Source: Aurantiacibacter spongiae
GTDB lineage: Bacteria > Pseudomonadota > Alphaproteobacteria > Sphingomonadales > Sphingomonadaceae
Assembly: GCF_003815535.1 (NCBI RefSeq)
Contig: NZ_RPFZ01000001.1
Coordinates: forward strand, 248,001-312,000
Direction: 5' to 3'
DNA: 64,000 nucleotides
Position numbers and translations under genes: made by a program. Under the pieces are notes generated by a model that made no database searches, had not been told where the DNA came from, and saw only the letters and a list, made by a program, of their open reading frames with translations. This document shows positions 1 to 64,000 of this stretch, in pieces (the first letter of the stretch is position 1; the number at the start of each line of letters is the position of its first letter).

Positions 1-21
1 CCACGCCGATAGCATGGATCA

Positions 22-69
22 ATGACGCCCGCCTCGCGCCTCACCCTACTTCGACTTACGCGCCCTTAG
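22..69 (+). CDS. putative leu leader peptide (15 aa)
   Basis: A 15-codon ORF reads MTPASRLTLLRLTRP and stops with TAG just before leuA. Four of its last nine codons are Leu, written CTC, CTA, CTT and CTT. CTA and CTT should be uncommon in such a GC-rich genome, and clustered rare codons for the pathway product are typical of leader peptides that sense charged tRNA-Leu. The stop codon lies inside the left arm of the hairpin at 62-111, so a ribosome stalled on the Leu codons would change the folding. A weak GGAT precedes the ATG. Leader attenuation of leuA is known in several proteobacteria; its presence here is inferred from position and codon content. Confidence 0.5.
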   Translation: MTPASRLTLLRLTRP

Positions 70-111
70 GCGTGCTACTTTGCCCGTTACGGCGGGACGA
101 CGCCTAAGGGC
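62..111 (+). promoter_or_regulatory. hairpin in the leuA leader (attenuator-like)
   Basis: A perfect 12-bp inverted repeat, GCCCTTAGGCGT (62-73) against ACGCCTAAGGGC (100-111), encloses a smaller possible stem (CCCG/CGGG). It overlaps the stop codon of the Leu-rich leader ORF and is followed by CTTTCC, so the U-run is poor for a classical terminator. It may act as a pause, antiterminator or translational attenuation structure. Confidence 0.5.
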
Positions 112-181
112 TTTCCAACCTTCGCTCATTTCGCTGGTTGCATTCCGATCAGCCGGTTTAGTCGAACGAGGCCGCTTTCCC

Positions 182-1879
182 ATGCCCATGCTCCGTAACC
201 CGGCGGCGAAATATCGCCCCTTTCCCCAGATCGACCTTCCCGATCGGCGCTGGCCGAACCGGACGATCGACCGGGCCCCGCGTTGGCTCTCGACCGATCT
301 TCGCGACGGTAACCAGTCGATCATCGACCCTATGGATCGCGCGAAGAAGACCCGCTTCTTCGATCTTCTCGTCGATGTCGGTTTCAAGGAAATCGAGATT
401 GGTTTTCCTGCCGCCGGTCAGACCGAGTTCGAGTTCATCAACTGGCTCGTCCACTCGGACAGGGTGCCCGAAGACGTGGTTGTCCAAGTCCTGACCCAAT
501 CGCGAACGGACCTGATCGGAAGGAGTTTCGAGAGTCTGGAAGGCGCGCGCGAAGCTATCGTTCATCTTTACAATGCAGTCAGTCCTGCCTGGCGCGACAT
601 CGTCTTCCGCATGAGCCGCGAGCAGGTACGCCAGATCGCGGTGGACGGCGCGCGAATGCTGGTGGACGAGGCCGCGAAACGCCCCGGCACGAAATGGCAT
701 TTCGAATATTCGCCCGAAACGTTCTCGACGGCCGAACTCGATTTCAGTCTGGAGGTTTGCGCCGCGGTTATGCAGGTCGTTGGTCCAACCAAGGACTGGC
801 CGATCATTCTCAATCTGCCGGCGACGGTCGAGGCGGCAACCCCCAATATCTACGCTGACCAGATCGAGTACTTCTGCCGCAACCTTCCAGATCGGGAGGC
901 CGCGATCATATCACTGCATACGCATAACGACCGCGGTACAGGGGTGGCGGCTGCGGAGCTTGGACTGATGGCTGGTGCTGACAGGATCGAGGGATGTCTG
1001 TTCGGAAACGGTGAGCGAACGGGCAATTGCTGCCTCGTCACGATGGCCCTCAACATGTATACGCAAGGGCTGGATCCGAAGCTGGATTTCTCAGACATCG
1101 ACAGCGTTATCGAGACGGTCGAATACTGCAATGAACTGCCCGTTCATCAGCGGCATCCTTACGGTGGGGAACTGGTCTTCACCGCGTTCTCCGGCAGTCA
1201 CCAGGATGCGATCAAAAAAGGCCTTGAAGCGCAGGAAGAGCGCAACGACGAATACTGGCGTGTGCCCTATCTGCCAATCGATCCGGTGGATCTCGGGCGC
1301 AATTACGAAGCCGTGATCCGGGTCAATTCCCAGTCCGGCAAGGGCGGGTTCGCCTGGGTATTGCAACAGGATCAGGGGCTTAAACTGCCGAAAGCCCTGC
1401 AATCCGACTTCAGCAAGCACGTCCAGCATCTTGCCGATAGCCTTGGCAGGGAACTCGATGCCGATGATATATGGCGGTGCTTCCGACAGACCTACTACCT
1501 TCAGGTTGACAGAAGAAAGTTTCGTCTCGTCGACTATAACGAAAGCAGGGCAGCCGATGGAACGCGCGTTTTCGCCGGCACGGTTGAAATCGATGGCGAA
1601 GAGAAGCGGGTTTCCAGCAAGGGCAGCGGTCTGATCTCGTCCGTTCTCGCCACGATCGGGGACAGTTTCGGCCTGGAGTTCGAAGTTGCCGACTATTCCG
1701 AGCACGCGTTGCGGCACGGCGTGGATGCGCGGGCGGCAGCCTATATCGAATGGACTGCGCCCGACGGCAGAAGCGGCTGGGGCGTCGGGATCGACCAGGA
1801 CGTCGCGACGGCCGGCGTGCGCGCCATCCTGAGTGCCGCCAATGCAGTAGCGCACGGACCGGGGACGCCCCGCTTCTAG
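182..1879 (+). CDS. leuA: 2-isopropylmalate synthase
   Basis: Condenses acetyl-CoA with 2-oxoisovalerate to 2-isopropylmalate, the committed step of leucine synthesis in the cytoplasm. The 565-aa product has the long (type 2) LeuA layout: an N-terminal extension (KYRPFPQIDL), a TIM-barrel HMGL-like catalytic domain opening with WLSTDLRDGNQSI, the metal-binding LHTHNDRGT motif, the FGNGERTGN motif, and a C-terminal LeuA dimer/regulatory domain (about residues 430-565). The frame is open upstream to a TTG at 80, but 182 is the first ATG and matches the family N-terminus. It is preceded by a leader ORF and hairpin that suggest leucine-dependent attenuation. No other leu genes are adjacent. Confidence 0.95.
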   Translation: MPMLRNPAAKYRPFPQIDLPDRRWPNRTIDRAPRWLSTDLRDGNQSIIDPMDRAKKTRFFDLLVDVGFKEIEIGFPAAGQTEFEFINWLVHSDRVPEDVVVQVLTQSRTDLIGRSFESLEGAREAIVHLYNAVSPAWRDIVFRMSREQVRQIAVDGARMLVDEAAKRPGTKWHFEYSPETFSTAELDFSLEVCAAVMQVVGPTKDWPIILNLPATVEAATPNIYADQIEYFCRNLPDREAAIISLHTHNDRGTGVAAAELGLMAGADRIEGCLFGNGERTGNCCLVTMALNMYTQGLDPKLDFSDIDSVIETVEYCNELPVHQRHPYGGELVFTAFSGSHQDAIKKGLEAQEERNDEYWRVPYLPIDPVDLGRNYEAVIRVNSQSGKGGFAWVLQQDQGLKLPKALQSDFSKHVQHLADSLGRELDADDIWRCFRQTYYLQVDRRKFRLVDYNESRAADGTRVFAGTVEIDGEEKRVSSKGSGLISSVLATIGDSFGLEFEVADYSEHALRHGVDARAAAYIEWTAPDGRSGWGVGIDQDVATAGVRAILSAANAVAHGPGTPRF

Positions 1880-1905
1880 GGGAAAGTCGCTAGTCGACCG
1901 TTTGC

Positions 1906-1926
1906 CATATCGCGGCGGGAGATATG
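1906..1926. promoter_or_regulatory. dyad symmetry between leuA and the hybrid kinase
   Basis: CATATC (1906-1911) and GATATG (1921-1926) form an inverted repeat with a 9-nt centre, and the flanks TTGC and CAA nearly extend it. It lies 43 nt before the kinase ATG. Size and position fit an operator for an unidentified dimeric regulator; no function can be assigned. Confidence 0.25.
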
Positions 1927-1968
1927 CAACATGCTTGGCCAGTTCCGTAACCGGCCAAGAGGTCATCA

Positions 1969-3954
1969 ATGCTCGAGCATGTCATACTGGGTGGCACCCT
2001 TCTGGTGGCGGCCGTGTTCGCGACGCTCTACTTCCGGCGTCATCGCCTCTGGCTGAACGCGCGACAATCGGCGCGCAGTTCCCTCGCGCCAATCGACGGT
2101 TTGCCAGCTGGTATCTGGAGAACCACGGCAGACGGTGATTACATCTACGTCAACGCTGCCTGGCTCGAGATGACGGGTCGCGATGATGGCGACTGGCAGG
2201 GAGACGGCTTTACCTCGGCTATCCATCCCGACGACAGGGAGCGGATCAGGCGGAAGTGGAAGGAATGTATCGAGCAGCATGCGAAGTTCGACGAGGAATT
2301 TCGTTGGCGACGACCCGACGGATCGATAATCTCGGCGCTCACCCTGGGGGCGCCGGAATTCGACGGCAATGGCGAAGTCGAGGCCTTTGTCGGCATCACT
2401 ATCGATTCACGGCACTCGAAAGCTCTCGAGAGTGACCTGCGTGCCGAGCTTCAACGCACGGAAGCCGCGGCGGCATCCAGGGGCACCTTCCTGGCCAATA
2501 TGAGCCACGAAATTCGCACGCCGTTGAAAGGCGTCGTGCGCTTCACCGAATTGCTGCTCGATTCAGATCTGACCGAGGACCAGCGCAACCAGGTCCACCT
2601 GATTGCCGATTCGGGAAAGGCCATGCTGCAGCTGCTAAACGACATTCTCGATGTCGAGAAGATTGCACCCGGCCATGCGGGGATCCCACCAGAACCGACC
2701 GATCTCCGCCAGAAATTGCGGCACTGCGCCAAGATGCTAGAGCCGATGGCGCGAAGCAAAGGCCTGCAACTCAGCGTCTTCGTCGACGACGCCGTGCCTC
2801 AGACCGTGTTGCTGGACCGTTTACGGTTGCGGCAGGTCGTCCTCAATCTCGTCGGCAACGCCCTCAAGTTCACGGAGGAAGGGGGCGTCGATCTTGAAGC
2901 GCGTGTCGAGACAACCTCTCGCGGACGAGACATCATCGTTTCGGTTATCGATACCGGCATCGGCATTGATGAAACCAAACTCGAAACGATCTTCAATCCC
3001 TTCATGGATGAGGACGATCCGGTAGCCCCGAGACAGGGTGTCACGGGTTATGGCCTTACCATCAGCAGCCAACTCGTCACGATGATGAAGGGTCGCATCA
3101 CCGTTCATTCGAAACGCGGAGTGGGAACCAACTTCACCATCCGCCTTCCCCTTGAGGAAGTCGAACCAGAAAAGGTTGCGTTTGCACCCACTTTATTCCC
3201 GCAGACCGAAGGACTCAGGCACCTTTCCGGCGCCCGCGTACTCATCGCCGAAGATCATGCGATCAACCAGCAGTTGATACTCGCCATGGCGAACGCCTTG
3301 GGCCTGGACGCGGTACTCGCAGGCAATGGCGTCGAGGCGATAGAAGCGGTGACGCAGGCCGAACGCGGGGGATGTCCGTTTCACGCCGTGCTGATGGATG
3401 TGGAAATGCCCGATGTCGATGGGCTGGAGGCAACGAAACGCTTGCGCGCGCGGGGGTTCGACGCCCGCAAGCTCCCCGTCATTGCGCTTACGGCGAAATG
3501 CTATCCGGAAGACATAGCCGCCTGTACCAGGGCCGGAATGCAGTCGCACCTCGGCAAGCCTGTCACGACAACGGCTCTGGCGCGCGAACTGACCCGGTGG
3601 CTGTCCCCGGCACGCGATGTCTTCGCCGAGCGTCCCGATTACACCGGCGCTGCGGATAATGATGACCTCCACGAACGGCCGACCTTCGCCAAACTGCAAA
3701 GCCGGTACCGCGATCGAAAGCTGCGGCTGGTGTCGAGCATGCGCGCCGTTCTCGATACGGATCCAGGGCAGATCGATTGGGAAGACCTGGCTTCCGAATT
3801 GCGCAAGCTTGCCGGAGTTGCCGCGAATTTCGGAGATTCGGAACTGGGGGAAGCGTCGCGCCGGCTCGAGCGTCGTCTGAAGACGATAGACGAGCCTCAT
3901 CTGCGACAGCGCGCCCTGCAGCGGGAGTGGCCCCGGTTCGAAGACGCCGCCTGA
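1969..3954 (+). CDS. membrane hybrid histidine kinase (PAS-HisKA-HATPase-REC-HPt-like)
   Basis: A 661-aa sensor kinase with one N-terminal membrane segment (about residues 4-22), a PAS domain (about 40-150; GIWRTTADGDYIYVNAAW), a HisKA domain with FLANMSHEIRTPL (phospho-acceptor His180), a HATPase domain (NLVGNALKF, DTGIGI, GYGLTIS), and a receiver domain with VLMDVEMPDVDG (Asp477). The tail (about 590-650) resembles an HPt four-helix domain, but where HPt domains have the phosphorylated His of HxLKG it reads RKLAG, so the His is replaced. A separate HPt protein or another route would be needed for a phosphorelay. No response regulator partner sits next to it. A 7-bp hairpin (1934-1959) partly covers its AAGAGG ribosome site. 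Input signal unknown. Confidence 0.88.
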   Translation: MLEHVILGGTLLVAAVFATLYFRRHRLWLNARQSARSSLAPIDGLPAGIWRTTADGDYIYVNAAWLEMTGRDDGDWQGDGFTSAIHPDDRERIRRKWKECIEQHAKFDEEFRWRRPDGSIISALTLGAPEFDGNGEVEAFVGITIDSRHSKALESDLRAELQRTEAAAASRGTFLANMSHEIRTPLKGVVRFTELLLDSDLTEDQRNQVHLIADSGKAMLQLLNDILDVEKIAPGHAGIPPEPTDLRQKLRHCAKMLEPMARSKGLQLSVFVDDAVPQTVLLDRLRLRQVVLNLVGNALKFTEEGGVDLEARVETTSRGRDIIVSVIDTGIGIDETKLETIFNPFMDEDDPVAPRQGVTGYGLTISSQLVTMMKGRITVHSKRGVGTNFTIRLPLEEVEPEKVAFAPTLFPQTEGLRHLSGARVLIAEDHAINQQLILAMANALGLDAVLAGNGVEAIEAVTQAERGGCPFHAVLMDVEMPDVDGLEATKRLRARGFDARKLPVIALTAKCYPEDIAACTRAGMQSHLGKPVTTTALARELTRWLSPARDVFAERPDYTGAADNDDLHERPTFAKLQSRYRDRKLRLVSSMRAVLDTDPGQIDWEDLASELRKLAGVAANFGDSELGEASRRLERRLKTIDEPHLRQRALQREWPRFEDAA

Positions 3955-4145
3955 CATCGCCACGAACTACCCGGGCGGGATGTTCGGCTTGCGCCAAGCG
4001 CAGCGTCTGTCGTGGGCGGTTGGACATTCGAGTTTCGGGTGCCGGCAAGTCCGAAGCAGACGACAGGCAATTTTTCCGCCGGGCGATCTTCGGGGCGGCG
4101 CCTTTGCCCTTTTCAAGGCGGACACGCTTCCGCTATCCGATTGCC

Positions 4146-5927
4146 ATGCAAGCCCGTCCCGCAGTCCTCGGAATCGAAAAGTCGCTCTCGGGGAAAGGGT
4201 GGCACTGGCGCGGTGGCAACATGGATCTGGGCAGCGGCGACGGCGCTCTGGGAGAGGATATCGTCACCCAGCTCCTCGTCTCCAGGGGAGTAAGCCGGGA
4301 CACGCTGGATCAGCACCGGACGCCCTCGCTGCGCGACTTCCTGCCGGATCCCTCGCAATTTCGGGACATGGACCGCGCTGCAGAACGCATCGCCGAAGCG
4401 GTTATCAGCCGGGAGACCATCACCGTGTTTGGTGATTACGACGTCGACGGGGCAACGAGTTCGGCACTGCTCATCCGGCTGCTCCGCATGCTCGGCCACG
4501 ACGCGCGTCATTACATTCCGGATCGCTTGCTGGAAGGCTACGGCCCGAGTGGAGAGGCCCTGGTCCGGATCGGCGAGGACGGATCGAGCCTGATCGTCAC
4601 CGTCGATTGCGGCGCGATGGCGCATGAAGCGCTGGCGATGGCACATGATGCCGGAATAGACGTGATCGTCGTCGACCATCACAAATGCAGTGCCGACCTT
4701 CCCCGTACATACGCGCTGGTCAACCCCAACCGCCTCGACGAGAACGACGTTGCCGCCAGTCACGGCCATCTCGCCGCGGTCGGCGTCGCATTCGTGCTTG
4801 GCGTTGCGGTCGTCCGCACCTTGCGGTCGCGCGGTTTTTTCGAGGACAGGGCAGAGCCCAACCTGATGGCCCTGCTCGACCTGGTGGCGCTGGGCACCGT
4901 GGCTGACGTGGCGGCGATACGCGGACTCAACCGCGCTTTCGTCGCTCAGGGGCTGAAGGTGATGGCGAAACGTGCCAATATGGGGATGGCGGCGCTGATC
5001 GATGCGAGCCGCCTCAAGGCGGCGCCGAGCTGCTCCGATTGCGGCTTCGCGCTGGGGCCGCGGATCAATGCCGGCGGGCGGGTAGGCGAGGCCACCCTCG
5101 GCGTTCGACTTCTCACCACGGAGGATCCGGACGAGGCGCGCGCCATTGCAGAGCAATTGTCGCAACTGAACGAGGAACGCCGCGCGATCGAGGCGGCGGT
5201 ACAGGAGGAGGCCGAAGCCCAGCTTGCCAAACAGCACAACCGCGCTGTCGTGTGCGTGGGCGGTAGCGGATGGCACCCGGGGGTCATCGGCATAGTCGCC
5301 GGGCGGATCAAGGAGAAGACCGGCAGGCCGACGATCGTGATCGCGTTCGATGCGGAGACCGGGGAAGGCAAAGGCTCGGGCCGCTCGATCGCCGGCGTCG
5401 ATCTCGGGGCGGCGATCATCGGAGCGCGAGAGGCCGGCTTGCTGAGAGCTGGCGGCGGTCACGCAATGGCAGCGGGTTTGACGGTTGCGGCCGACAGGAT
5501 CGATGCCTTCGCGGACTGGATGGAAAATCGGCTGGCAGATGCCGTAGCCAAAGCGAGCGCACAACAATCGATACTGCTCGACCTTGCGCTGGCGCCGGGG
5601 GGCCTGACGCCGGCGCTTGTCGAAACGCTCGATAGCGCGGGTCCGTTCGGCGTCGGCTGGCCTGGTCCAAGGGTTGCCGTAGGCCCCGTCCACCTCGTGA
5701 AAGCAGACATCGTCGGCAACGATCACCTTCGTGTAATCGCGGCAGGTCGTGATGGCGCGAGCTTCAAGGGGATCGCCTTCCGCGCCGCATCGAGCGATAT
5801 GGGACAGGCGCTGCTGCACGGGGCGCGGGGGCGCCGGCTATGGCTTGCTGGTCGCGCGAAGATCGACGACTGGGGAGCCCGCCCCGCTGCCGAGCTTCAC
5901 CTGGAGGATGCGGCGTGGGCCGATTGA
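4146..5927 (+). CDS. recJ: single-stranded-DNA-specific exonuclease RecJ
   Basis: 5'-to-3' ssDNA exonuclease of recombination and mismatch/base-excision repair. The 593-aa protein carries the DHH phosphoesterase motifs VFGDYDVDGATS (motif I), VDCG, and VVDHHKC (DHH motif), then the DHHA1 half with GWHPGVIGIVAGRIKE and AGGGHAMAAGLT, and a C-terminal OB-like region. The start at 4146 (MQARPAVLGIEKSLSG) fits the usual RecJ N-terminus; the frame is open further upstream but that stretch overlaps the kinase gene. The 191-nt gap from the kinase shows no recognisable element. Two tRNA-Glu genes follow. Confidence 0.95.
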   Translation: MQARPAVLGIEKSLSGKGWHWRGGNMDLGSGDGALGEDIVTQLLVSRGVSRDTLDQHRTPSLRDFLPDPSQFRDMDRAAERIAEAVISRETITVFGDYDVDGATSSALLIRLLRMLGHDARHYIPDRLLEGYGPSGEALVRIGEDGSSLIVTVDCGAMAHEALAMAHDAGIDVIVVDHHKCSADLPRTYALVNPNRLDENDVAASHGHLAAVGVAFVLGVAVVRTLRSRGFFEDRAEPNLMALLDLVALGTVADVAAIRGLNRAFVAQGLKVMAKRANMGMAALIDASRLKAAPSCSDCGFALGPRINAGGRVGEATLGVRLLTTEDPDEARAIAEQLSQLNEERRAIEAAVQEEAEAQLAKQHNRAVVCVGGSGWHPGVIGIVAGRIKEKTGRPTIVIAFDAETGEGKGSGRSIAGVDLGAAIIGAREAGLLRAGGGHAMAAGLTVAADRIDAFADWMENRLADAVAKASAQQSILLDLALAPGGLTPALVETLDSAGPFGVGWPGPRVAVGPVHLVKADIVGNDHLRVIAAGRDGASFKGIAFRAASSDMGQALLHGARGRRLWLAGRAKIDDWGARPAAELHLEDAAWAD

Positions 5928-5961
5928 TACCCCATCGCTCTGCCTCTGGCTCGCATGGGGC

Positions 5962-5990
5962 TTGACCTGCCCCACCCCGCCTTCTAATTG
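5962..5990 (+). promoter_or_regulatory. sigma-70-type promoter for the tRNA-Glu pair
   Basis: TTGACC (5962-5967), a 17-nt spacer, then TAATTG (5985-5990). The -10 lies 20 nt before the first tRNA nucleotide, as expected for a stable RNA promoter. Confidence 0.6.
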
Positions 5991-6009
5991 CGCCCCTCGC
6001 ATCGCGGAT

Positions 6010-6084
6010 GGCCCCTTCGTCTAGCGGTTAGGACGCGGCCCTTTCACGGCTGAAACACGGGTTCGATTCCCGTAGGGGTCACCA
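6010..6084 (+). tRNA. tRNA-Glu (anticodon UUC)
   Basis: A 75-nt cloverleaf with encoded CCA. The acceptor stem GGCCCCT pairs with AGGGGTC (one G-T pair). The anticodon stem CGGCC/GGCTG holds the loop CTTTCAC, giving anticodon TTC. The T arm is ACGGGTTCGATTCCCGT. Only 45 nt separate it from the second tRNA-Glu, so the two are probably one transcript. Confidence 0.97.
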
Positions 6085-6129
6085 GCGATGCACGATCTGC
6101 CTGATGTGGACGCACGACGCCCTCCATCC

Positions 6130-6204
6130 GGCCCCTTCGTCTAGCGGTCAGGACGCGGCCCTCTCACGGCTGAAACACGGGTTCGATTCCCGTAGGGGTC
6201 ACCA
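6130..6204 (+). tRNA. tRNA-Glu (anticodon CUC)
   Basis: Nearly identical in sequence to the upstream tRNA-Glu, but the anticodon loop is CTCTCAC, giving anticodon CTC, and the D loop has one substitution. CCA is encoded. It looks like a tandem duplicate that diverged to read GAG directly. Confidence 0.97.
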
Positions 6205-6299
6205 GGCGAGAAACTTCCGGCAAGACAGTCCGGCAGGCGTCAGAGCCGGCTAGCGTGCCGCTGGCAATCCGGATGAATTTGTCCCAAAGGCATGCGTCG

Positions 6300-7484
6300 A
6301 TGAACGGACGCTATCTCCCCGTATCCGGTATTGCTCTCGCCGTTGTCAGCGGCGTGCTCCTGATTGTCGCCGGAATGGATTTCTGGCTTGTGCTTGCCGC
6401 CGTCGGCGTCTGGATCGTGTCGCTGTGGGTCAGCGCCCCTCCCCCTCCTCCGCCTTCTGCCAGACGCGAAGAAGGGCTTCAGCTGACCCGTTCCGGCATT
6501 CGCGACATTATCGAGAATTCAGGGCTGCCCGTCATGATGCTCGATACCAATCGCATCATCATCGCCAACGCCGCTGCGCGCGACGCGATCGGAGCGCATG
6601 TGATCGGGCAGGATGCCCGCGTGGCACTGCGACACCCGATGGCTGTCGATCTGCTCGGACGCGAAGGGGGCGGCAGCGTGACGGTGCAAGGGCTGACCGG
6701 ACCGCGGAGCAACTGGCAGATGACGCGCCAGATCATAGACGAGCGTTACAGTCTCGTCGAACTCATCAATCGGACGGCAGAGGCCGATATCAGCCGGGCT
6801 CACACGGATTTCGTAGCCAACGCCAGTCACGAACTGCGCACGCCGCTTGCCTCGATCATCGGATACATGGAAACGCTGCAAGACGAGGGCGACGAGATCG
6901 ATCCGGAGCACGCCCGTCGCTTCTACGCAACCGTCCTGCGCGAGGCACGCCGGCTCGAGCACCTGGTCGAGGATCTGATGAGCCTGAGCAGGGTCGAGGC
7001 TGAAAAGCACGACCAGCCACGCGAGGTCGTCGATCTTGTGAGCCTGGTGCGCCAGGCAGCGCGCGATGGGGCCGGCTCGGAGCGGTTCGAACGGGTGGAA
7101 TTCGAGCTGCCCCAAGGCAAGGTCGACGTGCGCGGCGAAGGGCGGCAACTCGAACAACTCGTACGCAATCTGGTGGACAACGCCCTTAAATACGGAGCGC
7201 CGGGCGAACCGGTGACCGTCTCTATCGAGGACGGCCCCAGGGATACGACGCTGCTGCGTGTACGCGACCGCGGGGAAGGGATTGCTGCCGAGCACCTTCC
7301 GCACTTGACGCGCAGGTTCTACCGGACCGATCCGGGCCGCAGCCGCGCGGCAGGGGGCACCGGCCTTGGCCTCGCCATCGTCAAGCATATCGTGGAACGG
7401 CATCGCGGCCGCCTCGATATCGACAGTCGGGCCGGCGAAGGTACGGTTGTGACCGTACGCCTCCCGCTCGCAGGGGCGGCATAA
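6300..7484 (+). CDS. phoR: phosphate regulon sensor histidine kinase PhoR
   Basis: Inner-membrane sensor kinase that phosphorylates PhoB when phosphate is scarce. The 394-aa form has two N-terminal membrane segments (about residues 8-45), a Pro-rich linker, a PAS-like domain, HisKA with FVANASHELRTPLASIIGYM, and HATPase with NLVDNALKYG, RDRGEGI and GGTGLGLAIVKHI. The start at 6300 has AAAGG about 8 nt upstream; in-frame starts at 6255 (GTG) and 6273 (ATG) are possible. The gene order phoR-porin-pstSCAB-phoU-phoB identifies it as PhoR rather than another PAS kinase. Confidence 0.9.
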   Translation: MNGRYLPVSGIALAVVSGVLLIVAGMDFWLVLAAVGVWIVSLWVSAPPPPPPSARREEGLQLTRSGIRDIIENSGLPVMMLDTNRIIIANAAARDAIGAHVIGQDARVALRHPMAVDLLGREGGGSVTVQGLTGPRSNWQMTRQIIDERYSLVELINRTAEADISRAHTDFVANASHELRTPLASIIGYMETLQDEGDEIDPEHARRFYATVLREARRLEHLVEDLMSLSRVEAEKHDQPREVVDLVSLVRQAARDGAGSERFERVEFELPQGKVDVRGEGRQLEQLVRNLVDNALKYGAPGEPVTVSIEDGPRDTTLLRVRDRGEGIAAEHLPHLTRRFYRTDPGRSRAAGGTGLGLAIVKHIVERHRGRLDIDSRAGEGTVVTVRLPLAGAA

Positions 7485-7534
7485 CGAGCGTTCCGGCTGA
7501 CTTTTTCAGTGCTTTCGGACAAAGTGTAAAATTA

Positions 7535-7552
7535 CTGTCATCAAATGGTCAT
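7535..7552 (+). promoter_or_regulatory. Pho box upstream of the porin gene
   Basis: CTGTCAT (7535-7541), a 4-nt spacer, TGGTCAT (7546-7552). Two direct 7-mers spaced 11 bp apart match the PhoB-binding consensus. It lies 43 nt before the porin ATG, so phosphate starvation should activate the porin and perhaps the pst genes behind it. Confidence 0.75.
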
Positions 7553-7594
7553 ACCGGGCCGGTCGAACAGTTGTGACAACGGGCTGACCGATTC

Positions 7595-8974
7595 ATGTGC
7601 CGAATGCTACTTACTTCGTTGGTGGCGACCACCATGCTCATACCGGTCGCCGCCACCGCGCAGGACGAAGACCTGTCTGCAATGCGCGATCAGATCGCGG
7701 CGATGCAGGCTGAGATCGCCCGACTTCAGACCAAGGTCGAAAATCTCGAGCAACAACGGCAGTCCGCAGAGCGCCAGCCGAACGGCCTGGTTGTCGTTGA
7801 CGCGCTCGATCCTGCGCCGGTCGCGCAAGCCGTGCCGATATCTCCCTCGACCGATCTCGGATTCGGTGCGGCTCTCTCTGCAGAGACCGAGGAAGGCTGG
7901 TCCTTCAAGCCATTCGGTCGGCTGCAATTCGATGCCGGTACCACGGCCCTCCCCGATGGCCTCGCCCTTGCCGACGGATACGGCAGCGAACTACGGCGTA
8001 TCCGTCTCGGTGTTGCCGGAGACATGCCGGGCGGTTTCGGATACAAACTCGAAGTCGATTTCGCGGGAGGCGACGCCGAAATCACCGATGCCATCCTCAC
8101 CTACGAAACGGGGGCGGCGGAACTCACCGTCGGTCAGCACAACAATTTCCAATCGCTGGAAGAACTCACCAGCAGTCGCTTTTCGAGCTTTATCGAACGT
8201 GCAGCCTTTACCGATGCCTTCGGCTTCGAGAGGCGGCTGGGCCTTTCGGTGCAATACGGAGTCGGCGACGTACTTGTGCAGGCCGGGGTATTCGGCGACA
8301 ATTTCGATGATCTGCCGGACAGCAATAGCCGCAGCTTCGATGCGCGCGCCGTTTACGCACCGCAAATTGGCGGTGCGCAGCTGCATGTAGGCGGATCGCT
8401 CCATTTTACAGAACTCAATGGAGATGACAGCGTTCGCTACCGCCAGCGTCCGCTGGTCCACTTCACTTCGAACAGGCTGCTCGATACCGGTAATGTCGGC
8501 GCGGACAGGGAATTCGGAACCGGTCTGGAGGCAGCAGCGATACTCGGTCCGCTTCACTTCGCCGGGGAAGCGTTCTGGCAGAGCATCGACCAGTCCGATA
8601 CATTCACCGCGGCTGATGATCCGACCTTCTTCGGGGGATACGCCGAGATTGGATATTTTCTCACCGGCGAACGGCGCGGCTACAAGGGGGGTAAATTCGA
8701 TCGGACCCAGCCTCTCGCTCCCGTTGGCGAAGGCGGCATCGGCGCTGTCCAGCTGGTCGCGCGGTACGACAGGCTGGACCTGTCGGATGCCGGCATAACG
8801 GGCGGCATCCAGAATGGCTTTTATGGATCGCTGATATGGGTGCCGACGGACTATACACGCCTGATGGTCAATTACGGACGGCTCGATTATCACGACGCGC
8901 CCCGCCCCCTGCCATCGGGTGAACGCGATTACGCTGCCGACGTCGTCGGTGTGCGGGCGCAGGTCGATTTCTGA
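7595..8974 (+). CDS. phosphate-selective porin, OprP/OprO family
   Basis: Outer-membrane beta-barrel of 459 aa for anion/phosphate uptake. It has a signal peptide (residues 1-22, ending ATAQ), a short coiled coil (about 28-56, heptads around MQAEIARLQTKVENLEQQ) as in many proteobacterial OprO proteins, then a barrel rich in alternating strands and ending in the aromatic residue Phe (QVDF), the usual outer-membrane insertion signal. The Pho box immediately upstream and the pst cluster downstream support phosphate as cargo. Selectivity cannot be read from the sequence alone. Confidence 0.88.
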   Translation: MCRMLLTSLVATTMLIPVAATAQDEDLSAMRDQIAAMQAEIARLQTKVENLEQQRQSAERQPNGLVVVDALDPAPVAQAVPISPSTDLGFGAALSAETEEGWSFKPFGRLQFDAGTTALPDGLALADGYGSELRRIRLGVAGDMPGGFGYKLEVDFAGGDAEITDAILTYETGAAELTVGQHNNFQSLEELTSSRFSSFIERAAFTDAFGFERRLGLSVQYGVGDVLVQAGVFGDNFDDLPDSNSRSFDARAVYAPQIGGAQLHVGGSLHFTELNGDDSVRYRQRPLVHFTSNRLLDTGNVGADREFGTGLEAAAILGPLHFAGEAFWQSIDQSDTFTAADDPTFFGGYAEIGYFLTGERRGYKGGKFDRTQPLAPVGEGGIGAVQLVARYDRLDLSDAGITGGIQNGFYGSLIWVPTDYTRLMVNYGRLDYHDAPRPLPSGERDYAADVVGVRAQVDF

Positions 8975-9078
8975 CTACGCCGTACTGTGCCGATCCCGCC
9001 GGTGACACGGACAGATTCGTGTCGCATGGCCGTAACACTTCACTCCTACCTGCCAGCACGACTACCAGTAAGGGACTC

Positions 9079-10125
9079 ATGATGAAATCTGTGAAACTCG
9101 CCGCCGTCGCCCTGACCGCCCTCGCCGTTGCCGCCTGCGGATCCCAGCCGGGGTCAGAGGGCAGCCGCGATGCGATCGCCGCAGTCGGTTCTTCGACCGT
9201 CTATCCGTTCGCGCGCGTCGTTTCGGAGCGGTTCACCGATGCCTATCCCGAATACCCTTCGCCCAAGATCGAATCGACCGGAACGGGTGGTGGCATCAGC
9301 CTTTTCTGCCAGGGGGTCGGGGCCGACACGCCAGACTTAGCCAACGCATCGCGCCGCATGAAGGCCAGCGAATTCCAGACCTGTCAGGATAACGGCGTGA
9401 CCGATATCAGCGAAATACAGGTGGGCATGGATGGCATCGCCTTCGCTTCGTCGATCGACGGGATCTCGATGAACCTGACGCCCGAGATCGTCTATCGTGC
9501 GCTTGCCGCGAATCCGTATGGGGAAGAGCAAACCGCCGAAATGTGGTCCGATGTCGATCCCTCGCTGCCGAATAAGCCAATTCTCGTCTACGGGCCGCCG
9601 TCAACCTCGGGCACGCGCGACGCGCTTGAGGAACTGATCCTGCTGGCCGGCTGCGACGCCAATCCGGCAATGGCGACGCTGAAGGAGCAGGACGAGGACC
9701 GGCACGATGCCGTCTGCACCGAGATACGTTCCGATGGGAAATATGTAGATCAGGGAGAGCAGGACAATCTGATCGTCCAGAAGATCGCCGGCAATGGCGA
9801 TGCAGTGGGCGTGTTCGGCTATTCCTACCTCGAGGAGAATCTCGACCGGATCAAAGGTCTGTCGATGAACGGGGTAGAGCCGACCTACGAGAACATCGCC
9901 TCGTTCGATTATCCGGGTGCGCGACCACTCTACGTCTATGTGAAAAACCAGCACATCGGAATCATTCCCGGGATGCAGGAATTCCTCGATACCTGGGCAC
10001 AAAACTGGGGCAAGGGCGGTCCGCTTGCGGCGGTAGGGCTTGTCGCAAATCCTGACGACGTTATGGCGCGCATGACTTCCGCCGCGACCGAGCATCCCAC
10101 ACTTTCGGCCGGCGACCTGAACTAG
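9079..10125 (+). CDS. pstS: phosphate ABC transporter substrate-binding protein (lipoprotein)
   Basis: Periplasmic phosphate-binding subunit of PstSCAB. The 348-aa protein begins MMKSVKLAAVALTALAVAACGS with a lipobox (AVAAC), so it is predicted to be lipid-anchored, unlike the soluble PstS of E. coli. The phosphate-binding motifs VGSSTVYPFA and STGTGGGISLFCQG, and YGPPSTSGTRDALEE, are clear. TAAGGG sits 5 nt before the first ATG. It is followed after 18 nt by pstC. Confidence 0.93.
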   Translation: MMKSVKLAAVALTALAVAACGSQPGSEGSRDAIAAVGSSTVYPFARVVSERFTDAYPEYPSPKIESTGTGGGISLFCQGVGADTPDLANASRRMKASEFQTCQDNGVTDISEIQVGMDGIAFASSIDGISMNLTPEIVYRALAANPYGEEQTAEMWSDVDPSLPNKPILVYGPPSTSGTRDALEELILLAGCDANPAMATLKEQDEDRHDAVCTEIRSDGKYVDQGEQDNLIVQKIAGNGDAVGVFGYSYLEENLDRIKGLSMNGVEPTYENIASFDYPGARPLYVYVKNQHIGIIPGMQEFLDTWAQNWGKGGPLAAVGLVANPDDVMARMTSAATEHPTLSAGDLN

Positions 10126-10143
10126 GAGCCGGACAGCCCCGAC

Positions 10144-11529
10144 ATGTCGCCAGCCATCTCGCTTCTCATAGCCCTGGGGCTTGGGCTTGCCGGATGGTTG
10201 GTGGCCCGTCGGCGCGCCTATCGCTTCCTGCAGGAATCGCAGACCGGACGCATTGCCGCCCTTCCGAACTATCACGGCTGGTACGCGGCGCTCTGGATTG
10301 CCGTGCCGATGGTGCTGTTCCTTCTCGTCTGGGAAGCGGTATCGGGCCAGTTCGTCCTCGCTCACGCGCTTGCCAGCCCCGAAGCGAGAGCCCTGCCGGA
10401 CAGCGGCCTTCTTCGCGACCGAATGATTTCGGAAGCCTACAATCTCGCTTCCGGCGCATCGACCACCGCCTATTCCAACGAGGCGCGCGCACTAGCCGAA
10501 CCGTTTCGCGAGGCGATGCTGCGTTATGATCTCATCGGGCTTGCCATCGCCGTCATCATCGCCGGGGCAGGTGCGGCCTGGGCGTTTCTTCGCCTTCGCC
10601 CCGAAGCGAAGGTCCGCACGAGGGTGGAACGAATTGTCCTGCTGGGTCTGCTGCTTGCTTCACTTGTTGCCATTCTCACGACGCTAGGGATCTTCGTTAC
10701 CCTGGTTTTCGAGACATTCCGCTTCTTCGGCATGATTTCGCCCATCGATTTCCTTTTCGGAGCGCAATGGAACCCTGATCCGATGAGCAACGCGGCCAAT
10801 CCGGACCCGAACCGGTATGGCGCGATCCCGCTGTTCTGGGGAACGCTTTTCATCGGCGCGATCATAGCCATGATCGTCGCCATCCCTTTCGGTCTGATGA
10901 GCGCGATCTATCTGACTCAATACGCCAGGCCGCGCCTGCGCCGGTGGGTGAAGCCGGCCCTCGAGATCCTGGCGGGGGTTCCGACCGTGGTCTACGGGTA
11001 CTTCGCCGCCCTTACCGTGGCGCCGGCCATTCGCGACCTTGCCCTTTCTATGGGGGTCGACAATCCGAGTTCCGAGAGCGCTCTGGCCGCAGGTCTCGTC
11101 ATGGGAATCATGATCATTCCCTTCGTCAGCTCGATGGCGGACGATTCGATTGCGGCAGTCCCGCAATCGATGCGCGACGGGTCGCTCGCAGTAGGGGCGA
11201 CGACGAATGAAACGATCCGCCGCGTACTCGTGCCCGCGGCCCTCCCCGGCATCGTCGCCGGAGTGATGCTCGCCGTTAGCCGCGCGATCGGCGAGACTAT
11301 GATCGTGGTCATGGCTGCCTCGACAGCTGCCAACCTGACCGGAAACCCGCTCGAGGCGATGACGACCGTAACGGTTCAGATCGTTGCGTTGCTTACGGGC
11401 GAGGGTAGTTTCGATCATCCTGCCACGCTGGCCGCCTTCGCGCTTGGCTTTGTTCTGTTTCTGGTGACGCTGGCCTTGAACTTCATCGCCCTGCGCGTGG
11501 TAAGGAGGTTCCGCGAAGCCTATGAATGA
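10144..11529 (+). CDS. pstC: phosphate ABC transporter permease PstC
   Basis: One of the two membrane channels of the Pst importer. The 461-aa protein is longer than E. coli PstC (about 320 aa) because of an N-terminal region (about 1-165) with two extra membrane segments and a soluble stretch, as in other alphaproteobacterial PstC proteins. The permease core carries GVPTVVYGYFAALT and the EAA-type loop AVGATTNETIRRVLVPAALPGI, which docks on PstB. It overlaps pstA by 8 nt. Confidence 0.92.
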   Translation: MSPAISLLIALGLGLAGWLVARRRAYRFLQESQTGRIAALPNYHGWYAALWIAVPMVLFLLVWEAVSGQFVLAHALASPEARALPDSGLLRDRMISEAYNLASGASTTAYSNEARALAEPFREAMLRYDLIGLAIAVIIAGAGAAWAFLRLRPEAKVRTRVERIVLLGLLLASLVAILTTLGIFVTLVFETFRFFGMISPIDFLFGAQWNPDPMSNAANPDPNRYGAIPLFWGTLFIGAIIAMIVAIPFGLMSAIYLTQYARPRLRRWVKPALEILAGVPTVVYGYFAALTVAPAIRDLALSMGVDNPSSESALAAGLVMGIMIIPFVSSMADDSIAAVPQSMRDGSLAVGATTNETIRRVLVPAALPGIVAGVMLAVSRAIGETMIVVMAASTAANLTGNPLEAMTTVTVQIVALLTGEGSFDHPATLAAFALGFVLFLVTLALNFIALRVVRRFREAYE

Positions 11530-12793
11530 CACATCCGCCTCGACCGTCCCGCCCACCGCGCCTACCCGAACCGTCGCTTTCGAGAAGCGGCTGAAGAAGC
11601 GATACGCGGCGGAAAGGCGCTTCAAGATGATGGGGCTGGGCGCCGTCGTATTCTCGATAGTGGTGCTCGTGTTTCTTCTCGTTACGATGACCATAAACGG
11701 TCTTGGTGGTTTCCAGCGCGCAGAATTGTCAGTGCCGGTGGATCTGTCGCAGGCGGCGCTCTCGATCGACGAACCCGTAACGAACGCCGACGAAGCTATT
11801 TCCTCCCTGCAGCGGCAGGGTCTGCCCGAAGTCGTCCAGTACAGTGCCTCCGAAGCACTCGGAGACGAGGCGGCAGATCAACTGGCCTCCGATGCCTGGC
11901 GTGTCGTAGCCGACGAGATCGTCGCCGACCCCTCTCTGGTCGACGAGAGCCGAACCTACTGGCTCCCCGCCAGCGAAGACCTTGCTACTGCGCTGACAGG
12001 TTCCGGCCAGACGAATCTGCAGCCGCTGGCGCGCGAACTGACAGCCAATGGCGCGCTGGCTGACCGCTTCGATCCTGGGTTTCTGACCCGTTCCGACGCA
12101 ACCGATCCGCAAATGGTCGGTATCTGGGCCGCGTTGAAGGGATCGATCCTCACGATGATCGTCACCCTGGCGCTCGCCTTTCCCATTGGGGTTCTGGCCG
12201 CGCTCTATCTCGAGGAATACGCTCCGCGAAACAGGTGGACCGATCTGATCGAGGTGTCGATCAACAATCTGGCGGCGGTCCCGTCGATCATCTTCGGGCT
12301 TCTCGGTCTGGCGGTGTTCCTCGGCCTGTTTCCCAACCTTCGCTCGGCTCCGGTCATAGGCGGCATGACGCTTGCGCTGATGACGATGCCCGTCATCGTG
12401 ATTTCCGGTCGCAATGCGATCAAGGCCGTGCCACCGTCGATCCGCGATGGTGCGCTGGCTATCGGCGCGAGCCCGGTGCAGGTGGTATTCCAGCATGTCC
12501 TGCCCCTCGCCCTGCCCGGCATTCTGACCGGCACGATCATCGGCATGGCCCGGGCGCTTGGGGAAACGGCGCCCCTGTTGCTGATCGGGATGCGCGCCTT
12601 CGTCGCCACACCGCCCGAAGGCTTTACCGACAATGCGACCGTCCTGCCCATGCAGATTTTCCTCTGGTCCGACGAGATCGACCGCGGCTTCGTCGAACGC
12701 ACGAGTGCAGCAATCATCGTGCTGCTCGCATTCCTTCTGCTGATGAATGGTTTGGCCATTTATCTGCGCAACCGTTTCGAAAAGAGCTGGTAA
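11522..12793 (+). CDS. pstA: phosphate ABC transporter permease PstA (DUF3333 N-terminus)
   Basis: Second permease of the Pst system, 423 aa. Residues 1-200 form an N-terminal domain with a membrane anchor and a large periplasmic part (DUF3333-type), followed by the permease domain with [19 protein letters not shown] and the PstB-coupling loop [22 protein letters not shown]. The stop codon shares its last A with the ATG of pstB (TAATG), pointing to translational coupling. Confidence 0.93.
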
Positions 12794-13617
12794 TGCAACA
12801 GACCGACGACTTCACAATGCCGTCGAGCACCCCGATCGAGGCCGAGAATGTCGCGCCGGGCGAGACAAAGATGCGCGCCCGCGACGTCTCGGTCTATTAC
12901 GGGAAAAAAAAGGCGATCGACGAGGTTTCGATCGACATTTTCACCGAATTCGTCACGGCTTTCATCGGGCCTTCGGGCTGCGGAAAATCGACATTCCTGC
13001 GGGCGTTGAACCGCATGAACGACACGATATCCTCCGCCCGCGTGACCGGCTGCATCGAACTCGACGGGGAGGATATCTACTCTTCGGACATGGACGTGGT
13101 CCAGTTGCGAGCCCGCGTCGGAATGGTTTTCCAGAAACCGAACCCCTTTCCGAAATCGATCTATGACAACATCGCCTATGGCCCCAAGATTCACGGGTTG
13201 GCGCAGAGCAAGTCCGATCTCGACGAAGTGGTCGAAAAGAGCCTGCGCCGCGCCGGTCTATGGGAAGAGGTAAAGGACAGGTTGAGCGATTCCGGCACAG
13301 CCCTGTCCGGGGGGCAGCAGCAGCGACTGTGCATTGCGCGGGCCATCGCGGTGGAACCCGAGGTTATCCTCATGGACGAGCCATGCAGCGCGCTCGATCC
13401 GATTGCGACGGCCAAGATCGAGGAACTCATCGACGACCTGCGCGGCCGCTACGCCATAGTGATCGTTACGCACTCGATGCAGCAGGCGGCGCGTGTTTCG
13501 CAACGAACCGCCTTCTTCCATCTGGGCAATCTGATAGAATACGGACAGACTTCGGACATATTCACCAATCCGCGTGAATCGCGGACGCAGGATTACATTA
13601 CTGGCAGGTACGGTTGA
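12793..13617 (+). CDS. pstB: phosphate ABC transporter ATP-binding protein PstB
   Basis: ATPase that powers PstSCA; with PhoU it also signals phosphate status to PhoR. The 274-aa protein has Walker [11 protein letters not shown]-loop MVFQKPNPF, signature LSGGQQQR, Walker [14 protein letters not shown], and the switch His in VTHSM. The family hallmark [10 protein letters not shown] follows Walker A. The start at 12793 overlaps the pstA stop; the long open frame upstream is a shadow within pstA. Confidence 0.97.
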
Positions 13618-13619
13618 CG

Positions 13620-14285
13620 ATGGAACACACGGTAAAGGCGTTCGACGAGGACATCACTCGCCTTCGCGGTCTTATCGCCGAGATGGGTGGTCTGGCCGAG
13701 CTTGCCATCCATCAGTCGCTCGACGCCCTGGTGCGCGGCGACGAGGATCTGGCGAAGGACGTCGTCGATAACGACGCCAAGCTCGACAAGCTCGAAGCGG
13801 AGGTGGACGCGATGGCTGTCCGCATACTCGCGTTGCGCGCGCCGATGGCTGATGATCTGCGCGAGATCATTGCCGCTCTGAAGATCGGTGGCGTGGTTGA
13901 ACGGATCGGCGACTATTCCAAGAACATCGCCAAGCGCGTCGGCCGGATCGAGGGGCGGACGCGGTTCGAACCGCTCCTGTTACTTCCCGCGATGGGCGAG
14001 GTCGCGTCTGAGATGGTGCACGACGTGCTTACCGCCTACGCGGCCCGCGACCCCGTAGTCGCAAGGGAAGTCATCGAGCGCGATGCCAAGGTCGATGCCT
14101 TTTACGATTCGATCTTCCGCAACCTCGTCAGTCACATGGTCGAAAATCCGGCCACCATCAGCAGTGCGGCGCAGCTGCTGTTCATCGCCCGCAATCTCGA
14201 ACGCATCGGCGATCACGCTACCAATGTCGCGGAGATGGTCCATTACGCGGCGACCGGATCCTACCCCGACGATATCGAGCGCTGA
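13620..14285 (+). CDS. phoU: phosphate signalling protein PhoU
   Basis: Cytoplasmic negative regulator that links PstSCAB to PhoR. The 221-aa protein shows the duplicated PhoU three-helix domain with the two metal-binding repeats ERIGDYSKNIAKR and ERIGDHATNVAEM. An ATG at 13620 (MEHTVKAFDED) is the family-like start; a TTG at 13614 overlaps the pstB stop. Its stop codon lies inside the first repeat of the Pho box for phoB. Confidence 0.96.
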   Translation: MEHTVKAFDEDITRLRGLIAEMGGLAELAIHQSLDALVRGDEDLAKDVVDNDAKLDKLEAEVDAMAVRILALRAPMADDLREIIAALKIGGVVERIGDYSKNIAKRVGRIEGRTRFEPLLLLPAMGEVASEMVHDVLTAYAARDPVVAREVIERDAKVDAFYDSIFRNLVSHMVENPATISSAAQLLFIARNLERIGDHATNVAEMVHYAATGSYPDDIER

Positions 14286-14310
14286 CACGAAACTGTCAGG
14301 GAAATGTCAT
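14282..14310 (+). promoter_or_regulatory. three-repeat Pho box upstream of phoB
   Basis: CTGACAC (14282-14288), CTGTCAG (14293-14299) and ATGTCAT (14304-14310) are 7-mers at exact 11-bp spacing, as in PhoB operators. The first repeat contains the phoU stop codon. The phoB ATG is 46 nt downstream, so phoB probably has an autoregulated promoter besides read-through from pst. Confidence 0.75.
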
Positions 14311-14356
14311 AGACGCTCGTCCGCACTTACTTGACGCGACGAACTGGGCTCTTCTC

Positions 14357-15046
14357 ATGACTGCTCCGAAACTTCTGCTTGTCGAAGACGATACCGCCCT
14401 TGCCGAGCTGCTCGAATATCGCTTCGGCAGTGAAGGATACGATGTGCGCGTGACATCCGATGGGGACGAGGCGCTGATCCTGGCGGAGGAGGACGTACCC
14501 GATCTCGTCATTCTCGACTGGATGATCGAGGGTACGAGCGGTATCGAGGTTTGCCGGCGCCTGCGACGGGAAAAGGCTACTGCCCACGTGCCCATTATTA
14601 TGCTCACCGCGCGCGAGGGAGAGGACGATCGTGTCCGCGGCCTCGAGACGGGTGCCGACGATTACCTGACCAAGCCCTTTTCTCCCCGCGAGTTGCTAGC
14701 GCGCGTCGCAGCCGTCCTTCGCCGCGTGCGTCCCGCACTGGCCGGAGAGACGATCGAAGCCGGCGATCTGAAACTCGATCCCGTCGCGCATCGAGTGGAA
14801 CGTCGCGGAAGGCAACTGCAGATGGGACCGACGGAATACCGGCTCATAAAGTTCTTCATGGAGCACCCCCGCCGCGTTTTCTCTCGCGGGCAATTGCTCG
14901 ATTCAGTCTGGGGAACGGGCAGCGAAATCGAAGAGCGAACCGTGGACGTCCATATCAGGCGGTTGCGCAAGGCTATTGCGGTGGAGAACGCTCGCGACCC
15001 CATCCGGACAGTTCGTTCGGCTGGTTATGCGCTGGAACCCGTATGA
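14357..15046 (+). CDS. phoB: phosphate regulon response regulator PhoB
   Basis: OmpR-family transcription factor activated by PhoR. The 229-aa protein has a receiver domain (LLVEDDTALAELLEYRF; phospho-acceptor Asp in LVILDWMIEG; TKPF) and a C-terminal winged helix with GPTEYRLIKFFMEHP, RVFSRGQLLDSVWG and RTVDVHIRRLRKAI, matching PhoB. Position after phoU and the upstream Pho box confirm the call. Confidence 0.96.
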   Translation: MTAPKLLLVEDDTALAELLEYRFGSEGYDVRVTSDGDEALILAEEDVPDLVILDWMIEGTSGIEVCRRLRREKATAHVPIIMLTAREGEDDRVRGLETGADDYLTKPFSPRELLARVAAVLRRVRPALAGETIEAGDLKLDPVAHRVERRGRQLQMGPTEYRLIKFFMEHPRRVFSRGQLLDSVWGTGSEIEERTVDVHIRRLRKAIAVENARDPIRTVRSAGYALEPV

Positions 15047-15280
15047 CCTTTTTGCAACAGGTGGCACTATAGTGACCAGAGCGTTTTTAAACATTCGTTG
15101 TTTCAACGCATCAGAATGGCGGAATCAAGGGATTTTCGTTCGCCGCCGCTAGGCAACACATCAACGCAAAGGGCCTTTTTTCCGAAACCGATCAGGCTTT
15201 TGAGGCTTCACATGTTCGCAGGCTTACGCTAATGCAGCATTCGCATCGAAAACACACCCCCGAATGAATGAGGGCCAATA

Positions 15281-15511
15281 ATGAAGAAGATTCTCTACAG
15301 CACCATCGCCGCGAGCATCCTCGTCGGATCGACCGCGTCGGCCGCTAACGCTGCTCCCGTTCTCGAGCGTGACGGTGCTCCCGTCGCCGCCGAAGAGAAC
15401 GCCGGCATCAGCAGCGCCCTGCTGATCCTTCTGTTCGCTGCTATTGCAGCTGGCATCGTGATCCTCGTTGAGGACAATAACGATGATGAAGACCTGCCGA
15501 CCAGCCCGTAA
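15281..15511 (+). CDS. small membrane protein with signal peptide and acidic tail
   Basis: A 76-aa protein of unknown function. It has a typical Sec signal peptide (MKKILYSTIAASILVGSTAS, cleavage near ANAAP), a short linker, one hydrophobic helix (about residues 46-63, ALLILLFAAIAAGIVILV) and an Asp/Glu-rich C-terminus (EDNNDDEDL). It would therefore be a single-pass membrane protein with the acidic tail on one face. A GAGGGCC sequence precedes the ATG, and a strong terminator follows 26 nt after the stop, so it is probably monocistronic. The 234 nt upstream of it hold no gene. Confidence 0.7.
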   Translation: MKKILYSTIAASILVGSTASAANAAPVLERDGAPVAAEENAGISSALLILLFAAIAAGIVILVEDNNDDEDLPTSP

Positions 15512-15536
15512 CGGTTAGATCGGAGTTGAAAACATC

Positions 15537-15565
15537 AACCCCCGCTTCGGCGGGGGTTTTTATTT
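15537..15565 (+). terminator. Rho-independent terminator after the small membrane protein
   Basis: Stem AACCCCCGC (15537-15545), TTCG tetraloop, GCGGGGGTT (15550-15558), then a T-rich run (TTTATTTG). Textbook form. It may also limit antisense transcription towards the minus-strand extensin-like gene. Confidence 0.9.
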
Positions 15566-15601
15566 GTCCGGCGACCAGTCCGGCTTTGTTTCTCCGCCCC
15601 C

Positions 15602-16320
15602 TTATCGACATGTGCTGAATGCGGCTGATCGACCTTGATCCAGGTGAAGATGGTCGGCGTGCGCCGCGTTGTAATCGGGTGAAAGGACGGTGCCGAAACT
15701 GAGACACGCGGCATCTCGAACCACATGCAGGAACCTCGCTTCGCTACCCTCCTCCTCCCAACCCTCGAGCAGACTGATACGCCGACCGTCTTCGAGCTGA
15801 AAAGCGGAGATATCGATGGCATTACCCGTTGCGTGTTCGCTCCAGCGACCGGCTGGGGCGCCATAAAGTTGGCGACAGTTATAGGTACCCAGCTGTTCGA
15901 CGGTTCGAACGGGCGATCCGAAAAGACGTTCTGCTGCGGGCTGCACGTTCTGACTGATCCAGACGACGAGCCCCGCGGCTGTGGCACAGGTCATCTGCGG
16001 ATGCCCATTCAAGGGAATATCGGGTACGATTATCCTGTCGATGCGACGACATTCCCCTCTCCCGTAGCGGGTAGAGGCTCGAATGACACGGCGCTGCGGT
16101 CGAGAACCTGCCGGCACTGCGCCGGATCTTCTGCCAGGGACGCAAGTTTCCCTTCGGTCGTCCAGCCTCGCGGATCGCGCAGATCGAGCGGCGCCGTGGG
16201 GTCATGCTGCGGGTGGTCGGTCAACCAGGTTCGAGCGGCCAGAAACAGCGCGGCGATGGCAAGAAGCGTGATCGCATGGCTATCGGTTCTGGGCGGGTCT
16301 GGCCACTTGCGTCGGATCAT
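15602..16320 (-). pseudogene. extensin-like C-terminal domain protein, frameshifted
   Basis: The two halves lie in different frames. The N-terminal half (start 16320, MIRRKWPDPP) gives a membrane anchor (about residues 14-30), then CRQVLDRSAVSFEPLP and ends out of frame. The C-terminal half (stop 15602) reads ECRRIDRIIVPDIPL, YNCRQLYG, SEHATGNAIDISAF and HADHLHLD, the conserved core of extensin-like proteins (M15-like metallopeptidase fold). The switch occurs at the G4 run 16054-16057; one extra G would restore a 239-aa protein. This is either a real frameshift mutation or a homopolymer sequence error. The start codon shares an A with the dnaE2 stop (TGATG), so it is the last cistron of the dnaE2 operon. 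Confidence 0.75.
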
Positions 16321-19300
16321 CAATGAAAGTCGCGCGATTTGGGGATGACCCTCACATCGCGCGGATGGCCCTGATGCCAACCGCATTCGCGATTGCCGGC
16401 AGGGGGTGGCTCCCATGGTTCGACGGTTTCGGCCTTCCGATAGGGATCGTTCGCGCCCGTCCGCAGATCGTCACGTGGGTTGAGCTTGGAAGGCAGCGGC
16501 GAATTGACATGGTCTGCCCGCGCGACGGGGGCGTTGAGCAGATCGTCCGACAGGCGATGCAGTTCATGTGTCGCATCGGTCATGTGGTGAGCTATGACAT
16601 GGATCACCTCGTCGTCGTACTCGACCCGGCCGCGCACTTCCATCAGCCGTGATCCCATCACAACCGTGCGCTGCCTTTCCTTCAGGTCGGGCCAGACGAC
16701 CAGATTGATGACCCCTGTCTCGTCCTCCAGCGTGATGAAGCATACCCCCTTGGCGCTGCCAGGTCGCTGGCGGATCAGCACCACGCCCGCGACATGCACC
16801 ATGGAGCGGAACTTCCGGTTCCTGAGATCGCAGGCGCGCACGAAACCGCGCTCGGCCAGATGCGGGCGGAGAAAAGCCATGGGATGCGCCTTCAAACTGA
16901 GGCGCGTTGTCTGGTAATCGGCAACCACCTCTTCCGATAAAGGCATTCGCGGCAGGAAGGCGCGGCCCTGCTCCGCCCCCTCGTCGCGCTCGTCCGCATG
17001 GGCGAACAGCGGCAGGTCTGCCGCTCCCGTCAGACTCCGCGCATCCCATAACGCCTGCCGCCGCGTCAGATCGAGCGATCCGAAGCAATCCGCGCTGGCC
17101 AACCTCTCGATATGCGCGGGGCCGACCTGCGCCCGATCTCGCAATTCGGTGACGTCGCGATACAGCCCGTTGATCGCACGTTCGGCGATGAGTTGCGCTG
17201 CAACGTGTTCGGGCAGGCCGTCCACCTGCCGCAGACCCAACCGCAGGGCTATATGTCGGTCCTGGCGTCCATGATCGGCCACATCGCTGTGCACCATGTC
17301 GGCGTGCAGTTTCTCGAGCGTGCAGTCCCAGTCCGAATGGTTCACGTCCGCGGGCAGCACCTTCACCCCATGCTCTCTCGCATCGCGCACGATCTGGGCC
17401 GGCGCGTAGAAGCCCATGGGCTGCGAATTGAGCAACGCGCAGCCGAAAGCCGCCGGGAAATGGCATTTCAGCCAGCTCGACACGTAGACCAGCAGCGCGA
17501 AACTGGCCGCGTGACTTTCGGGAAAGCCGTATTCGCCGAAACCGCGTATCTGGTTGAAACAGCGCTGGGCGAAATCGCGATCGTACCCGCGCTTGACCAT
17601 GCGCTCGACCATCATATCCTGCAACTCGTCAACCATTCCGCGGCTGCGGAAGGTCGCCATGGCCTTGCGCAGACGATTGGCCTCTGCACTGGAGAATTTC
17701 GCGGCGTCGAGCGCGATCTTCATCGCCTGTTCCTGAAAGATCGGCACACCGAGCGTACGCTCGAGAATACTGGAAAGCTCGTCCGGCGCGCCATGCCGGG
17801 GCGAAGGGGCGGGGATGACCACATTCTCCTCCCCCCGGCGGCGCTTGAGATACGGATGGACCATGTCCCCCTGGATCGGGCCCGGCCGCACGATCGCCAC
17901 CTGAATGACGAGATCGTAGAATTCGCGTGGACGCAGGCGCGGCAGCATGTTCATCTGCGCGCGGCTTTCCACTTGGAACACCCCTAGCGAATCGCCCTTG
18001 CGGAGCATCGTGTAGGTTTCCGGATCATCGCGCGGCACGGTGGCGAGAGTCAGCCGGCGATCGTGGTGATGCTCCAGCAAGTCCAGACACTTGCGGATGC
18101 AGGTGAGCATGCCCAGGGCCAGTACGTCGATCTTGAGGATGCCAAGCGCTTCGATATCGTCCTTGTCCCATTCGATGAAGCTGCGATCGGGCATGGCGCC
18201 ATTGCCGACCGGCACCGTTTCGGTCAACGCACCCTGGGTCAGGATGAACCCCCCGACATGCTGCGAAAGATGTCGCGGCATTCCAATCATCTGCTCGGTC
18301 AGCTTGAGAACACGCCTGAGATGCGGATCGGTCACGTCCATGCCCGTTTCGGCGGCGTGCTTCTCGCTCACTTCCTTGCCCCACCCGCCCCACACGGTCT
18401 TGGCCAGCGCGCTGGTCACGTCCGCCGACAACCCCATCGCCTTGCCCACCTCCCGGATCGCCATGCGCGGGCGGTAGTGGATGACCGTCGCGGTCAGCCC
18501 GGCGCGGTGGCGGCCATATGTGTTGTAAATATACTGGATGACCTCCTCGCGTCGTTCGTGCTCGAAATCGACGTCGATGTCGGGAGGCTCCTTGCGTTCT
18601 TCCGAAATGAAGCGATCGAACAGCAGGGCATGGCGAGCCGGATCGACGCTGGTGATTTCCAGACAATAGCATACGGCGGAATTGGCCGCGCTGCCCCGCC
18701 CCTGACACAGGATCGGAGGATCGCAATTCCGGGCAAAATCGACAATGTCCTTGATGGTAAGGAAATAACGCGCGAGGTCGAGCTTGCCGATCAGCGTCAA
18801 CTCGCGTTCCAGCGTCTTGGCAACACTGTCGGGCAGGCCGTTGGGATAGCGTCGTTTTGCACCCTCCCAGGTCTGCTGGACCAGGTAGTCCTGCGGGCTC
18901 ATCGCTTCGGGGTAGATCTCGTCGGGATATTCGTATTTCAACTCGTTAAGGCTGAAAGAGCACATATCCGCCACTTCGCGCGTTGCCGTGATGGCGTGGG
19001 GCCAGCGAGCAAACAGAGTTTCCATTTCCTCGGGACTTTTCAGGTGCCGCTCCGCATTGGCGTGAAGCAGGTGCCCGGCCTCAGCGACCGTTGTCTTGTG
19101 GCGAATGGCGGTCATCACGTCCTGCAGGGGCCGCCGGTCGGGCGCGTGGTAGTGCACGTCGTTGGTGGCCAGCAGTTCCAGCCCGTTGGCGCGGGCCAGC
19201 GCATCCAGACGGTCGATCCGCGCCTGGTCATCTCCGCGATAGAGGTAGCTTGCGGCCAGATGCCGCAGCCCCGAAAGGCCGCGGGCAAGGTGCGGCAGGA

Positions 19301-19868
19301 CGTCGGAGAGCGTACCGGACACCGCTTCCTGCCGGACGGTCCCGTCGAGCGAAACGACATTGCTCGCCCATCCCGGCACGGTAAAGCGTTCGGCGAGGTC
19401 GGCAGGCGGCAGCACGGCAAGCTGCACCCCTTCGCAGTGGTCGGCCAGCATCGGCAGGCTGATGTCGCACACGCCCTTTTCCTGCCACCCTCCGTCCAGC
19501 GTACCCATCCGACCCGCGGAGATCAGCGTACATAGCCGGCCATAGGCTGCGCGATCGGTGGGATAGGCGAGGAATGCCAGGCCTTCGACGGTTTCGATCC
19601 GGCAACCTATCACCGGAGTCAGTTTAAGCGTCGCGGCCTCGGTATGGACACGCACCACGCCCGCCAGCGAATTGACGTCGGCAATGCCGATGGCATCGTA
19701 GCCCAGCGCACGGGCGGTCAGCACCAGATCGACCGCATCCGACGCACCGCGCAGGAAGCTGAAGCAGGAAACCAGGCCCAGTTCGACGAACGACGCACGG
19801 GGCGGCGCATCGATGCTTTCGGGATCAAGCTCTATCGTACGCTTGGGAAGGAGGTCGCTATCGGGCAC
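16320..19868 (-). CDS. dnaE2: error-prone DNA polymerase III alpha-like DnaE2 (ImuC)
   Basis: The polymerase of the SOS-induced ImuA-ImuB-DnaE2 mutasome for translesion synthesis. The 1182-aa protein has an N-terminal PHP domain ([27 protein letters not shown]), the C-family palm with [19 protein letters not shown] (catalytic Asp pair near residue 430), fingers and a C-terminal OB domain ([24 protein letters not shown]). It is longer than E. coli-type trimmed DnaE2 but within the alphaproteobacterial range. The start at 19868 is GTG with a weak ribosome site; the gene begins 58 nt after udgX ends, and the extensin-like gene overlaps its stop. It is predicted to be driven from the LexA-controlled promoter in front of the radical SAM gene. 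Confidence 0.93.
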   Translation of the reverse strand: [1182 protein letters not shown]

Positions 19869-19926
19869 GCGAAGGCCCGCTATGTCATTCGCATGCAGGC
19901 AGGGACGAGGAGAAAGGGGAACCGGA

Positions 19927-21363
19927 TCACGCGGTCAGTTCCTCCACCCGTTCCTTCACCGCAGCCAGATCGGCGGCGAACAGGCGCTCCTGCTCTTCCT
20001 TCGCAGCGCCATCGAGCCGCAGCAGGTAGGACGGGTGGGCCGTCACCCACAATTCGCTGCCATCGTCGAGCGCGATAGGTTCCCCGCGCACCTTGGAAAT
20101 GCTGACCGTCTTGCCCAGCATCCCGCGCGCCGCGCTGGCCCCCAGAGCCAGGATGACCTTGGGCTTCACAATGGCGCGCTCGGCTTCCTGCCACCAGCGG
20201 CACACGTCGATTTCCTTGGCCGTGGGCGACTGGTGCAAACGCCGCTTGCCACGCTGGACATATTTGAAATGTTTGACCGCATTGGTGACATAGGTGTTGC
20301 GCCGATCGATCCCGGCCCGTTCCATATGCGCGTCCAGCACCTGCCCGGCAGGACCGACGAAGGGGCGGCCGGCCTGGTCCTCCTGATCGCCCGGCTGCTC
20401 CCCCACGATCATCAGCGCAGCGTCGTTCGGACCTTCGCCCATCACCGCCTGGTTGTCGAGTTCGCCGATCGGGCACTTGCGGCATGCGTGGATCGCCTTG
20501 TCGATCGCCTGGAGCGTTTCAGGTCGCTCCTCGAATTCCAGCGTGCCTGCTTCCACCATCTGCGCCTCCCGGTTCTGCGCGCCCGCCACCAACTCGGGAA
20601 TGAGCGAGGTTTCCGGCATGTTCTTCCAGTACTTCCGGGGCATTTCCTTCAGCATCGCCCCGATCTTCAAACGCGCGGGATTGAAGATGGATGCGTAATA
20701 TTTCCGCCAGAGATCTTCCGCAGGATCACCCTGCGGCGCATCCGATTTCTGCGCCGGCGGTCCTTCCCGCACGATTTCGCCATCCCAGTGCAGCGTTCCG
20801 CGCGGCGTAAGGATCGACCAGTTCATGTTAGCGAAGCGACGCACGAAAAAGCCGGCATTGGCGCGCACGATATGGTGGTCAGGCTCGAACCAGGCCACAT
20901 AATGCTCGCTTCCCCCGCTCTCGTCCTCGACCATGCGGAATCGCACGAAGGCGTGCATCTTGTGGCTGTCGCGGCGCACAGCCTTGTCCAGTTCCTCCAG
21001 CCGGCGCACTTCGCTATCGGCCTTGTCTTCCAGCAGGCGGGGTTGCGACTGCAGTCGCCAGAGCAGACTGTACAACAGCGCGAACCGCTCGGGATCGGAA
21101 TGCAGCGCCGCGTTCTTCGCCAATGCGACGAACCGCCTGCTCGCGCGTACCGGGCGATCGGGATCGTCGGGAATGGGCGCGCGTCGGTCGCCGTGACTGA
21201 ACAGGGAGGCATTGCCACCCGGTTCGACCCAGGCCACGCGATCGGGTGGGACGTCGCATTGCACCAGTTGCCGCGCCCGATCGCGCCAGAAGGCGAAATC
21301 ATCGCTGCGCGGCATGTGGACGACGAAATATGTGCCGAGCCTGACGTGGCTGAGCGACGTCAT
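19927..21363 (-). CDS. udgX: UdgX-type uracil-DNA binding protein with N-terminal DUF4130 domain
   Basis: UdgX proteins excise uracil and stay covalently linked to the abasic site through a His in the R-loop. Here residues 1-260 are the DUF4130 domain known as a fusion partner, and about 270-478 are the family-4-like UDG domain with Cys ligands for a 4Fe-4S cluster (CRKCP), GEQPGDQEDQAGRPFVGPAG, and the diagnostic KRRLH loop (His about 377, equivalent to the covalent His of characterised UdgX). HPSYLLR is the last motif. Its ATG overlaps the stop of the radical SAM gene (ATGA) and dnaE2 follows in the same direction. Confidence 0.92.
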   Translation of the reverse strand: MTSLSHVRLGTYFVVHMPRSDDFAFWRDRARQLVQCDVPPDRVAWVEPGGNASLFSHGDRRAPIPDDPDRPVRASRRFVALAKNAALHSDPERFALLYSLLWRLQSQPRLLEDKADSEVRRLEELDKAVRRDSHKMHAFVRFRMVEDESGGSEHYVAWFEPDHHIVRANAGFFVRRFANMNWSILTPRGTLHWDGEIVREGPPAQKSDAPQGDPAEDLWRKYYASIFNPARLKIGAMLKEMPRKYWKNMPETSLIPELVAGAQNREAQMVEAGTLEFEERPETLQAIDKAIHACRKCPIGELDNQAVMGEGPNDAALMIVGEQPGDQEDQAGRPFVGPAGQVLDAHMERAGIDRRNTYVTNAVKHFKYVQRGKRRLHQSPTAKEIDVCRWWQEAERAIVKPKVILALGASAARGMLGKTVSISKVRGEPIALDDGSELWVTAHPSYLLRLDGAAKEEQERLFAADLAAVKERVEELTA

Positions 21364-22586
21364 GCCGCGAACAGTTCGAGCTGTTCGGACTTCGGCGCCA
21401 ACAAGGTTCGCAGGTCGGCGCGGTCGGTCAGAAGAGTCGGGCGCCAGTCCGCGGTCACGATGAAGGCGCGAACCTTGGCGACCGATACTGTAAGCTTTGC
21501 AACATCCTCGAGCCGCAGGGTACGGTGGCGACGAGCGGCGATGATCTGGTTGACCGCCTTTACCCCCAGACCTGGTACGCGGAGCAGCATCTCACGTGAA
21601 GACCGGTTCACATCCACTGGAAAACGCTCGCGAAACTTGAGCGCCCAGGCGAGTTTGGGATCGATATCGAGCGGCAGGTTTCCGTCAGCCTCGGTCGCCT
21701 GCATGACTTCCTGCGCCTCAAAGCCGTAGAACCGCATGAGCCAGTCCGACTGGTAGAGCCGATGTTCGCGAACGAGCGGCGGGCGCTTCAGCGGCAACAC
21801 CGCGCTCGCATCGGGAATGGGACTGAATGCCGAATAATAGACACGGCGCAGGCGAAAACCGTCGTAAAGCCGGCTCGCCCGGCCTACGATATCGGCATCC
21901 GTCGCGGCATCGGCGCCTACGATCATCTGCGTAGATTGTCCGGCCGGGGCGAAACGCGGGGCATGCTTGAACCGCTTCTTTTCATCCCTCGCCTGCCGGA
22001 TTGCCATTTTCATGCCGCCCATCGCGCCTTCGATCTGGCGTGCATTCTTGTCGGGGGCGAGGCGAGTCAGTCCCGCATCGGTAGGCAATTCGACGTTGAT
22101 GGATACACGATCGGCGTAAAGGCCCGCCTGGTGAACCAGGTCCGGATCCGCCTCCGGAATGGTCTTCAGGTGGATATAGCCGCGAAAATCGTGATCTTCC
22201 CGCAGGATACGCGCGGTTTCTACCATCTGCTCCATCGTGTGATTGGAGCTTTTTATGATGCCGGAAGAAAGAAACAGCCCTTCGATATAGTTGCGCCGGT
22301 AGAAGGTCAGCGTCAGGTCGGCTACCTCCTGTGGCGTGAAACGCGCACGGCGGACATTCGAACTCTTGCGGTTGATGCAGTAGTGACAATCGAAGATGCA
22401 ATGATTGGTCAAAAGCACCTTCAGCAGGGAGATACAGCGGCCGTCGGGGGCGTAGGCGTGGCAGATACCCATGCCTTCGGTCGACCCGATGCCCTTGCCA
22501 CCCGAAGAGTTTCGCTTGGCCGTACCGGACGAGGCGCAGGACGCATCGTACTTCGCCGCGTCGGCGAGAATTTCCAGCTTCTCCAT
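21360..22586 (-). CDS. radical SAM protein, UdgX-associated putative DNA modification/repair enzyme
   Basis: A 408-aa protein of the family that TIGRFAMs links to UdgX. It shows the 4Fe-4S/SAM motif CIFDCHYC (C-x3-C-x2-C), the conserved N-terminus EKLEILADAAKYDASCASSG, the stretch GMGICHAYAPDGRCISLLK, and a C-terminal helix-hairpin-helix (LLRVPGLGVKAVNQII) of the DNA-binding kind. The substrate is unknown. Start: the ATG at 22586 agrees with the family; an ATG at 22604 lies almost at the predicted transcription start. It overlaps udgX by 4 nt and heads the operon with udgX and dnaE2. A LexA box covers its -10. Confidence 0.85.
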   Translation of the reverse strand: MEKLEILADAAKYDASCASSGTAKRNSSGGKGIGSTEGMGICHAYAPDGRCISLLKVLLTNHCIFDCHYCINRKSSNVRRARFTPQEVADLTLTFYRRNYIEGLFLSSGIIKSSNHTMEQMVETARILREDHDFRGYIHLKTIPEADPDLVHQAGLYADRVSINVELPTDAGLTRLAPDKNARQIEGAMGGMKMAIRQARDEKKRFKHAPRFAPAGQSTQMIVGADAATDADIVGRASRLYDGFRLRRVYYSAFSPIPDASAVLPLKRPPLVREHRLYQSDWLMRFYGFEAQEVMQATEADGNLPLDIDPKLAWALKFRERFPVDVNRSSREMLLRVPGLGVKAVNQIIAARRHRTLRLEDVAKLTVSVAKVRAFIVTADWRPTLLTDRADLRTLLAPKSEQLELFAA

Positions 22587-22606
22587 GATGCCTGGCTGAC
22601 CCATAT

Positions 22607-22621
22607 GTTCTACATACGTTC
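22607..22621 (-). promoter_or_regulatory. LexA (SOS) box at the radical SAM-udgX-dnaE2 operon
   Basis: GTTC TACATAC GTTC is an exact alphaproteobacterial LexA box (GTTC-N7-GTTC). On the minus strand a promoter TAGGCA-17 nt-TATGTA can be drawn whose -10 lies inside the box, the standard position for repression. On the plus strand the box is 6 nt upstream of a TTGACT -35 for the divergent lipoprotein gene. Confidence 0.85.
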
Positions 22622-22696
22622 TTATCCTTGACTTGCCTAGGGGTGTCCGTCTGATTTTCGTTGCTTGGCGGAACGGGGCGACGGACCGCGTATTTG

Positions 22697-23251
22697 ATGG
22701 CCATGGATCGTCTTTTTCGTGGTCTCGCCGTCCTGCTGCTGGTGTCTTCATGCGCGCGGGGTGCCGCAGATGAGGAGGAGATGACCGATCAGATTTACAT
22801 GGACGATCAACTCGATGGTGGTCTGACCTCTCACCGCGTCGAGCCATCTTCCGGTCCGGCGGACGAGGCGCCGATCCTTCACCCGATCAATTACGACCAG
22901 TTCGCTCCGCTGCTCGAGGCAGGAACGGGGTGCAGCTTTTCTTCGGCGCGGGGCGAGTTGCTGCTGGTCAGCACCGCCTCCCCTGGTGCGATCGAGGGCG
23001 CGAAGGGCGTCGTGGATGCGGGGAACGGCCCTTCGATCGTGCGTTCGCTCGCAGGCGGTGGATACGAAGCCTTGCGAAAGGGTCCAACCTTTTCAGACGG
23101 TTCGGTGTTTTCAATAGAAGTCGTTCGAGGGCCGGGCGATGGTCAGCCGGAGGAAATCGAAAGCACTGTCTGGCCTGCCTCGCTTATCGTGCGAGTGGAA
23201 AAGGGCGGTTCCGTCACCTACGAAAACGGGCAATGGTCGTGCGGGGCGTGA
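22697..23251 (+). CDS. putative lipoprotein divergent from the SOS operon
   Basis: A 184-aa protein of unknown function. It begins MAMDRLFRGLAVLLLVSSCARG with a lipobox ending VSSC, so it should be lipid-anchored in the envelope. The mature part is acidic and includes NYDQFAPLLEAGTGCSFS and two further Cys-containing stretches (GQWSCGA at the end); no known domain is recognised. A possible promoter TTGACT-17 nt-CTGATT lies at 22628-22656, next to the LexA box. ATG at 22703 is an alternative start. It ends 39 nt from the convergent imuB stop. Confidence 0.65.
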   Translation: MAMDRLFRGLAVLLLVSSCARGAADEEEMTDQIYMDDQLDGGLTSHRVEPSSGPADEAPILHPINYDQFAPLLEAGTGCSFSSARGELLLVSTASPGAIEGAKGVVDAGNGPSIVRSLAGGGYEALRKGPTFSDGSVFSIEVVRGPGDGQPEEIESTVWPASLIVRVEKGGSVTYENGQWSCGA

Positions 23252-23290
23252 GGGTCCGAAAAGGGGCGATGAGGGGCAGGCCGGGCGCGA

Positions 23291-24892
23291 TCAGGCGCAC
23301 AGCCCCTGCATGAACCAGTCGGGCATCCCGCCCCTCCCATCCCCCGCCAGACCGGCGCGGTAAATCCAGTAGCGACGCCCTTCGCCATCCTCGATCCGAT
23401 AGTAGTCGCGCAGCCTCGTCGATCCCTTTTCACGCCACCATTCGGGCGCGATCCGCTCCGGCCCCTCGACCCGCGCCACATCGTGCGTGTCACCGCGCCA
23501 GCTGAAGCGGCGAGGATAGCCATCGGGACTGGCGTAGAGCACCGAGATCCGCTCGGGTCGATCGAGCAGCTTGAGTGGCCGGGCATGGAAGGCGAGTACT
23601 TCCTGCGTCGCCCTTTCGGGTTCGAGCGGAGGCTGCCAGCCCTGTGCGCGTTCGGGGATATGGCTCGCCTTCAGCACGGGACGCTGCACCGCCTCGCGGC
23701 CAAGCCGCACGGTCAGCCGGTCGATGCAGGCGGCGAGCGAGGTGCCGTGTTCTTCCGCCGCGGCTTCCAGATCGGACTGCGCCAGCGACAACGGTTCCGA
23801 CCAGGAGGCACGAAGCCGCAGCATCTCGATTCCGAAACCGGCATCGATATCGTCGAGACGGTCGGCGAACAGGCGGCAGACATGCGCGCCGTCGCGGGTG
23901 GCGACAGCCAGTTCGAGCTCGCGCAGCACCACCTCGCCATCCACCCGCCACATGCCCAGTTGCAGGCGGCGCGCGCCCTCCCCGCGCGCCTCCAGTTCGC
24001 GCACCATGTCGGCGGCGAGATCTTCCACCACCTTGTCGAGCAGCGGGCGATGGCGGATCGGTTCGAGCAGCCGCCGCTGCACCAGCGGGGCGGCGATGGC
24101 GACCACCGGCAGCAGCGGCTCGGGCACGCGGCCCATGATCTGATCGAGCCGGATCAGCGGATTGGCAGCGGGTGAGCGCCGGTTGCGAAAGCGGCGCTGG
24201 ATAGCATCGCGTCCGGCGCGCCCTTCCTCCACGTCGGCGATGTCGCCCAGCCGTTTCAACCCCAGCCGCTTCAGTACCAGCAGCACGTGGGTATCGAGGC
24301 GCAGCGCCGCCATCGGCAGGTCCGACAGACAGGCGCGCATGTCCTCTCCGGCCGCCAGGACGGCACCCGGCGGCCCGTAATGCGCCAGCGCCCAGGCCGC
24401 GCCCGCCGTAGGTGCGATGGCCGCGCGCACAGCCAGTCCGCGCGCCGCGCAGCGATCATGCACATCGGCGAGAAGCCGCCGTTCTCCGCCGAAGAGATGC
24501 GCCACCGCGCTGACATCGACCAGCACGCCATCGGGCGCGTCGAGCGCGCTCCACGGACCCCAGCGTTGCGTCCAGACGGCGAAGCGTTCGAGAAAGGCGA
24601 GGTCGCCGGCCTGATCGGACGGGCGCACCTCCAGCTTTGGATAGAGCGTACGCGCATCGGCCAGCATCATGCCGGGCGCCCCGCCCACGGCGCGGGCGGG
24701 CGGATTGGCGGCGTCGATGCGAGGGCCGTGCGCGGTTTCGGTGACGAGCACCAGCGGCGCGGCATCCACCCCTTCCCCCGGGGCGCAGCCTTCGGCGTGC
24801 CGCCAGCGATCGAGCGCGAGCTGCGCGCACCAGATCGCCATGATCCGTCGCCGGCCCGATGCCGGATCGACGGGTTGGTGGAGAATAGGCAT
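23291..24892 (-). CDS. imuB: ImuB, inactive Y-family polymerase-like mutasome hub
   Basis: ImuB lacks polymerase activity and bridges ImuA, DnaE2 and the beta clamp. The 533-aa protein has a Y-family-like N-terminal half (AIWCAQLALDRW, then VLVDVSAVAHLFGGE, where active polymerases have SIDE residues) and a helix-hairpin-helix region (LKRLGLKRLGDIADVEEG). The long C-terminal tail is typical of ImuB (RYWIYRAGL near the end). The ATG at 24892 overlaps the imuA stop (TGATG). The much longer open frame upstream lies over imuA and is not coding. An internal Met (MAIWCAQ, 17 codons in) is an alternative start. Confidence 0.92.
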   Translation of the reverse strand: MPILHQPVDPASGRRRIMAIWCAQLALDRWRHAEGCAPGEGVDAAPLVLVTETAHGPRIDAANPPARAVGGAPGMMLADARTLYPKLEVRPSDQAGDLAFLERFAVWTQRWGPWSALDAPDGVLVDVSAVAHLFGGERRLLADVHDRCAARGLAVRAAIAPTAGAAWALAHYGPPGAVLAAGEDMRACLSDLPMAALRLDTHVLLVLKRLGLKRLGDIADVEEGRAGRDAIQRRFRNRRSPAANPLIRLDQIMGRVPEPLLPVVAIAAPLVQRRLLEPIRHRPLLDKVVEDLAADMVRELEARGEGARRLQLGMWRVDGEVVLRELELAVATRDGAHVCRLFADRLDDIDAGFGIEMLRLRASWSEPLSLAQSDLEAAAEEHGTSLAACIDRLTVRLGREAVQRPVLKASHIPERAQGWQPPLEPERATQEVLAFHARPLKLLDRPERISVLYASPDGYPRRFSWRGDTHDVARVEGPERIAPEWWREKGSTRLRDYYRIEDGEGRRYWIYRAGLAGDGRGGMPDWFMQGLCA

Positions 24893-25635
24893 CACATGCT
24901 CGCAGTCGCCTGCCCTTCGCCTCCCCCCGCGCTGGCGGGCGCGGGTTCCGACACGGAGCGGGAAGCGGGCAGCGGCGGTTCGGCGGCCAGTACGTGCCCG
25001 TCCTCCCGCAGCGTCCATTCCCCGGGCGCATAGCCGCGCGCCCGAAACAGCTCGGCAGACCAGGCCGGCTTGCCCGGGGCGCCGATGTTCCAGCGCGGCG
25101 GGGCGGAAGGTGCGCCGCGCATACGCCAGCGCATCCGCGCCGAACTGAGATCGGGCGTCGCATCCAGCCGCACGAGATAGAGCGGGACGCCATGCTTTTC
25201 CGCCGCCAGGCTGAGGCGGCGAGAGGCGGTGAAATCGAGCGCACGCGGATTGCCCGCGATCTCTCCGATCACGAAGGCCAGATCGCGGCAGCGCATCCCC
25301 TCTTCCAGCGCGAACAACGCATCCTCGGGCGTGTCGGCGCAGACATGGATCAGCCGGTGGCGCAGCGTTTCGGGCAGGCCGGCGCGATAGGGGCGCCCGG
25401 TCAGCTTGCGCGAGCGGGCGTCCTGCACCCACAGCACGCTGCGTTCTTCCAGCGTCTCGGGCTTGCAGGTGCTCAGGCCGTCGAGCGCCAGCGCCACAGC
25501 GGCGCCCGCCCCGCTCGCCCCGTTGCCGGGAGCAAAGATCTCGCTGTGCAGCGCAAGCCCCGCAGCCGGTCGCCAGCGCGGGTTGCGCGCGACCGATGCC
25601 AGCTCCGCTGCCTTGGGTAGCGTTGCCAAATCCAT
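24892..25635 (-). CDS. imuA: ImuA, SOS mutasome accessory protein
   Basis: ImuA is a RecA-like protein that acts with ImuB and DnaE2 in damage-induced mutagenesis. The 247-aa protein shows the family features: an N-terminal LHSEIFAPGNGASG segment, VLWVQDARSRKLTGRPY, and FVIGEIAGNPRALDFTASRRLSLAAEKHGVPLYLVR. The Walker A region is degenerate or absent, as in alphaproteobacterial ImuA. GAAGGAG lies 11 nt before the ATG. A LexA box covers the -10 of its promoter. It is translationally coupled to imuB. Confidence 0.9.
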   Translation of the reverse strand: MDLATLPKAAELASVARNPRWRPAAGLALHSEIFAPGNGASGAGAAVALALDGLSTCKPETLEERSVLWVQDARSRKLTGRPYRAGLPETLRHRLIHVCADTPEDALFALEEGMRCRDLAFVIGEIAGNPRALDFTASRRLSLAAEKHGVPLYLVRLDATPDLSSARMRWRMRGAPSAPPRWNIGAPGKPAWSAELFRARGYAPGEWTLREDGHVLAAEPPLPASRSVSEPAPASAGGGEGQATASM

Positions 25636-25652
25636 GTCGAATCGACTCCTTC

Positions 25653-25687
25653 GTTCTCTTTATGTTCCCAACATGGCAGCCTGACAA
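25653..25687 (-). promoter_or_regulatory. imuA promoter with LexA box over the -10
   Basis: On the minus strand TTGTCA (25687-25682), a 17-nt spacer and CATAAA (25664-25659) form a sigma-70 promoter. The LexA box GTTC TCTTTAT GTTC occupies 25653-25667 and covers the -10. This is the second exact GTTC-N7-GTTC box in the repair block. Confidence 0.88.
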
Positions 25688-25712
25688 GGCAGTGTGGCGG
25701 ATGGTCCCGGAC

Positions 25713-25738
25713 GGAACCGAAAACGTCGCCGCCCCGTT
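25713..25738 (+). promoter_or_regulatory. EcfG-type general stress promoter
   Basis: GGAAC (25713-25717), 17 nt, CGTT (25735-25738) matches the alphaproteobacterial EcfG sigma consensus. It lies 22 nt before the ATG of the PPOX-family stress protein and directs transcription into it. Confidence 0.7.
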
Positions 25739-25760
25739 GGGAGGGGCAAAGGAGAACACG

Positions 25761-26231
25761 ATGACAGCGACCCCCGAACTGAAGGAAAAATTCTGGAAAG
25801 CCCTGGCCGACAGCCCCTACCTGTTCCTGCAACTGGATAGCGCCCCCGACAATGCGGTGCCGATGACCGCGCAGCTGGACAAGGATGCCAACAGCGCGAT
25901 CTGGTTCTTCACCACCAAGGATCATTGTCTTGCCAATGGCGGCCCCTCCACCGCCACCTTCGCCGGCAAGGGCCACGAGATGTTCGCCCGCTTCAAGGGC
26001 AACCTGACCGAGGAAACGAGCCGCGAGCGGTTCGAGGACCTGTGGAGCAAGCCGGTCGAGGCCTGGTTTCCCGGCGGGAAGGACGATCCCAATCTGCTGA
26101 TGCTGCGCATGGATCTGGGGCAGGCGGAAATCTGGAACAGCGATCTGGGCTTCGTCGACAACGTGAAGATGCTGATGGGCTTCGACACGCGCGAGGAAGG
26201 CCGGGAGGAACACACCGAAACCACGCTCTAG
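25761..26231 (+). CDS. pyridoxamine 5'-phosphate oxidase-related general stress protein
   Basis: A 156-aa split-barrel flavin-binding protein of the general stress protein 26 type. Visible family features are LKEKFWKALADSPYLFLQLD, MTAQLDKDANSAIWFFTTKDH, VEAWFPGGKDDPNLLMLRM and AEIWNSD. It probably binds FMN or F420-like cofactors; the reaction is not known. AAAGGAG precedes the ATG. The EcfG-type promoter directly upstream fits a stress-induced role, and a terminator follows at 26268. Confidence 0.85.
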   Translation: MTATPELKEKFWKALADSPYLFLQLDSAPDNAVPMTAQLDKDANSAIWFFTTKDHCLANGGPSTATFAGKGHEMFARFKGNLTEETSRERFEDLWSKPVEAWFPGGKDDPNLLMLRMDLGQAEIWNSDLGFVDNVKMLMGFDTREEGREEHTETTL

Positions 26232-26267
26232 CAGACACCAGACGCGAGACGCGTTCGTCACGCGCGT

Positions 26268-26302
26268 GGGCCGTCGCTCCATACCGGGGCGGCGGCCCTT
26301 TT
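26268..26302 (+). terminator. Rho-independent terminator after the stress protein gene
   Basis: GGGCCGTCGC (26268-26277) pairs with GCGGCGGCCC (26289-26298) with one mismatch, loop of 11 nt, followed by TTTT. Confidence 0.75.
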
Positions 26303-26310
26303 CGCACCCG

Positions 26311-27738
26311 CTAGGCGATGATCGCGGGAAACAGTCCGGTAACCAGGATGATCGCCACCGCCAGCGGGCATAGCCACGCCAGCAGGAAGCGCCACAGCGC
26401 GAAGACCGGGCGCGAGAGGCCCGTGGTCGTCTCCAGCAGCCGCCGGTCCGCCCGCCAGCCGATGAAGATCGAGGTCAGCAAAGCGCCCAGCGGAAGCATG
26501 ATCTTGCCGGTGAAGCCGTCCACCGTATCGAGGATGTCGGTGTCCGCGAACAGCGACCACCAGCCCAGCGGGCGCACGTCCGCCCACACGTTGTAGCCGA
26601 GCAGGCAGGCGACCCCGATGAGGAACGCGCCGATACCGAAGACCAGCGCTGCCTTGTGACGGGTCCAGCCCAGTTCGCCGATCGCCCACGCGGTGGGCAC
26701 TTCCAGCAGGGAGATCGAGCTGGTGATCGCGGCCACCAGCACGAGGATGAAGAACAACATTCCCACCAAAGCGCCGGCAGGCATGGCCTCGAACGCGAAG
26801 GGCAGGGTCTGGAAAACCAGCGTCGGCCCGGCGGCAGGGTCGAGACCCACCGCAAACACGATGGGAAAAATCATCAGGCCGGCGATCAGGGCGACGGCCG
26901 TATCGGCAAAGGCGATGGCCAGCGCCGTCGACCCGAGCCGGGTGCCCTGGCGGATGTAGGAGCCATAGGTGATGATGCCGGCAACGCCGAGCGACAGCGA
27001 GAACAGCGCCTGGCCGAGCGCCGAATTCATCACTTCCGGCTTCAATGCGGACCAGTCCGGCGTGAACAGGAAGGCCGCCGCCTCCCCGATGTCGCCAACG
27101 AAGGCTCCGTAGATGGTGATGCTGATGAGCAGGACGAAGAATGCCGGCATGAGGAAAGTCGCCGCCTTCTCGATCCCCCCGGAGACGCCGCGCGCCACGA
27201 TGTAGAGCGTGCCGCCCATGAAGGCAGCATGCATCGCCAGCAACAGGCCGGGCGAGGCGAACAGGTCGGTCAGCCGCGTCGCGATCTGCTCTTGCGATTC
27301 CCCGGCGAGAGCGCCCCGGAAAGGGTCGCCCGCGGCAAGGGCACCGACGAAATCGCCCGCGAACACGCCGGCGTAATACAGCACCCAGCCCGCGACCACC
27401 GAATAGAACGAGACGATCAGAAACGCGGCCAGCGCGCCGATCCAGCCGAAGATCGTCCATGCCGGCGATACGCGCGATTCCCGCGCGACCCGGCGGATCG
27501 AGCCGACCGCGTCGGTCTGCCCCGCGCGGCCGATGAATATTTCCGCCAGCAGGAGCGGCAGGCCCAGCAGGACGACGCAGCCTATGTAGAAGATGACGAA
27601 CGCCCCGCCCCCGCTCTCGCCCGCCAATGTGGGAAAGCGCCACAGGTTGCCCAGCCCCACCGCCGCGCCGATGGCAGCGAGGATGAAGGCGGAACGGGAC
27701 GACCAGCCGTCCCCCGTGGTGGCGGTTGCGATGGCCAT
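26311..27738 (-). CDS. sodium-dependent transporter, neurotransmitter:sodium symporter family
   Basis: A 475-aa inner-membrane carrier of the LeuT/SNF type that couples uptake of an amino acid or related amine to sodium. The first helix carries the family motif [20 protein letters not shown], which holds sodium and substrate ligands. About eleven to twelve hydrophobic segments follow, including [11 protein letters not shown] and [11 protein letters not shown]. The start at 27738 ([15 protein letters not shown]) removes a hydrophilic extension of 16 residues that precedes it in frame. Substrate unknown. It is divergent from panB with 117 nt between. Confidence 0.88.
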
Positions 27739-27855
27739 GAAAATGCGTCCCTTCCCCTGTCGCCCGGCCGGGCTTTTGCTTTCCATTGCAACTTTTGCCG
27801 ATCATTCCAAGGGCGCGGTTGGCGCTTGCCCACGGCGGCGCTAAGGGTTCTGGCC

Positions 27856-28725
27856 ATGTCCACGACCTTCCAGCTCGACACCGCGACCAGCCGCGCCAAC
27901 CCCACCCCGCAGCCGATGCGGCGCCTGACCGTGCCCAAGATCGGGGCGCGCAAGGTCGATGGCGTGACGCACGATCCGATCGTCATGCTTACCGCATACA
28001 CCGCGCGGCAGGCGCAGCTGCTCGATCCGCATTGCGACATCCTCCTGGTGGGAGACTCGCTGGCGCAGGTGATCTATGGCCTGCCTTCGACCATTCCCGT
28101 CACGCTCGACATGATGGCCAACCACGCCGCCGCCGTGGTGCGCGGGAGCTACCATTCCGTGGTGGTGGTGGACATGCCCTTCGGTGCCTACGAGGCAAGC
28201 CCCCGGGCCGCTTTCGAGGCGGCAGCGCGCTTGCTGAAGGAAAGCGGCGCAGCGGCCGTCAAGCTGGAGGGCGGAGAAGCGATGGCGCAAACCGTCGCCT
28301 TCCTGGTGCAGCGCGGCATTCCGGTGATGGGTCATGTCGGCCTGACCCCGCAAGCGGTCAACGTGCTGGGCGGTTACGGCGCACGCGGACGCAGCGACGC
28401 CGAGGCCGAGAAGATCGTCGGTGATGCGCTGGCGCTCGAACAGGCCGGTGCCTTCGCCATCGTGGTCGAGGGCGTGGTCGAACCGATCGCGGTGGAGATG
28501 ACCGGGAAGCTTGGCTGCCCGGTCATTGGCATCGGCGCGTCTGCGAAATGCGACGGACAGGTGCTGGTGGTTGACGACATGCTCGGAATGTTCGAGCGCG
28601 TGCCGCGCTTCGTGAAGAAGTACGAGGGGCTGGCCGATACGATCACCGCGGCCGTCAAGACATATGCGAGCGAAGTGCGGGAGCGCAGCTTTCCCGGCCC
28701 GGATCAGCTGTACCGGCCAAAATAG
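27856..28725 (+). CDS. panB: 3-methyl-2-oxobutanoate hydroxymethyltransferase
   Basis: Transfers a hydroxymethyl group from 5,10-methylene-THF to 2-oxoisovalerate, giving ketopantoate for coenzyme A synthesis. The 289-aa protein has the PanB motifs [23 protein letters not shown] (Mg-binding Asp), [27 protein letters not shown] and [15 protein letters not shown]. The N-terminus ([10 protein letters not shown]) fits family starts, and AAGGG lies upstream of the ATG. panC is not adjacent. Confidence 0.96.
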
Positions 28726-28770
28726 CGGTTCTCCGCCCGGAAATTCGATCGACCGACAACAGGGTAGTTC

Positions 28771-29850
28771 ATGGCCACGCTCAAGCGCTTCTACGGCTTT
28801 TCCTTCGTCTTCACGCTGATCTGCCTCGCCCTGGGCGCGTGGTACGGCTGGTCGAGCACCGGGGGAAGCATGTCGGGCACTCTGGCGATGCTGTGGATCA
28901 TCGCCGTGCTTTCGGTGCTGGAGATTTCGCTCAGCTTCGACAACGCGGTCGTCAATGCGAGCGTGCTGAAGGACATGGACAAGATCTGGCAACGCCGGTT
29001 CCTGACCTGGGGCATCGCCTTCGCCGTGTTCGGAATGCGCGTCGTCTTCCCGCTTGCCATCGTCGCCATCGCGGCGGGGCTCGGTCCGGTGGAGACGATC
29101 AACCTCTCCCTCAACAACCCCGCCGAGTACGAGCGCATCGTATCGAGCGCGCATGTCGGCATCGCCGGGTTCGGCGGGGCGTTCCTCGCGATGGTGGGCC
29201 TCAAGTTCTTCTTCGATCAGGACAAGGACATTCACTGGATTGCCGCCATCGAACGCCAGCTCACCCGTTTCGCGGCGCTGCCCGCGGCGGAGATCGCGCT
29301 GCTGCTGCTCGCCCTGTGGGGCGTCTCCGGCCTGTTGCGCGACGAGGAGGCGCTGACCTTCCTCGTCGCCGGTATCCTCGGCCTCGTCACCTTCATCGCG
29401 GTGGAGGGCATCAACGCCGTCCTCGAACGGCACGAGGAGAAACAGCAACTGGTCGGTGCGGCGGTACGCAGCGGCCTGGGGGGGTTCCTCTATCTGAACG
29501 TGCTCGATGCCAGCTTCAGCTTCGACGGAGTGATCGGCGCGTTCGCCCTTTCGAACAACATGATCGTGATCGCGCTCGGCCTGTCCATTGGGGCGATGTT
29601 CGTGCGTTCCATGACCATCCACCTCGTCGAGAAGGGCACGCTTGCGCAGTATCGGTTTCTGGAGCACGGCGCGTTCTGGGCGATCATCGCGCTGGGCGCG
29701 ATCATGCTGCTGTCGGCGCGCTTCCACATTCCCGAAACCGTAACCGGCCTGATCGGCGCAACCCTTATCGGCATATCGCTGTGGTGGTCGATCCGCCAGA
29801 ACCGGCGCGAGGCGGCAGAAGAGCCTAAGCCGGCCCCGCCGCCTGCCTGA
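28771..29850 (+). CDS. DUF475 / TerC-like integral membrane protein
   Basis: A 359-aa polytopic membrane protein of the DUF475 family, related to TerC. Two acidic membrane motifs are visible, LEISLSFDNAVVNASVL and LDASFSFDGVIGAFALSNN; in TerC-type proteins such motifs are thought to handle divalent metal ions. About nine hydrophobic segments. The C-terminus is a hydrophilic Pro/Glu tail that overlaps, tail to tail, the end of the next gene by 26 nt. Possible role in metal or tellurite stress, not proven. Confidence 0.85.
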   Translation: MATLKRFYGFSFVFTLICLALGAWYGWSSTGGSMSGTLAMLWIIAVLSVLEISLSFDNAVVNASVLKDMDKIWQRRFLTWGIAFAVFGMRVVFPLAIVAIAAGLGPVETINLSLNNPAEYERIVSSAHVGIAGFGGAFLAMVGLKFFFDQDKDIHWIAAIERQLTRFAALPAAEIALLLLALWGVSGLLRDEEALTFLVAGILGLVTFIAVEGINAVLERHEEKQQLVGAAVRSGLGGFLYLNVLDASFSFDGVIGAFALSNNMIVIALGLSIGAMFVRSMTIHLVEKGTLAQYRFLEHGAFWAIIALGAIMLLSARFHIPETVTGLIGATLIGISLWWSIRQNRREAAEEPKPAPPPA

Positions 29851-30796
29851 GCCGGTTTGCAAGCGGCGCCGAAACGATCAGCTGCGTGAGATGGTAGAGG
29901 AGCACCGGCAGCAGTACCAGCCCGGCAACAGCGGGCGGGAACAGCACGGCGGCGAGCGGCGCGCCCAGCGCAATGCTCTTCTGCGCACCGGCGAACAGGA
30001 AGGCGATACGGTCTGCGCGCGTCAGACGCAGCAAACCGCCCGTCGCCCACGCCCCGGCGAAACCGAACACGAGAAACCCACCCACGAGGATTGCAAGCCA
30101 GACCCACGCCCCGGGATCCACGCGGGTCCACAAACCCTGCACGACGGCGGCGGAGAAGGCGACATAGACCGCGATCGCAATGGCAATCCGGTCAGCCCAG
30201 GCCGTCAGCGACCGGTGTTCCGCGACCCAGCCGCCGAACTTCGTCTGCAGCAGCTGGCCGAGGGCGAAGGGCAGCAACAGGATCGTGGCGATCCGTTCGA
30301 GGCCCGCCAGGTCGATTGCCAGTCCGTCTGCGCCAGCGAACAGCGACAGAAGTGGCGCGGTAACGAAAACGCCCAGCACGTTCACCACCGCCGCGGCGAC
30401 GACGGACGCGGCCACGTTCCCCCCCGCGAGGGAAGAATAGGCTGTCGCCGATTGCACCGTGGAAGGCAGGAAACCGAGGAACAACAGGCCAAGAGCCACC
30501 GTCGGAGGAAGGGCTGCCTCGCCAGTTGCGGACAGTCCCCATCCGGCAAGACCCATCGCGCCGAACACCCAGGCGATCAGCGGCAGGAGAAAACGCCAGT
30601 TGCCGATGCCCCGGCGCACGTCCGCCCGCGGCAGGCGCAGACCGTTGAGCAGGAACAGCAGAAAAATTGCCGCGTCCGAAACGATCTGCGCCACCACCCT
30701 GCCTTGTCCCGAAACCGGGGCAAGGCTCGCGAGCACGATCGCCGCCAGCAGCAGGCGAACCAGCGGGTCGATGATTGCGGAAAGACGGGAAAGCAT
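29825..30796 (-). CDS. bile acid:sodium symporter family protein (YfeH-like)
   Basis: A 323-aa membrane protein with about ten segments of the BASS/SBF-like family; SBF-like motifs include AIFLLFLLNGLRLPR, GFLPSTVQSATAYSSLAGGN and FLFAGAQKSIALGAPLA. Substrate is unknown; in bacteria such proteins carry organic anions. The ATG at 30796 is 25 nt after prsR ends in the same direction, so it may be the last gene of the sugar transferase-prsK-prsR transcript. Its 3' end overlaps the convergent DUF475 gene. Confidence 0.82.
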   Translation of the reverse strand: MLSRLSAIIDPLVRLLLAAIVLASLAPVSGQGRVVAQIVSDAAIFLLFLLNGLRLPRADVRRGIGNWRFLLPLIAWVFGAMGLAGWGLSATGEAALPPTVALGLLFLGFLPSTVQSATAYSSLAGGNVAASVVAAAVVNVLGVFVTAPLLSLFAGADGLAIDLAGLERIATILLLPFALGQLLQTKFGGWVAEHRSLTAWADRIAIAIAVYVAFSAAVVQGLWTRVDPGAWVWLAILVGGFLVFGFAGAWATGGLLRLTRADRIAFLFAGAQKSIALGAPLAAVLFPPAVAGLVLLPVLLYHLTQLIVSAPLANRLRQAAGPA

Positions 30797-30821
30797 GCCG
30801 AGGCGCCCTGCCGCCGCGCCT

Positions 30822-32186
30822 TCAGCTCTGCAAGTCGTATTGCTTGAGGAGGTCGTAGAGCGTGGGGCGGCTGATCCCGAGCGTACGTGCCGTGCTCGAT
30901 ATGTTGCCTTCGTTGCGCGCCAGCGCGTGGCGAATGACCCTGCGATCGGCCCTTTCGCGCGCACTCTTGAGGTTCAGCACCTCCGGGCCGTCGTCGGCCT
31001 CGTCGTCGAGATCGAGGTCTTCGGCCTTGACCAGTTTGCCTTCCGCCATGATCGCCGCTCGCTTCACCCGGTTTTCCAGTTCGCGAACGTTGCCCGGCCA
31101 GCCCCACCCATCGATCGCCGTCAGCGCGTCGGGCGCAAACCCCGTTACCTGAGGGTTCATTTCGCGGGCGAACCGTTTCAGAAATACCTTGGCCAGCAGG
31201 ACCGCATCGCCGGGCCGTTCCGCCAGTGAGGGTATCTTCACCACGATTTCCGCGAGGCGATAGAACAGGTCTTCCCGGAAACGCCCGTCGGCGATCATCG
31301 CTTCAAGATCCTGATGGGTGGCGCAGACGATCCGCGTATCGACGGGGATCGATTTGCGCCCCCCGATCCGCTCGATGGTGCGCTCCTGGAGAAAGCGCAG
31401 CAGCTTGACCTGAAGCGGGAGCGGGATGTCGCCGACCTCGTCCAGGAACAGCGTGCCGCCGTCGGCCATCTCGATCTTGCCCTCGGTCGTCTTGACCGCG
31501 CCTGTGAACGCGCCTTTCTCGTGTCCGAACAGTTCGCTTTCCAGCAGGTTCTCCGGGATCGCGGCGCAGTTGATGGCGACGAAGTTGCCTTCCGCTCGCC
31601 CGCTCGCATCGTGCAACCCCTGCGCGAGCAATTCCTTGCCCGTCCCGCTTGCGCCCAGCAGCATGACCGATACGCTGGTGTTGGCCACCCGCTCGATCGT
31701 GCGCGCGACCTTGACCATCTCTGGGGCAGAGGTAACGAGCCCCCCCAGCACGGTGTTCCCTTCCCCCGCCCTTTCCCACAGGACCCGGTTTTCGCGTTCG
31801 ATGGCATGAAGGTTCAGGGCGCGGCGCACGATCAGACCCAGCTGTTCGATGTCGACCGGCTTCTGGTAGAAGTCGTAGGCGCCGCGTTCGATGGCGGTTA
31901 GCGCGCTTTCCCGCGCACCGTGGCCGGATGCGACAACAACCTTTGTGTCTGGTTTGAGCGCCATGATCTCGTCCAGCACGGCGAAGCCTTCACTGGTTCC
32001 GTCGGGATCGGGCGGCAGGCCGAGGTCGAGCGTGACGACCGAGGGTTCTTCGGCCCTGAGAGCGGCAATGGCGCTCGCCCGGTCTCCTGCAACCAGCACC
32101 TCGAAATCTTCGTAGGCCCATTTGAGCTGCGCCTGCAATCCCTCGTCGTCCTCGACAATCAGCAGTTTGGGTCGGGTGTCGGCCAT
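30822..32186 (-). CDS. prsR: PEP-CTERM/EPS-associated sigma-54 response regulator PrsR
   Basis: A 454-aa NtrC-type regulator: receiver domain (LLIVEDDEG; Asp in VVTLDLGLPP), AAA+ domain with Walker A GASGTGKE, the sigma-54 contact loop ELFGHEKGAFTGA, Walker B GGTLFLDEVGD, and a Fis-type HTH (NISSTARTLGISRPTLYDLL). The receiver and domain order match PrsR, known from loci for exopolysaccharide and PEP-CTERM protein sorting. Its ATG shares a base with the prsK stop (TGATG), so the pair is coupled. Confidence 0.88.
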   Translation of the reverse strand: MADTRPKLLIVEDDEGLQAQLKWAYEDFEVLVAGDRASAIAALRAEEPSVVTLDLGLPPDPDGTSEGFAVLDEIMALKPDTKVVVASGHGARESALTAIERGAYDFYQKPVDIEQLGLIVRRALNLHAIERENRVLWERAGEGNTVLGGLVTSAPEMVKVARTIERVANTSVSVMLLGASGTGKELLAQGLHDASGRAEGNFVAINCAAIPENLLESELFGHEKGAFTGAVKTTEGKIEMADGGTLFLDEVGDIPLPLQVKLLRFLQERTIERIGGRKSIPVDTRIVCATHQDLEAMIADGRFREDLFYRLAEIVVKIPSLAERPGDAVLLAKVFLKRFAREMNPQVTGFAPDALTAIDGWGWPGNVRELENRVKRAAIMAEGKLVKAEDLDLDDEADDGPEVLNLKSARERADRRVIRHALARNEGNISSTARTLGISRPTLYDLLKQYDLQS

Positions 32187-34297
32187 CAGGCGATCTCGCT
32201 TGTCTTTTCGGGGTTTCTGGTTCGGATAGCGGCCATTTCGGCCAATGGCAGGCGGATCAGGAAGCGGGTGCCGAGAGCCTCGCGCGATTCGACGTCGATC
32301 GTACCGCCCATCCCGCGCACCAGTTCGCGTGCTTCGAACGCTCCGATCCCGAAACCGCCGGGCTTGGAGGAATGGAATGGCTTGAACAGCCGGGTCCGGA
32401 TGAATTCGGGCGACATCCCGGCCCCGGTATCGGCGATCTCGATCAGCGCGTGGCCCCCGTCGATGGAGGTGGTCAGGACGACCTGACCCGTCGCGCCACC
32501 TGCCTCGATGCCGTTCTGCACCAGATGAACCAGAGCCTGTTCGAGTGCCTCGGCATCCCCGGTGGCGCAGATGTGCTCCTGTTCGACCAGCGAAACCGAG
32601 GCGTTCGTCCGGAATTGCCGCGCGACCCGGCGCATTACCTTCGACAGGTCCACGAGCCCTTTCGCGCGCCCGGAATGCGCGCCGTACCGGTTCAGCCGGG
32701 CGAGCAAGCCGGTCAGCTTGTCGGTCGAATTACGCAAAGTGAGGATCATGTCAGCACGAAATTCCGGCTTTTCCGCATGCTTTTCCGCATTCTTCGCCAG
32801 AAGCGAGAGCTGGCTTGCCAGGTTCTTGATGTCGTGCATGACGAAGGCCATGCGCCGATTGAATTCATCGAAACGCTGCGCTTCCCCGAGCGCGTCCTGG
32901 GATGAAGCTTCGGCGAGGTAGCTGGCGAGTTGGCGCCCGACCACGCGAAGAAGATCGAAATCTTCCCAGTCGAGCCGCCGGGCGGCGAGCGGACGCGCCA
33001 GCACCACCAGACCGACCAGCCTTTCGTAATGGAGCAGCGGGATCATCGCCCACGCGCGCGCGTCCTCGGTCAGCCAGGCCGGAGTCGCGCTTGCCGGGAC
33101 CGTCTGCGTGCGCCCCTTTCGCGTGTCGTCCAGATCGAGGATGAACTGGCTCTGCTCGAAATAGCGCGCGCCGGACATATCGAGCGCGCGTGCGGGAACG
33201 TCGATGCCAGTCCATTGCCAGCGCGCGGCCAGCGCCAACCCGCCTTCTTCGCGCGGAGTCAGCAACAGGCCCGCCGGACTGTCGGTGATATCCGCAACCG
33301 CCTGAACCGCGCGCTCGGGCAGCGGCGGCGCCTCCGGACCTGCGCGACCGATGGTATCGGTAAAACGAAGCCACTCCGCCCGGTAATCGTAGCGATGCTG
33401 GAACAGGTTCTTGGCCACGGTGACGCGCAGCCAGCCGCGCAATCGCTTCGAGGGCAGAACCGTAAGCGCCAGCGCACTGGCAAGAAGAACGAAGCCGGTC
33501 TGCAGCACGTTCGCGTAGCCCGTGCCGAGATAGCTCAATCCCTGGGCGACGACGACCATTACCACCAGGTAGGCACCGATCAGCAGCAGGGAAAAGGACT
33601 GGAAGGCAAAGCTGCGGGAAGGGCGGAAGCGCAGGTCGCTCTTGCTGCGGAGCGTTCCGACGGCAAGCAGCGCGACCGCCAGCAGAAGGATGCCGGCGCG
33701 CAACTGCCATAGCAGGGCGGGCGTGCCGGCACCGAGATAGGCGATGGTGTAGACATTGAGATCGTACAGCCACACCCCGCCCAGCGCCGCGGCTGGCCAC
33801 CGCAACGCTTCTCGCGCCTGCTGGCTGGCCCCGGCGTAAAGGTTGTGCACCAGCACCAGCCCGCCGACGCAGAACAGCAGGCGCAGGGTCAGCGCAAAGC
33901 GGGCGATGAGTACATCCGCGCCGGCCAGCGCCTGATATCGAACGCTGGCGGCGATCATGGCGAATTGCAGCAGTTCGACGAAGGCCAGCGCGAACACGAC
34001 AGGCCGGATCGGCCCGAGATGCTTGTCCCGCTCGTCGTGGCCGAACAGGCGATAGAGCATCCAGATCCAGGCAAGGTTCGTGCAAGCGAGGATCGTCCGG
34101 GCCGCCAAGCTCGCCTCGCCTGCGGTCGCTACCGCTACCGCCCATGCGGCGTTGACCAGCAGGGCAGCCGCGGTCGCCCTGCCCGCTATGCCTTTCGCCT
34201 GCCGGCCGGTCGCCAGCCACAGCGCCAGCGCAATCGCCGCACCGGCGGCGAGAAGATAGGCGCAGTACACCAGAAGGTTCCAAACCGGCCCGATCAC
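32186..34297 (-). CDS. prsK: PrsK-type membrane histidine kinase
   Basis: A 703-aa sensor with about nine N-terminal membrane helices (residues 1-290), a GAF-like domain (about 315-480), then a kinase core: FNRRMAFVMHDIKNLASQLSLL (His in MHDIKN, the form seen in PrsK), and HATPase motifs LVQNGIEAGG, IADTGAGM and KPGGFGIGAFEARELV. The domain set is characteristic of PrsK, partner of PrsR. It overlaps the upstream sugar transferase by 4 nt (ATGA) and prsR by 1 nt. Confidence 0.87.
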   Translation of the reverse strand: MIGPVWNLLVYCAYLLAAGAAIALALWLATGRQAKGIAGRATAAALLVNAAWAVAVATAGEASLAARTILACTNLAWIWMLYRLFGHDERDKHLGPIRPVVFALAFVELLQFAMIAASVRYQALAGADVLIARFALTLRLLFCVGGLVLVHNLYAGASQQAREALRWPAAALGGVWLYDLNVYTIAYLGAGTPALLWQLRAGILLLAVALLAVGTLRSKSDLRFRPSRSFAFQSFSLLLIGAYLVVMVVVAQGLSYLGTGYANVLQTGFVLLASALALTVLPSKRLRGWLRVTVAKNLFQHRYDYRAEWLRFTDTIGRAGPEAPPLPERAVQAVADITDSPAGLLLTPREEGGLALAARWQWTGIDVPARALDMSGARYFEQSQFILDLDDTRKGRTQTVPASATPAWLTEDARAWAMIPLLHYERLVGLVVLARPLAARRLDWEDFDLLRVVGRQLASYLAEASSQDALGEAQRFDEFNRRMAFVMHDIKNLASQLSLLAKNAEKHAEKPEFRADMILTLRNSTDKLTGLLARLNRYGAHSGRAKGLVDLSKVMRRVARQFRTNASVSLVEQEHICATGDAEALEQALVHLVQNGIEAGGATGQVVLTTSIDGGHALIEIADTGAGMSPEFIRTRLFKPFHSSKPGGFGIGAFEARELVRGMGGTIDVESREALGTRFLIRLPLAEMAAIRTRNPEKTSEIA

Positions 34298-35679
34298 CGC
34301 GCGCCCTCCGGCCAGAGGATCACGCGCAGGGTCTGCAACATGATGAGGAGATCGAGGAAGGGCGTGTAGTTCTTCGCGTAATACAGATCGTATTCCAGCT
34401 TGTGACGCGAATCTTCAGTGGAAGCGCCATAGGGGTAATTGATCTGGGCCCAGCCGGTGATACCCGGCTTCACCATGTGCCGTTCGGCGTAATAGGGTAG
34501 CTGACGATCGAGATCGGCGACGAACTGCGGCACTTCGGGGCGCGGGCCGACGAAGCTCATATGGCCGCGAAGCACTGTCCAGACCTGCGGCAGCTCGTCG
34601 ATGCGGACCTTGCGGATGAAGGCTCCGATGCGGGTGATGCGCGGATCGCCCGCCTGCGCCCATTTGGCACCGTCCTTCTCGGCATCGATGCGCATCGAGC
34701 GCAGCTTCACCAGCTCGAACGGCTGGCCGTAGAGTCCCACGCGCTGCTGCCGGAAGAAAGCCGGTCCGTCGCTGTCGAGCTTCACCAGCGCGGCGAACAT
34801 GGCGATGAGTGGAAAGGTGGCGAGCAGCAGCACGCTGCTGGCGAGGATATCGAACAGCCGCTTGGCCGCGCTCGATATGGCGCGTCCGCTTGAAAAGCCG
34901 TCCGAGAAGATCAGCCAGCTCGGATTGAGCGTGTCGAGATCGACGCGGCCCGTCTCGCGCTCCATGAAACTGGAAAACTCGTTCACGTGCACACCCGCCG
35001 TCTTGACCCGGACGAGGTCCTTCAGCGGCAGGGCGTTGCGCCGTTCCTCCAGCGCCAGCACCACCTCGCTCGCCCCCAGATCGGCGACGTAGCGGGAAAG
35101 GTCGGGAATAGCCGCGCGCTGGATCGCTTCGGGCACCTGTGGCTCGGCATCGGACATGTTGATGAAGCCGACGAGGGCGAAACCGCTTTCCTCCCGCGCC
35201 GCCAGCGACTTCAGTCGTTGCGCGCGCACGCCGGCGCCCAGTACGATGACCCGCCGACGGAATGCCGCCGTCCCGAGCAGGCCGCCGGTTACGAGACGGT
35301 TCAGGACCAGCAGCGCAATCGCCAGTCCCATCGCGTAAAGCAGGGTCGAGCGCCAGTAGGTCTGGCCGGGCAGCAGGAAATCGAGCAGCGCTAGCGCCAG
35401 GATCGCGAGGCTTACGGCTACCAGCAACCGCGCGCCCGCGAAGCGCATCGAGCGAAGCGCGTCCGGGCCATAGACCCCGACCGAGATCATCGCGGTCAGC
35501 GTGACCGCGGCAAATCCCGAAAGCGGTCCCGCGCGGGCGGACAAATGGCCGGAGTCCATCCCGATCTGATCCGCGCGCAATACCCATGCGAGATCGGCTG
35601 CCAGCAGCAGCAGGGCAAGATCGAGAAGCCCGAGCAACAGGACCGCATGCGGTATGTAGTGCTTGAAGATGCGTATCAT
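34294..35679 (-). CDS. exopolysaccharide polyprenyl-glycosylphosphotransferase (undecaprenyl-phosphate sugar transferase)
   Basis: Starts exopolysaccharide repeat units by moving a sugar phosphate onto undecaprenyl phosphate at the inner membrane. The 461-aa protein has four to five N-terminal helices, a CoA-binding-like fold (VIVLGAGVRAQRL), one more helix, and the bacterial sugar transferase domain (KRLFDILASSVLLL, FFRQQRVGLYGQPF, KLRSMRIDAE, KVRIDELPQVWTVLRGHMSFVGPRPE, VKPGITGWAQINYPYG). The start MIRIFKHYIPHAVLLLG matches the family; a Met 13 codons earlier is possible. It heads the operon with prsK and prsR. Prophage genes begin about 190 nt upstream, divergently. Confidence 0.92.
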   Translation of the reverse strand: MIRIFKHYIPHAVLLLGLLDLALLLLAADLAWVLRADQIGMDSGHLSARAGPLSGFAAVTLTAMISVGVYGPDALRSMRFAGARLLVAVSLAILALALLDFLLPGQTYWRSTLLYAMGLAIALLVLNRLVTGGLLGTAAFRRRVIVLGAGVRAQRLKSLAAREESGFALVGFINMSDAEPQVPEAIQRAAIPDLSRYVADLGASEVVLALEERRNALPLKDLVRVKTAGVHVNEFSSFMERETGRVDLDTLNPSWLIFSDGFSSGRAISSAAKRLFDILASSVLLLATFPLIAMFAALVKLDSDGPAFFRQQRVGLYGQPFELVKLRSMRIDAEKDGAKWAQAGDPRITRIGAFIRKVRIDELPQVWTVLRGHMSFVGPRPEVPQFVADLDRQLPYYAERHMVKPGITGWAQINYPYGASTEDSRHKLEYDLYYAKNYTPFLDLLIMLQTLRVILWPEGAR

Positions 35680-35866
35680 CGCCTGGGCCAGCCTGACCCG
35701 GAAGAATGTCCGGATCAAACTGGCCTAGCGAAGAATGGTGAAGTGTCGGTAAATCTGACAGCGCAGAAAAGCGCCGTTTCTCCGTGACATGTAAGGAAAA
35801 CCGACGCGCCATATACGGATGAAAGGGTGACAAAGTGGAAAACCGAAATCGACGACAGGAGCCGGC

Positions 35867-36019
35867 ATGACCGACGAACGTGCGAAGGTGGTAGCGTGGC
35901 TGCGGCGGCAGGCGGAAACCTATCCGGGCACCGAATACCGCCGACATGTCGTGCTGATTCTGGCCGCCATCGAGCGCGGCGATCACATGAAGGGAGAGGA
36001 CACACGCCATGAGCAATGA
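35867..36019 (+). CDS. small phage protein (50 aa)
   Basis: Reads MTDERAKVVAWLRRQAETYP and continues to 50 residues, with GACAGGAG well placed before the ATG. It overlaps the next gene by 11 nt. Amphipathic and basic; no function recognised. It opens a plus-strand run of short phage-type genes opposite to the main phage operon. Confidence 0.55.
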   Translation: MTDERAKVVAWLRRQAETYPGTEYRRHVVLILAAIERGDHMKGEDTRHEQ

Positions 36020-36266
36020 ACTGGAAGCGCGGTTGCGGCGCAACGAGCCGCGTCGTGGCGAGAATGCGAGCGGGCTGCGAAATGAAGCCGCTGACACCCT
36101 GCAACGGTATCGAGAGGCGTTGGAGAAGATCACGGCCCCGATGGGTAACGCGCCAGATCGTGGCGATAAAGGCTGGTCGCCAGGAATGACCACCGAACAC
36201 TGGCATTGCGCTGCGGTATCTTTTCGTCGCATCGCCCGCCAAGCCCTACAGGAGCGCCAGTCATGA
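36009..36266 (+). CDS. hypothetical phage protein (85 aa)
   Basis: A hydrophilic protein with EAADTLQRYREALEKI and CAAVSFRRIARQALQERQS, the pattern of small proteins common in phage early or accessory regions (helical, a Cys, ending in ARxAL). Coupled on both sides: it overlaps the upstream 50-aa ORF and shares ATGA with the downstream gene. Function unknown. Confidence 0.6.
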   Translation: MSNELEARLRRNEPRRGENASGLRNEAADTLQRYREALEKITAPMGNAPDRGDKGWSPGMTTEHWHCAAVSFRRIARQALQERQS

Positions 36267-36502
36267 CGTTGCGAGAGGAAGTGGCGCGGGCAATTGCTGA
36301 GGTTGATGCTGGTGGACTGCGCGCAAAAGGCATTCATGCAGAGATAAAGCCGTGGCAGACGTTTGCTGACGAAGCAGACGCCGTTATCGCCATTGTGCTG
36401 GCAAAGGTCGAGAGCCACCTTTCCGCAGTTCAATACAGCCCCTCGCCCTATACCGGCATGAAGTACCGGCTCCGCGCCCTAGCAGAGGAACCCGCCCCAT
36501 GA
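36263..36502 (+). CDS. hypothetical phage protein (79 aa)
   Basis: Starts MTLREEVARAIAEVDAGGL at an ATGA overlap, with AGGAG 9 nt upstream. It contains ADEADAVIAIVLAKVESHL, a helical segment seen in many small phage proteins. It overlaps the nuclease gene by 4 nt. Function unknown. Confidence 0.55.
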   Translation: MTLREEVARAIAEVDAGGLRAKGIHAEIKPWQTFADEADAVIAIVLAKVESHLSAVQYSPSPYTGMKYRLRALAEEPAP

Positions 36503-36915
36503 CCCGCCACCTCCCCTTCCTCGCCCTCGCCGCCTGCACCCCGGCCCCGCCCGCGATGGCGCAAGCCGAACCGCTGGCGGACTGCCGGATTACCGACGGC
36601 GACACCATTCGCTGTGGCGACGAACGTATCCGGCTGCTGGGCATCGACGCGCCCGAATTGCCGGGACATTGCCGGCAGGGGCGTGATTGCGTTGAGGGCG
36701 ATCCCTACGCTTCCACCGAGACGCTGCGCCGGGCCATGCAGGGTAGGCTCACCATCGCCCGCGCCGGGACTGACCGCTACGGACGCACGCTGGCCGTGGT
36801 CTATGCCGATGGCGTGAACCTGTCGTGCGCGCAGATCGAGGCGGGACAGGCGGAATATGTCGAGCGCTGGGACAACGGCGGCATGGTGGCGCGCGATTGT
36901 CCGGGGGTGAGGTAG
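36499..36915 (+). CDS. secreted Staphylococcal nuclease-like (thermonuclease) protein
   Basis: A 138-aa protein with a cleavable signal peptide (residues about 1-22, ending AMAQ) and an SNase domain. Visible catalytic-region motifs are RITDGDTIRC, IRLLGIDAPELPG (Arg, Asp and Glu of the active site) and GTDRYGRTLAVVY (second Arg). Three or more Cys may form disulfides, fitting export. As part of a prophage it may be a lysogen-expressed or host-nucleic-acid-degrading nuclease. It is the last gene of the plus-strand run. Confidence 0.85.
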   Translation: MTRHLPFLALAACTPAPPAMAQAEPLADCRITDGDTIRCGDERIRLLGIDAPELPGHCRQGRDCVEGDPYASTETLRRAMQGRLTIARAGTDRYGRTLAVVYADGVNLSCAQIEAGQAEYVERWDNGGMVARDCPGVR

Positions 36916-36978
36916 CCCGTTCTTAGGGCGCAGACGTCATGAATCCTGTCTTGGCCGCTACGTTGCCGAGTTCGATCT

Positions 36979-37452
36979 TCACGCCGACACCGCCCTAACC
37001 CCGACATAGTCCACGAGTTTCGGGGAATACTTCCCGCGATAATGGATGCGAGCCTTCAGGCCAAAGGCCCAAAGGGCGGCATACATCAGTGCGCCGAAAA
37101 TCGGATTCACGGCTGCTATGGACGCATCGTAACTGTGCATCAGTTCGCGCAAGCGAGGGTCGCCCAGTAGATGTGGATGTTCGCGATCTTCGCGCTCGCA
37201 CATCTCATCGAGCGTGTCGCCAGGAATCAAGAGAGCCGCAACATAGCTGACGAACATAATTGGAGCCGCTCGCCACGCATACGCCGTGGCCGTGTAATGC
37301 TGGCACAGGAAGCCCATTTTCTCATTCTGTGGATAATCAGCGACAAGCTCATTCGCCAAGCGGGCAATACGCTGGCGATGAGGCTTTGCCATAACGGCCA
37401 GCATCACTAGCAAGCCCACATATCCGGCTATCAAGGCGATCAAGACGGTCAT
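36979..37452 (-). CDS. predicted membrane protein, phage accessory gene
   Basis: A 157-aa protein starting MTVLIALIAGYVGLLVMLAVM with one N-terminal membrane segment, a second around AYAWRAAPIMFVSYVAALLI, and a third (NPIFGALMYAALWAFGLKA). The middle is charged (DEMCEREDREHPHLL). No family recognised. It lies just downstream of the next membrane protein gene and probably shares its promoter. Position in the phage periphery suggests a lysogenic-conversion or exclusion gene, without direct proof. An in-frame start at 37488 overlaps the upstream gene and is less likely. Confidence 0.6.
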   Translation of the reverse strand: MTVLIALIAGYVGLLVMLAVMAKPHRQRIARLANELVADYPQNEKMGFLCQHYTATAYAWRAAPIMFVSYVAALLIPGDTLDEMCEREDREHPHLLGDPRLRELMHSYDASIAAVNPIFGALMYAALWAFGLKARIHYRGKYSPKLVDYVGVRAVSA

Positions 37453-37456
37453 CGGC

Positions 37457-37735
37457 TCATTCCAAAGGTAGTCTCTCTTGAGGATCATCGCAAGATTTGA
37501 TGGTCAGATCGGGACGGGTCGCAAGCTGCCAGAGATCAAAGAGCACACTCGCGACCATCGCGATCAAACCAGCACCAAAGGCATGGTTCCCTTCGGCCAG
37601 TGCGGCGGAAAATCCGGAGAGCAGGCCCAGCTGCTCCAGTATCCATCCCACCACTGCCATCTCGCTCGCGCGAGTAATGCCGCGACGAAAGAGCGAGACG
37701 ACCTCAGACGCTAAGCCATTGAGCCCCACGAACAA
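37457..37735 (-). CDS. small predicted membrane protein, phage accessory gene
   Basis: Up to 92 aa with two hydrophobic stretches (AVVGWILEQLGLLSGFSAAL and AFGAGLIAMVASVLFDLW) and a charged tail. The frame opens at a TTG (37735) or GTG (37729); an ATG at 37660 is more likely if the promoter at 37735-37764 is used, since its -10 overlaps the TTG. Function unknown. Pairs with the membrane protein gene that follows after 4 nt. Confidence 0.5.
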   Translation of the reverse strand: MFVGLNGLASEVVSLFRRGITRASEMAVVGWILEQLGLLSGFSAALAEGNHAFGAGLIAMVASVLFDLWQLATRPDLTIKSCDDPQERLPLE

Positions 37736-37764
37736 TATCTGAAGCGAACGAACGAGCCTGTCAA
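37735..37764 (-). promoter_or_regulatory. consensus-like promoter for the two membrane protein genes
   Basis: On the minus strand TTGACA (37764-37759), 18 nt, AGATAT (37740-37735). A perfect -35 in the late region of a prophage, pointing at two accessory genes, is typical of a gene expressed from the lysogen independently of phage late transcription. Confidence 0.5.
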
Positions 37765-37802
37765 TTTACGTATGCTAAGGGGACACACCCCGAAGCTGTG
37801 CG

Positions 37803-37985
37803 CTAGTGCTTCGTGGCGGTGTGCCGGTTCAGGTTGTCGGCGATCCGCTGCGCGCGCTCCGTCGCCTTGGCCTTGAACAGCCGGGCCTGTTCCTCGCGGT
37901 CAGCTGCTGACAGGTCCTGCCGGCGGGCGCGCTGTAATGTCTCCTCGCGCGTAGTTGGCGCGGTTTCTTTCTTGTCCTTGCTCAT
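37803..37985 (-). CDS. small charged phage protein (60 aa)
   Basis: Begins MSKDKKETAPTTREETLQRA and is almost wholly Lys/Arg/Glu-rich helix (ARLFKAKATERAQRIADNL). No function recognised. A short GGGG/CCCC hairpin lies just downstream. Confidence 0.5.
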   Translation of the reverse strand: MSKDKKETAPTTREETLQRARRQDLSAADREEQARLFKAKATERAQRIADNLNRHTATKH

Positions 37986-38073
37986 TCCGACTCATCCTTT
38001 CTGACGGCGACTGCGCCACCTTCTTCAGCCGATTGGCGTTCCCGAATCGTTCCGCCCCTGATATCGCGAGGGC

Positions 38074-38256
38074 ATGGCCTCCGATCTTCACGACCGATTG
38101 CAGCGACAGTTCGACAGGTTCAAGCTGTTCCCCGAGGCCGGGCGGCAAGGCGACTTTTTCCTCGTGCGCGGCGATGCGTTCATCGCTTTCCTCGATGCCC
38201 GCAAGCTGATCGAGGACGAGGTGTTGCCCGCGCTGCATGGGTTGGAGCGAGACTGA
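38074..38256 (+). CDS. small phage protein (60 aa)
   Basis: Starts MASDLHDRLQRQFDRFKLFP; predicted soluble and helical. Its TGA overlaps the ATG of the next gene (ATGA). Function unknown. Confidence 0.5.
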   Translation: MASDLHDRLQRQFDRFKLFPEAGRQGDFFLVRGDAFIAFLDARKLIEDEVLPALHGLERD

Positions 38257-38420
38257 TGCCCTACATTTACATCGCGGACGAGAGCGGCGAGGAGATCGAG
38301 GGCACGCGCCGCCAGGTCGATTACGACGCCGATCGCAAGCACTACCTCGCCGTGAAGGCCGATCTCGAAAGCAAGATGGGCGAAGGGTGCATGGTCAAGG
38401 ATAGCGAGCTGGACGGGTGA
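38256..38420 (+). CDS. small acidic phage protein (54 aa)
   Basis: Starts MPYIYIADESGEEIEGTRRQ and ends KDSELDG; 54 residues, acidic. Coupled to the preceding 60-aa ORF through ATGA. Function unknown. Confidence 0.45.
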   Translation: MPYIYIADESGEEIEGTRRQVDYDADRKHYLAVKADLESKMGEGCMVKDSELDG

Positions 38421-38488
38421 AGAACGCAGGCTGGGCCATTCTCTCCTTCGGCGTGTTCGCCGCGGTTATCGGGCTGGCGCTGGCGTAG
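38417..38488 (+). CDS. possible single-helix micro-protein (23 aa)
   Basis: A GTG start overlapping the previous stop (GTGA) opens 23 codons, MKNAGWAILSFGVFAAVIGL and three more, that are one membrane helix. Coupling and composition argue for coding, but the length makes this tentative. Confidence 0.3.
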   Translation: MKNAGWAILSFGVFAAVIGLALA

Positions 38489-38505
38489 GGTCCGCACACG
38501 CCACC

Positions 38506-38547
38506 GCGCGGCGGGTATTGCGCGGCGGAATACCGATCCCGCCGCGC
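38506..38547. terminator. strong hairpin between convergent genes
   Basis: GCGCGGCGGG (38506-38515) and CCCGCCGCGC (38538-38547) are perfectly complementary, with TATT/AATA extending the stem inward. It lies between the plus-strand micro-ORF end and the minus-strand lipoprotein stop at 38555. No T-run, so termination would need Rho or the hairpin may act at RNA 3' ends. Confidence 0.4.
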
Positions 38548-38554
38548 TGTCCGT

Positions 38555-39073
38555 TCAATTGGTGACGTTCGCGCCTGCCGCCAGTACGCCCTGCTCCTGC
38601 AGGCCTTCGACGACGTCGTCCATCACGCCGGCATTGTACTCGTCGACGGTCGAGATGACCTCCCCGTCCTTCTTGAGGAGCAGCGCCGGTTGGCTCGATC
38701 CGACCGGCACCATGCGGACATAGACCGGATCGGGGTAGAGGTGGTTGGATGCACCGTTCGAGGCGTCCACCACGCCGCCGATAATTCCGCCGGCCAGGAC
38801 GTTGCCGACGACACCGCCGCCGGTGCGGCTCTGAATGTAGACCGTGACCGGCTCGTATCCTTCGAGCGAGTAGGTGACGCGGTTGTCGTTGCCGCGCTTC
38901 AGGCTGTACTGGCACGGCGTCTGGCAGGTCATCCCGTTGACCAGCTCGATCACCGCACCATCGGGATCGGACTGAAACTCGACCGGCTGACTGGTGCCGT
39001 TGATGACCGTCGCACAGCCGGACATGCCGAAAGCCGCCACGGCCAGCGCCGCGACTCGATACGTGATATGCAT
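38555..39073 (-). CDS. PEGA-like lipoprotein of the prophage periphery
   Basis: A 172-aa lipoprotein. Signal peptide MHITYRVAALAVAAFGMSGC with lipobox GMSGC, then TSQPVEFQSDPDGAVIEL, a TCQTPCQYSL pair of cysteines and LEGYEPVTVYI, the pattern of PEGA-type domains, and a Gly-rich hydrophobic stretch (GGGVVGNVLAGGIIGGVV). AGGGGG sits 5 nt before the ATG at 39073; an in-frame extension to 39148 is rejected because it puts the signal peptide inside. It follows the spanin genes but is more host-like, so it may be a lysogenic-conversion gene. Confidence 0.65.
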   Translation of the reverse strand: MHITYRVAALAVAAFGMSGCATVINGTSQPVEFQSDPDGAVIELVNGMTCQTPCQYSLKRGNDNRVTYSLEGYEPVTVYIQSRTGGGVVGNVLAGGIIGGVVDASNGASNHLYPDPVYVRMVPVGSSQPALLLKKDGEVISTVDEYNAGVMDDVVEGLQEQGVLAAGANVTN

Positions 39074-39178
39074 TGAACCCCCTGTCCAAAGTTGAGGCGG
39101 CGGAATTGCCGCGTTTCTCTTGGGCGCGCAAGCATATTGCTTCATCACGTTATGAACGGGTTACCGGCCGGAAGGGGA

Positions 39179-39451
39179 TTAGTCCGCACACGCCACGAGC
39201 GCGGCGTGCATCTGCCGGCCCCAATCGCGCAGCAGCAGCGCGGACGGGGCGATGATGGCGATGTCGTGTGCCGGGTCACCGGTAAGGTGCGGCGCGACGA
39301 GCGGCGGTTCGTCCGGGATCCGATCGGCGGGCAGGCAGGGCACCGCGACCGGAACCTCGACGCTGCGCACCTCGACGGCGGGCTGATCGTGCCGGCAGGC
39401 TGAAAGCGCGACCAGCGCACCGACGATCAAAACCCGATGAAATGTTCGCAT
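39179..39451 (-). CDS. outer-membrane spanin subunit, Rz1-like lipoprotein
   Basis: A 90-aa lipoprotein with the signal MRTFHRVLIVGALVALSAC (lipobox ALSAC) and a Pro/Val-rich periplasmic part (VRSVEVPVAVPCLP, PDEPPL). With the adjacent i-spanin it should span the periplasm and fuse the membranes at the end of lysis. It is not nested inside Rz but starts at its stop (TGATG). Confidence 0.72.
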   Translation of the reverse strand: MRTFHRVLIVGALVALSACRHDQPAVEVRSVEVPVAVPCLPADRIPDEPPLVAPHLTGDPAHDIAIIAPSALLLRDWGRQMHAALVACAD

Positions 39452-39792
39452 CACAACCCCTCCTGCCCTCGCCAGTCCGTGCGTCGTTGCTGCGCCGCGG
39501 CCCGGCGCATGTCCTCGCCCGCGTCCTGCGCCTCGATCATGGCCGTCACCGCCTCGGCGCGGGTCAGCTTCCCCTCCTGGACGAACGCCGCGAGTTCGCC
39601 TTCCAGCCTGTCCAGCGAGGCGCGCGTGACGGCATGGCCGGCCTCGGCGAGTGCCCGTTGCTCCACCGCCCGGTCGCGCTGTTCGCTGATCGCATCGGCG
39701 CGCCAGAGCGCGATGCCGAGCGCCAGGGCGAGCGCCGCGGCTATCGTTCCGCGAACGCCGAGGAACTTCCAGATTTCCATCGGGATCGTCAT
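39451..39792 (-). CDS. inner-membrane spanin subunit, Rz-like
   Basis: A 113-aa protein with one N-terminal membrane helix (about residues 15-30, GTIAAALALALGIALW) followed by a long helical, coiled-coil periplasmic part (SEQRDRAVEQRALAEAGHAV, DRLEGELAAFVQEGK). Size, topology and the lipoprotein gene directly after it fit Rz. Start ATG at 39792 overlaps the previous stop (ATGA). Confidence 0.72.
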   Translation of the reverse strand: MTIPMEIWKFLGVRGTIAAALALALGIALWRADAISEQRDRAVEQRALAEAGHAVTRASLDRLEGELAAFVQEGKLTRAEAVTAMIEAQDAGEDMRRAAAQQRRTDWRGQEGL

Positions 39793-39923
39793 CGCACCCG
39801 CTCCCGCACCGTCGTATCCTTGTGCAGCAGCGCGTAGAGCCGCGAGACATATTGACCGGTGATGGCGCTGCGAAAGCGGTAGTGTGGCTTCAGCACGTCG
39901 CGCCGCTTCATCGGTTCGGTCAT
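39789..39923 (-). CDS. small conserved-type phage protein (44 aa)
   Basis: Starts MTEPMKRRDVLKPHYRFRSA and ends TTVRERVR, strongly basic. Both ends overlap neighbours by ATGA. Proteins of this kind occur next to lysis genes in alphaproteobacterial prophages, as far as I recall; no function known. Confidence 0.55.
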   Translation of the reverse strand: MTEPMKRRDVLKPHYRFRSAITGQYVSRLYALLHKDTTVRERVR

Positions 39924-40261
39924 CGTCGGTCCTTTCCGTAGGTGGGGTGCGGCATGGTGCGGGGCGCGTCCGGATCGTCCACGTTGCTGCGCGTGGGCTG
40001 ATCGTATTTCGCGGTGGCATGGGTCGCGACGGCCTTCTCGACCGTGCGGGCACCGGCGTATCCCAGCAGCGCGGCGAGGGCGAGGTTGTAGAAGTCGCCC
40101 GGAATGGCGCGGAACCATCCCGCAACGCCGTTGGTGAAGGCGATGCCGCTACCGGGGAAAAGCGCTTCGAGCGCGCCCGCCACGGCCGCGCCGATGAGCA
40201 GCATGGCGATAAGAGCCGCCACCGCGATAGGCCGGATGAAATCGCGCAGGGCTTCAAGCAT
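39920..40261 (-). CDS. holin-like membrane protein
   Basis: A 113-aa protein with one clear N-terminal helix (PIAVAALIAMLLIGAAVAGAL), a possible amphipathic second (GIAFTNGVAGWFRAI), a third hydrophobic stretch (FYNLALAALLGYAGA), and a charged C-terminal tail. Size, topology and place in the lysis cassette between the lysozyme and spanins suit a holin. No family signature was recognised, so the 119-aa protein on the other side of the lysozyme is a competing candidate. Confidence 0.55.
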   Translation of the reverse strand: MLEALRDFIRPIAVAALIAMLLIGAAVAGALEALFPGSGIAFTNGVAGWFRAIPGDFYNLALAALLGYAGARTVEKAVATHATAKYDQPTRSNVDDPDAPRTMPHPTYGKDRR

Positions 40262-40643
40262 TATGCTTCTCCATTTTCGGCATGATGCTCAGATCGATCT
40301 CAGGAGACATTGCGCCAGCCATTATGATCGTGACAGCTCTGCGGCCATGAGGTTTTTCAGCCCATTCGGCTTCCGCTTCTGGCAGCGCGCGCCCCAGATG
40401 ACCCGCTAAAACGCCACAAAGGCGCTGGACGAGCAGTTTTGCGTCCTCTGCTTGTTCGGTCCAGGGGATGGCGATCATATCAATATCGCGTGCACGCGAA
40501 CCGTGAACGGCTAGGGCATAGCCACAGCCTCGGGCAGCAAGACGCAGATCGTCCAGCACTTCATCGAGAAATGCGTCCACGAACGCCCTTGTCGCCGATC
40601 GAAGTGCGGAACTGTCAATCCGCGCGTCAAACGAGCTACTCAC
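40254..40643 (-). CDS. phage protein with nucleotidyltransferase-like motif
   Basis: A 129-aa soluble protein. The segment LAVHGSRARDIDMIAIPWTE has the G-S-x-A-R-D-x-D spacing of minimal nucleotidyltransferase folds, where the acidic pair binds metal. Similar proteins recur in phage lysis or late regions without a known role. It overlaps the lysozyme gene by 8 nt and the holin-like gene by 8 nt. Confidence 0.5.
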   Translation of the reverse strand: MSSSFDARIDSSALRSATRAFVDAFLDEVLDDLRLAARGCGYALAVHGSRARDIDMIAIPWTEQAEDAKLLVQRLCGVLAGHLGRALPEAEAEWAEKPHGRRAVTIIMAGAMSPEIDLSIMPKMEKHNA

Positions 40644-41226
40644 GGGAACCTCTCCGATACAACGCCGCTTCCGCCTCGCGTCGCCGGGTCAGGCCGCGCA
40701 TGACCATGCCGTTCGCCCGGTTCCAGCGCTTGAACTGATCGGCAGCGGCTCCGAACAGACCCGCATTGTGGCGCTTGAGCAGCGTGGACTTCGAGAAGTT
40801 GGCCTCGCCTACGTTGTAGGCCAGCGATACCATCGCGGCGAACTGGTTGTCGGTCGCCTTGCCGTTGGTCAGCCGGTCCACCGCCGCTTCGAACCGGTCA
40901 GTGTCGGCGTCAAAGAACGCATCGGCCTGTTCCTGGTCGATGACCATGCCGGGATGCACTTCGGGTCCGGTGTGGCCGTAGCCGATGGTCCACGGCTCGC
41001 CGCCCGTCGCCGGGTCGGGATAAGCCGCCAGTTCCAGCCCCTCGAACGACTTGATAAGCCGCTCGCCCGCCGCGTTGATCTGCCGGCCTTTCGGCTTGGG
41101 CGCGCGAACGACGATGATGCCTTCCGCCGCGTCGATGGCGGCATCCATCTTCTCGATGGTGCCGGGGCGGTTCCAGATCCCGGGAACGAGATCGTCAACG
41201 GCGTCGAATATGGGTTTGCGGTTCAT
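40636..41226 (-). CDS. phage endolysin, GH24 lysozyme
   Basis: A 196-aa muramidase that degrades peptidoglycan at lysis. The catalytic region is SFEGLELAAYPDPATGGEP followed by WTIGYGHT: Glu, then Asp 9 residues later, then Thr, as in GH24 phage lysozymes. Later motifs AAMVSLAYNVG, FSKSTLLKRHN and LTRRREAEAALY are also typical. A 45-residue N-terminal extension precedes the domain and shows no signal peptide or SAR helix, so release should depend on a holin. Confidence 0.93.
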   Translation of the reverse strand: MNRKPIFDAVDDLVPGIWNRPGTIEKMDAAIDAAEGIIVVRAPKPKGRQINAAGERLIKSFEGLELAAYPDPATGGEPWTIGYGHTGPEVHPGMVIDQEQADAFFDADTDRFEAAVDRLTNGKATDNQFAAMVSLAYNVGEANFSKSTLLKRHNAGLFGAAADQFKRWNRANGMVMRGLTRRREAEAALYRRGSRE

Positions 41227-41582
41227 CGCCCGCCCGCCCTGTGATAGCTTTCAAGCGCCGCCGTGCGCCGTTCCAGCTCGCTCATGCGGTCCTCCTGCGA
41301 GGCGATGTAGCCGCCCATCCGCTCGTCCATGCGGGCCAGCGTGACGCTCATTTCGGAAACGGAGGAAACCAGCCAGACCACGCCGCCAGACGCGGCCATC
41401 GTGATGACGGCACTCGTAATGATCGCCGCCCATTTGAGCGGCGCGGGTATTTCTGCGACCACGCTGTTTTGCCTTAGTTCCGGGTGTTGCGACACGAACC
41501 GGGAGATCGCGACTTCCGCCGCACCCTCGGCCACCTGTTCTGCGATTGCGCGGATTTGTGCCGCGTCTCCTTGTGAGGGCAT
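41223..41582 (-). CDS. single-helix membrane protein with coiled coil (holin or lysis accessory candidate)
   Basis: A 119-aa protein: hydrophilic N-terminus, one membrane helix (about 50-80, WAAIITSAVITMAASGGVVW), then a coiled coil (RMDERMGGYIASQEDRMSEL). The ATG at 41582 shares a base with the upstream stop (TGATG) and its end overlaps the lysozyme by 4 nt. Could be a holin-type or antiholin protein. Confidence 0.5.
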   Translation of the reverse strand: MPSQGDAAQIRAIAEQVAEGAAEVAISRFVSQHPELRQNSVVAEIPAPLKWAAIITSAVITMAASGGVVWLVSSVSEMSVTLARMDERMGGYIASQEDRMSELERRTAALESYHRAGGR

Positions 41583-42226
41583 CACGATACTCCCTGTCCA
41601 AGCCACGCCTTCGCCTTCGACCGCGCCCCTGCGAGATCGGCGGGCTCGCTTTCGAGCATGATGACAGCGCGGCGGATCGAGCCGATCATGCCTGACGTCG
41701 ATCGGCCAAGGTCGACCGAGTTGCTTTGCGGCAGTCCGGTTATGGAGACGATGTGCTCGGCTCCATCGTCAAGCGCATCGTGCAGGTCGTTGCGGGTGGT
41801 CACCGCCGCGTCGTCGACCGTCACCGTTCCGGCCGTGCCGGCACCGTCGCCATCGGCATAGACCACCGCGTTCTTCACGATATGCGAGTTCCCGCCGTCC
41901 GCCGGGTCTTTCCGCATCGCCAGCACCACGGTGTAGGTTCCCGTCGCGAACGGTGCGCCCATTTGTGCTGTGCCGTCCATGATAGCACCTAGCGCGGGAT
42001 CGATGTCCGGTTTCAGCGAGGCTGTCGTCTGCGAGAGCGAGCGGTTCCGCGCCAGGCCCACGGCGCGGTAATAGGTCGTCGCCTGCGTGAAGTCGTAAAG
42101 GTCGCAATTGCCGCGTCCGCTGAAGGCCGCGACGAGGTCCGCCTCAAGGGTAGGCGCCGATGTCGGCACCGAAGGCGGGAACAGCAGCGGGTTGCCCAGC
42201 GTGAGGGAGAGGGAGAGGCCGGGCAT
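41582..42226 (-). CDS. phage tail-associated protein of unknown function
   Basis: A 214-aa protein starting MPGLSLSLTLGNPLLFPPS, a hydrophobic N-terminus common in tail fibre-associated phage proteins. The body (ATGTYTVVLAMRKDP, VSITGLPQSNSVDLG) looks like a jelly-roll or lectin-type beta domain (LamG-like). It directly follows the fibre gene with one shared base, so it may be a fibre accessory or receptor-binding subunit. Not identified further. Confidence 0.5.
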   Translation of the reverse strand: MPGLSLSLTLGNPLLFPPSVPTSAPTLEADLVAAFSGRGNCDLYDFTQATTYYRAVGLARNRSLSQTTASLKPDIDPALGAIMDGTAQMGAPFATGTYTVVLAMRKDPADGGNSHIVKNAVVYADGDGAGTAGTVTVDDAAVTTRNDLHDALDDGAEHIVSITGLPQSNSVDLGRSTSGMIGSIRRAVIMLESEPADLAGARSKAKAWLGQGVS

Positions 42227-44979
42227 CAGGCGATCTCCGTCTGCTGGCGAATGACGACGCCGCCTGTATTGGTAATGGTGTTGCCGCCCGAGCCGGTCCC
42301 CACCTTGGGCAGGTGCACCAGCTCGGCGATGTAGCCGGTCACGCCAGCGTCGAACTCGAACTCGTCGCCCTCGACGCGCCCCGCCGTGATGGTCGAGGGT
42401 TCCGCCAGCAGCACGATCGCCCCGCTCCCGTTCGTGCGGGTGCCGTTCGCGCCGCAGCGGAAGTCGCCAAGCCGGTAGTCGCCGGGGCAGATGCTCACGA
42501 AGCCCATCTTGCCCACGTCATCGGCCCACGGCGCGCCGCTGAAATTGACCATGCAGTAGGTGCCGTGCGGAGCGAACCCGTCCCCGCCGGTATGCCGCGC
42601 ACCGGGCGACACGCCGTTCCAGATCACCGGATCGTCGGTGAAGCTGTCCAGCCCCCATCCGTCGTTATGGACGTATTCGGCAATGGACCCGTCCTCCCAT
42701 TCGTCGATCCAGCGCGCGCCCTGTTCGCTCTGCATCGCGTTGTAGGTGCCGCGCCCGACGCGAATGCCGCGCGTGGCAAGGACACCGCCGCGATAGTGGA
42801 AGATGACATTGTGGCCGTAGCGAATATCGACGCGTTCGAGCGTCGCGCGACGCTTCGACGCCGCCGCGATGAAGCTGGACTGATTGCTCGCGTTGATCCG
42901 GTAGACCGCGCCCGCATCCATGTTGTTGAGCGTGATCGTCTTGCTCGCGGTGTCGTAGAAATATGCGAACCCGGACGCGCCCGCGACCGCCGCCGCCGAC
43001 GCCGCCGGCCAGTAGAAGTCGAACGCGCCCGCCAGCTTGCGCTCCACCACGATCAGGCCCGCGACGTTCAGCTGATAGGCGTGGTCCGTCACATAGGAAA
43101 ACGTCCCGTTGCCGTTGTCCGTGAAGTCGGCGGGGGCCAGTTCCTCCCATCCGCCCCAGATCGGCAGATCGCGCCCCCGGCTGCGAACATGGACGGGATA
43201 GAGCAGCGCCGCGCCGCCCGGATCGTTGAACTCCTGCCCGCCCGTCAGTGTCACGGTGCCGTAACCGCGCCGGATGGCGGCGAGCGGCGAGGCGAATTGC
43301 CCCTGGCTCACATCGGTCGCCAGCGTCGTGTCGCATACCGCCTCGCGGGTCAGCTTGGCCTCGCAGGCGTCGAGAAGCGCCTCGATCCCCGAGAACCGGT
43401 GCAGCGGAACCGGCTCGTCGGTCACGAACACGCCCAGCAATTCGGCGGTGACTTCGCCCAGCTCGGCGGTGCCGATGGAGGCTTCCGCGCGGTTGTCCAC
43501 CTCGAACGTCATGGCGACCGGGCGACCGTCCCCGAGGCTGTCGGTCAGGCGCACCTTGTCCTGTTGCACGAACAGGTCGCCCATGCGCGCCTTGCTGGAT
43601 ACGTAGTCCGCCGCCTTGCCCGACGCCGAGAAGTTGGAGGAAAACGACAGTTCCGCCTTCTTCACGTCGTTGATCGCGCTCGACAGCCGCCACACCGCCG
43701 TCACGTAGGAGCCATCCGCAATGATCCCCCGGCACGGCGAGGTCGCGCGCACCCGCGCATATCCGGCGGCGGTCAGCTTGCGGTAGTGATCGGAAAACCC
43801 GCTCTGGCCGATCAGGTCGGCGGACCCGGACAAGTCCTCGATGCTGGCCTTGTAGAAGCCCCAGCTGTGATTGCCGGTCAGTTCCGCGACCTCGCGCGCC
43901 CATTCGCGCTGCATCGCGCGCATGATGATGCTGTCCGCATCAATGACGGCCTGCCCCTCGAACAGCAGGATCGGGCCGGTGACGACCGAGTTTTCCGAGG
44001 CGGTCCAGCGAATGCGCGCGCTCGTTTCGCCCGCCCATGTCGCGGCATCGAGCGTGATCTCGTAATAGCCGTTGGTCAGCACGCCGACCGATGCGAAGGC
44101 CTGGTCGGTCTGCGGCACGGTGCTGAACGAGCCGCTTTCCAGCTTCACGAGGAACCTGATGTCGCGCCCTGCCGCCAGTTCGGCAAGCGCTGCCGGGGTG
44201 AACGGCGTCGTCAGGATGACGTTGGTGTTGCCGGGGCCGGTATGCAGGAAGCTGCCATCGGGGTTGACGTTGATAGTGTTGGGCGTGGCGACCTGCGCGC
44301 CGCGCTGCACGAAGCGGGAGGGCACGTATTTCGCAAGCTGCGTGTCGGTGAGGGGGGCGCCGATCAGGCTCACCACATCGTCAATCTGGCTGGGTTTCGC
44401 GATCCGCGTGATCTCGACCGCCGCACCGCTGGCGATCTGGTAGAGGCCGACGTAATCCACGTCCTCGCCGGTCGCGACGAACTCGTCCCCGTCGGCAAGC
44501 GCGCCTTCCGCCGTGGCGATGGCAGCGGCAATCGTGGTGTCGGTGTAATAATTGCCGTCAACCGCGAGCGCGGCCAGCACGGCGTCTCGCGCGGTCGTGG
44601 CGGTGGTAGCGGCGGTGGTGGCGGTGGCGGCGGCAGGGAGAACCGCGTCGCGTGCTGCCACAGCTTCGTCACGCGCCCCGAGCGCAGCGGCAGAGTCGAA
44701 ATCACCGCTCACGAACGCCGCGCCGGCAATGCGGTTGGCTTCGACGAGCCGCTCGCGTCCGCCCCAGAAATAGCGCAGCGTGTAAAGCCCGCGAAACTCG
44801 ACAAAGGCCTGCCAGTAACCGTCCTCGCCAGCCGTTACCGGGTTGGCGATCTCGGCACCTTGTGCATCGGCCAGATCGGCCAGATCGCCGTCAGCATCAT
44901 AGACGTAGATCAGCGCGCCGGGAACCGCGCGACCAACAGCATCGGTTACGTTGCCGTCAAGGAGTGATGATGTCGCCAC
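42226..44979 (-). CDS. tail fibre / tailspike receptor-binding protein
   Basis: A 917-aa protein. The N-terminus (DGNVTDAVGRAVPGALIYVY, then GLYTLRYFWGG) is a carboxypeptidase-regulatory-like attachment fold; residues about 100-145 are an Ala/Thr-rich helix; the middle holds beta-rich carbohydrate-binding-like regions; the C-terminal third (ASKRRATLERVDIRYGHNVI onward, with HNDGWGLDSFTDD and HTGGDGFAPHGTY) reads like a right-handed beta-helix spike. The head-binding module is absent and encoded separately (45445-46047). Substrate on the host surface unknown. Confidence 0.75.
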   Translation of the reverse strand: MATSSLLDGNVTDAVGRAVPGALIYVYDADGDLADLADAQGAEIANPVTAGEDGYWQAFVEFRGLYTLRYFWGGRERLVEANRIAGAAFVSGDFDSAAALGARDEAVAARDAVLPAAATATTAATTATTARDAVLAALAVDGNYYTDTTIAAAIATAEGALADGDEFVATGEDVDYVGLYQIASGAAVEITRIAKPSQIDDVVSLIGAPLTDTQLAKYVPSRFVQRGAQVATPNTINVNPDGSFLHTGPGNTNVILTTPFTPAALAELAAGRDIRFLVKLESGSFSTVPQTDQAFASVGVLTNGYYEITLDAATWAGETSARIRWTASENSVVTGPILLFEGQAVIDADSIIMRAMQREWAREVAELTGNHSWGFYKASIEDLSGSADLIGQSGFSDHYRKLTAAGYARVRATSPCRGIIADGSYVTAVWRLSSAINDVKKAELSFSSNFSASGKAADYVSSKARMGDLFVQQDKVRLTDSLGDGRPVAMTFEVDNRAEASIGTAELGEVTAELLGVFVTDEPVPLHRFSGIEALLDACEAKLTREAVCDTTLATDVSQGQFASPLAAIRRGYGTVTLTGGQEFNDPGGAALLYPVHVRSRGRDLPIWGGWEELAPADFTDNGNGTFSYVTDHAYQLNVAGLIVVERKLAGAFDFYWPAASAAAVAGASGFAYFYDTASKTITLNNMDAGAVYRINASNQSSFIAAASKRRATLERVDIRYGHNVIFHYRGGVLATRGIRVGRGTYNAMQSEQGARWIDEWEDGSIAEYVHNDGWGLDSFTDDPVIWNGVSPGARHTGGDGFAPHGTYCMVNFSGAPWADDVGKMGFVSICPGDYRLGDFRCGANGTRTNGSGAIVLLAEPSTITAGRVEGDEFEFDAGVTGYIAELVHLPKVGTGSGGNTITNTGGVVIRQQTEIA

Positions 44980-45448
44980 GCGGGTCTCCGTAGTTGATAA
45001 CGAACGCGGTCACATCGACCGTTGCCGTGCGGCCGGATGCGTCGCGAATGGTGCAGGTGAACGTGGCCGTGCGGGACTCCCCGGTGTTCAGGCCGAGCGA
45101 GGAAAACCGGGTCCGGTTGGACAGGGGGGCATGGATCGACCAGGTATCAGCGCCCGCCGTCTTGGCCCACGAATACGAAACACTTCCCGCCGCCCCGGCG
45201 ACCGAAACTGCGGTTTCGTTGGTGGTTATCTCGATAGCTTGAGACGACGCTCCCGCCCCCGAAACAGAGCCAGGTGCAGCCGAGCCGGTCAGTCCGCTCG
45301 AGCCGCCCGAACCCGTGATGTCCCACACCACCTTGTCGCCTTGCGGCGTCAGGACCGATACCTTGGCAATGGTCACGTCGCCGCGAGGCGTGTTCGCGCC
45401 GCGCAGCAGGAAGTTCTTTTTGCCGTCTGGAGTCTGCGCATGGATCAC
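44957..45448 (-). CDS. phage tail protein with Ig-like fold
   Basis: A 163-aa protein. An N-terminal region (KNFLLRGANTPRGDVTI) is followed by Gly/Ser-rich linker and a beta-rich PKD/Ig-like part (TATFTCTIRDASGRTATVDV). It lies between the head-binding adaptor and the long fibre and overlaps both, so it is probably a tail structural element. No specific family recognised. Confidence 0.5.
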   Translation of the reverse strand: MIHAQTPDGKKNFLLRGANTPRGDVTIAKVSVLTPQGDKVVWDITGSGGSSGLTGSAAPGSVSGAGASSQAIEITTNETAVSVAGAAGSVSYSWAKTAGADTWSIHAPLSNRTRFSSLGLNTGESRTATFTCTIRDASGRTATVDVTAFVINYGDPRGDIITP

Positions 45449-46047
45449 GGTGCCTGTTCCTCGAACCAGACATCGCCAACCTGCGTGCGGGGATCGTCCG
45501 CGCCGGCTTCCGTGAAATAGAATCGGACCTCGTGGATTGCCGGGTTCGCCGCATAGGCATACCCCCCGCCGGTCGACCGCTTGATCGAGCCGGTCACGGT
45601 CCCGCCGGTCAGGGGGAGGGCATCCGGAATGTTGGCGTAGGCGCGCAAGGCGGTAGCCGATGCCTGCGTGAGCAGCTGCCGCCCGAATGTCGTGGTGGTA
45701 AGAGCGGCAATCGCGTCGAGGTCGTCGCTCGCGGGCTGGAAGTTGGCCGCACCGATATTGGCCGAGGCGGCATAGAATACCGTCGCGCCATCAGCATCCT
45801 TTACCCGAATGGAATACTGCTGATCGGCGATGAACGCGAACACCGCGTTACCGTCGCGGCTCATCAGTCCGCCGATCGTGCGGATCGGCTGTGCGATCTT
45901 GTCCGTCAGGCCTACGTCGGCGAACACGTCGATCGGGCTGGTTTCGGGATCCTGCCCGACAGCGCCGATATACACGCTGCCGCGATCAAGCGGGCGTCCG
46001 CGCAGGTCGTAGAACATCGGGAACGGGTTGCCGATCTGTGTGGTCAT
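45445..46047 (-). CDS. P22 tailspike-type head-binding domain protein (adaptor)
   Basis: A 200-aa protein. Residues 1-90 (NPFPMFYDLRGRPLDRGSVY, then QDPETSPIDVFAD, IAQPIRTIGG and YSIRVKDADG) match the layout of the P22 tailspike head-binding domain, which docks the spike on the tail machine. In P22 this domain is fused to the receptor-binding spike; here it ends after a linker and a short beta domain. It is therefore likely an adaptor to which the fibre proteins encoded next attach. Confidence 0.75.
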   Translation of the reverse strand: MTTQIGNPFPMFYDLRGRPLDRGSVYIGAVGQDPETSPIDVFADVGLTDKIAQPIRTIGGLMSRDGNAVFAFIADQQYSIRVKDADGATVFYAASANIGAANFQPASDDLDAIAALTTTTFGRQLLTQASATALRAYANIPDALPLTGGTVTGSIKRSTGGGYAYAANPAIHEVRFYFTEAGADDPRTQVGDVWFEEQAP

Positions 46048-46093
46048 CGGTAGGCTCCGGCGATGCGAAGGTGGTTATGGAAGGCGCGGTGGG

Positions 46094-48904
46094 TCATTGC
46101 TGCCCCGGCGCTGTGGTGGTTCTGGAATCCGCAGGTTCCTCTGCCGCGAGACGCATCGGACCACCGAACTGAGCGGCAAGAGCCTGCTGCAATCCCAATG
46201 CGTCGCCTGCGATAGCCGTTTCAGCCGCCGCGATCCGACCAAGGCCTTCGAGGTGGCGCTCGATGGCGTCGGGGTTTTTCGGCATACGCGCCAGCCACCG
46301 GGCAAACTTCGGCGACGCCAGCAGCCGCGCAGTCAGATATTGCCCGCCTGCAAAAGCGCCGCCGCTGGCAAGGTCGGCTGTCACGCCACCGCCCGTTGTC
46401 AGCAGCCCCAGAACCGAGCCGGTATTCGAGAAATTGGCAAAGCGCTGTGCTTCCTTGGTGCCCTCCGCCACGGTCGCCAAATTGTCGAGCGCCGCCCGTT
46501 CCTCGCCGCCGAACAATGTCCGCTTTGCGCCCGGCGTCATCCTGTTCCACTCGGTCAGGAAGCGAGACAGGCTGAAAGCATCGCCCGCCGCATTCTGCGC
46601 CCCGTCCGTCGCGCGACCCAACTGACTGATGATCGTCGCGCGCACCGTTCCGGCGTCCTCTTCGGGCAGCGCGTCGAGAAACTTGGCTAGCTTGGCATTG
46701 TCGCTGCGAGTCATGCGACCGATGGCCTGCATGATCTGCTCGCCCGAGCGCGGATCGTCGCCACGCCGCCCGATGATCGGGGCCATCGTATTGTCGATGA
46801 TCTGCACACGCTCGCGGTAGGCAGCCGCCGCCTGGCGGTAGGCTTCCGCCGCTTCCGGTCTTCCGGCGGCGGTCAGCCCTTCCGCGATATCTTCTTCAGC
46901 TGCGTCGACGACCTGAAGCGCGCGGCGCTCGATATCGGACCCGCGAAGCCCCGTGCTGGCGAAACGGTCGCGCAGCTGCGTGCGCATCCGCTTGATGCCT
47001 TCGACGGTGTAGTCCTGCCCGATTTCCTCGCTGAGTGCCTTGAGTTCATCAAGGCCGTTCGAACCGCCGGGCGTGTCGGAGAGTTCGGCGATATGCTCAT
47101 CCAGCACGCGGCGGGCGTTGGTCAGCGGAATGCGCACGCCTTCGGCAGCGTTGCGGGCACGGTTGTAAAGCGTCCCCACCCGTGCACGGCTGCTCGCCAT
47201 CCACTTCTGCGCGCCTTGCAAGGCTTGCTGGCCCGCCAGTTCGATTTCCTGCGGCGTGCCGACAGCGCGGGCAATTGAATCGCGCGCAGCTTGGCTTTCC
47301 GTTGCGAGATTTTCGCTCGCCTTGATGATTGGCGATGCGCCGAGCGGCAGCTGCGCCGTGACCCCTGTCGCCCGGCGAACAGTAGGGCCGGCCACATCGG
47401 CGGCGATCGGACTGATGTTCGTTCCGTAATTGTCGTTAAGCTGGTCAGCGGCCCGTATTACACGCTGCCCGGCTGTGGGAGGCTTGGAACCACCCCCCGC
47501 CCCCAAACGATAAAGACCAGCGCCAAGGCCTGCGCCTACGCCTGCGCCCAGCAACGCGCCCGACACGCTCCCGCCGGCGCCCTCGCCATAGCCATATCCC
47601 GGAATAGCGCCAGCGATCGCACCTTCTACGGCCGCGCCGCGCGCTGACGCAGGGACAGCGCCGACCGCACCCGACCCGAGCGAGGCCGCATTGCCTAAAA
47701 GTTCGGCTACCGTGCCAAGCGGGCCGCCACGCTCGCGCGCTGCATCCAGGCGGTAGTCCTGGACATCGTTGCCGAGTCGGTAATTCTGGGCAAGATTGAA
47801 GTCGCCCTGCAATGCCCCTGAAATCGCGGTGCCGATCCCCGCCGCTTCGTCGCCGAGGCCTGCCATAATGCCATGCCCGGCGAGGTCGACGTTATCGAGC
47901 CGCCCCGCAACTTCGTCCATTGCAGCAGCTTCCTGCGCCACACGCTGCTGCCACGCGCTTTCCGCGTCAGTGGTGTCGATGCCACCGAACGGGACGCTCT
48001 GCTGGGCCTGCTCGATCGTTGCGGCGATGGCCGCATCGTCGGGCGGGTCGATTCCCTGTTCGCGGTAGAACGCCTTTACCCCTTCCGGTGTCAGGCGAGG
48101 GTTGCGCAGATTGGCATTCCAGAATGCGGTGAGAGTCGCCTCTTGGTTCGGAGTGATGCCGTAGGTGTTCTGAAGGTAGGCGGAGCGGTCGAACTCGCCA
48201 TCGGCAAGGATGCGATTGGCAGCGATATCGACCTGAGTGCCGCGCGGAACGTCGTCCACCATTTCGGGACGACGAGTGCCGCCTTGCTGGGGGTCCAAAC
48301 GATCGATCACGCGCTGATAGTTGGCGATGATTGCGTCCATGCTATCGCGAAACTGGCTGTCGCTCTGCGTCGGATCGAGAGACGAGATCGTGCTCTGCAA
48401 CAGTTGCAGCTCACGTTCCGATACCGCGCCCAAAGCGCCGCCGGTGGGGCTGGCCGCGCGCATGGCCTGAAGCTGGCTGAACGCATTGTTTGCCGCGATT
48501 GTATCGAGACGCGCTCGAATATCTCTTGCGGCCGTTCCAGATATTCCAGCGGCAGTTTCCGACCCAAACCCGGTGGCAAACCAGTTTCGCGAAAGGTCTT
48601 TCGCCTCCCGCGCAGCCTGCACCACCGCCCGCATTTGCGCCAAGCTGTCCTGAATGCCGGCGGCTTGTGCCTGCTCCTTAGCCGCAGCTTCACGCTGCTT
48701 CCGGTCGAACTCATCCTGCGCCCGCTGCTCCTGAGCCGCTTGTATCGCAGCGGTTTGGCGGCGGAGTTCGAGCGCTGCATCGTCGCGGGCGTCGTCGCGG
48801 GCGGCGCGCCGGTTGTCGACGGCCTGCTGGGGATCAGGCACAACGAATGTAGGCTGCGGCCCACCATCCTGCACAAGGGGGTCATTTTCCCAGAAGTTCG
48901 GCAT
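46094..48904 (-). CDS. large internal virion / DNA ejection protein
   Basis: A 936-aa protein, the third and largest of the ejection-type cluster. The N-terminus is a long charged helix (RRAARDDARDDAALELRRQT); a Gly/Ala-rich hydrophobic centre (about 400-470, GAIAGAIPGYGYGEGAGGSV) could enter a membrane; the rest is helical. Length, composition and position between the tail connector genes and the tailspike adaptor match P22 gp16-type proteins that enter the host with the DNA. Sequence identity cannot be judged by eye. Confidence 0.65.
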   Translation of the reverse strand: MPNFWENDPLVQDGGPQPTFVVPDPQQAVDNRRAARDDARDDAALELRRQTAAIQAAQEQRAQDEFDRKQREAAAKEQAQAAGIQDSLAQMRAVVQAAREAKDLSRNWFATGFGSETAAGISGTAARDIRARLDTIAANNAFSQLQAMRAASPTGGALGAVSERELQLLQSTISSLDPTQSDSQFRDSMDAIIANYQRVIDRLDPQQGGTRRPEMVDDVPRGTQVDIAANRILADGEFDRSAYLQNTYGITPNQEATLTAFWNANLRNPRLTPEGVKAFYREQGIDPPDDAAIAATIEQAQQSVPFGGIDTTDAESAWQQRVAQEAAAMDEVAGRLDNVDLAGHGIMAGLGDEAAGIGTAISGALQGDFNLAQNYRLGNDVQDYRLDAARERGGPLGTVAELLGNAASLGSGAVGAVPASARGAAVEGAIAGAIPGYGYGEGAGGSVSGALLGAGVGAGLGAGLYRLGAGGGSKPPTAGQRVIRAADQLNDNYGTNISPIAADVAGPTVRRATGVTAQLPLGASPIIKASENLATESQAARDSIARAVGTPQEIELAGQQALQGAQKWMASSRARVGTLYNRARNAAEGVRIPLTNARRVLDEHIAELSDTPGGSNGLDELKALSEEIGQDYTVEGIKRMRTQLRDRFASTGLRGSDIERRALQVVDAAEEDIAEGLTAAGRPEAAEAYRQAAAAYRERVQIIDNTMAPIIGRRGDDPRSGEQIMQAIGRMTRSDNAKLAKFLDALPEEDAGTVRATIISQLGRATDGAQNAAGDAFSLSRFLTEWNRMTPGAKRTLFGGEERAALDNLATVAEGTKEAQRFANFSNTGSVLGLLTTGGGVTADLASGGAFAGGQYLTARLLASPKFARWLARMPKNPDAIERHLEGLGRIAAAETAIAGDALGLQQALAAQFGGPMRLAAEEPADSRTTTAPGQQ

Positions 48905-50082
48905 TACGGCTTCACCCGCTGCGAGCCGTCCGGAGCGATGTAGCGGGTGCCGCTCGGCAGGCGGTCATACTGCTGGCGTGAGGTCACGCGCGCTGCCTGC
49001 TGGCCGATCACGACGTGCCAGTGCGGCCCGGTCGCGTGGCGGGACGGATTGCGCACCTCGTCACGGCTTTCGATGACGGGATAGCCCGCTGCCTCGATCT
49101 GGCTGACGAACTGATCGAACGACATGCCGGGCACCGGGGCAACGTCCACCGCCCCGCCGCTGCGATTATGCCAGCTGCCCGGATTGGCGCGCCCAAGCGC
49201 ACTGTTCGGATCACGGCGGTTTTGCGTGACACGGATACCGGGGAACAGGCTTTCGATTACGGTCTGTCCGTTGTCCACGGGCACCGCCCGCGAACCGCTA
49301 GGATCACCTCCCCTCTGGCTGGCAGGCGGTCGTGCGCCGCCGGTTACTTGGCTCTGTCGATAGATTGGCGCGCCGGGTTGTCCCACCACTACCGGATCGT
49401 AGCGGCCCTGCGCATACTGATCGGCAGCCTGCTGACCATATTGCCGCGCGATGAAGTCGTAGTCTTTCTGGAACGCGGTTCGATCTTCCCCGCTGTCGCC
49501 GCCGTAAACGGCCCGGAAGGTGTCGACACCGGCCAGACCCGCCAGCGCGGTGCCCATCATCGTGCGCGCAATCGCAACCTCGCGCTCGTCGCCGCTCTGC
49601 AGTGCCGTCAGCAGCGCTTCGTCCTGGGGGTCGGGCGTGCCGGCCTCCCGGTCGGCCATCACCCGCTGTTCCAGCAGGTTGGCAGCCCCTTCGACATCGC
49701 CCGATGTAACCCGCGAATAGATCGACCCCATCGCCGTCAGTTCGGCTTGCTTCTGCGATTCTTCGAGGCGATCGAAAGCGTCCGAATACTGGCTGGCGAT
49801 GTCCGGGAATTGCAGCATGAGGTCGGTCACGGCGTCGCTGGTGCCACCCCGAGCCATCGCCTGCTGCAAACCCTGCTGGAATGCCGCCTGCCGTTCCTGC
49901 GCCTGCTGCCGGGCTATGGCCTGCTGTTCCATCGCCTGGCGCTCCATGTCGAAGCGCTCGCGCTGCATCCCCATCTGTTCGCGCTGCATGGCGAATTGTT
50001 CGTCCTGCAAGGCTTGCAGGCGGAAATCGGGAACGAGGCTCTGCCCCGCCCGCAACGTTCCGGCATAGTCCAAGAGGGGCAT
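48904..50082 (-). CDS. ejection protein with C-terminal M15-like peptidase motif
   Basis: A 392-aa protein. The first 100 residues are Gln/Met-rich coiled coil (MQREQMGMQRERFDMERQAM), as in virion ejection proteins. The C-terminal third shows SWHNRSGGAVDVAPVPG and TGPHWHVVIG, the H-x6-D and HxH zinc-ligand pattern of D-Ala-D-Ala carboxypeptidase-like (M15) enzymes. This suggests a virion-borne peptidoglycan hydrolase that opens the wall during DNA entry. TAATG and TGATG overlaps tie it to both neighbours. Confidence 0.7.
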   Translation of the reverse strand: MPLLDYAGTLRAGQSLVPDFRLQALQDEQFAMQREQMGMQRERFDMERQAMEQQAIARQQAQERQAAFQQGLQQAMARGGTSDAVTDLMLQFPDIASQYSDAFDRLEESQKQAELTAMGSIYSRVTSGDVEGAANLLEQRVMADREAGTPDPQDEALLTALQSGDEREVAIARTMMGTALAGLAGVDTFRAVYGGDSGEDRTAFQKDYDFIARQYGQQAADQYAQGRYDPVVVGQPGAPIYRQSQVTGGARPPASQRGGDPSGSRAVPVDNGQTVIESLFPGIRVTQNRRDPNSALGRANPGSWHNRSGGAVDVAPVPGMSFDQFVSQIEAAGYPVIESRDEVRNPSRHATGPHWHVVIGQQAARVTSRQQYDRLPSGTRYIAPDGSQRVKP

Positions 50083-50723
50083 CAGAACAGCTTGCCCCAG
50101 TTGAACCCGCCGCCAGCGAACATCTGCGGGATGCTGTCGGCGAACGAGCCGATGTTGCTCCAGTTCTGTCCGGCGATGCCACCTCGCACCAGTGCCGACT
50201 GCGCGTTCGCCGCTGCGCCCTGATTGCGAAGGGCCGCCTGATCCTGCACCGCGCGCGCACCGAAGCTGGAAACCGCGTCCGTTGCCCCCGACCCGATGCC
50301 GATGGCCCCGCCATAATTGGCGAGCTGGTTCTGAATGACGCTGCTGAGCGTATCGCGCCCGAAATCGGCGAGAGCGCCTTGCGTATTGCCCCCGCGTAGC
50401 CCGCCCGTCGCGCTGGCGCTGGCGAGAATGGCGTCCTGCCCGTTGCTGAACAGCGATTGGTAAAGCGGGCTGGCCTGAAGCGCAGCGATCTCGGCGGATT
50501 GCGCATCGCCGCCGTTCAGGCCCAGCAAATCCCCGAAATTGCCCAGTGCATCGTAGCCCAGATCGCGGAAGGGCTGATAGTCCGCGCGGGTCTGATCGTA
50601 TTGACGGGCATTTTCACGAATGCCTTGCTGCGTCGCGTCATACTGAAGGCGTGCGGCTTCCTTGCTGGCCTTGGCCTGCTTATTGCCGCTGATGATTCCG
50701 CCGATGAGGGAGAAAAGGCCCAC
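50082..50723 (-). CDS. ejection/injection protein, Gly-Ala-rich
   Basis: A 213-aa protein. GTG start at 50723 (VGLFSLIGGIISGNKQAKAS) with AAAGGGG 6 nt upstream; the frame is open further up, but that part lies in the intergenic region and repeat. It contains a hydrophobic N-terminus, a Gln-rich helix (QYDATQQGIRENARQYDQT) and NFGDLLGLNGGD. Position corresponds to the small ejection proteins of P22 (gp7-like). Confidence 0.6.
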   Translation of the reverse strand: MGLFSLIGGIISGNKQAKASKEAARLQYDATQQGIRENARQYDQTRADYQPFRDLGYDALGNFGDLLGLNGGDAQSAEIAALQASPLYQSLFSNGQDAILASASATGGLRGGNTQGALADFGRDTLSSVIQNQLANYGGAIGIGSGATDAVSSFGARAVQDQAALRNQGAAANAQSALVRGGIAGQNWSNIGSFADSIPQMFAGGGFNWGKLF

Positions 50724-50772
50724 GCGATACCCCTTTGGTTCGCGCGCCACTGTCGACGATATACCCCCGCCA

Positions 50773-50794
50773 CGCCATTTGACGGCTTTACGCC
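50773..50794. repeat. phage intergenic repeat, copy 1
   Basis: Contains TTGACGGCTTTACGC at 50779-50793. The full 22 nt of 50773-50794 are identical to 56025-56046. It overlaps the TAA stop of the 171-aa tail gene. Confidence 0.7.
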
Positions 50795-51303
50795 ACCCGC
50801 ACCTGAAGGTTTGAGCCGTTCCGGTATACGCCCCCCACCGGGACGCCCGCCGCTGCGGCTGCTGCGTCGTCTGCCGCGTTCTCCAGATCGGTGAGCACGG
50901 GGGCGGGCAATGTCTTGTTTCGCAGCACCTCCTCCGCATCCCTCGTCACCAGGAACCCGGTTAGCGGCAGGATGATTTCGGTGGTTCCTGCCGCTACAAG
51001 CGAAATCTCGTGGCCGCCCGACGCCCGCACCAACCCGGTCGTGTCGAGGGTGACATGCGTGTCGGAGATGTCGAAGGCGAGGCCGGTTCCCAGCTGCAAC
51101 ACCCGCTCGTTCGGCAGTTCGGCATTGGGGGAAAGGGTTACGAACGAGGCATCCCGAAGAGCCTGTGTCCCGGCAACGTTCGACTGCACCGTTTCCTCGG
51201 TGCTGGCCTGCTGGCGCTGGAAGTCCTCGAACTGCCGGGTAGCCTTCGCGCTGAAGCCGACCCCAAACAATTCGGCCCTGTCGATGAAATAGGTGCGTTC
51301 CAT
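50788..51303 (-). CDS. tail-associated phage protein (171 aa)
   Basis: Starts MERTYFIDRAELFGVGFSAK at 51303, sharing a base with the gp10-like stop (TAATG). It has a helical region (TRQFEDFQRQQASTEETVQS), a beta region, and the C-terminus AAAAAGVPVGGVYRNGSNLQ, an ending found on many tail proteins. Its place after gp10 corresponds to the P22 tail needle, but no needle-like long coiled coil is visible, so the role is open. The longer open frame is not coding. Confidence 0.5.
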   Translation of the reverse strand: MERTYFIDRAELFGVGFSAKATRQFEDFQRQQASTEETVQSNVAGTQALRDASFVTLSPNAELPNERVLQLGTGLAFDISDTHVTLDTTGLVRASGGHEISLVAAGTTEIILPLTGFLVTRDAEEVLRNKTLPAPVLTDLENAADDAAAAAAGVPVGGVYRNGSNLQVRVA

Positions 51304-52664
51304 TACACGGCCAACGCTTCGCCGGTAACTTCGCAACGCGCCACGGCCACCTGCCCGACACCGCGAAACCGCAGCCCGATCAGCTGCCCCACCCGGCAAT
51401 TCGGTCGCCAGTGCATTCGCTCCTCCCGGCGGCCAGTCATGCGGCGGCCGATTTCGCGGCTGTAGGTTTCCCCGTCGCGGGTCATGGAAAGCCACATGGT
51501 GGCATCGCCATCGGGCTTGCGTCCGAACAGTTCGGTTTCGCGCACGATGAACCCGTTGCCCTGATCAAACAGCAACCCCGCGTCGAATTGCCAGTGGATC
51601 GAGTCGCCGAAGTGTTCCGAAATGTCCTGTGACAACACGCCAAGCGCGGTGCTGTCGATATCCCCGACGATGTGCCTGCCATAGCAATAGACGGCGAAGC
51701 GCGGCCTGTAGCGCTTGAAATATCCGCTATGGGCGATGTGCCATGCACCTTCACCGGTCTGCCCTGTCGCACGGATCGCCAGCACCACGGCCCGATCAGG
51801 CAGATGCATGACGAGGTGCTGTTCGTCGCCGAACGTGCGCGCTTCCAGCACGATCGCCGCCTCGTCCACGCCGACCAGCATGTCATCGATTTCGGGCGGG
51901 CTTACCCTCGTCGCCTGCCCGCCTGCCAGAATGTAGAGGCCGATCGGTTCATCGCGCGCGCCGCCGACGAATGCAAGCGTCTGACCGATGCGAACCTTTG
52001 CGTCGGCTGATACGCACCCGACCGAAATGGTCGCGCCACGCACGTTCTGGAACGGAAAGCCGGTCGACCCGACGTTGCGGAAAACCTGCACCGAATAGCG
52101 CCCGAACCCGTATAGTTCTTCTTCGAACACCTTGACGCCAGTGATCGGATCGGGGTCGCTCTCGGCCGACCCATACTTCAGCGCATCGACGCTCGTCGGG
52201 TCCAGCAGGTCTGTCACCACCAGATATTCGCCATCGGTGGTGACGAAATATCCGTCCATCCAGTCGACATCGAGAACCTTGCCAAGGTCGAAGTCGGCAA
52301 CCTTCAGCAGATCAGCGCCGTCATAGTAGAACAGCTTTTCCGCCGAACGGATGGCGAGCCTGTCGAAGTCCTGCGTGAAGCCTGCCGGGCGGGTGTCGGT
52401 GCCAACATCGCCGATGATGGCGATCGAGCCATCCGCCGCAACCGATATCAGGCTGGATCCCATGACGCGGTAATGCACTCCCTTGAACACCGCCCCGCCA
52501 CGATCCTCGCCGGGGCCGGTAGCAAAAAAGGTTGCTCCGCGCGTGGTGACAAGCTGCCCCTTGCTGATACCGCTTTCGCGAACCTCGTGCTGTAGGTTGA
52601 CCGGGAACGTGGTGGAATAGCCGCTTTCGCTCGATCGCACCCCGGACTGGATCGGCACCTGCAT
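51303..52664 (-). CDS. packaged-DNA stabilisation protein, P22 gp10-like
   Basis: A 453-aa connector protein that closes the portal after packaging. It has the beta-rich, repeat-like character of gp10 and family stretches such as GVHYRVMGSSLISV, LAIRSAEKLFYYDG, DVDWMDGYFVTTDGEYLVVTD, FGRYSVQVFRNVGSTGFPF and GATISVGCVSADA. It follows the gp4-like gene as in P22. Confidence 0.8.
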   Translation of the reverse strand: MQVPIQSGVRSSESGYSTTFPVNLQHEVRESGISKGQLVTTRGATFFATGPGEDRGGAVFKGVHYRVMGSSLISVAADGSIAIIGDVGTDTRPAGFTQDFDRLAIRSAEKLFYYDGADLLKVADFDLGKVLDVDWMDGYFVTTDGEYLVVTDLLDPTSVDALKYGSAESDPDPITGVKVFEEELYGFGRYSVQVFRNVGSTGFPFQNVRGATISVGCVSADAKVRIGQTLAFVGGARDEPIGLYILAGGQATRVSPPEIDDMLVGVDEAAIVLEARTFGDEQHLVMHLPDRAVVLAIRATGQTGEGAWHIAHSGYFKRYRPRFAVYCYGRHIVGDIDSTALGVLSQDISEHFGDSIHWQFDAGLLFDQGNGFIVRETELFGRKPDGDATMWLSMTRDGETYSREIGRRMTGRREERMHWRPNCRVGQLIGLRFRGVGQVAVARCEVTGEALAV

Positions 52665-53098
52665 TATTCAGGCCGCGCGAAATAGGTCCGCCCGTAGCGA
52701 TAGCCGGTCGGCGTGTTTTCAGCGTATTGCGCAGCCGGTATATCGGCAACCGCCGCGCACAGCCGCGAATAGGTCTGGCCCTTGATCCTGCGTGTTTCGG
52801 GCGTGAGCGTCTTGCCCATCGAGGGGGCCATGCGTTCTGCCAGCGCATATCCGACCGCCGCCATGTGCTGCCGGGCAATACCGCTTTCTTCTTCCAGGCG
52901 AACGCCCGCCGCGTCCTCGAAAATGTAGCCGAGTTGGTCGAACGGCCATTCGCTCATCATCGCGTTGAGCGAGGTTAGGGCCGCCGCATATTCGTTTTCC
53001 GAATGCCCGAACATGGCATCGCTCGTGCCCATCGCGGCGAAAGCGAAGTCGATGATCTCCCTGATCGTCGGGCCGGAGGGGATGGGGAGCGCGGTCAT
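52664..53098 (-). CDS. packaged-DNA stabilisation protein, P22 gp4-like
   Basis: A 144-aa head-to-tail connector. The N-terminal TIREIIDFAFAAMGTSD and SLNAMMSEWPFDQLGYIF are typical of gp4-type proteins. Start ATG at 53098 overlaps the preceding stop (ATGA). Sits between the coat region and gp10, as in P22. Confidence 0.75.
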   Translation of the reverse strand: MTALPIPSGPTIREIIDFAFAAMGTSDAMFGHSENEYAAALTSLNAMMSEWPFDQLGYIFEDAAGVRLEEESGIARQHMAAVGYALAERMAPSMGKTLTPETRRIKGQTYSRLCAAVADIPAAQYAENTPTGYRYGRTYFARPE

Positions 53099-53295
53099 TG
53101 CGTCACCTTCTTCTTCGACGCGCCACGCTTCGTTTCCGCTTTCTGCGGCGAACAATCGGGCGAAACGTTCCAGCCTTCCTTGAGCGCTGCCTGTTCTTCT
53201 CGCTCATCGTCGACGATCTTCCAGTCGACGTTCTGGCCGTGCCAGTCTTCCAGCATGGTGCCGGGGCGATACATCATCCTCGGATAGGTGCTCAC
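53095..53295 (-). CDS. small head-region phage protein (66 aa)
   Basis: Starts MSTYPRMMYRPGTMLEDWHG; contains NVDWKIVDDEREEQAALKEG, the sort of Trp/Glu-rich helix found in small head proteins, and a Lys-rich end. Function unknown. Confidence 0.55.
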   Translation of the reverse strand: MSTYPRMMYRPGTMLEDWHGQNVDWKIVDDEREEQAALKEGWNVSPDCSPQKAETKRGASKKKVTQ

Positions 53296-53310
53296 CGCCC
53301 CGGCTCCCGC

Positions 53311-53760
53311 TCACAGCTTCGTGATAGGCGATACGTCGTTCGTGTAGCCCGGACCCGCCGTGGTCACTTCATACGGCGAATCCACGTCCAGACGCTTGCA
53401 CAGCGCCTTCACGTAATCGGTGCGGTTCTGTCCGGAACGCTCCAGTTCCAGAAGGCCAGCCACCTTTTCCTCGGGCACCGGATCGTCGGACCCTTCCTTC
53501 ACGCGGTCCTTGAAGGCGTCGATGTCGAGATCGAGGATCGGCGCAAACTGCATGATGTCGGACGAACCGGGATATTTCGGCCCCGTGGTTTCGCCCGGCA
53601 GGTTGCCATCGGTGGCGTAACGGTAGCTGTCCTTCGCCTGCTCCTTCGCGGCTTCCAGCGCACCTTCCTTCTTGGCCTTGTCGATCTCCGACTGGCTCAC
53701 CTTGGGCAGGCCAGCGGCAACGGCGGCTTCCTGCTCGGCGGTATCGGTCTTGTTGCTCAT
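53311..53760 (-). CDS. hypothetical head-region protein (149 aa)
   Basis: A soluble, acidic protein with AEQEAAVAAGLPKVSQSEID and a C-terminal RTDYVKALCKRLDVDSPYEV. It sits right after the coat gene (48 nt) where many podoviruses encode a small head protein. No family recognised. Confidence 0.5.
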   Translation of the reverse strand: MSNKTDTAEQEAAVAAGLPKVSQSEIDKAKKEGALEAAKEQAKDSYRYATDGNLPGETTGPKYPGSSDIMQFAPILDLDIDAFKDRVKEGSDDPVPEEKVAGLLELERSGQNRTDYVKALCKRLDVDSPYEVTTAGPGYTNDVSPITKL

Positions 53761-53808
53761 GTCCTTGTCTCCTGAAAAGGAGGCGGGGCATCACGCCCCG
53801 CCCGCCGT

Positions 53809-55074
53809 TTATGCCTGATTGAACGCCATGTTGCCCGCCATCTCGGGAGCAATCAGCGAAGCGCCGAAGTCGATATCCCAGCGCGCCTTGACGGACAGGT
53901 CGTTGATTTCCCCCTGCCGTGCGTAGGTGATCCGGATACCCAGATCGGTCGTCGCCGTGCGAACCTGCCATCCATCCTGCGGATCGACCGAGTAGCTGCC
54001 CGGAATGAGCAGCAGGCTTTCCCGCTTGAAGAACGGATTGAGTTCGGCGGCCGTGGTGTTGAGCCACGTGATCGCCGCACCGTTCGCCGGAGTGGCCGAC
54101 ACGTTCGCGTATTCCTTCGATCCGGTCGACCCCTCGGCGGCGTCGATGATCGCGGGATAGACGCGAATGGTATTCGCCGCCGGCTTGCCGACCACGCGGA
54201 ACGTCATCAGCTGACCGGTGTCCTGCTTCGTGATCATGTGCAGGCTGTTGACACCAGCGATCGTGAAGGCATCGCCGGTGTCGATGGCAGCGTAATTCGC
54301 CGCCGTGATCACCAGATCGGTATAGCGGTTGTCCTTGTTCGCCTTCTCTCCGGTAGCCGCCGTAGTGGTGGCCGCAGGAACGGTGCGCTGGGTAGCACCG
54401 TTGACCGTGGTCGCACCGCCGCCGGCTGCCGCCAGGCGCACGGACTGGTCGTTCTTGAACAGCTCGAAACCGGCAACATCCGAACCGATCATGGCCCTGG
54501 AATAGGCGTCCAGATCGCGGCTGTTGTCGGTCGCCCGGTTGGCAAGGTTGCCGGCCATCGCGTTCGCAACGCGCGGAGCGAGGAACATCAGCCGGTCGGA
54601 CTGCGAGATACCGCGCTCGGTCATCAGCGCATCGGCAAGGGCGACATCGTCGAAGCCGGTAGGCGCACCAGTGCGCTTCACGAACATCGAGCCTTGCAAC
54701 GCCACCGTGTTGAACAGCGCCAGGTTCACGTCCGAACCCAGCTTCTGCTTTGCCGACTTGCCCTTCTTTTCGAGCGCCGACTTGATACGCAGTTCCTTGG
54801 CGGAATACTTGACCGCGACCGACTTGTGGTAACCGATCGACACCGGCACCGACAGTTCGGTGGTGTCGCCGAAATTGCTGGTCTGGTCGAAACCGTCATA
54901 GCTGGCCGAGATCATCGGGGCCGGCACCCAGAACTGATCGCCAGCGCGGGCCATCGCTTCCGGGTCTTCGGGCTGATACGTCTCAGCCCCCTTGGCGATG
55001 ACGAGCTGGTCGTCGAAGCCTTCGATCATATCGTCGAACATGACGAGTTCTTGCTTGGTGAAACTGTTTGCCAT
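53809..55074 (-). CDS. P22-type major coat protein
   Basis: A 421-aa HK97-fold capsid protein of the P22 gp5 kind. The N-terminus MANSFTKQELVMFDDMIEGF, the early DQFWVPAPMISASYDGFDQT, the SVPVSIGYHKSVAVKYSAKE stretch, the AFNQA C-terminus, and an inserted domain region in the second half (NTIRVYPAIIDAAEGSTG) match P22-like coat proteins in length and order. It follows the scaffold gene. Confidence 0.88.
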   Translation of the reverse strand: MANSFTKQELVMFDDMIEGFDDQLVIAKGAETYQPEDPEAMARAGDQFWVPAPMISASYDGFDQTSNFGDTTELSVPVSIGYHKSVAVKYSAKELRIKSALEKKGKSAKQKLGSDVNLALFNTVALQGSMFVKRTGAPTGFDDVALADALMTERGISQSDRLMFLAPRVANAMAGNLANRATDNSRDLDAYSRAMIGSDVAGFELFKNDQSVRLAAAGGGATTVNGATQRTVPAATTTAATGEKANKDNRYTDLVITAANYAAIDTGDAFTIAGVNSLHMITKQDTGQLMTFRVVGKPAANTIRVYPAIIDAAEGSTGSKEYANVSATPANGAAITWLNTTAAELNPFFKRESLLLIPGSYSVDPQDGWQVRTATTDLGIRITYARQGEINDLSVKARWDIDFGASLIAPEMAGNMAFNQA

Positions 55075-55101
55075 CGTGGATTATCCCTGAATTGATGAGG
55101 T

Positions 55102-55947
55102 TCAGGCCCGCGAGCGAAGCTCTTTCTTGTAGCGGATCACTTTCGTGCGATCCCCCGTGCGCTCCGCCTCTTTTTCGAGCCGTTCGAGTTCCTTGTCCGC
55201 GCTGGTCGGGGCAGCATTGCCCTTCACAGGACGATCGGGTTGCGGTCGGGCACGGGTTTTCATCTGCACCTTGCTCCTCAGCTCGCCGATCTTCATCGCG
55301 GCATCTGCGGGATCGAGTTTCGAGAGTTCTTCAAGCGTCGTCGGACTGCGATGGAGAGCCGCCACAAGGGCCGCCCCCTTCCCCGATTTCAGCAACAGCG
55401 CCCGGTGGGATTCCGGCAGGATCGCGGCGACCTGCGCCTCCGCTTCGTCGAAGTTCGGGATATTCAGGCTCGCCTTGTCGGTTTCGTAGGCCCGCTGGAC
55501 CTCGCCCCACTTCGCGGCTTCCTGCTCCCGCTCCTTCGCCTTTTCCTGTTCCTGACGCTCGGCCCTGGCCTTGCGCTCGTTCCATTCCCGCCATGCGATC
55601 GCGAACTTCTCGGCATCGTAATCGATACCGTCGTCCTCGATGGTGGGTTCTGGCCCGACTTCGATCTGCTCTTCGCGCTTCCCGGTTTCCGCCGCCTTCA
55701 GTTGCGCGGTGAGTTCCCGGTTGCGTTCGCGCAGCTCGCGGATGACGCTGCTTTCACTCTCGGGAGCTGGCGCGGCCCCCTCGTCTTCGCCGTCGAACCC
55801 GAAATAGGTTTCTTCCGGCTGCTCCTCGGTTTCGTCCTCGTCCGGATTTTCGGTCGCTTCGCCATCTTCCGGCTCCGCTTCCTCGGTTTCATCGATCTCC
55901 TGTTCGGGATCGAGTTCGAGAACATCTTCCTCGGGCTGGTCTGCCAT
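55102..55947 (-). CDS. capsid scaffolding protein
   Basis: A 281-aa highly acidic and then helical protein: residues 1-70 are nearly all Asp/Glu (DELDPEQEIDETEEAEPEDG-like), followed by a coiled coil (RELRERNRELTAQLKAAETG, ARAERQEQEKAKEREQEAAK) and a basic C-terminus (RYKKELRSRA) fit for coat binding. Composition and position between portal and coat genes define a scaffold. Confidence 0.8.
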   Translation of the reverse strand: MADQPEEDVLELDPEQEIDETEEAEPEDGEATENPDEDETEEQPEETYFGFDGEDEGAAPAPESESSVIRELRERNRELTAQLKAAETGKREEQIEVGPEPTIEDDGIDYDAEKFAIAWREWNERKARAERQEQEKAKEREQEAAKWGEVQRAYETDKASLNIPNFDEAEAQVAAILPESHRALLLKSGKGAALVAALHRSPTTLEELSKLDPADAAMKIGELRSKVQMKTRARPQPDRPVKGNAAPTSADKELERLEKEAERTGDRTKVIRYKKELRSRA

Positions 55948-56024
55948 TCGTCTTCCCTTGTCTCACCAATTCACGGCTTGGCGGCTGCCGATGGGAAGGC
56001 AGATTACGGGCGCTCGGCAAGGCG

Positions 56025-56046
56025 CGCCATTTGACGGCTTTACGCC
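56025..56046. repeat. phage intergenic repeat, copy 2
   Basis: Contains TTGACGGCTTTACGC at 56031-56045; 22 nt identical with copy 1. It directly follows, in transcription direction, the stop codon of the 83-aa gene, about 80 nt before the scaffold ATG. Confidence 0.7.
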
Positions 56047-56297
56047 TACCGGACGGTGGCGCTGATATACCCTTCGCCGCGAACCCAGATGGCAGTCGCC
56101 GTTCCGGAGATGACCTGGCCCGTATCGATCCGGACGGGCCCGAGCGCCGTCGTGTTGGGGTTTCCGCCGAACACCACTTCGACGATCTCGTCATCGAGAT
56201 TCTGAATCAGCACCTCGACACCGCCAAGGCTGGCGTTTCCGGCGACGATATCGGTCCACGCCTGAATCACGGCGATACGCGGTTGCGAAGCGGTCAT
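56046..56297 (-). CDS. small phage structural protein (83 aa)
   Basis: Starts MTASQPRIAVIQAWTDIVAG, beta-rich. Overlaps the portal stop by 4 nt (ATGA). Possibly a decoration or head-completion protein; not recognised. Confidence 0.5.
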   Translation of the reverse strand: MTASQPRIAVIQAWTDIVAGNASLGGVEVLIQNLDDEIVEVVFGGNPNTTALGPVRIDTGQVISGTATAIWVRGEGYISATVR

Positions 56298-58363
56298 TGC
56301 GTCAATCCTCCCATGAGCGCTTCCCGGCGCGTCTTTCCGGCCTGCGCGATCTTCTCAATGGTGCCGGCGAGCGTTTCGTCACGCTTCGCCAGCTTCAGCG
56401 CAGTATCGGCCTTCGTCTCGTCGACCTCTGCCTTGTTCTTCTCGGCCTGCGTCATGAGTTCGGCAGCCTGCGCCCGCGCCACTTCGGCCATCGGATCGGG
56501 CTGCTGGTTCTGCGCGGCCTCCTCCATCGCCTTCTGCTCGTCCTCGTTCGGCTTGACGAGGCCCAGCCTCAGCCCGCGCTGGCGCGCCCATTCGTGGAAC
56601 TCGTCGATCCCCTCGCCATCCTGATTGAGAACCGCAGTCAGGATCGCCGCCTGGGCGAGTTCGGCGTCCTGCGCCTGAATGGCGACCTCGGCTGTCTGCA
56701 ACATCGACTTGACCGTCTTGTCCCGGCGGGTCGCGGTCGCCTCGGTCACACTGGCGATGACCTTGTAGCGTCCGGAGATCAGGTCGTTGACAATGCGCGT
56801 CTTGTCGTTGTCGGTTCGCAGCTGCTGAAGCACGGCCTGACCGTCGTCGCCATCCTCGGTCATGGTCTCTACCTCTCGCCCAGCCTCGATGTAGATATCG
56901 CTGCACATCGACAGGTAGATTTCGCCTTCGCGCTGAACCGACTGGCGCACGTTGTCGAGATAGATGCCGGATCGCGCGTCGACCCGCGTGGCGGCAATGT
57001 CCATCGCCTCGGCGCTGGTGTTGGCCTTGACCGTATCGGCCCCGTCCTGCGATTCCTCCAACAGGTCGGCATTGTTGATCTGAAGCATCGCGGCCATCGC
57101 CGGCGGCAGATCGGGCGGCTTGATGTAGGATAGCGGCCCGGCTTTGATGATGTTGCCTTCCGCGTCGCGCAGCGAATGGGCCAGCAGGAACGGAAGTCGG
57201 TCGATATTGGCGCGCGCCCACTGCCCGGTAATCACCGGATCCATCTGTTCCGGATCGAAGATCGGGCGCTCCTGCGGACTGAGGCTGTTCAGTTCCGCCA
57301 GCTTCGACAGGTTGGAATTGTAGAGGCGCTGGGCGTCCATCTTGTCCTGAACGTAGCCCTGCCAGCGCTCCATGTTCTCGACGAAATACCGCCGGCCATA
57401 AATGGGCACGATGGGAATGGCCTGTCCCGCGATCAGCCCGCAATCCTCCAGAACCTCGGCACCGGAGAGCACGTATTTGTGAACCCGCTTGCGTTTGCGG
57501 CGCTGGGTCTTGTCCTGCCAGCCATCGGCTTTCATCTGCGCCAGTTCGCCGTCATCGAAGTCCGACGCCCAATAGCGCTTCTCCTCGCCCGACAGGCGGT
57601 GCGTCAGGACGTGCAGGGTCTCGTTGACCTCCTCGACTTCGTAATACTCCGCCACCGCGCGGGTTTCGGGTGCGAACCAGTCGGTCATGCGCAGCGCCGT
57701 GCCGTCCGGAAACTCGGCTTTCGCGTCGGGATATTCCTCCTCGAACGCCTCTTTCGTCATGCTGGTGCGGATGAAGGCATAGCGGGCATCGGACTTGTCG
57801 TAGAGCCGCGCGTTGGGATCGAAATAAACAGACTGGTCGGCGTCGACGATGATCGCAGCCGGATTGATCCGCTGGTGATCGTTATCCTTGTCGCTCTCGT
57901 CTTCCCATTCATTGGTCAGCCGGTAAGCACCGAACCCGCCGGCAAATGCTTCATACGCCGCGTTGTCGCGAGCCTGCTGCGACTTAAACCGGTAGCCGTC
58001 CGCGCGGTGCATCCCGTCGAGCGTTTCGGCCGTTTCGGCGTCGGACTTGGGGCCATCGGGACGGAAGTCCGGCACGATGCGATTTTCGCGGTAATCGGTC
58101 TCGATCTTGCGCAGCCCACGGCCCACCTTGTCGACGGTAACGCGGATCGAGTTGGCGAATTGTTCGCCCCACTCGTCTTCCCACTGCGCACCGGGGATCG
58201 AAACGAAGCGCCGCGCCTGGAGACTCTGCGCCCGCAATTCCTGCTGGGGCCACGCACAGGCATCGAACCGCTTGATCGCGCGGGCGTGAACCTGGGCGAG
58301 CGCATCGTCGCCGGTGTCGCGCTTTTCGAGAGCCGTGTCGTGCTGGGAAAGGTCCGCCTGCAT
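56294..58363 (-). CDS. P22-type portal protein
   Basis: A 689-aa portal protein forming the DNA packaging channel. P22-portal-like features: RRFVSIPGAQWEDEWGEQFA, DYRENRIVPDFRPDG, AIIVDADQSVYFDPNARLYD, PIVPIYGRRYFVENMERWQG (nucleotide-contact region), and the C-terminal helical domain with KLAKRDETLAGTIEKIAQAG. ATG at 58363 follows the repeat copy 3 region. Confidence 0.88.
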   Translation of the reverse strand: MQADLSQHDTALEKRDTGDDALAQVHARAIKRFDACAWPQQELRAQSLQARRFVSIPGAQWEDEWGEQFANSIRVTVDKVGRGLRKIETDYRENRIVPDFRPDGPKSDAETAETLDGMHRADGYRFKSQQARDNAAYEAFAGGFGAYRLTNEWEDESDKDNDHQRINPAAIIVDADQSVYFDPNARLYDKSDARYAFIRTSMTKEAFEEEYPDAKAEFPDGTALRMTDWFAPETRAVAEYYEVEEVNETLHVLTHRLSGEEKRYWASDFDDGELAQMKADGWQDKTQRRKRKRVHKYVLSGAEVLEDCGLIAGQAIPIVPIYGRRYFVENMERWQGYVQDKMDAQRLYNSNLSKLAELNSLSPQERPIFDPEQMDPVITGQWARANIDRLPFLLAHSLRDAEGNIIKAGPLSYIKPPDLPPAMAAMLQINNADLLEESQDGADTVKANTSAEAMDIAATRVDARSGIYLDNVRQSVQREGEIYLSMCSDIYIEAGREVETMTEDGDDGQAVLQQLRTDNDKTRIVNDLISGRYKVIASVTEATATRRDKTVKSMLQTAEVAIQAQDAELAQAAILTAVLNQDGEGIDEFHEWARQRGLRLGLVKPNEDEQKAMEEAAQNQQPDPMAEVARAQAAELMTQAEKNKAEVDETKADTALKLAKRDETLAGTIEKIAQAGKTRREALMGGLTQ

Positions 58364-58402
58364 GGGCGGGGAAGGTAGCGCCCGATCGGGGCTGCGGTCA
58401 GC

Positions 58403-58417
58403 TTGACGGCTTTACGC
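58403..58417. repeat. phage intergenic repeat, copy 3
   Basis: TTGACGGCTTTACGC exactly, adjoining the TAG stop of the large terminase gene and about 40 nt before the portal ATG. Flanks differ from copies 1 and 2. Confidence 0.7.
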
Positions 58418-59640
58418 TATCTCGCAAACGCCGTCACCGTCGACGGGATGGCGACCGCCACCTTCTTCGGCTTCCCCTGCAAGGCCCGCCGCGCACCCTC
58501 CACGGCATAGCGCAGGGCATCGATGAGGTGATTGTTCCGGTCCTCCAGCACACCCAGCACCTGCCCGGTCAGCGGGTCAGTCTTGTAACTGTAGTGTGTC
58601 AGCTCGTCGATCAGGTGCTCGCATCGCGGATGCACCACCATGTCGTAGCCCTTCAGGAACTCGACCCCTTCCTCGAGCGAGCGCGCGCCCTTCAACGCCG
58701 GTGCGATGCGAGGGAAGCCATGCTTGCGCAAATGGCTGATGGTTTCGGGCCGCGCGCTGTCGGCGGTCATCCAGTATTTCTCGGCATCCGGGATCGTCAT
58801 GAACAGCTTGGGAAGGTCGACCACCTCGACATGCAGCCCCCACGCCTCATGGTCGACGAACAACTGCTTGCCGTCGATCCAGCAGCGCACGGCGCACGAC
58901 GGATCGATGCTGAAGCCGAAATCCGCGCCCAGGCGGTATTCGACATTCGCCGGGCTGTCGAAGTCCTCCACGGTCCAGTTGCGGAACACGCGCGCTTCGC
59001 TGTTCGCCCTGTATTGCCCGAGCCAGACGTGATTGAACTTGTCGATGTCGCGGCTGCGATCAAACTCCATTTCCGCCCGCAGAACATCGGGAAACCACGG
59101 ATTGTCGTAATGATTGATCTCGCGAACGATGGTGGCCGGCGGTGGTCCGTCATCGCTGCGGAAAATCGCATCGACCGGATCGTCTTCCAGGTCAGGGTTC
59201 CATGTCCAGATCAAGCGGCTGTCGGGCTTGCGGATGGTGGGGATGAGCGTGTCCAGGCTCGATTGGCTGAATGCCTGCGCCTCGTCTCCCCAGAAGGTGG
59301 TTATGCCTTCGATGGACTTGATGCCGTTCGCATTGCCCCGGATGCCGGAAAACAGGAACAGACTGTCGTTCGGCCCGCGTATTTCCTGATCGGTGCTGTC
59401 GAATGCCGACTGCACGCCGAGCCTTTCGATGGCATCGTCCAGCAGGCGTTTGGAACTGTCCTTGATCGACTTCTGCAATTCACGGCCGCACAACACGCGC
59501 TCGTGCCGCTCCATCGCCTGAATGATGAGCGCCGTGGCTACAGTGTAGGACTTCCCCCCGCCGCGCCCTCCATGCCATGCCAGATGCCGGAACGGCTGCC
59601 ACAGGTCGCTAGCGTAATCGGGCAGGTCAACTTGCCGCAT
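58417..59640 (-). CDS. terminase large subunit
   Basis: A 407-aa packaging motor. The ATPase half has Walker A WHGGRGGGKSYT and a Walker B-type FWGDEAQAF; the RNase H-like nuclease half has LGADFGFSIDPS and, near the C-terminus, DRNNHLIDALRYAVEGAR with acidic residues. This is the Terminase_3/PBSX-like kind. It overlaps the small terminase by 14 nt. Confidence 0.93.
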   Translation of the reverse strand: MRQVDLPDYASDLWQPFRHLAWHGGRGGGKSYTVATALIIQAMERHERVLCGRELQKSIKDSSKRLLDDAIERLGVQSAFDSTDQEIRGPNDSLFLFSGIRGNANGIKSIEGITTFWGDEAQAFSQSSLDTLIPTIRKPDSRLIWTWNPDLEDDPVDAIFRSDDGPPPATIVREINHYDNPWFPDVLRAEMEFDRSRDIDKFNHVWLGQYRANSEARVFRNWTVEDFDSPANVEYRLGADFGFSIDPSCAVRCWIDGKQLFVDHEAWGLHVEVVDLPKLFMTIPDAEKYWMTADSARPETISHLRKHGFPRIAPALKGARSLEEGVEFLKGYDMVVHPRCEHLIDELTHYSYKTDPLTGQVLGVLEDRNNHLIDALRYAVEGARRALQGKPKKVAVAIPSTVTAFAR

Positions 59641-60028
59641 CTGCCTTCACGAGGTTGACGCTGAAGCCCTTGGGCAACGGATTGTCGGGATCATCACCGT
59701 GAAGGATTTTGTCGCCGTATTTCTTCGGGGCCAGCTTCGCCGCGCGCCACTGATAAGCATGGATGCGCAGCTTGACGACCTGCCAGTTCTCGCTGGTCGC
59801 CTCTAAAGCCATCTGCACGATCTTCTCCGGCACCGCCTCCTGCTGTGCCTGTCTCGCGCGCGCGATACGCTCCGCGAAATCGGGATCCCTCGCCATCCTG
59901 CGATAAACCGTATCGTCCGAAGGCATGTGATCGTCGCGGCAGATTTCCGTCAGGCCTTCCCCGCCGGTCAGCCGGTCGCACAATTCGTCGACGATCAGTG
60001 CGTTATCGAGAAGCCCATGCTGCGCCAT
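59627..60028 (-). CDS. terminase small subunit
   Basis: A 133-aa protein: N-terminal HTH-like region (GLTEICRDDHMPSDDTVYRR), helical FAERIARARQAQQEAV, and the C-terminal RIHAYQWRAAKLAPKKYGDK typical of small terminases. Position before terL supports it. Confidence 0.85.
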   Translation of the reverse strand: MAQHGLLDNALIVDELCDRLTGGEGLTEICRDDHMPSDDTVYRRMARDPDFAERIARARQAQQEAVPEKIVQMALEATSENWQVVKLRIHAYQWRAAKLAPKKYGDKILHGDDPDNPLPKGFSVNLVKADAAS

Positions 60029-60032
60029 GACC

Positions 60033-60344
60033 CTAACTCCTACCCTTCTGGGGATTGCCCCGCACCTTGACGCCCTTACGCTTTCTCACGCGGGCGAGGC
60101 GCTGATACGCCGCCCCTTCCGACACGCCCATATCGAGGGCGAGCCGCTTGATAGCCTTGCGCCGTGCGGCCTCGGTCAGCCATTGGTCATGCTTGGGCTG
60201 CCATTCGAACTCGGAACAGTCGCCTTCCGAACGCACGATCTCCTCAATCAGGTCGGTTTCGACATCGGTGAGAGCACGGCGCTTGCCGACTTCCTCCAGC
60301 AGACCGAGAAGAAACACGCCCTTGACCGGAATCAGTTCTGTCAT
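60033..60344 (-). CDS. hypothetical phage protein with HTH-like motif (103 aa)
   Basis: Contains EAARRKAIKRLALDMGVSEG and AAYQRLARVRKRKG, a likely helix-turn-helix, so it may bind DNA. It lies just before the small terminase. A late regulator or packaging factor is possible but not shown. Confidence 0.5.
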   Translation of the reverse strand: MTELIPVKGVFLLGLLEEVGKRRALTDVETDLIEEIVRSEGDCSEFEWQPKHDQWLTEAARRKAIKRLALDMGVSEGAAYQRLARVRKRKGVKVRGNPQKGRS

Positions 60345-60350
60345 CGTCCC

Positions 60351-60503
60351 TCACTTCCCATGCTGCCTGAGGCTGAAATCGATCCATTCGGGCGGGGGCA
60401 GGTCTTTGCCATAAACCCCTTCGCGGTATCGCTGGCGAATCTCTGCGCGCGAGAGGTGCCAGCAATCGGCCAGGATGAGCGCTGCACCTTCACCGGGGCG
60501 CAT
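60351..60503 (-). CDS. small phage protein (50 aa)
   Basis: Starts MRPGEGAALILADCWHLSRA and ends SLRQHGK. The ATG overlaps the end of the upstream gene by 14 nt and its stop is 6 nt before the next ATG. Resembles fragments of HTH-type packaging proteins; function unknown. Confidence 0.45.
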   Translation of the reverse strand: MRPGEGAALILADCWHLSRAEIRQRYREGVYGKDLPPPEWIDFSLRQHGK

Positions 60504-61011
60504 CGCCCCCACGCCCGCTCAGTTCGGTGTGGACGGTATTGGCTGTCTGCCCCAAAAACGGGATAAGATCGTCGCTTTCTTCAAGCGCTTTCGCAGCCAT
60601 CATTGACCACATCAGGCCGAGTTGAAAGCCGGAATCAAGAGCGTGATCGCCGGTCAATTCCAAGGTCGGCACCTCGCGCTTCCGTGCACGACGGTGAAAG
60701 CCTGTTTCAAGGACGCGCAAGCCGTCATTTTCCATGAAAAGGCGCTCTTTGGCTGTGTAGTTCGGTGGGCCGTCAGCTGCGATGCTGAGATCGGTGCTGT
60801 TCCCGTAGCGCCAGTCGTGGAGGTCCGGCACTACCGCATTCGAGCAGGCGGTCGCCAGATGATGCCCCTGTTGAAAGCCCCTGCGATATGCGCGTTCCGC
60901 CGCCCGTGCCGCAACCACGATGATTATTTCGCGCACAGGTCGCGGTAGTGCGGCAAGAACATCCATCTCAACGCCATGAGTGACATCGTGAGCGGTGGGT
61001 TCGTAGTTCAT
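60490..61011 (-). CDS. hypothetical phage protein (173 aa)
   Basis: Soluble, mainly helical. Contains ARAAERAYRRGFQQGHHLA, a helix often seen in early phage proteins, and DHALDSGFQLGLMWSMMAAK. GGAG lies about 10 nt before the ATG. No function recognised. Confidence 0.5.
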   Translation of the reverse strand: MNYEPTAHDVTHGVEMDVLAALPRPVREIIIVVAARAAERAYRRGFQQGHHLATACSNAVVPDLHDWRYGNSTDLSIAADGPPNYTAKERLFMENDGLRVLETGFHRRARKREVPTLELTGDHALDSGFQLGLMWSMMAAKALEESDDLIPFLGQTANTVHTELSGRGGDAPR

Positions 61012-61084
61012 TTCCTGATCTCCTTAGATTTCGATAATTTCTGCCTCTAGCCGTTCCGCTACCTCGCGCTTGAAGGCCTCGATT

Positions 61085-61600
61085 TCACCCGCCTTCGGTG
61101 CCCAGCAAGGCCCGCACCTCGGCAGGGTCCACCATCTTCCCCTGTGGTTTCCATTCCCGGTCATGCAGCCATGCGAGGTGCCGGGCGCGGCTCTTTGCGT
61201 AGCGGCGCGTCGCACCTTCCCGCATCGCGGCCTTGCGAACCTCGGCCGGCGTGGGGAGAAAGGTCGAGGATCGCACCAGCTGCACGAATGCCGCCCTCAG
61301 GTCGTCCAGCGGCAGGTCGCGCAAAGCAATCCAATACATCTCGATCTTTGCTTCGACCTCGCGGTCCGAGAGTTTGGACTGCGCCGTCGCGATCGCCAGT
61401 TTGCCGATCATGGTTTCTATCTGGGCTTCCGTCGCCGTTGCGGGTTCCGGCTCGTTGGCGAAAGCCAGAAGGATGCCCGCCGTTTTCGGACCCACCACCG
61501 GGCTGTCACCGCTCAGCAGAAGATCGTTCAGCCGCTCGTCGGGCAACAACCCGGGCGAAGGGGTTCTGGATTTCGTCGTTGTTGGCAGCAGGTCGGTCAT
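61085..61600 (-). CDS. putative phage replication accessory (helicase-loader-like) protein
   Basis: 171 aa from MTDLLPTTTKSRTPSPGLLP. The motif RDLPLDDLRAAFVQLVRSST plus FLPTPAEVRKAA is the pattern of phage helicase-loader-type or replication accessory proteins. It overlaps the previous replication gene by 95 nt in another frame; the still longer open frame is not coding. Confidence 0.5.
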   Translation of the reverse strand: MTDLLPTTTKSRTPSPGLLPDERLNDLLLSGDSPVVGPKTAGILLAFANEPEPATATEAQIETMIGKLAIATAQSKLSDREVEAKIEMYWIALRDLPLDDLRAAFVQLVRSSTFLPTPAEVRKAAMREGATRRYAKSRARHLAWLHDREWKPQGKMVDPAEVRALLGTEGG

Positions 61601-62114
61601 TTCGGTCTTTCCTCGGAAGCTCGTCATCGCGGCGGCGCAGCCAATTGCGCCAGGTCGCATCCCAGTCGGATTTTCGGGCGTTCGCTCCGGTCGCGCTGGC
61701 GGCCCAGTCGCGGAACTTAGCCAATTCCCGGTCCACCGCGCCGTCGGGCCAACGGCTGACAGCCGTGGCAACGTCTCCGCTGAGCGGCTTGGGCTTCCAG
61801 TCATCCGGAAGTCGGTGCCCCTTACGCGCGCGGGGTATGTGTTCGGGGGTATGGGTGGGTGGGGTTTGTTGGGGGGTCTGGGGGGAAGAAAGGGGAGGGC
61901 GGGAAAGGGGGTCGGTTTCATCACCGTTACCGTCACGCGTTACGTCACGCGTTACGTCATCAGCCTCATCTTCGGCTTTCTTTTTGGCGCGGTAGCGAGC
62001 CTGCCTTTCGGCGGCTGCGGAGCGCGCAGGACCAATGCTGGCGAACTCAATAACCTCTTGGATAGTGAGGCCCTTATCTGCCAAGAACTGCATCTGTTCG
62101 GTCGAGAGGTTCAC
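61506..62114 (-). CDS. phage replication protein (RepO/DnaT-like)
   Basis: 202 aa. The N-terminus FLADKGLTIQEVIEFASIGP is HTH-like; a low-complexity linker (about residues 48-90) is rich in Asp, Pro and Thr; the C-terminal motif LAKFRDWAASATGANARKSD followed by WDATWRNWLRR is found in many phage replication or primosomal proteins. The linker-coding DNA holds direct repeats and a long G-rich strand (see separate features). Confidence 0.6.
   Translation of the reverse strand: MNLSTEQMQFLADKGLTIQEVIEFASIGPARSAAAERQARYRAKKKAEDEADDVTRDVTRDGNGDETDPLSRPPLSSPQTPQQTPPTHTPEHIPRARKGHRLPDDWKPKPLSGDVATAVSRWPDGAVDRELAKFRDWAASATGANARKSDWDATWRNWLRRRDDELPRKDRNDRPAANNDEIQNPFARVVARRAAERSSAER
61845..61911 (+). 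repeat. G-rich tract with G-quadruplex potential inside the replication gene
   Basis: At least nine runs of three or more G occur within 67 nt on the plus strand, including two runs of six, alternating with short T or A spacers. The other strand codes for a Pro/Thr linker. It is adjacent to the direct repeats at 61926-61962. Confidence 0.7.
61926..61962 (+). repeat. iteron-like tandem repeats inside the replication gene
   Basis: Three consecutive units, GTTACCGTCACGC, GTTACGTCACGC and GTTACGTCATCA, the second and third differing only at the end. They encode VTRDVTRD in the reverse frame. Repeats inside the initiator gene are how lambda-type phages organise their origin. Confidence 0.5.
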
Positions 62115-62464
62115 AGCACCACCTCCACCCGTCCCGGCTTAACCGGCTCTCCCCGGCGAAGGGTCGGCTCGAAACGTGTGTCATCGACACGAAGGCCATC
62201 GGCGATGCCATCGAGCGCGGCTTTGAGACTGGCGAACATGTTGTCGATGTCCCTGCGGCGGTTGTCAGGCGGACAGAAGGTAATCGTCACCGGAATGGCC
62301 CCTTCGCGCTGAGCGAGGCTCCTGCGGGCATCCACCGGCACATTCGCGATGGTTTGCAGCGCCGCATCCTCGCGCGCCTTCTTCTTCACGCTGGCAAGCT
62401 GCATGTAATGCGCCCGAGCGTTGGGATTGAGCCTTCTGTCCGGCCAGGGCAGGTCAATCCGCAT
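62111..62464 (-). CDS. rusA: RusA-family Holliday junction resolvase
   Basis: 117 aa from MRIDLPWPDRRLNPNARAHY. RusA-like motifs: LPWPDRRLNPN, ITFCPPDNRRRDIDNMFASL (the DxxN catalytic/metal region) and KAALDGIADGLRVDD. It probably resolves branched phage DNA before packaging. Start overlaps the preceding gene by 11 nt. The longer frame upstream is not coding. Confidence 0.85.
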   Translation of the reverse strand: MRIDLPWPDRRLNPNARAHYMQLASVKKKAREDAALQTIANVPVDARRSLAQREGAIPVTITFCPPDNRRRDIDNMFASLKAALDGIADGLRVDDTRFEPTLRRGEPVKPGRVEVVL

Positions 62465-63053
62465 CGGCACGATCCCGCAATTCGAGATAGGCTCGCACCA
62501 CGCGCGGGTCGCGCTTGGCGTAAACGTCCCAGTTGTCGGCGGCATGGATGACCGTGGTGTGATCGCGGCCGCCGAGAATGCGGCCGATGACGGCATAGGA
62601 AATCTCGCGCTCACGCAGGATGCGAACGATAACCGCTCGGGCGCTGACAGCCGGTGCCCTCCTGCTGGCCGACTTGATGTCGTCCACGGACAAACCGAAC
62701 GTATCGGCAACGCTCGACAGCAGGGGATCGAGCGGCACCCGGCCATGCCCGACGTGGGTGGCTATTTCCTCGATCAATTTCGTAATGCCCCGCCGCCGCG
62801 TTTCAGCGGCCCTGAGGCTGGCATTGCGTCGAGCCACGCGGCGCATGAGGGCTATCCTGAAGCCCCTTCGCCAACGGCGGCGACGGCAGACCTTGCACGC
62901 GGCTCTGTCGGCTATCGTATGGGTCGTTTGCGGGTTGCGAAGGTGCCCGCACGGCCACGCGGCGCCGAGGGCGATCAGCATCCGCCGATTGCTGTCCAGC
63001 AGCCGCGCATGGTCCTGCGCGTCCTGAATGGCGATAGAGTCGATCGCGCTCAT
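62454..63053 (-). CDS. DnaA-domain-IV-like phage protein with Zn-type cysteines
   Basis: 199 aa from MSAIDSIAIQDAQDHARLLD. A Cys/His-bearing segment (CGHLRNPQTTHTIADRAACK, then VC) could hold zinc. The C-terminal part (about 120-195) carries the DnaA domain IV signature: SARAVIVRILREREISYAVI and GGRDHTTVIHAADNW, the DnaA-box-reading motif. It lacks the AAA+ domain, so it cannot be a full initiator; it may bind DnaA-box-like sites in the phage origin or compete with the host protein. Confidence 0.8.
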   Translation of the reverse strand: MSAIDSIAIQDAQDHARLLDSNRRMLIALGAAWPCGHLRNPQTTHTIADRAACKVCRRRRWRRGFRIALMRRVARRNASLRAAETRRRGITKLIEEIATHVGHGRVPLDPLLSSVADTFGLSVDDIKSASRRAPAVSARAVIVRILREREISYAVIGRILGGRDHTTVIHAADNWDVYAKRDPRVVRAYLELRDRADAD

Positions 63054-63208
63054 TCCGGCCACTCCCATGCAGGCAGGCCCAGGCGGGCGCGCATGGCCGC
63101 GTGGAACGCGATCTTGCGATCGTGGCGACACCGGGCAGCGCGCTTCGCCAATACGCTCGCAGCGGCGCTTGGATCGGGTTTGCGGCGGAAGGGGTTAGGC
63201 AGCTTCAT
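63050..63208 (-). CDS. small basic phage protein (52 aa)
   Basis: Starts MKLPNPFRRKPDPSAAASVL and ends PAWEWPE; rich in Arg and Lys. It overlaps the DnaA-like start by ATGA. Function unknown. Confidence 0.5.
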   Translation of the reverse strand: MKLPNPFRRKPDPSAAASVLAKRAARCRHDRKIAFHAAMRARLGLPAWEWPE

Positions 63209-63629
63209 GGCGGGCCTCGTCTTGCAGGGTAGTCACGTCCACGCCGGTCCAGGTTGACCACAGGTGCAGCGCGCGGCTCGTGTATTCGCTGCGCTGCGCC
63301 TCGTTCATGGCGCGGTTGCTGGTGGATGCCGGCTTGAAACGGCGATCACCGCTGGGAAGGTCGATCCAGCGGCCTACGCCCAGCTTCTGCCGGGTGATGT
63401 CGTGCAAATCCTGTTCATCGAGCGTGAGGTCGTGCGCTTCGTTCAACAGCGGCACCACGAGGCCGGCTACCGACCAGTAAAGGCCGCGCCTGCGCTGGTT
63501 GGCGACCCCGCCCCTGATCTCGACGCGCACGCGGCCCCGTATTTCGCGCATTGCGGCCTCGGCGGCGGCGTTGGCGGGACGAAGCATTCCAAGATGCGCC
63601 TCGAACGCGAGGGGTGCCTTGTCGCTCAT
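63195..63629 (-). CDS. hypothetical phage protein, DUF1367-like
   Basis: 144 aa from MSDKAPLAFEAHLGMLRPAN. VRVEIRGGVANQRRRGLYWS, DLHDITRQKLGVGRWIDLPS and the NRAMNEAQRSEYTSRALHLW segment recall DUF1367-type phage proteins of early/replication regions. No function known. Overlaps the 52-aa gene by 14 nt. Confidence 0.5.
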   Translation of the reverse strand: MSDKAPLAFEAHLGMLRPANAAAEAAMREIRGRVRVEIRGGVANQRRRGLYWSVAGLVVPLLNEAHDLTLDEQDLHDITRQKLGVGRWIDLPSGDRRFKPASTSNRAMNEAQRSEYTSRALHLWSTWTGVDVTTLQDEARHEAA

Positions 63630-63922
63630 GCGGCATACCTCCGACTGCTTTCGATCCAGAGGCGTTCGGCTTCGTCCATGAGGTCGATGCCGTATTCGCG
63701 GTAAAAGCCGCCGTGCCCGAGCGCTTCGACGCTTTCGCGGGGGCCATGCTGGATCTGGTGATGGCGCGGGCACAGGGGGACGGTGCGGTCATGACGACGC
63801 GACACCCGCCCCCCGTGAATGCCGGCGGTCACATGATGGACCGTCGAACGCGCCCCGCACACGAGGCAGGGTATGGACGCGATGCGTTCCATGTGCCGAC
63901 GCTCGGATGCGGTAGGCTTCAT
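63626..63922 (-). CDS. HNH/Ref-like nuclease
   Basis: 98 aa with CLVCGARSTVHHVTAGIHGG, SRRHDRTVPLCPRHHQIQHG and EALGHGGFYREYGIDL. The C-x2-C, HH, and C-x2-HH residues form an HNH-type zinc/ββα nuclease site like that of phage Ref (RecA-dependent) proteins. It overlaps the DUF1367-like gene by 4 nt. Confidence 0.75.
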   Translation of the reverse strand: MKPTASERRHMERIASIPCLVCGARSTVHHVTAGIHGGRVSRRHDRTVPLCPRHHQIQHGPRESVEALGHGGFYREYGIDLMDEAERLWIESSRRYAA

Positions 63923-64000
63923 CAGGCGATGCCCAGCGAAGCCTTGTAGGTGTCGAGGATGGCTTCCTGTTCGGCGCGGTCGTCCGCGCTCATGGCGCGC
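63922..64000 (-). CDS. 3' end of a phage gene running off the window
   Basis: Only the last 25 codons are present, ending in SADDRAEQEAILDTYKASLG and two more residues; the stop TGA shares a base with the next ATG (TGATG). The product cannot be identified. Confidence 0.45.
   Translation of the reverse strand, partial: RAMSADDRAEQEAILDTYKASLGIA

Follow-up and report, generated by a model that had tools for sequence, protein, structure and literature searches.

A radical SAM-DUF4130 pair behind a conserved LexA box, joined to UdgX and dnaE2 in Aurantiacibacter spongiae

UdgX excises uracil from DNA and caps the resulting site covalently. Spore photoproduct lyase (SplB), associated with DNA repair, is the standard example of the few known radical SAM enzymes whose substrate is damaged DNA. 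SOS control, exerted through LexA, has been published for a "UDG base excision repair" operon of COG1573 and COG4277, with citation of earlier reports in Verrucomicrobia and Alphaproteobacteria (PMC8565304). Aravind and colleagues, in a figure legend, connected DUF4130 with "SplB-like radical SAM photolyases" (PMC3765255). The physiological role of UdgX has been called largely unknown (PMC10359453).

The locus described here lies in a 64,000-nucleotide stretch of the Aurantiacibacter spongiae genome (the window; positions 248,001 to 312,000 of contig NZ_RPFZ01000001.1, assembly GCF_003815535.1). As in the COG1573-COG4277 operon, a UDG gene and a COG4277 gene stand together under LexA control; the passages of that report that deal with the operon mention no DUF4130 as a constant part, no clamp-binding tail and no unit with dnaE2 (PMC8565304). 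DUF4130 together with radical SAM and UDG genes in SOS gene neighbourhoods, as in the present unit, is also the subject of the figure legend, where a single sentence gives no co-occurrence counts and mentions no clamp tail (PMC3765255). The imuA, imuB and dnaE2 genes and the LexA boxes of the imuA-imuB-dnaE2 cassette are present here too, and several relatives without the pair carry the plain cassette, but in our locus dnaE2 is split from imuB and placed after the radical SAM-UdgX pair. The UDG part shares its GEQPG, KRRxH and HPS..LR motifs with UdgX of Mycobacterium smegmatis (155.9-bit domain alignment to 6ail), but the solved M. smegmatis chain of 229 residues lacks the DUF4130 half behind which UdgX is fused here. 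The statement of a first-pass annotation, made from the sequence alone, that only parts of such a pathway are described is fair for the dnaE2-linked unit, but not for the UDG/COG4277 pair, whose SOS control was already in print. We read the locus, at about even confidence, as an SOS-induced, clamp-recruited radical SAM-DUF4130 pair that would process DNA lesions and to which UdgX and, here, dnaE2 have been added. Its features are as follows.

25653-25667, minus strand: second LexA box, GAACATAAAGAGAAC, before imuA, from a pattern search
24892-25635, minus strand: imuA, from its position before imuB; NF033429 (ImuA) gives only 21.4 bits, far under the cut-off of 150
23291-24841, minus strand: imuB; Pfam IMS and DUF6504 over cut-off in the part scanned (23291-24730)
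22661-23251, plus strand: divergent ORF between imuB and the LexA box of the radical SAM gene, lipoprotein-like by eye
22607-22621, minus strand: LexA box GAACGTATGTAGAAC before the radical SAM gene, GTTC-N7-GTTC type, exact alphaproteobacterial form
21360-22604, minus strand: radical SAM gene, TIGR03916 (rSAM_link_UDG); NCBIfam TIGR03916 584.6 bits (cut-off 343.5), Pfam Radical_SAM 30.7 bits (cut-off 29.5)
22377-22400, minus strand: CX3CX2C radical SAM cluster motif, CIFDCHYC (C69, C73, C76), invariant in 68 sequences
21525-21617, minus strand: helix-hairpin-helix region, residues 330-360; Pfam HHH_3 19.9 bits, under the cut-off of 27
21369-21383, minus strand: C-terminal QLELF, residues 408-412 of 414 of the radical SAM protein, fitting the beta-sliding-clamp-binding consensus QLxLF
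19927-21363, minus strand: DUF4130-UdgX fusion gene; TIGR03915 217.6 bits and TIGR03914 321.3 bits (cut-off 189.95), both over cut-off
16320-19868, minus strand: dnaE2 (imuC), error-prone C-family polymerase; NF004225 1376.7 bits (cut-off 939), PDIDVDF at residue 429

ORF and family searches confirm the genes, strand and order first noted, together with the ATGA overlap of the radical SAM and DUF4130-UdgX genes (21363-21360) and the 58-nt gap before dnaE2 (19869-19926, with the dnaE2 start taken as the GTG at 19868). The conserved start of the radical SAM protein is probably 22586, not 22604. The label udgX fits one half of its gene: the UdgX domain (TIGR03914, residues 254-469) is over cut-off, but DUF4130/TIGR03915 (residues 20-252) makes up the N-terminal half of what is a fusion gene. 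A role in anti-phage defence was rejected, as a PADLOC search at E 0.001 returned no family for any of the three module proteins.

The window contains four exact GTTC-N7-GTTC sites, against a mean of 1.94 in shuffled sequences, and 13 of 100 shuffles also reach four, so that on window data alone the GAACGTATGTAGAAC box is weak and was rejected as proof of LexA control. We take it as a real LexA box because it is conserved: all 21 same-genus relatives have an exact box no more than about 100 nt ahead of the radical SAM gene (22 of 22 genus genomes counting the window), as compared with 0.65% of random windows. An exact box also precedes the gene at 75 of 80 named loci and, as GAAC-N7-GAAC, at 30 of 34 loci from alphaproteobacteria in the phylum sample (random windows 0.2%). 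In other Pseudomonadota a box of the CTGT-N8-ACAG type is present at 15 of 17 (random 1.8%); LexA-type boxes are kept at this gene through a change of motif. A stricter pattern, GAACRTANNNNGAAC, has five sites genome-wide against one for a backward control, two of them at the present locus; it is not fully specific, since the remaining three adjoin genes that by eye are not SOS-like. The radical SAM, DUF4130-UdgX and dnaE2 genes are probably under LexA control as a unit, as the first-pass annotation had held. Its "one promoter with a LexA box" depends on that box and on the lack of a further exact one from radical SAM to dnaE2 in all 18 genus loci having both genes, since a search of the minus strand of 15900-23400 gave neither a sigma-70 consensus promoter nor a terminator.

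The first-pass annotation had named an adjacency found only here as grounds for refutation, and this survey came out in its favour: of 22 same-genus genomes with the radical SAM gene, 19 keep the order radical SAM-UdgX-dnaE2. Pairs that stand away from dnaE2 (G015, G020 and G022) keep their own LexA box. Among 12 genus dnaE2 loci without an adjoining pair, six carry a box immediately before dnaE2, five have dnaE2 directly after imuB and one lies on a contig that is too short. On the tree, co-directional linkage of radical SAM and dnaE2 is confined to one Erythrobacteraceae/Novosphingobium set (53 rows, 11 of them with the genes apart). The joined order is not stable, because it implies at least 11 gains or losses, five of them forced by well-supported branches. 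Across the 53 radical SAM genomes of the phylum sample, dnaE2 is beside the gene in nine and not beside it in 42 (two not assignable), and eight lack dnaE2 at the threshold applied, so the radical SAM-DUF4130 pair does not need DnaE2.

The confined and changeable linkage, the boxes retained by distant pairs and the genomes lacking dnaE2 would all suit an alternative in which the pair and DnaE2 share a LexA regulon and not a pathway, a rearrangement having put the pair behind the box of dnaE2, where it was kept since the regulation fits. This account sits less well with two other lineages in which the radical SAM gene is linked divergently to imuA-imuB-dnaE2, with a box between, or with the presence of dnaE2 in 45 of the 53 radical SAM genomes against 69 of 246 (phylum-sample counts, not corrected for phylogeny); we regard it as a serious but minority possibility. 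The divergent linkage and the adjacency within the genus also uphold the connection to DnaE2 mutagenesis drawn in the first-pass annotation.

The radical SAM protein has the CxxxCxxC cluster recognised at first reading, and C23, C48, C57 and Q408 are likewise invariant in the 68 sequences. Its sole NCBIfam match is TIGR03916, the type to which COG4277 of the LexA-regulated UDG operon presumably belongs. In a profile search the helix-hairpin-helix region matches ComEA and RuvA chains weakly (best E 0.02 and 0.029), and the predicted structure is poor (pLDDT < 50) at residues 23-56 and in the tail. A PDB sequence search with the protein gave no match; in Foldseek, 84 matches reach E 0.001, and the best 50 belong to other radical SAM enzymes, none of them known to act on DNA. 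Direct reversal of a pyrimidine photolesion in the manner of spore photoproduct lyase, DUF4130 recognising the damage, would agree with the radical SAM motif, the helix-hairpin-helix, the LexA boxes and the published tie of DUF4130 to "SplB-like" enzymes (PMC3765255). However, spore photoproduct lyase, itself a radical SAM enzyme, is absent from those best 50 of 84 matches and from a profile search of PDB sequences, and the single NCBIfam match likewise speaks against photolesion reversal, which we consider unlikely.

The clamp-binding consensus QLxLF (PMC4549789) is often C-terminal. Tails of the QLxL[FW] type end 105 of 131 radical SAM proteins as against 2 of 6552 other ORFs, and the motif has no copy elsewhere in the radical SAM proteins; the exceptions comprise 17 near forms and nine that fit neither pattern. 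The QLELF tail may dock the enzyme on the DnaN sliding clamp, and a C-terminal clamp-type tail is apparently new for this radical SAM family.

Judged by sequence matches, the constant partner of the radical SAM enzyme is DUF4130 and not UdgX. The two occur together in all 53 radical SAM genomes of the phylum sample, and DUF4130 is over cut-off without radical SAM in 3 of 246 genomes. Caulobacter vibrioides, used as a control genome, has matches to TIGR03916, TIGR03915, TIGR03914 and NF004225, of which TIGR03915 and NF004225 alone are certain to exceed their cut-offs. DUF4130 stands alone, with no UdgX fusion, at 17 of 131 radical SAM loci (20 rows minus L069, L119 and L187, all three of which run up to a contig edge), and the 13 of these 17 genomes that were searched all lack a TIGR03914 match over cut-off. 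The radical SAM-DUF4130 core often carries UdgX as an optional fusion. In the present protein its half carries GEQPG at 321 (motif A), KRRLH at 373 (the R-loop, histidine present) and HPSYLLR at 443, compared with the UdgX hallmarks GEQPG, KRRIH with its histidine and, for motif B, HPS(S/A)(L/V)(L/V)R, from which ours departs by a Y at one position (PMC10359453). Of 108 partners that carry the UDG part, 106 show a loose R-loop histidine pattern. Nearly all of the best 50 Foldseek matches of the fusion protein are UDG structures, none giving the DUF4130 fold, and no solved chain was matched by sequence to the DUF4130 half. The first-pass proposal, in which the covalent UdgX-DNA adduct is modified or released by the radical SAM enzyme and the site passed on to DnaE2, has in its favour the adjacency and overlap here and the R-loop histidine pattern, but as a general role it is rejected as the leading idea and very improbable, because the stand-alone DUF4130 genomes searched have no UdgX over cut-off; adduct release could be an extra role where UdgX is present.

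For the clamp-recruited radical SAM-DUF4130 pair that we favour, the conserved boxes suggest that DNA damage would switch on the LexA-controlled unit. The radical SAM enzyme, with its helix-hairpin-helix, would dock on the DnaN clamp through its QLELF tail, as the conservation of the motif suggests, and at stalled forks would, together with DUF4130, use radical chemistry to process a lesion in the DNA or a damaged base. The UdgX domain, as an optional module on DUF4130, would add uracil excision and covalent capping of the site. In the Erythrobacteraceae/Novosphingobium set, dnaE2 would be read from the same transcript as the pair, since the pair is placed after the LexA box and ahead of dnaE2, and DnaE2 would bypass whatever the pair leaves unrepaired. 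A more speculative extension, which we hold only tentatively, is that the clamp-tethered pair represents a new radical-based lesion processing in the SOS mutasome that chooses between repair and DnaE2 bypass at the stalled fork, UdgX being a later add-on that shields uracil-derived sites. A widespread radical SAM family with conserved LexA boxes and a predicted clamp dock is a concrete target for study, and the often optional fusion of UdgX to the radical SAM-DUF4130 core offers a different partner to test for the role of UdgX.

The divergent ORF at 22661-23251 is not part of the module; it matches no Pfam or NCBIfam family, and tblastn at E 1e-6 found it in none of 22 related loci. This ORF and the radical SAM-UdgX pair lie between imuA-imuB and dnaE2, which are not contiguous here, and the arrangement has two LexA boxes, imuA-imuB being under their own. 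The position of imuA-imuB directly upstream of the module is an addition to the first-pass annotation.

The radical SAM gene, its DUF4130-UdgX fusion partner and dnaE2 follow one another on the minus strand behind a LexA box, a unit that represents a genuine linkage variant of an already known SOS pair. The genes and boxes of the region are as follows.

25667-25653, minus strand, LexA box standing before imuA
25635-24892, minus strand, imuA
24841-23291, minus strand, imuB
22661-23251, plus strand, divergent lipoprotein-like ORF between imuB and the second box
22621-22607, minus strand, LexA box standing before the radical SAM gene
22604-21360, minus strand, radical SAM gene (TIGR03916, 584.6 bits; cut-off 343.5)
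21363-19927, minus strand, DUF4130-UdgX fusion gene (over the cut-offs of TIGR03915 in its DUF4130 half and TIGR03914 in its UdgX half)
19868-16320, minus strand, dnaE2 (NF004225, 1376.7 bits)

The fusion protein carries the UdgX motifs GEQPG and KRRLH, its motif B (HPSYLLR) differs from the published form at one residue, and its UDG half can be aligned to the solved UdgX of M. smegmatis. Its gene is separated from dnaE2 by 58 nt, and a scan of the minus strand across the three genes, which may be co-transcribed, found no promoter or terminator consensus. The lipoprotein-like ORF has no match among 22 related loci. The length of DNA between imuB and the pair varies across the genus, the interval from imuB to the box (window 22661-23251; also loci L030-L047) ranging from about 35 nt to more than 5 kb. 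Past the 3' end of dnaE2, on the opposite strand (12235-15046), lie genes for a PstB-like ATPase, a PhoU-like protein and a PhoB-like regulator, named by eye.

Taken from the window alone, the LexA box is weak evidence, because four exact LexA-type sites occur there against a mean of 1.94 in shuffles; across genomes the evidence is strong. The two further exact GTTC-N7-GTTC sites lie at 11771-11785 and 38038-38052. An exact box stands directly upstream of the radical SAM gene in the window and in 21 of 21 genus relatives (0.65% of random windows), and within about 100 nt of it in 75 of 80 named loci, the best 80 of 571 confirmed (random windows, 0.29%). LexA-type boxes persist despite a switch of motif between lineages: in the phylum sample a GAAC-N7-GAAC-type box is found at 30/34 alphaproteobacterial radical SAM loci (random 0.2%) and at 0/17 others, 15 of which carry a site of the CTGT-N8-ACAG type no more than 200 nt away (CTG[TG]N8[AC]CAG; random 1.8%). 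The genes are thus likely to be damage-inducible. SOS control of such a pair is already known: PMC8565304 describes, in Bacteroidetes, a COG1573-COG4277 operon that it takes to be a LexA-controlled UDG repair system, a regulated pair of the same kind as ours, and cites earlier such reports from Verrucomicrobia and Alphaproteobacteria. This was the only paper found in the literature searched for radical SAM with UDG and dnaE2, and for COG4277; the search returned none on UdgX together with radical SAM and no description of the dnaE2-linked variant, and a term search of a 2026 survey of bacterial polymerases (PMC12926913) gave no 'radical SAM'.

The radical SAM gene is present in 22 of 37 same-genus genomes searched, our own included, and dnaE2 follows the pair in 19 of these (the window and 18 of 21 relatives). 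The exceptions are G020 and G022, where box, radical SAM gene and UdgX stay together but dnaE2 is at a different site, and G015, where box and radical SAM gene are together and DUF4130 is about 380 kb distant. These three and nine genomes lacking the radical SAM gene provide 12 dnaE2 loci without an adjoining pair (G004 and G026, likewise without one, were left out): dnaE2 has an exact box immediately before it in six and comes right after imuB in five, and one locus lies on a contig too short to tell. Compared with the six, the pair is placed between box and dnaE2, and no exact box separates the radical SAM gene from dnaE2 in 18/18 genus loci with both genes.

Beyond the genus, the linkage is less common. 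Among the best 80 of 571 loci, in which close relatives are over-represented and some genus loci recur, dnaE2 follows in 21, is divergent (imuA-imuB-dnaE2 on the opposite strand) in one, lies apart in 49 and has no assignable state in nine. The radical SAM gene is over cut-off in 53 of 299 genomes spread across Pseudomonadota (51 loci inspected there, G000 and G010 covered separately); dnaE2 is beside it in nine (five co-directional, four divergent), apart in 42 and unassignable in two. Each of the four divergent loci has one exact box between imuA and the radical SAM gene; a Henriciella locus among the named loci (L135) has two. In three genomes of one genus (G258, G275, G345) DUF4130 is present without a radical SAM gene over cut-off, and in the latter two a divergent dnaE2 is about 3 kb away from it.

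In a FastTree built from 149 distinct radical SAM proteins (duplicates removed from 154 rows), all 39 joined rows, with dnaE2 directly after the pair, fall inside one set of 53 (support 98), together with 11 apart and three unassignable rows. The tree was made by a fast method, and 50 of its 146 inner branches are weak; on it, at least 11 changes are required for the joined state, of which well-supported branches force five, and two for the divergent state. We read this as one probable origin of the joined order followed by repeated separation, with repeated gains as an alternative, and the divergent state as two further apparent linkages to the same imuA-imuB-dnaE2 cassette.

The partner of the radical SAM protein is DUF4130 rather than UdgX. 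DUF4130 is over cut-off in 53/53 Pseudomonadota genomes with the radical SAM gene and in 3/246 others. At 131 radical SAM loci the partner is a fusion in 106, scored as separate genes in two, DUF4130 without UDG in 20 (three cut by contig ends, leaving 17 stand-alone cases) and not nearby in three, two of which have DUF4130 elsewhere in the genome, the third being a short contig. A TIGR03914 search of 16 genomes gave no match over cut-off in the 13 stand-alone genomes within the phylum sample; the three over cut-off have UDG-bearing or contig-cut partners. Weaker matches occur in seven of the 13, two at 110-114 bits, and may be other UDGs. The constant DUF4130 and these genomes without UdgX over cut-off are the main evidence against the proposal of the first-pass annotation that the radical SAM enzyme may modify or release the UdgX-DNA adduct and so feed the site to DnaE2. 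We propose a DNA substrate and coupling to DnaE2.

The radical SAM protein of the window ends in QLELF. According to PMC4549789, QLxLF is a sliding-clamp-binding consensus and frequently C-terminal. Of 131 radical SAM proteins, a set with a few near-identical rows, 105 have Q[LM]xL[FW] in their final 16 residues (17 have near forms, nine others) and none has a copy elsewhere; as a tail it occurs in 2 of 6552 other ORFs (150 aa or longer) from the same loci, which are stop-to-stop frames and in many cases not genes. Across 68 aligned sequences Q408 does not vary, and the tail has pLDDT below 50 in the structure model, as expected of a docking peptide and no proof of one. We predict from these sequences that the tail is a clamp dock, which would give the linkage variant a testable recruitment mechanism; mycobacterial ImuB docks the mutasome via a clamp-binding motif (PMC10421592). 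No description of the tail was found in the literature searched, which left out most subscription papers; what it gave on radical SAM together with the sliding clamp, DNA repair and SOS deals, judging by titles, with other topics.

Besides the CX3CX2C cysteines, C23, C48 and C57 are invariant in the 68 sequences and are possible ligands of a second iron-sulfur cluster, in a region where the model is poor. The core fold matches HydE, viperin and other radical SAM enzymes (query TM-scores about 0.3-0.4), and the C-terminal part weakly resembles the helix-hairpin-helix chains of RuvA and ComEA. At 17 of 131 loci (L097, L107, L092 and L186 among them) the radical SAM gene is followed by a hemerythrin-like ORF, named by eye, which in the first three separates that gene from UdgX; its product perhaps protects an oxygen-sensitive cluster. 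In a plasmid collection, 158 records contain a relative of the radical SAM gene, including 58 from Phaeobacter and 15 from Paracoccus; some of these are very large, one, at 3.66 Mb, perhaps being a chromosome. In records of this collection that carry the labels Phocaeicola and Acinetobacter, an ORF of DUF4130 size can be seen by eye after the gene.
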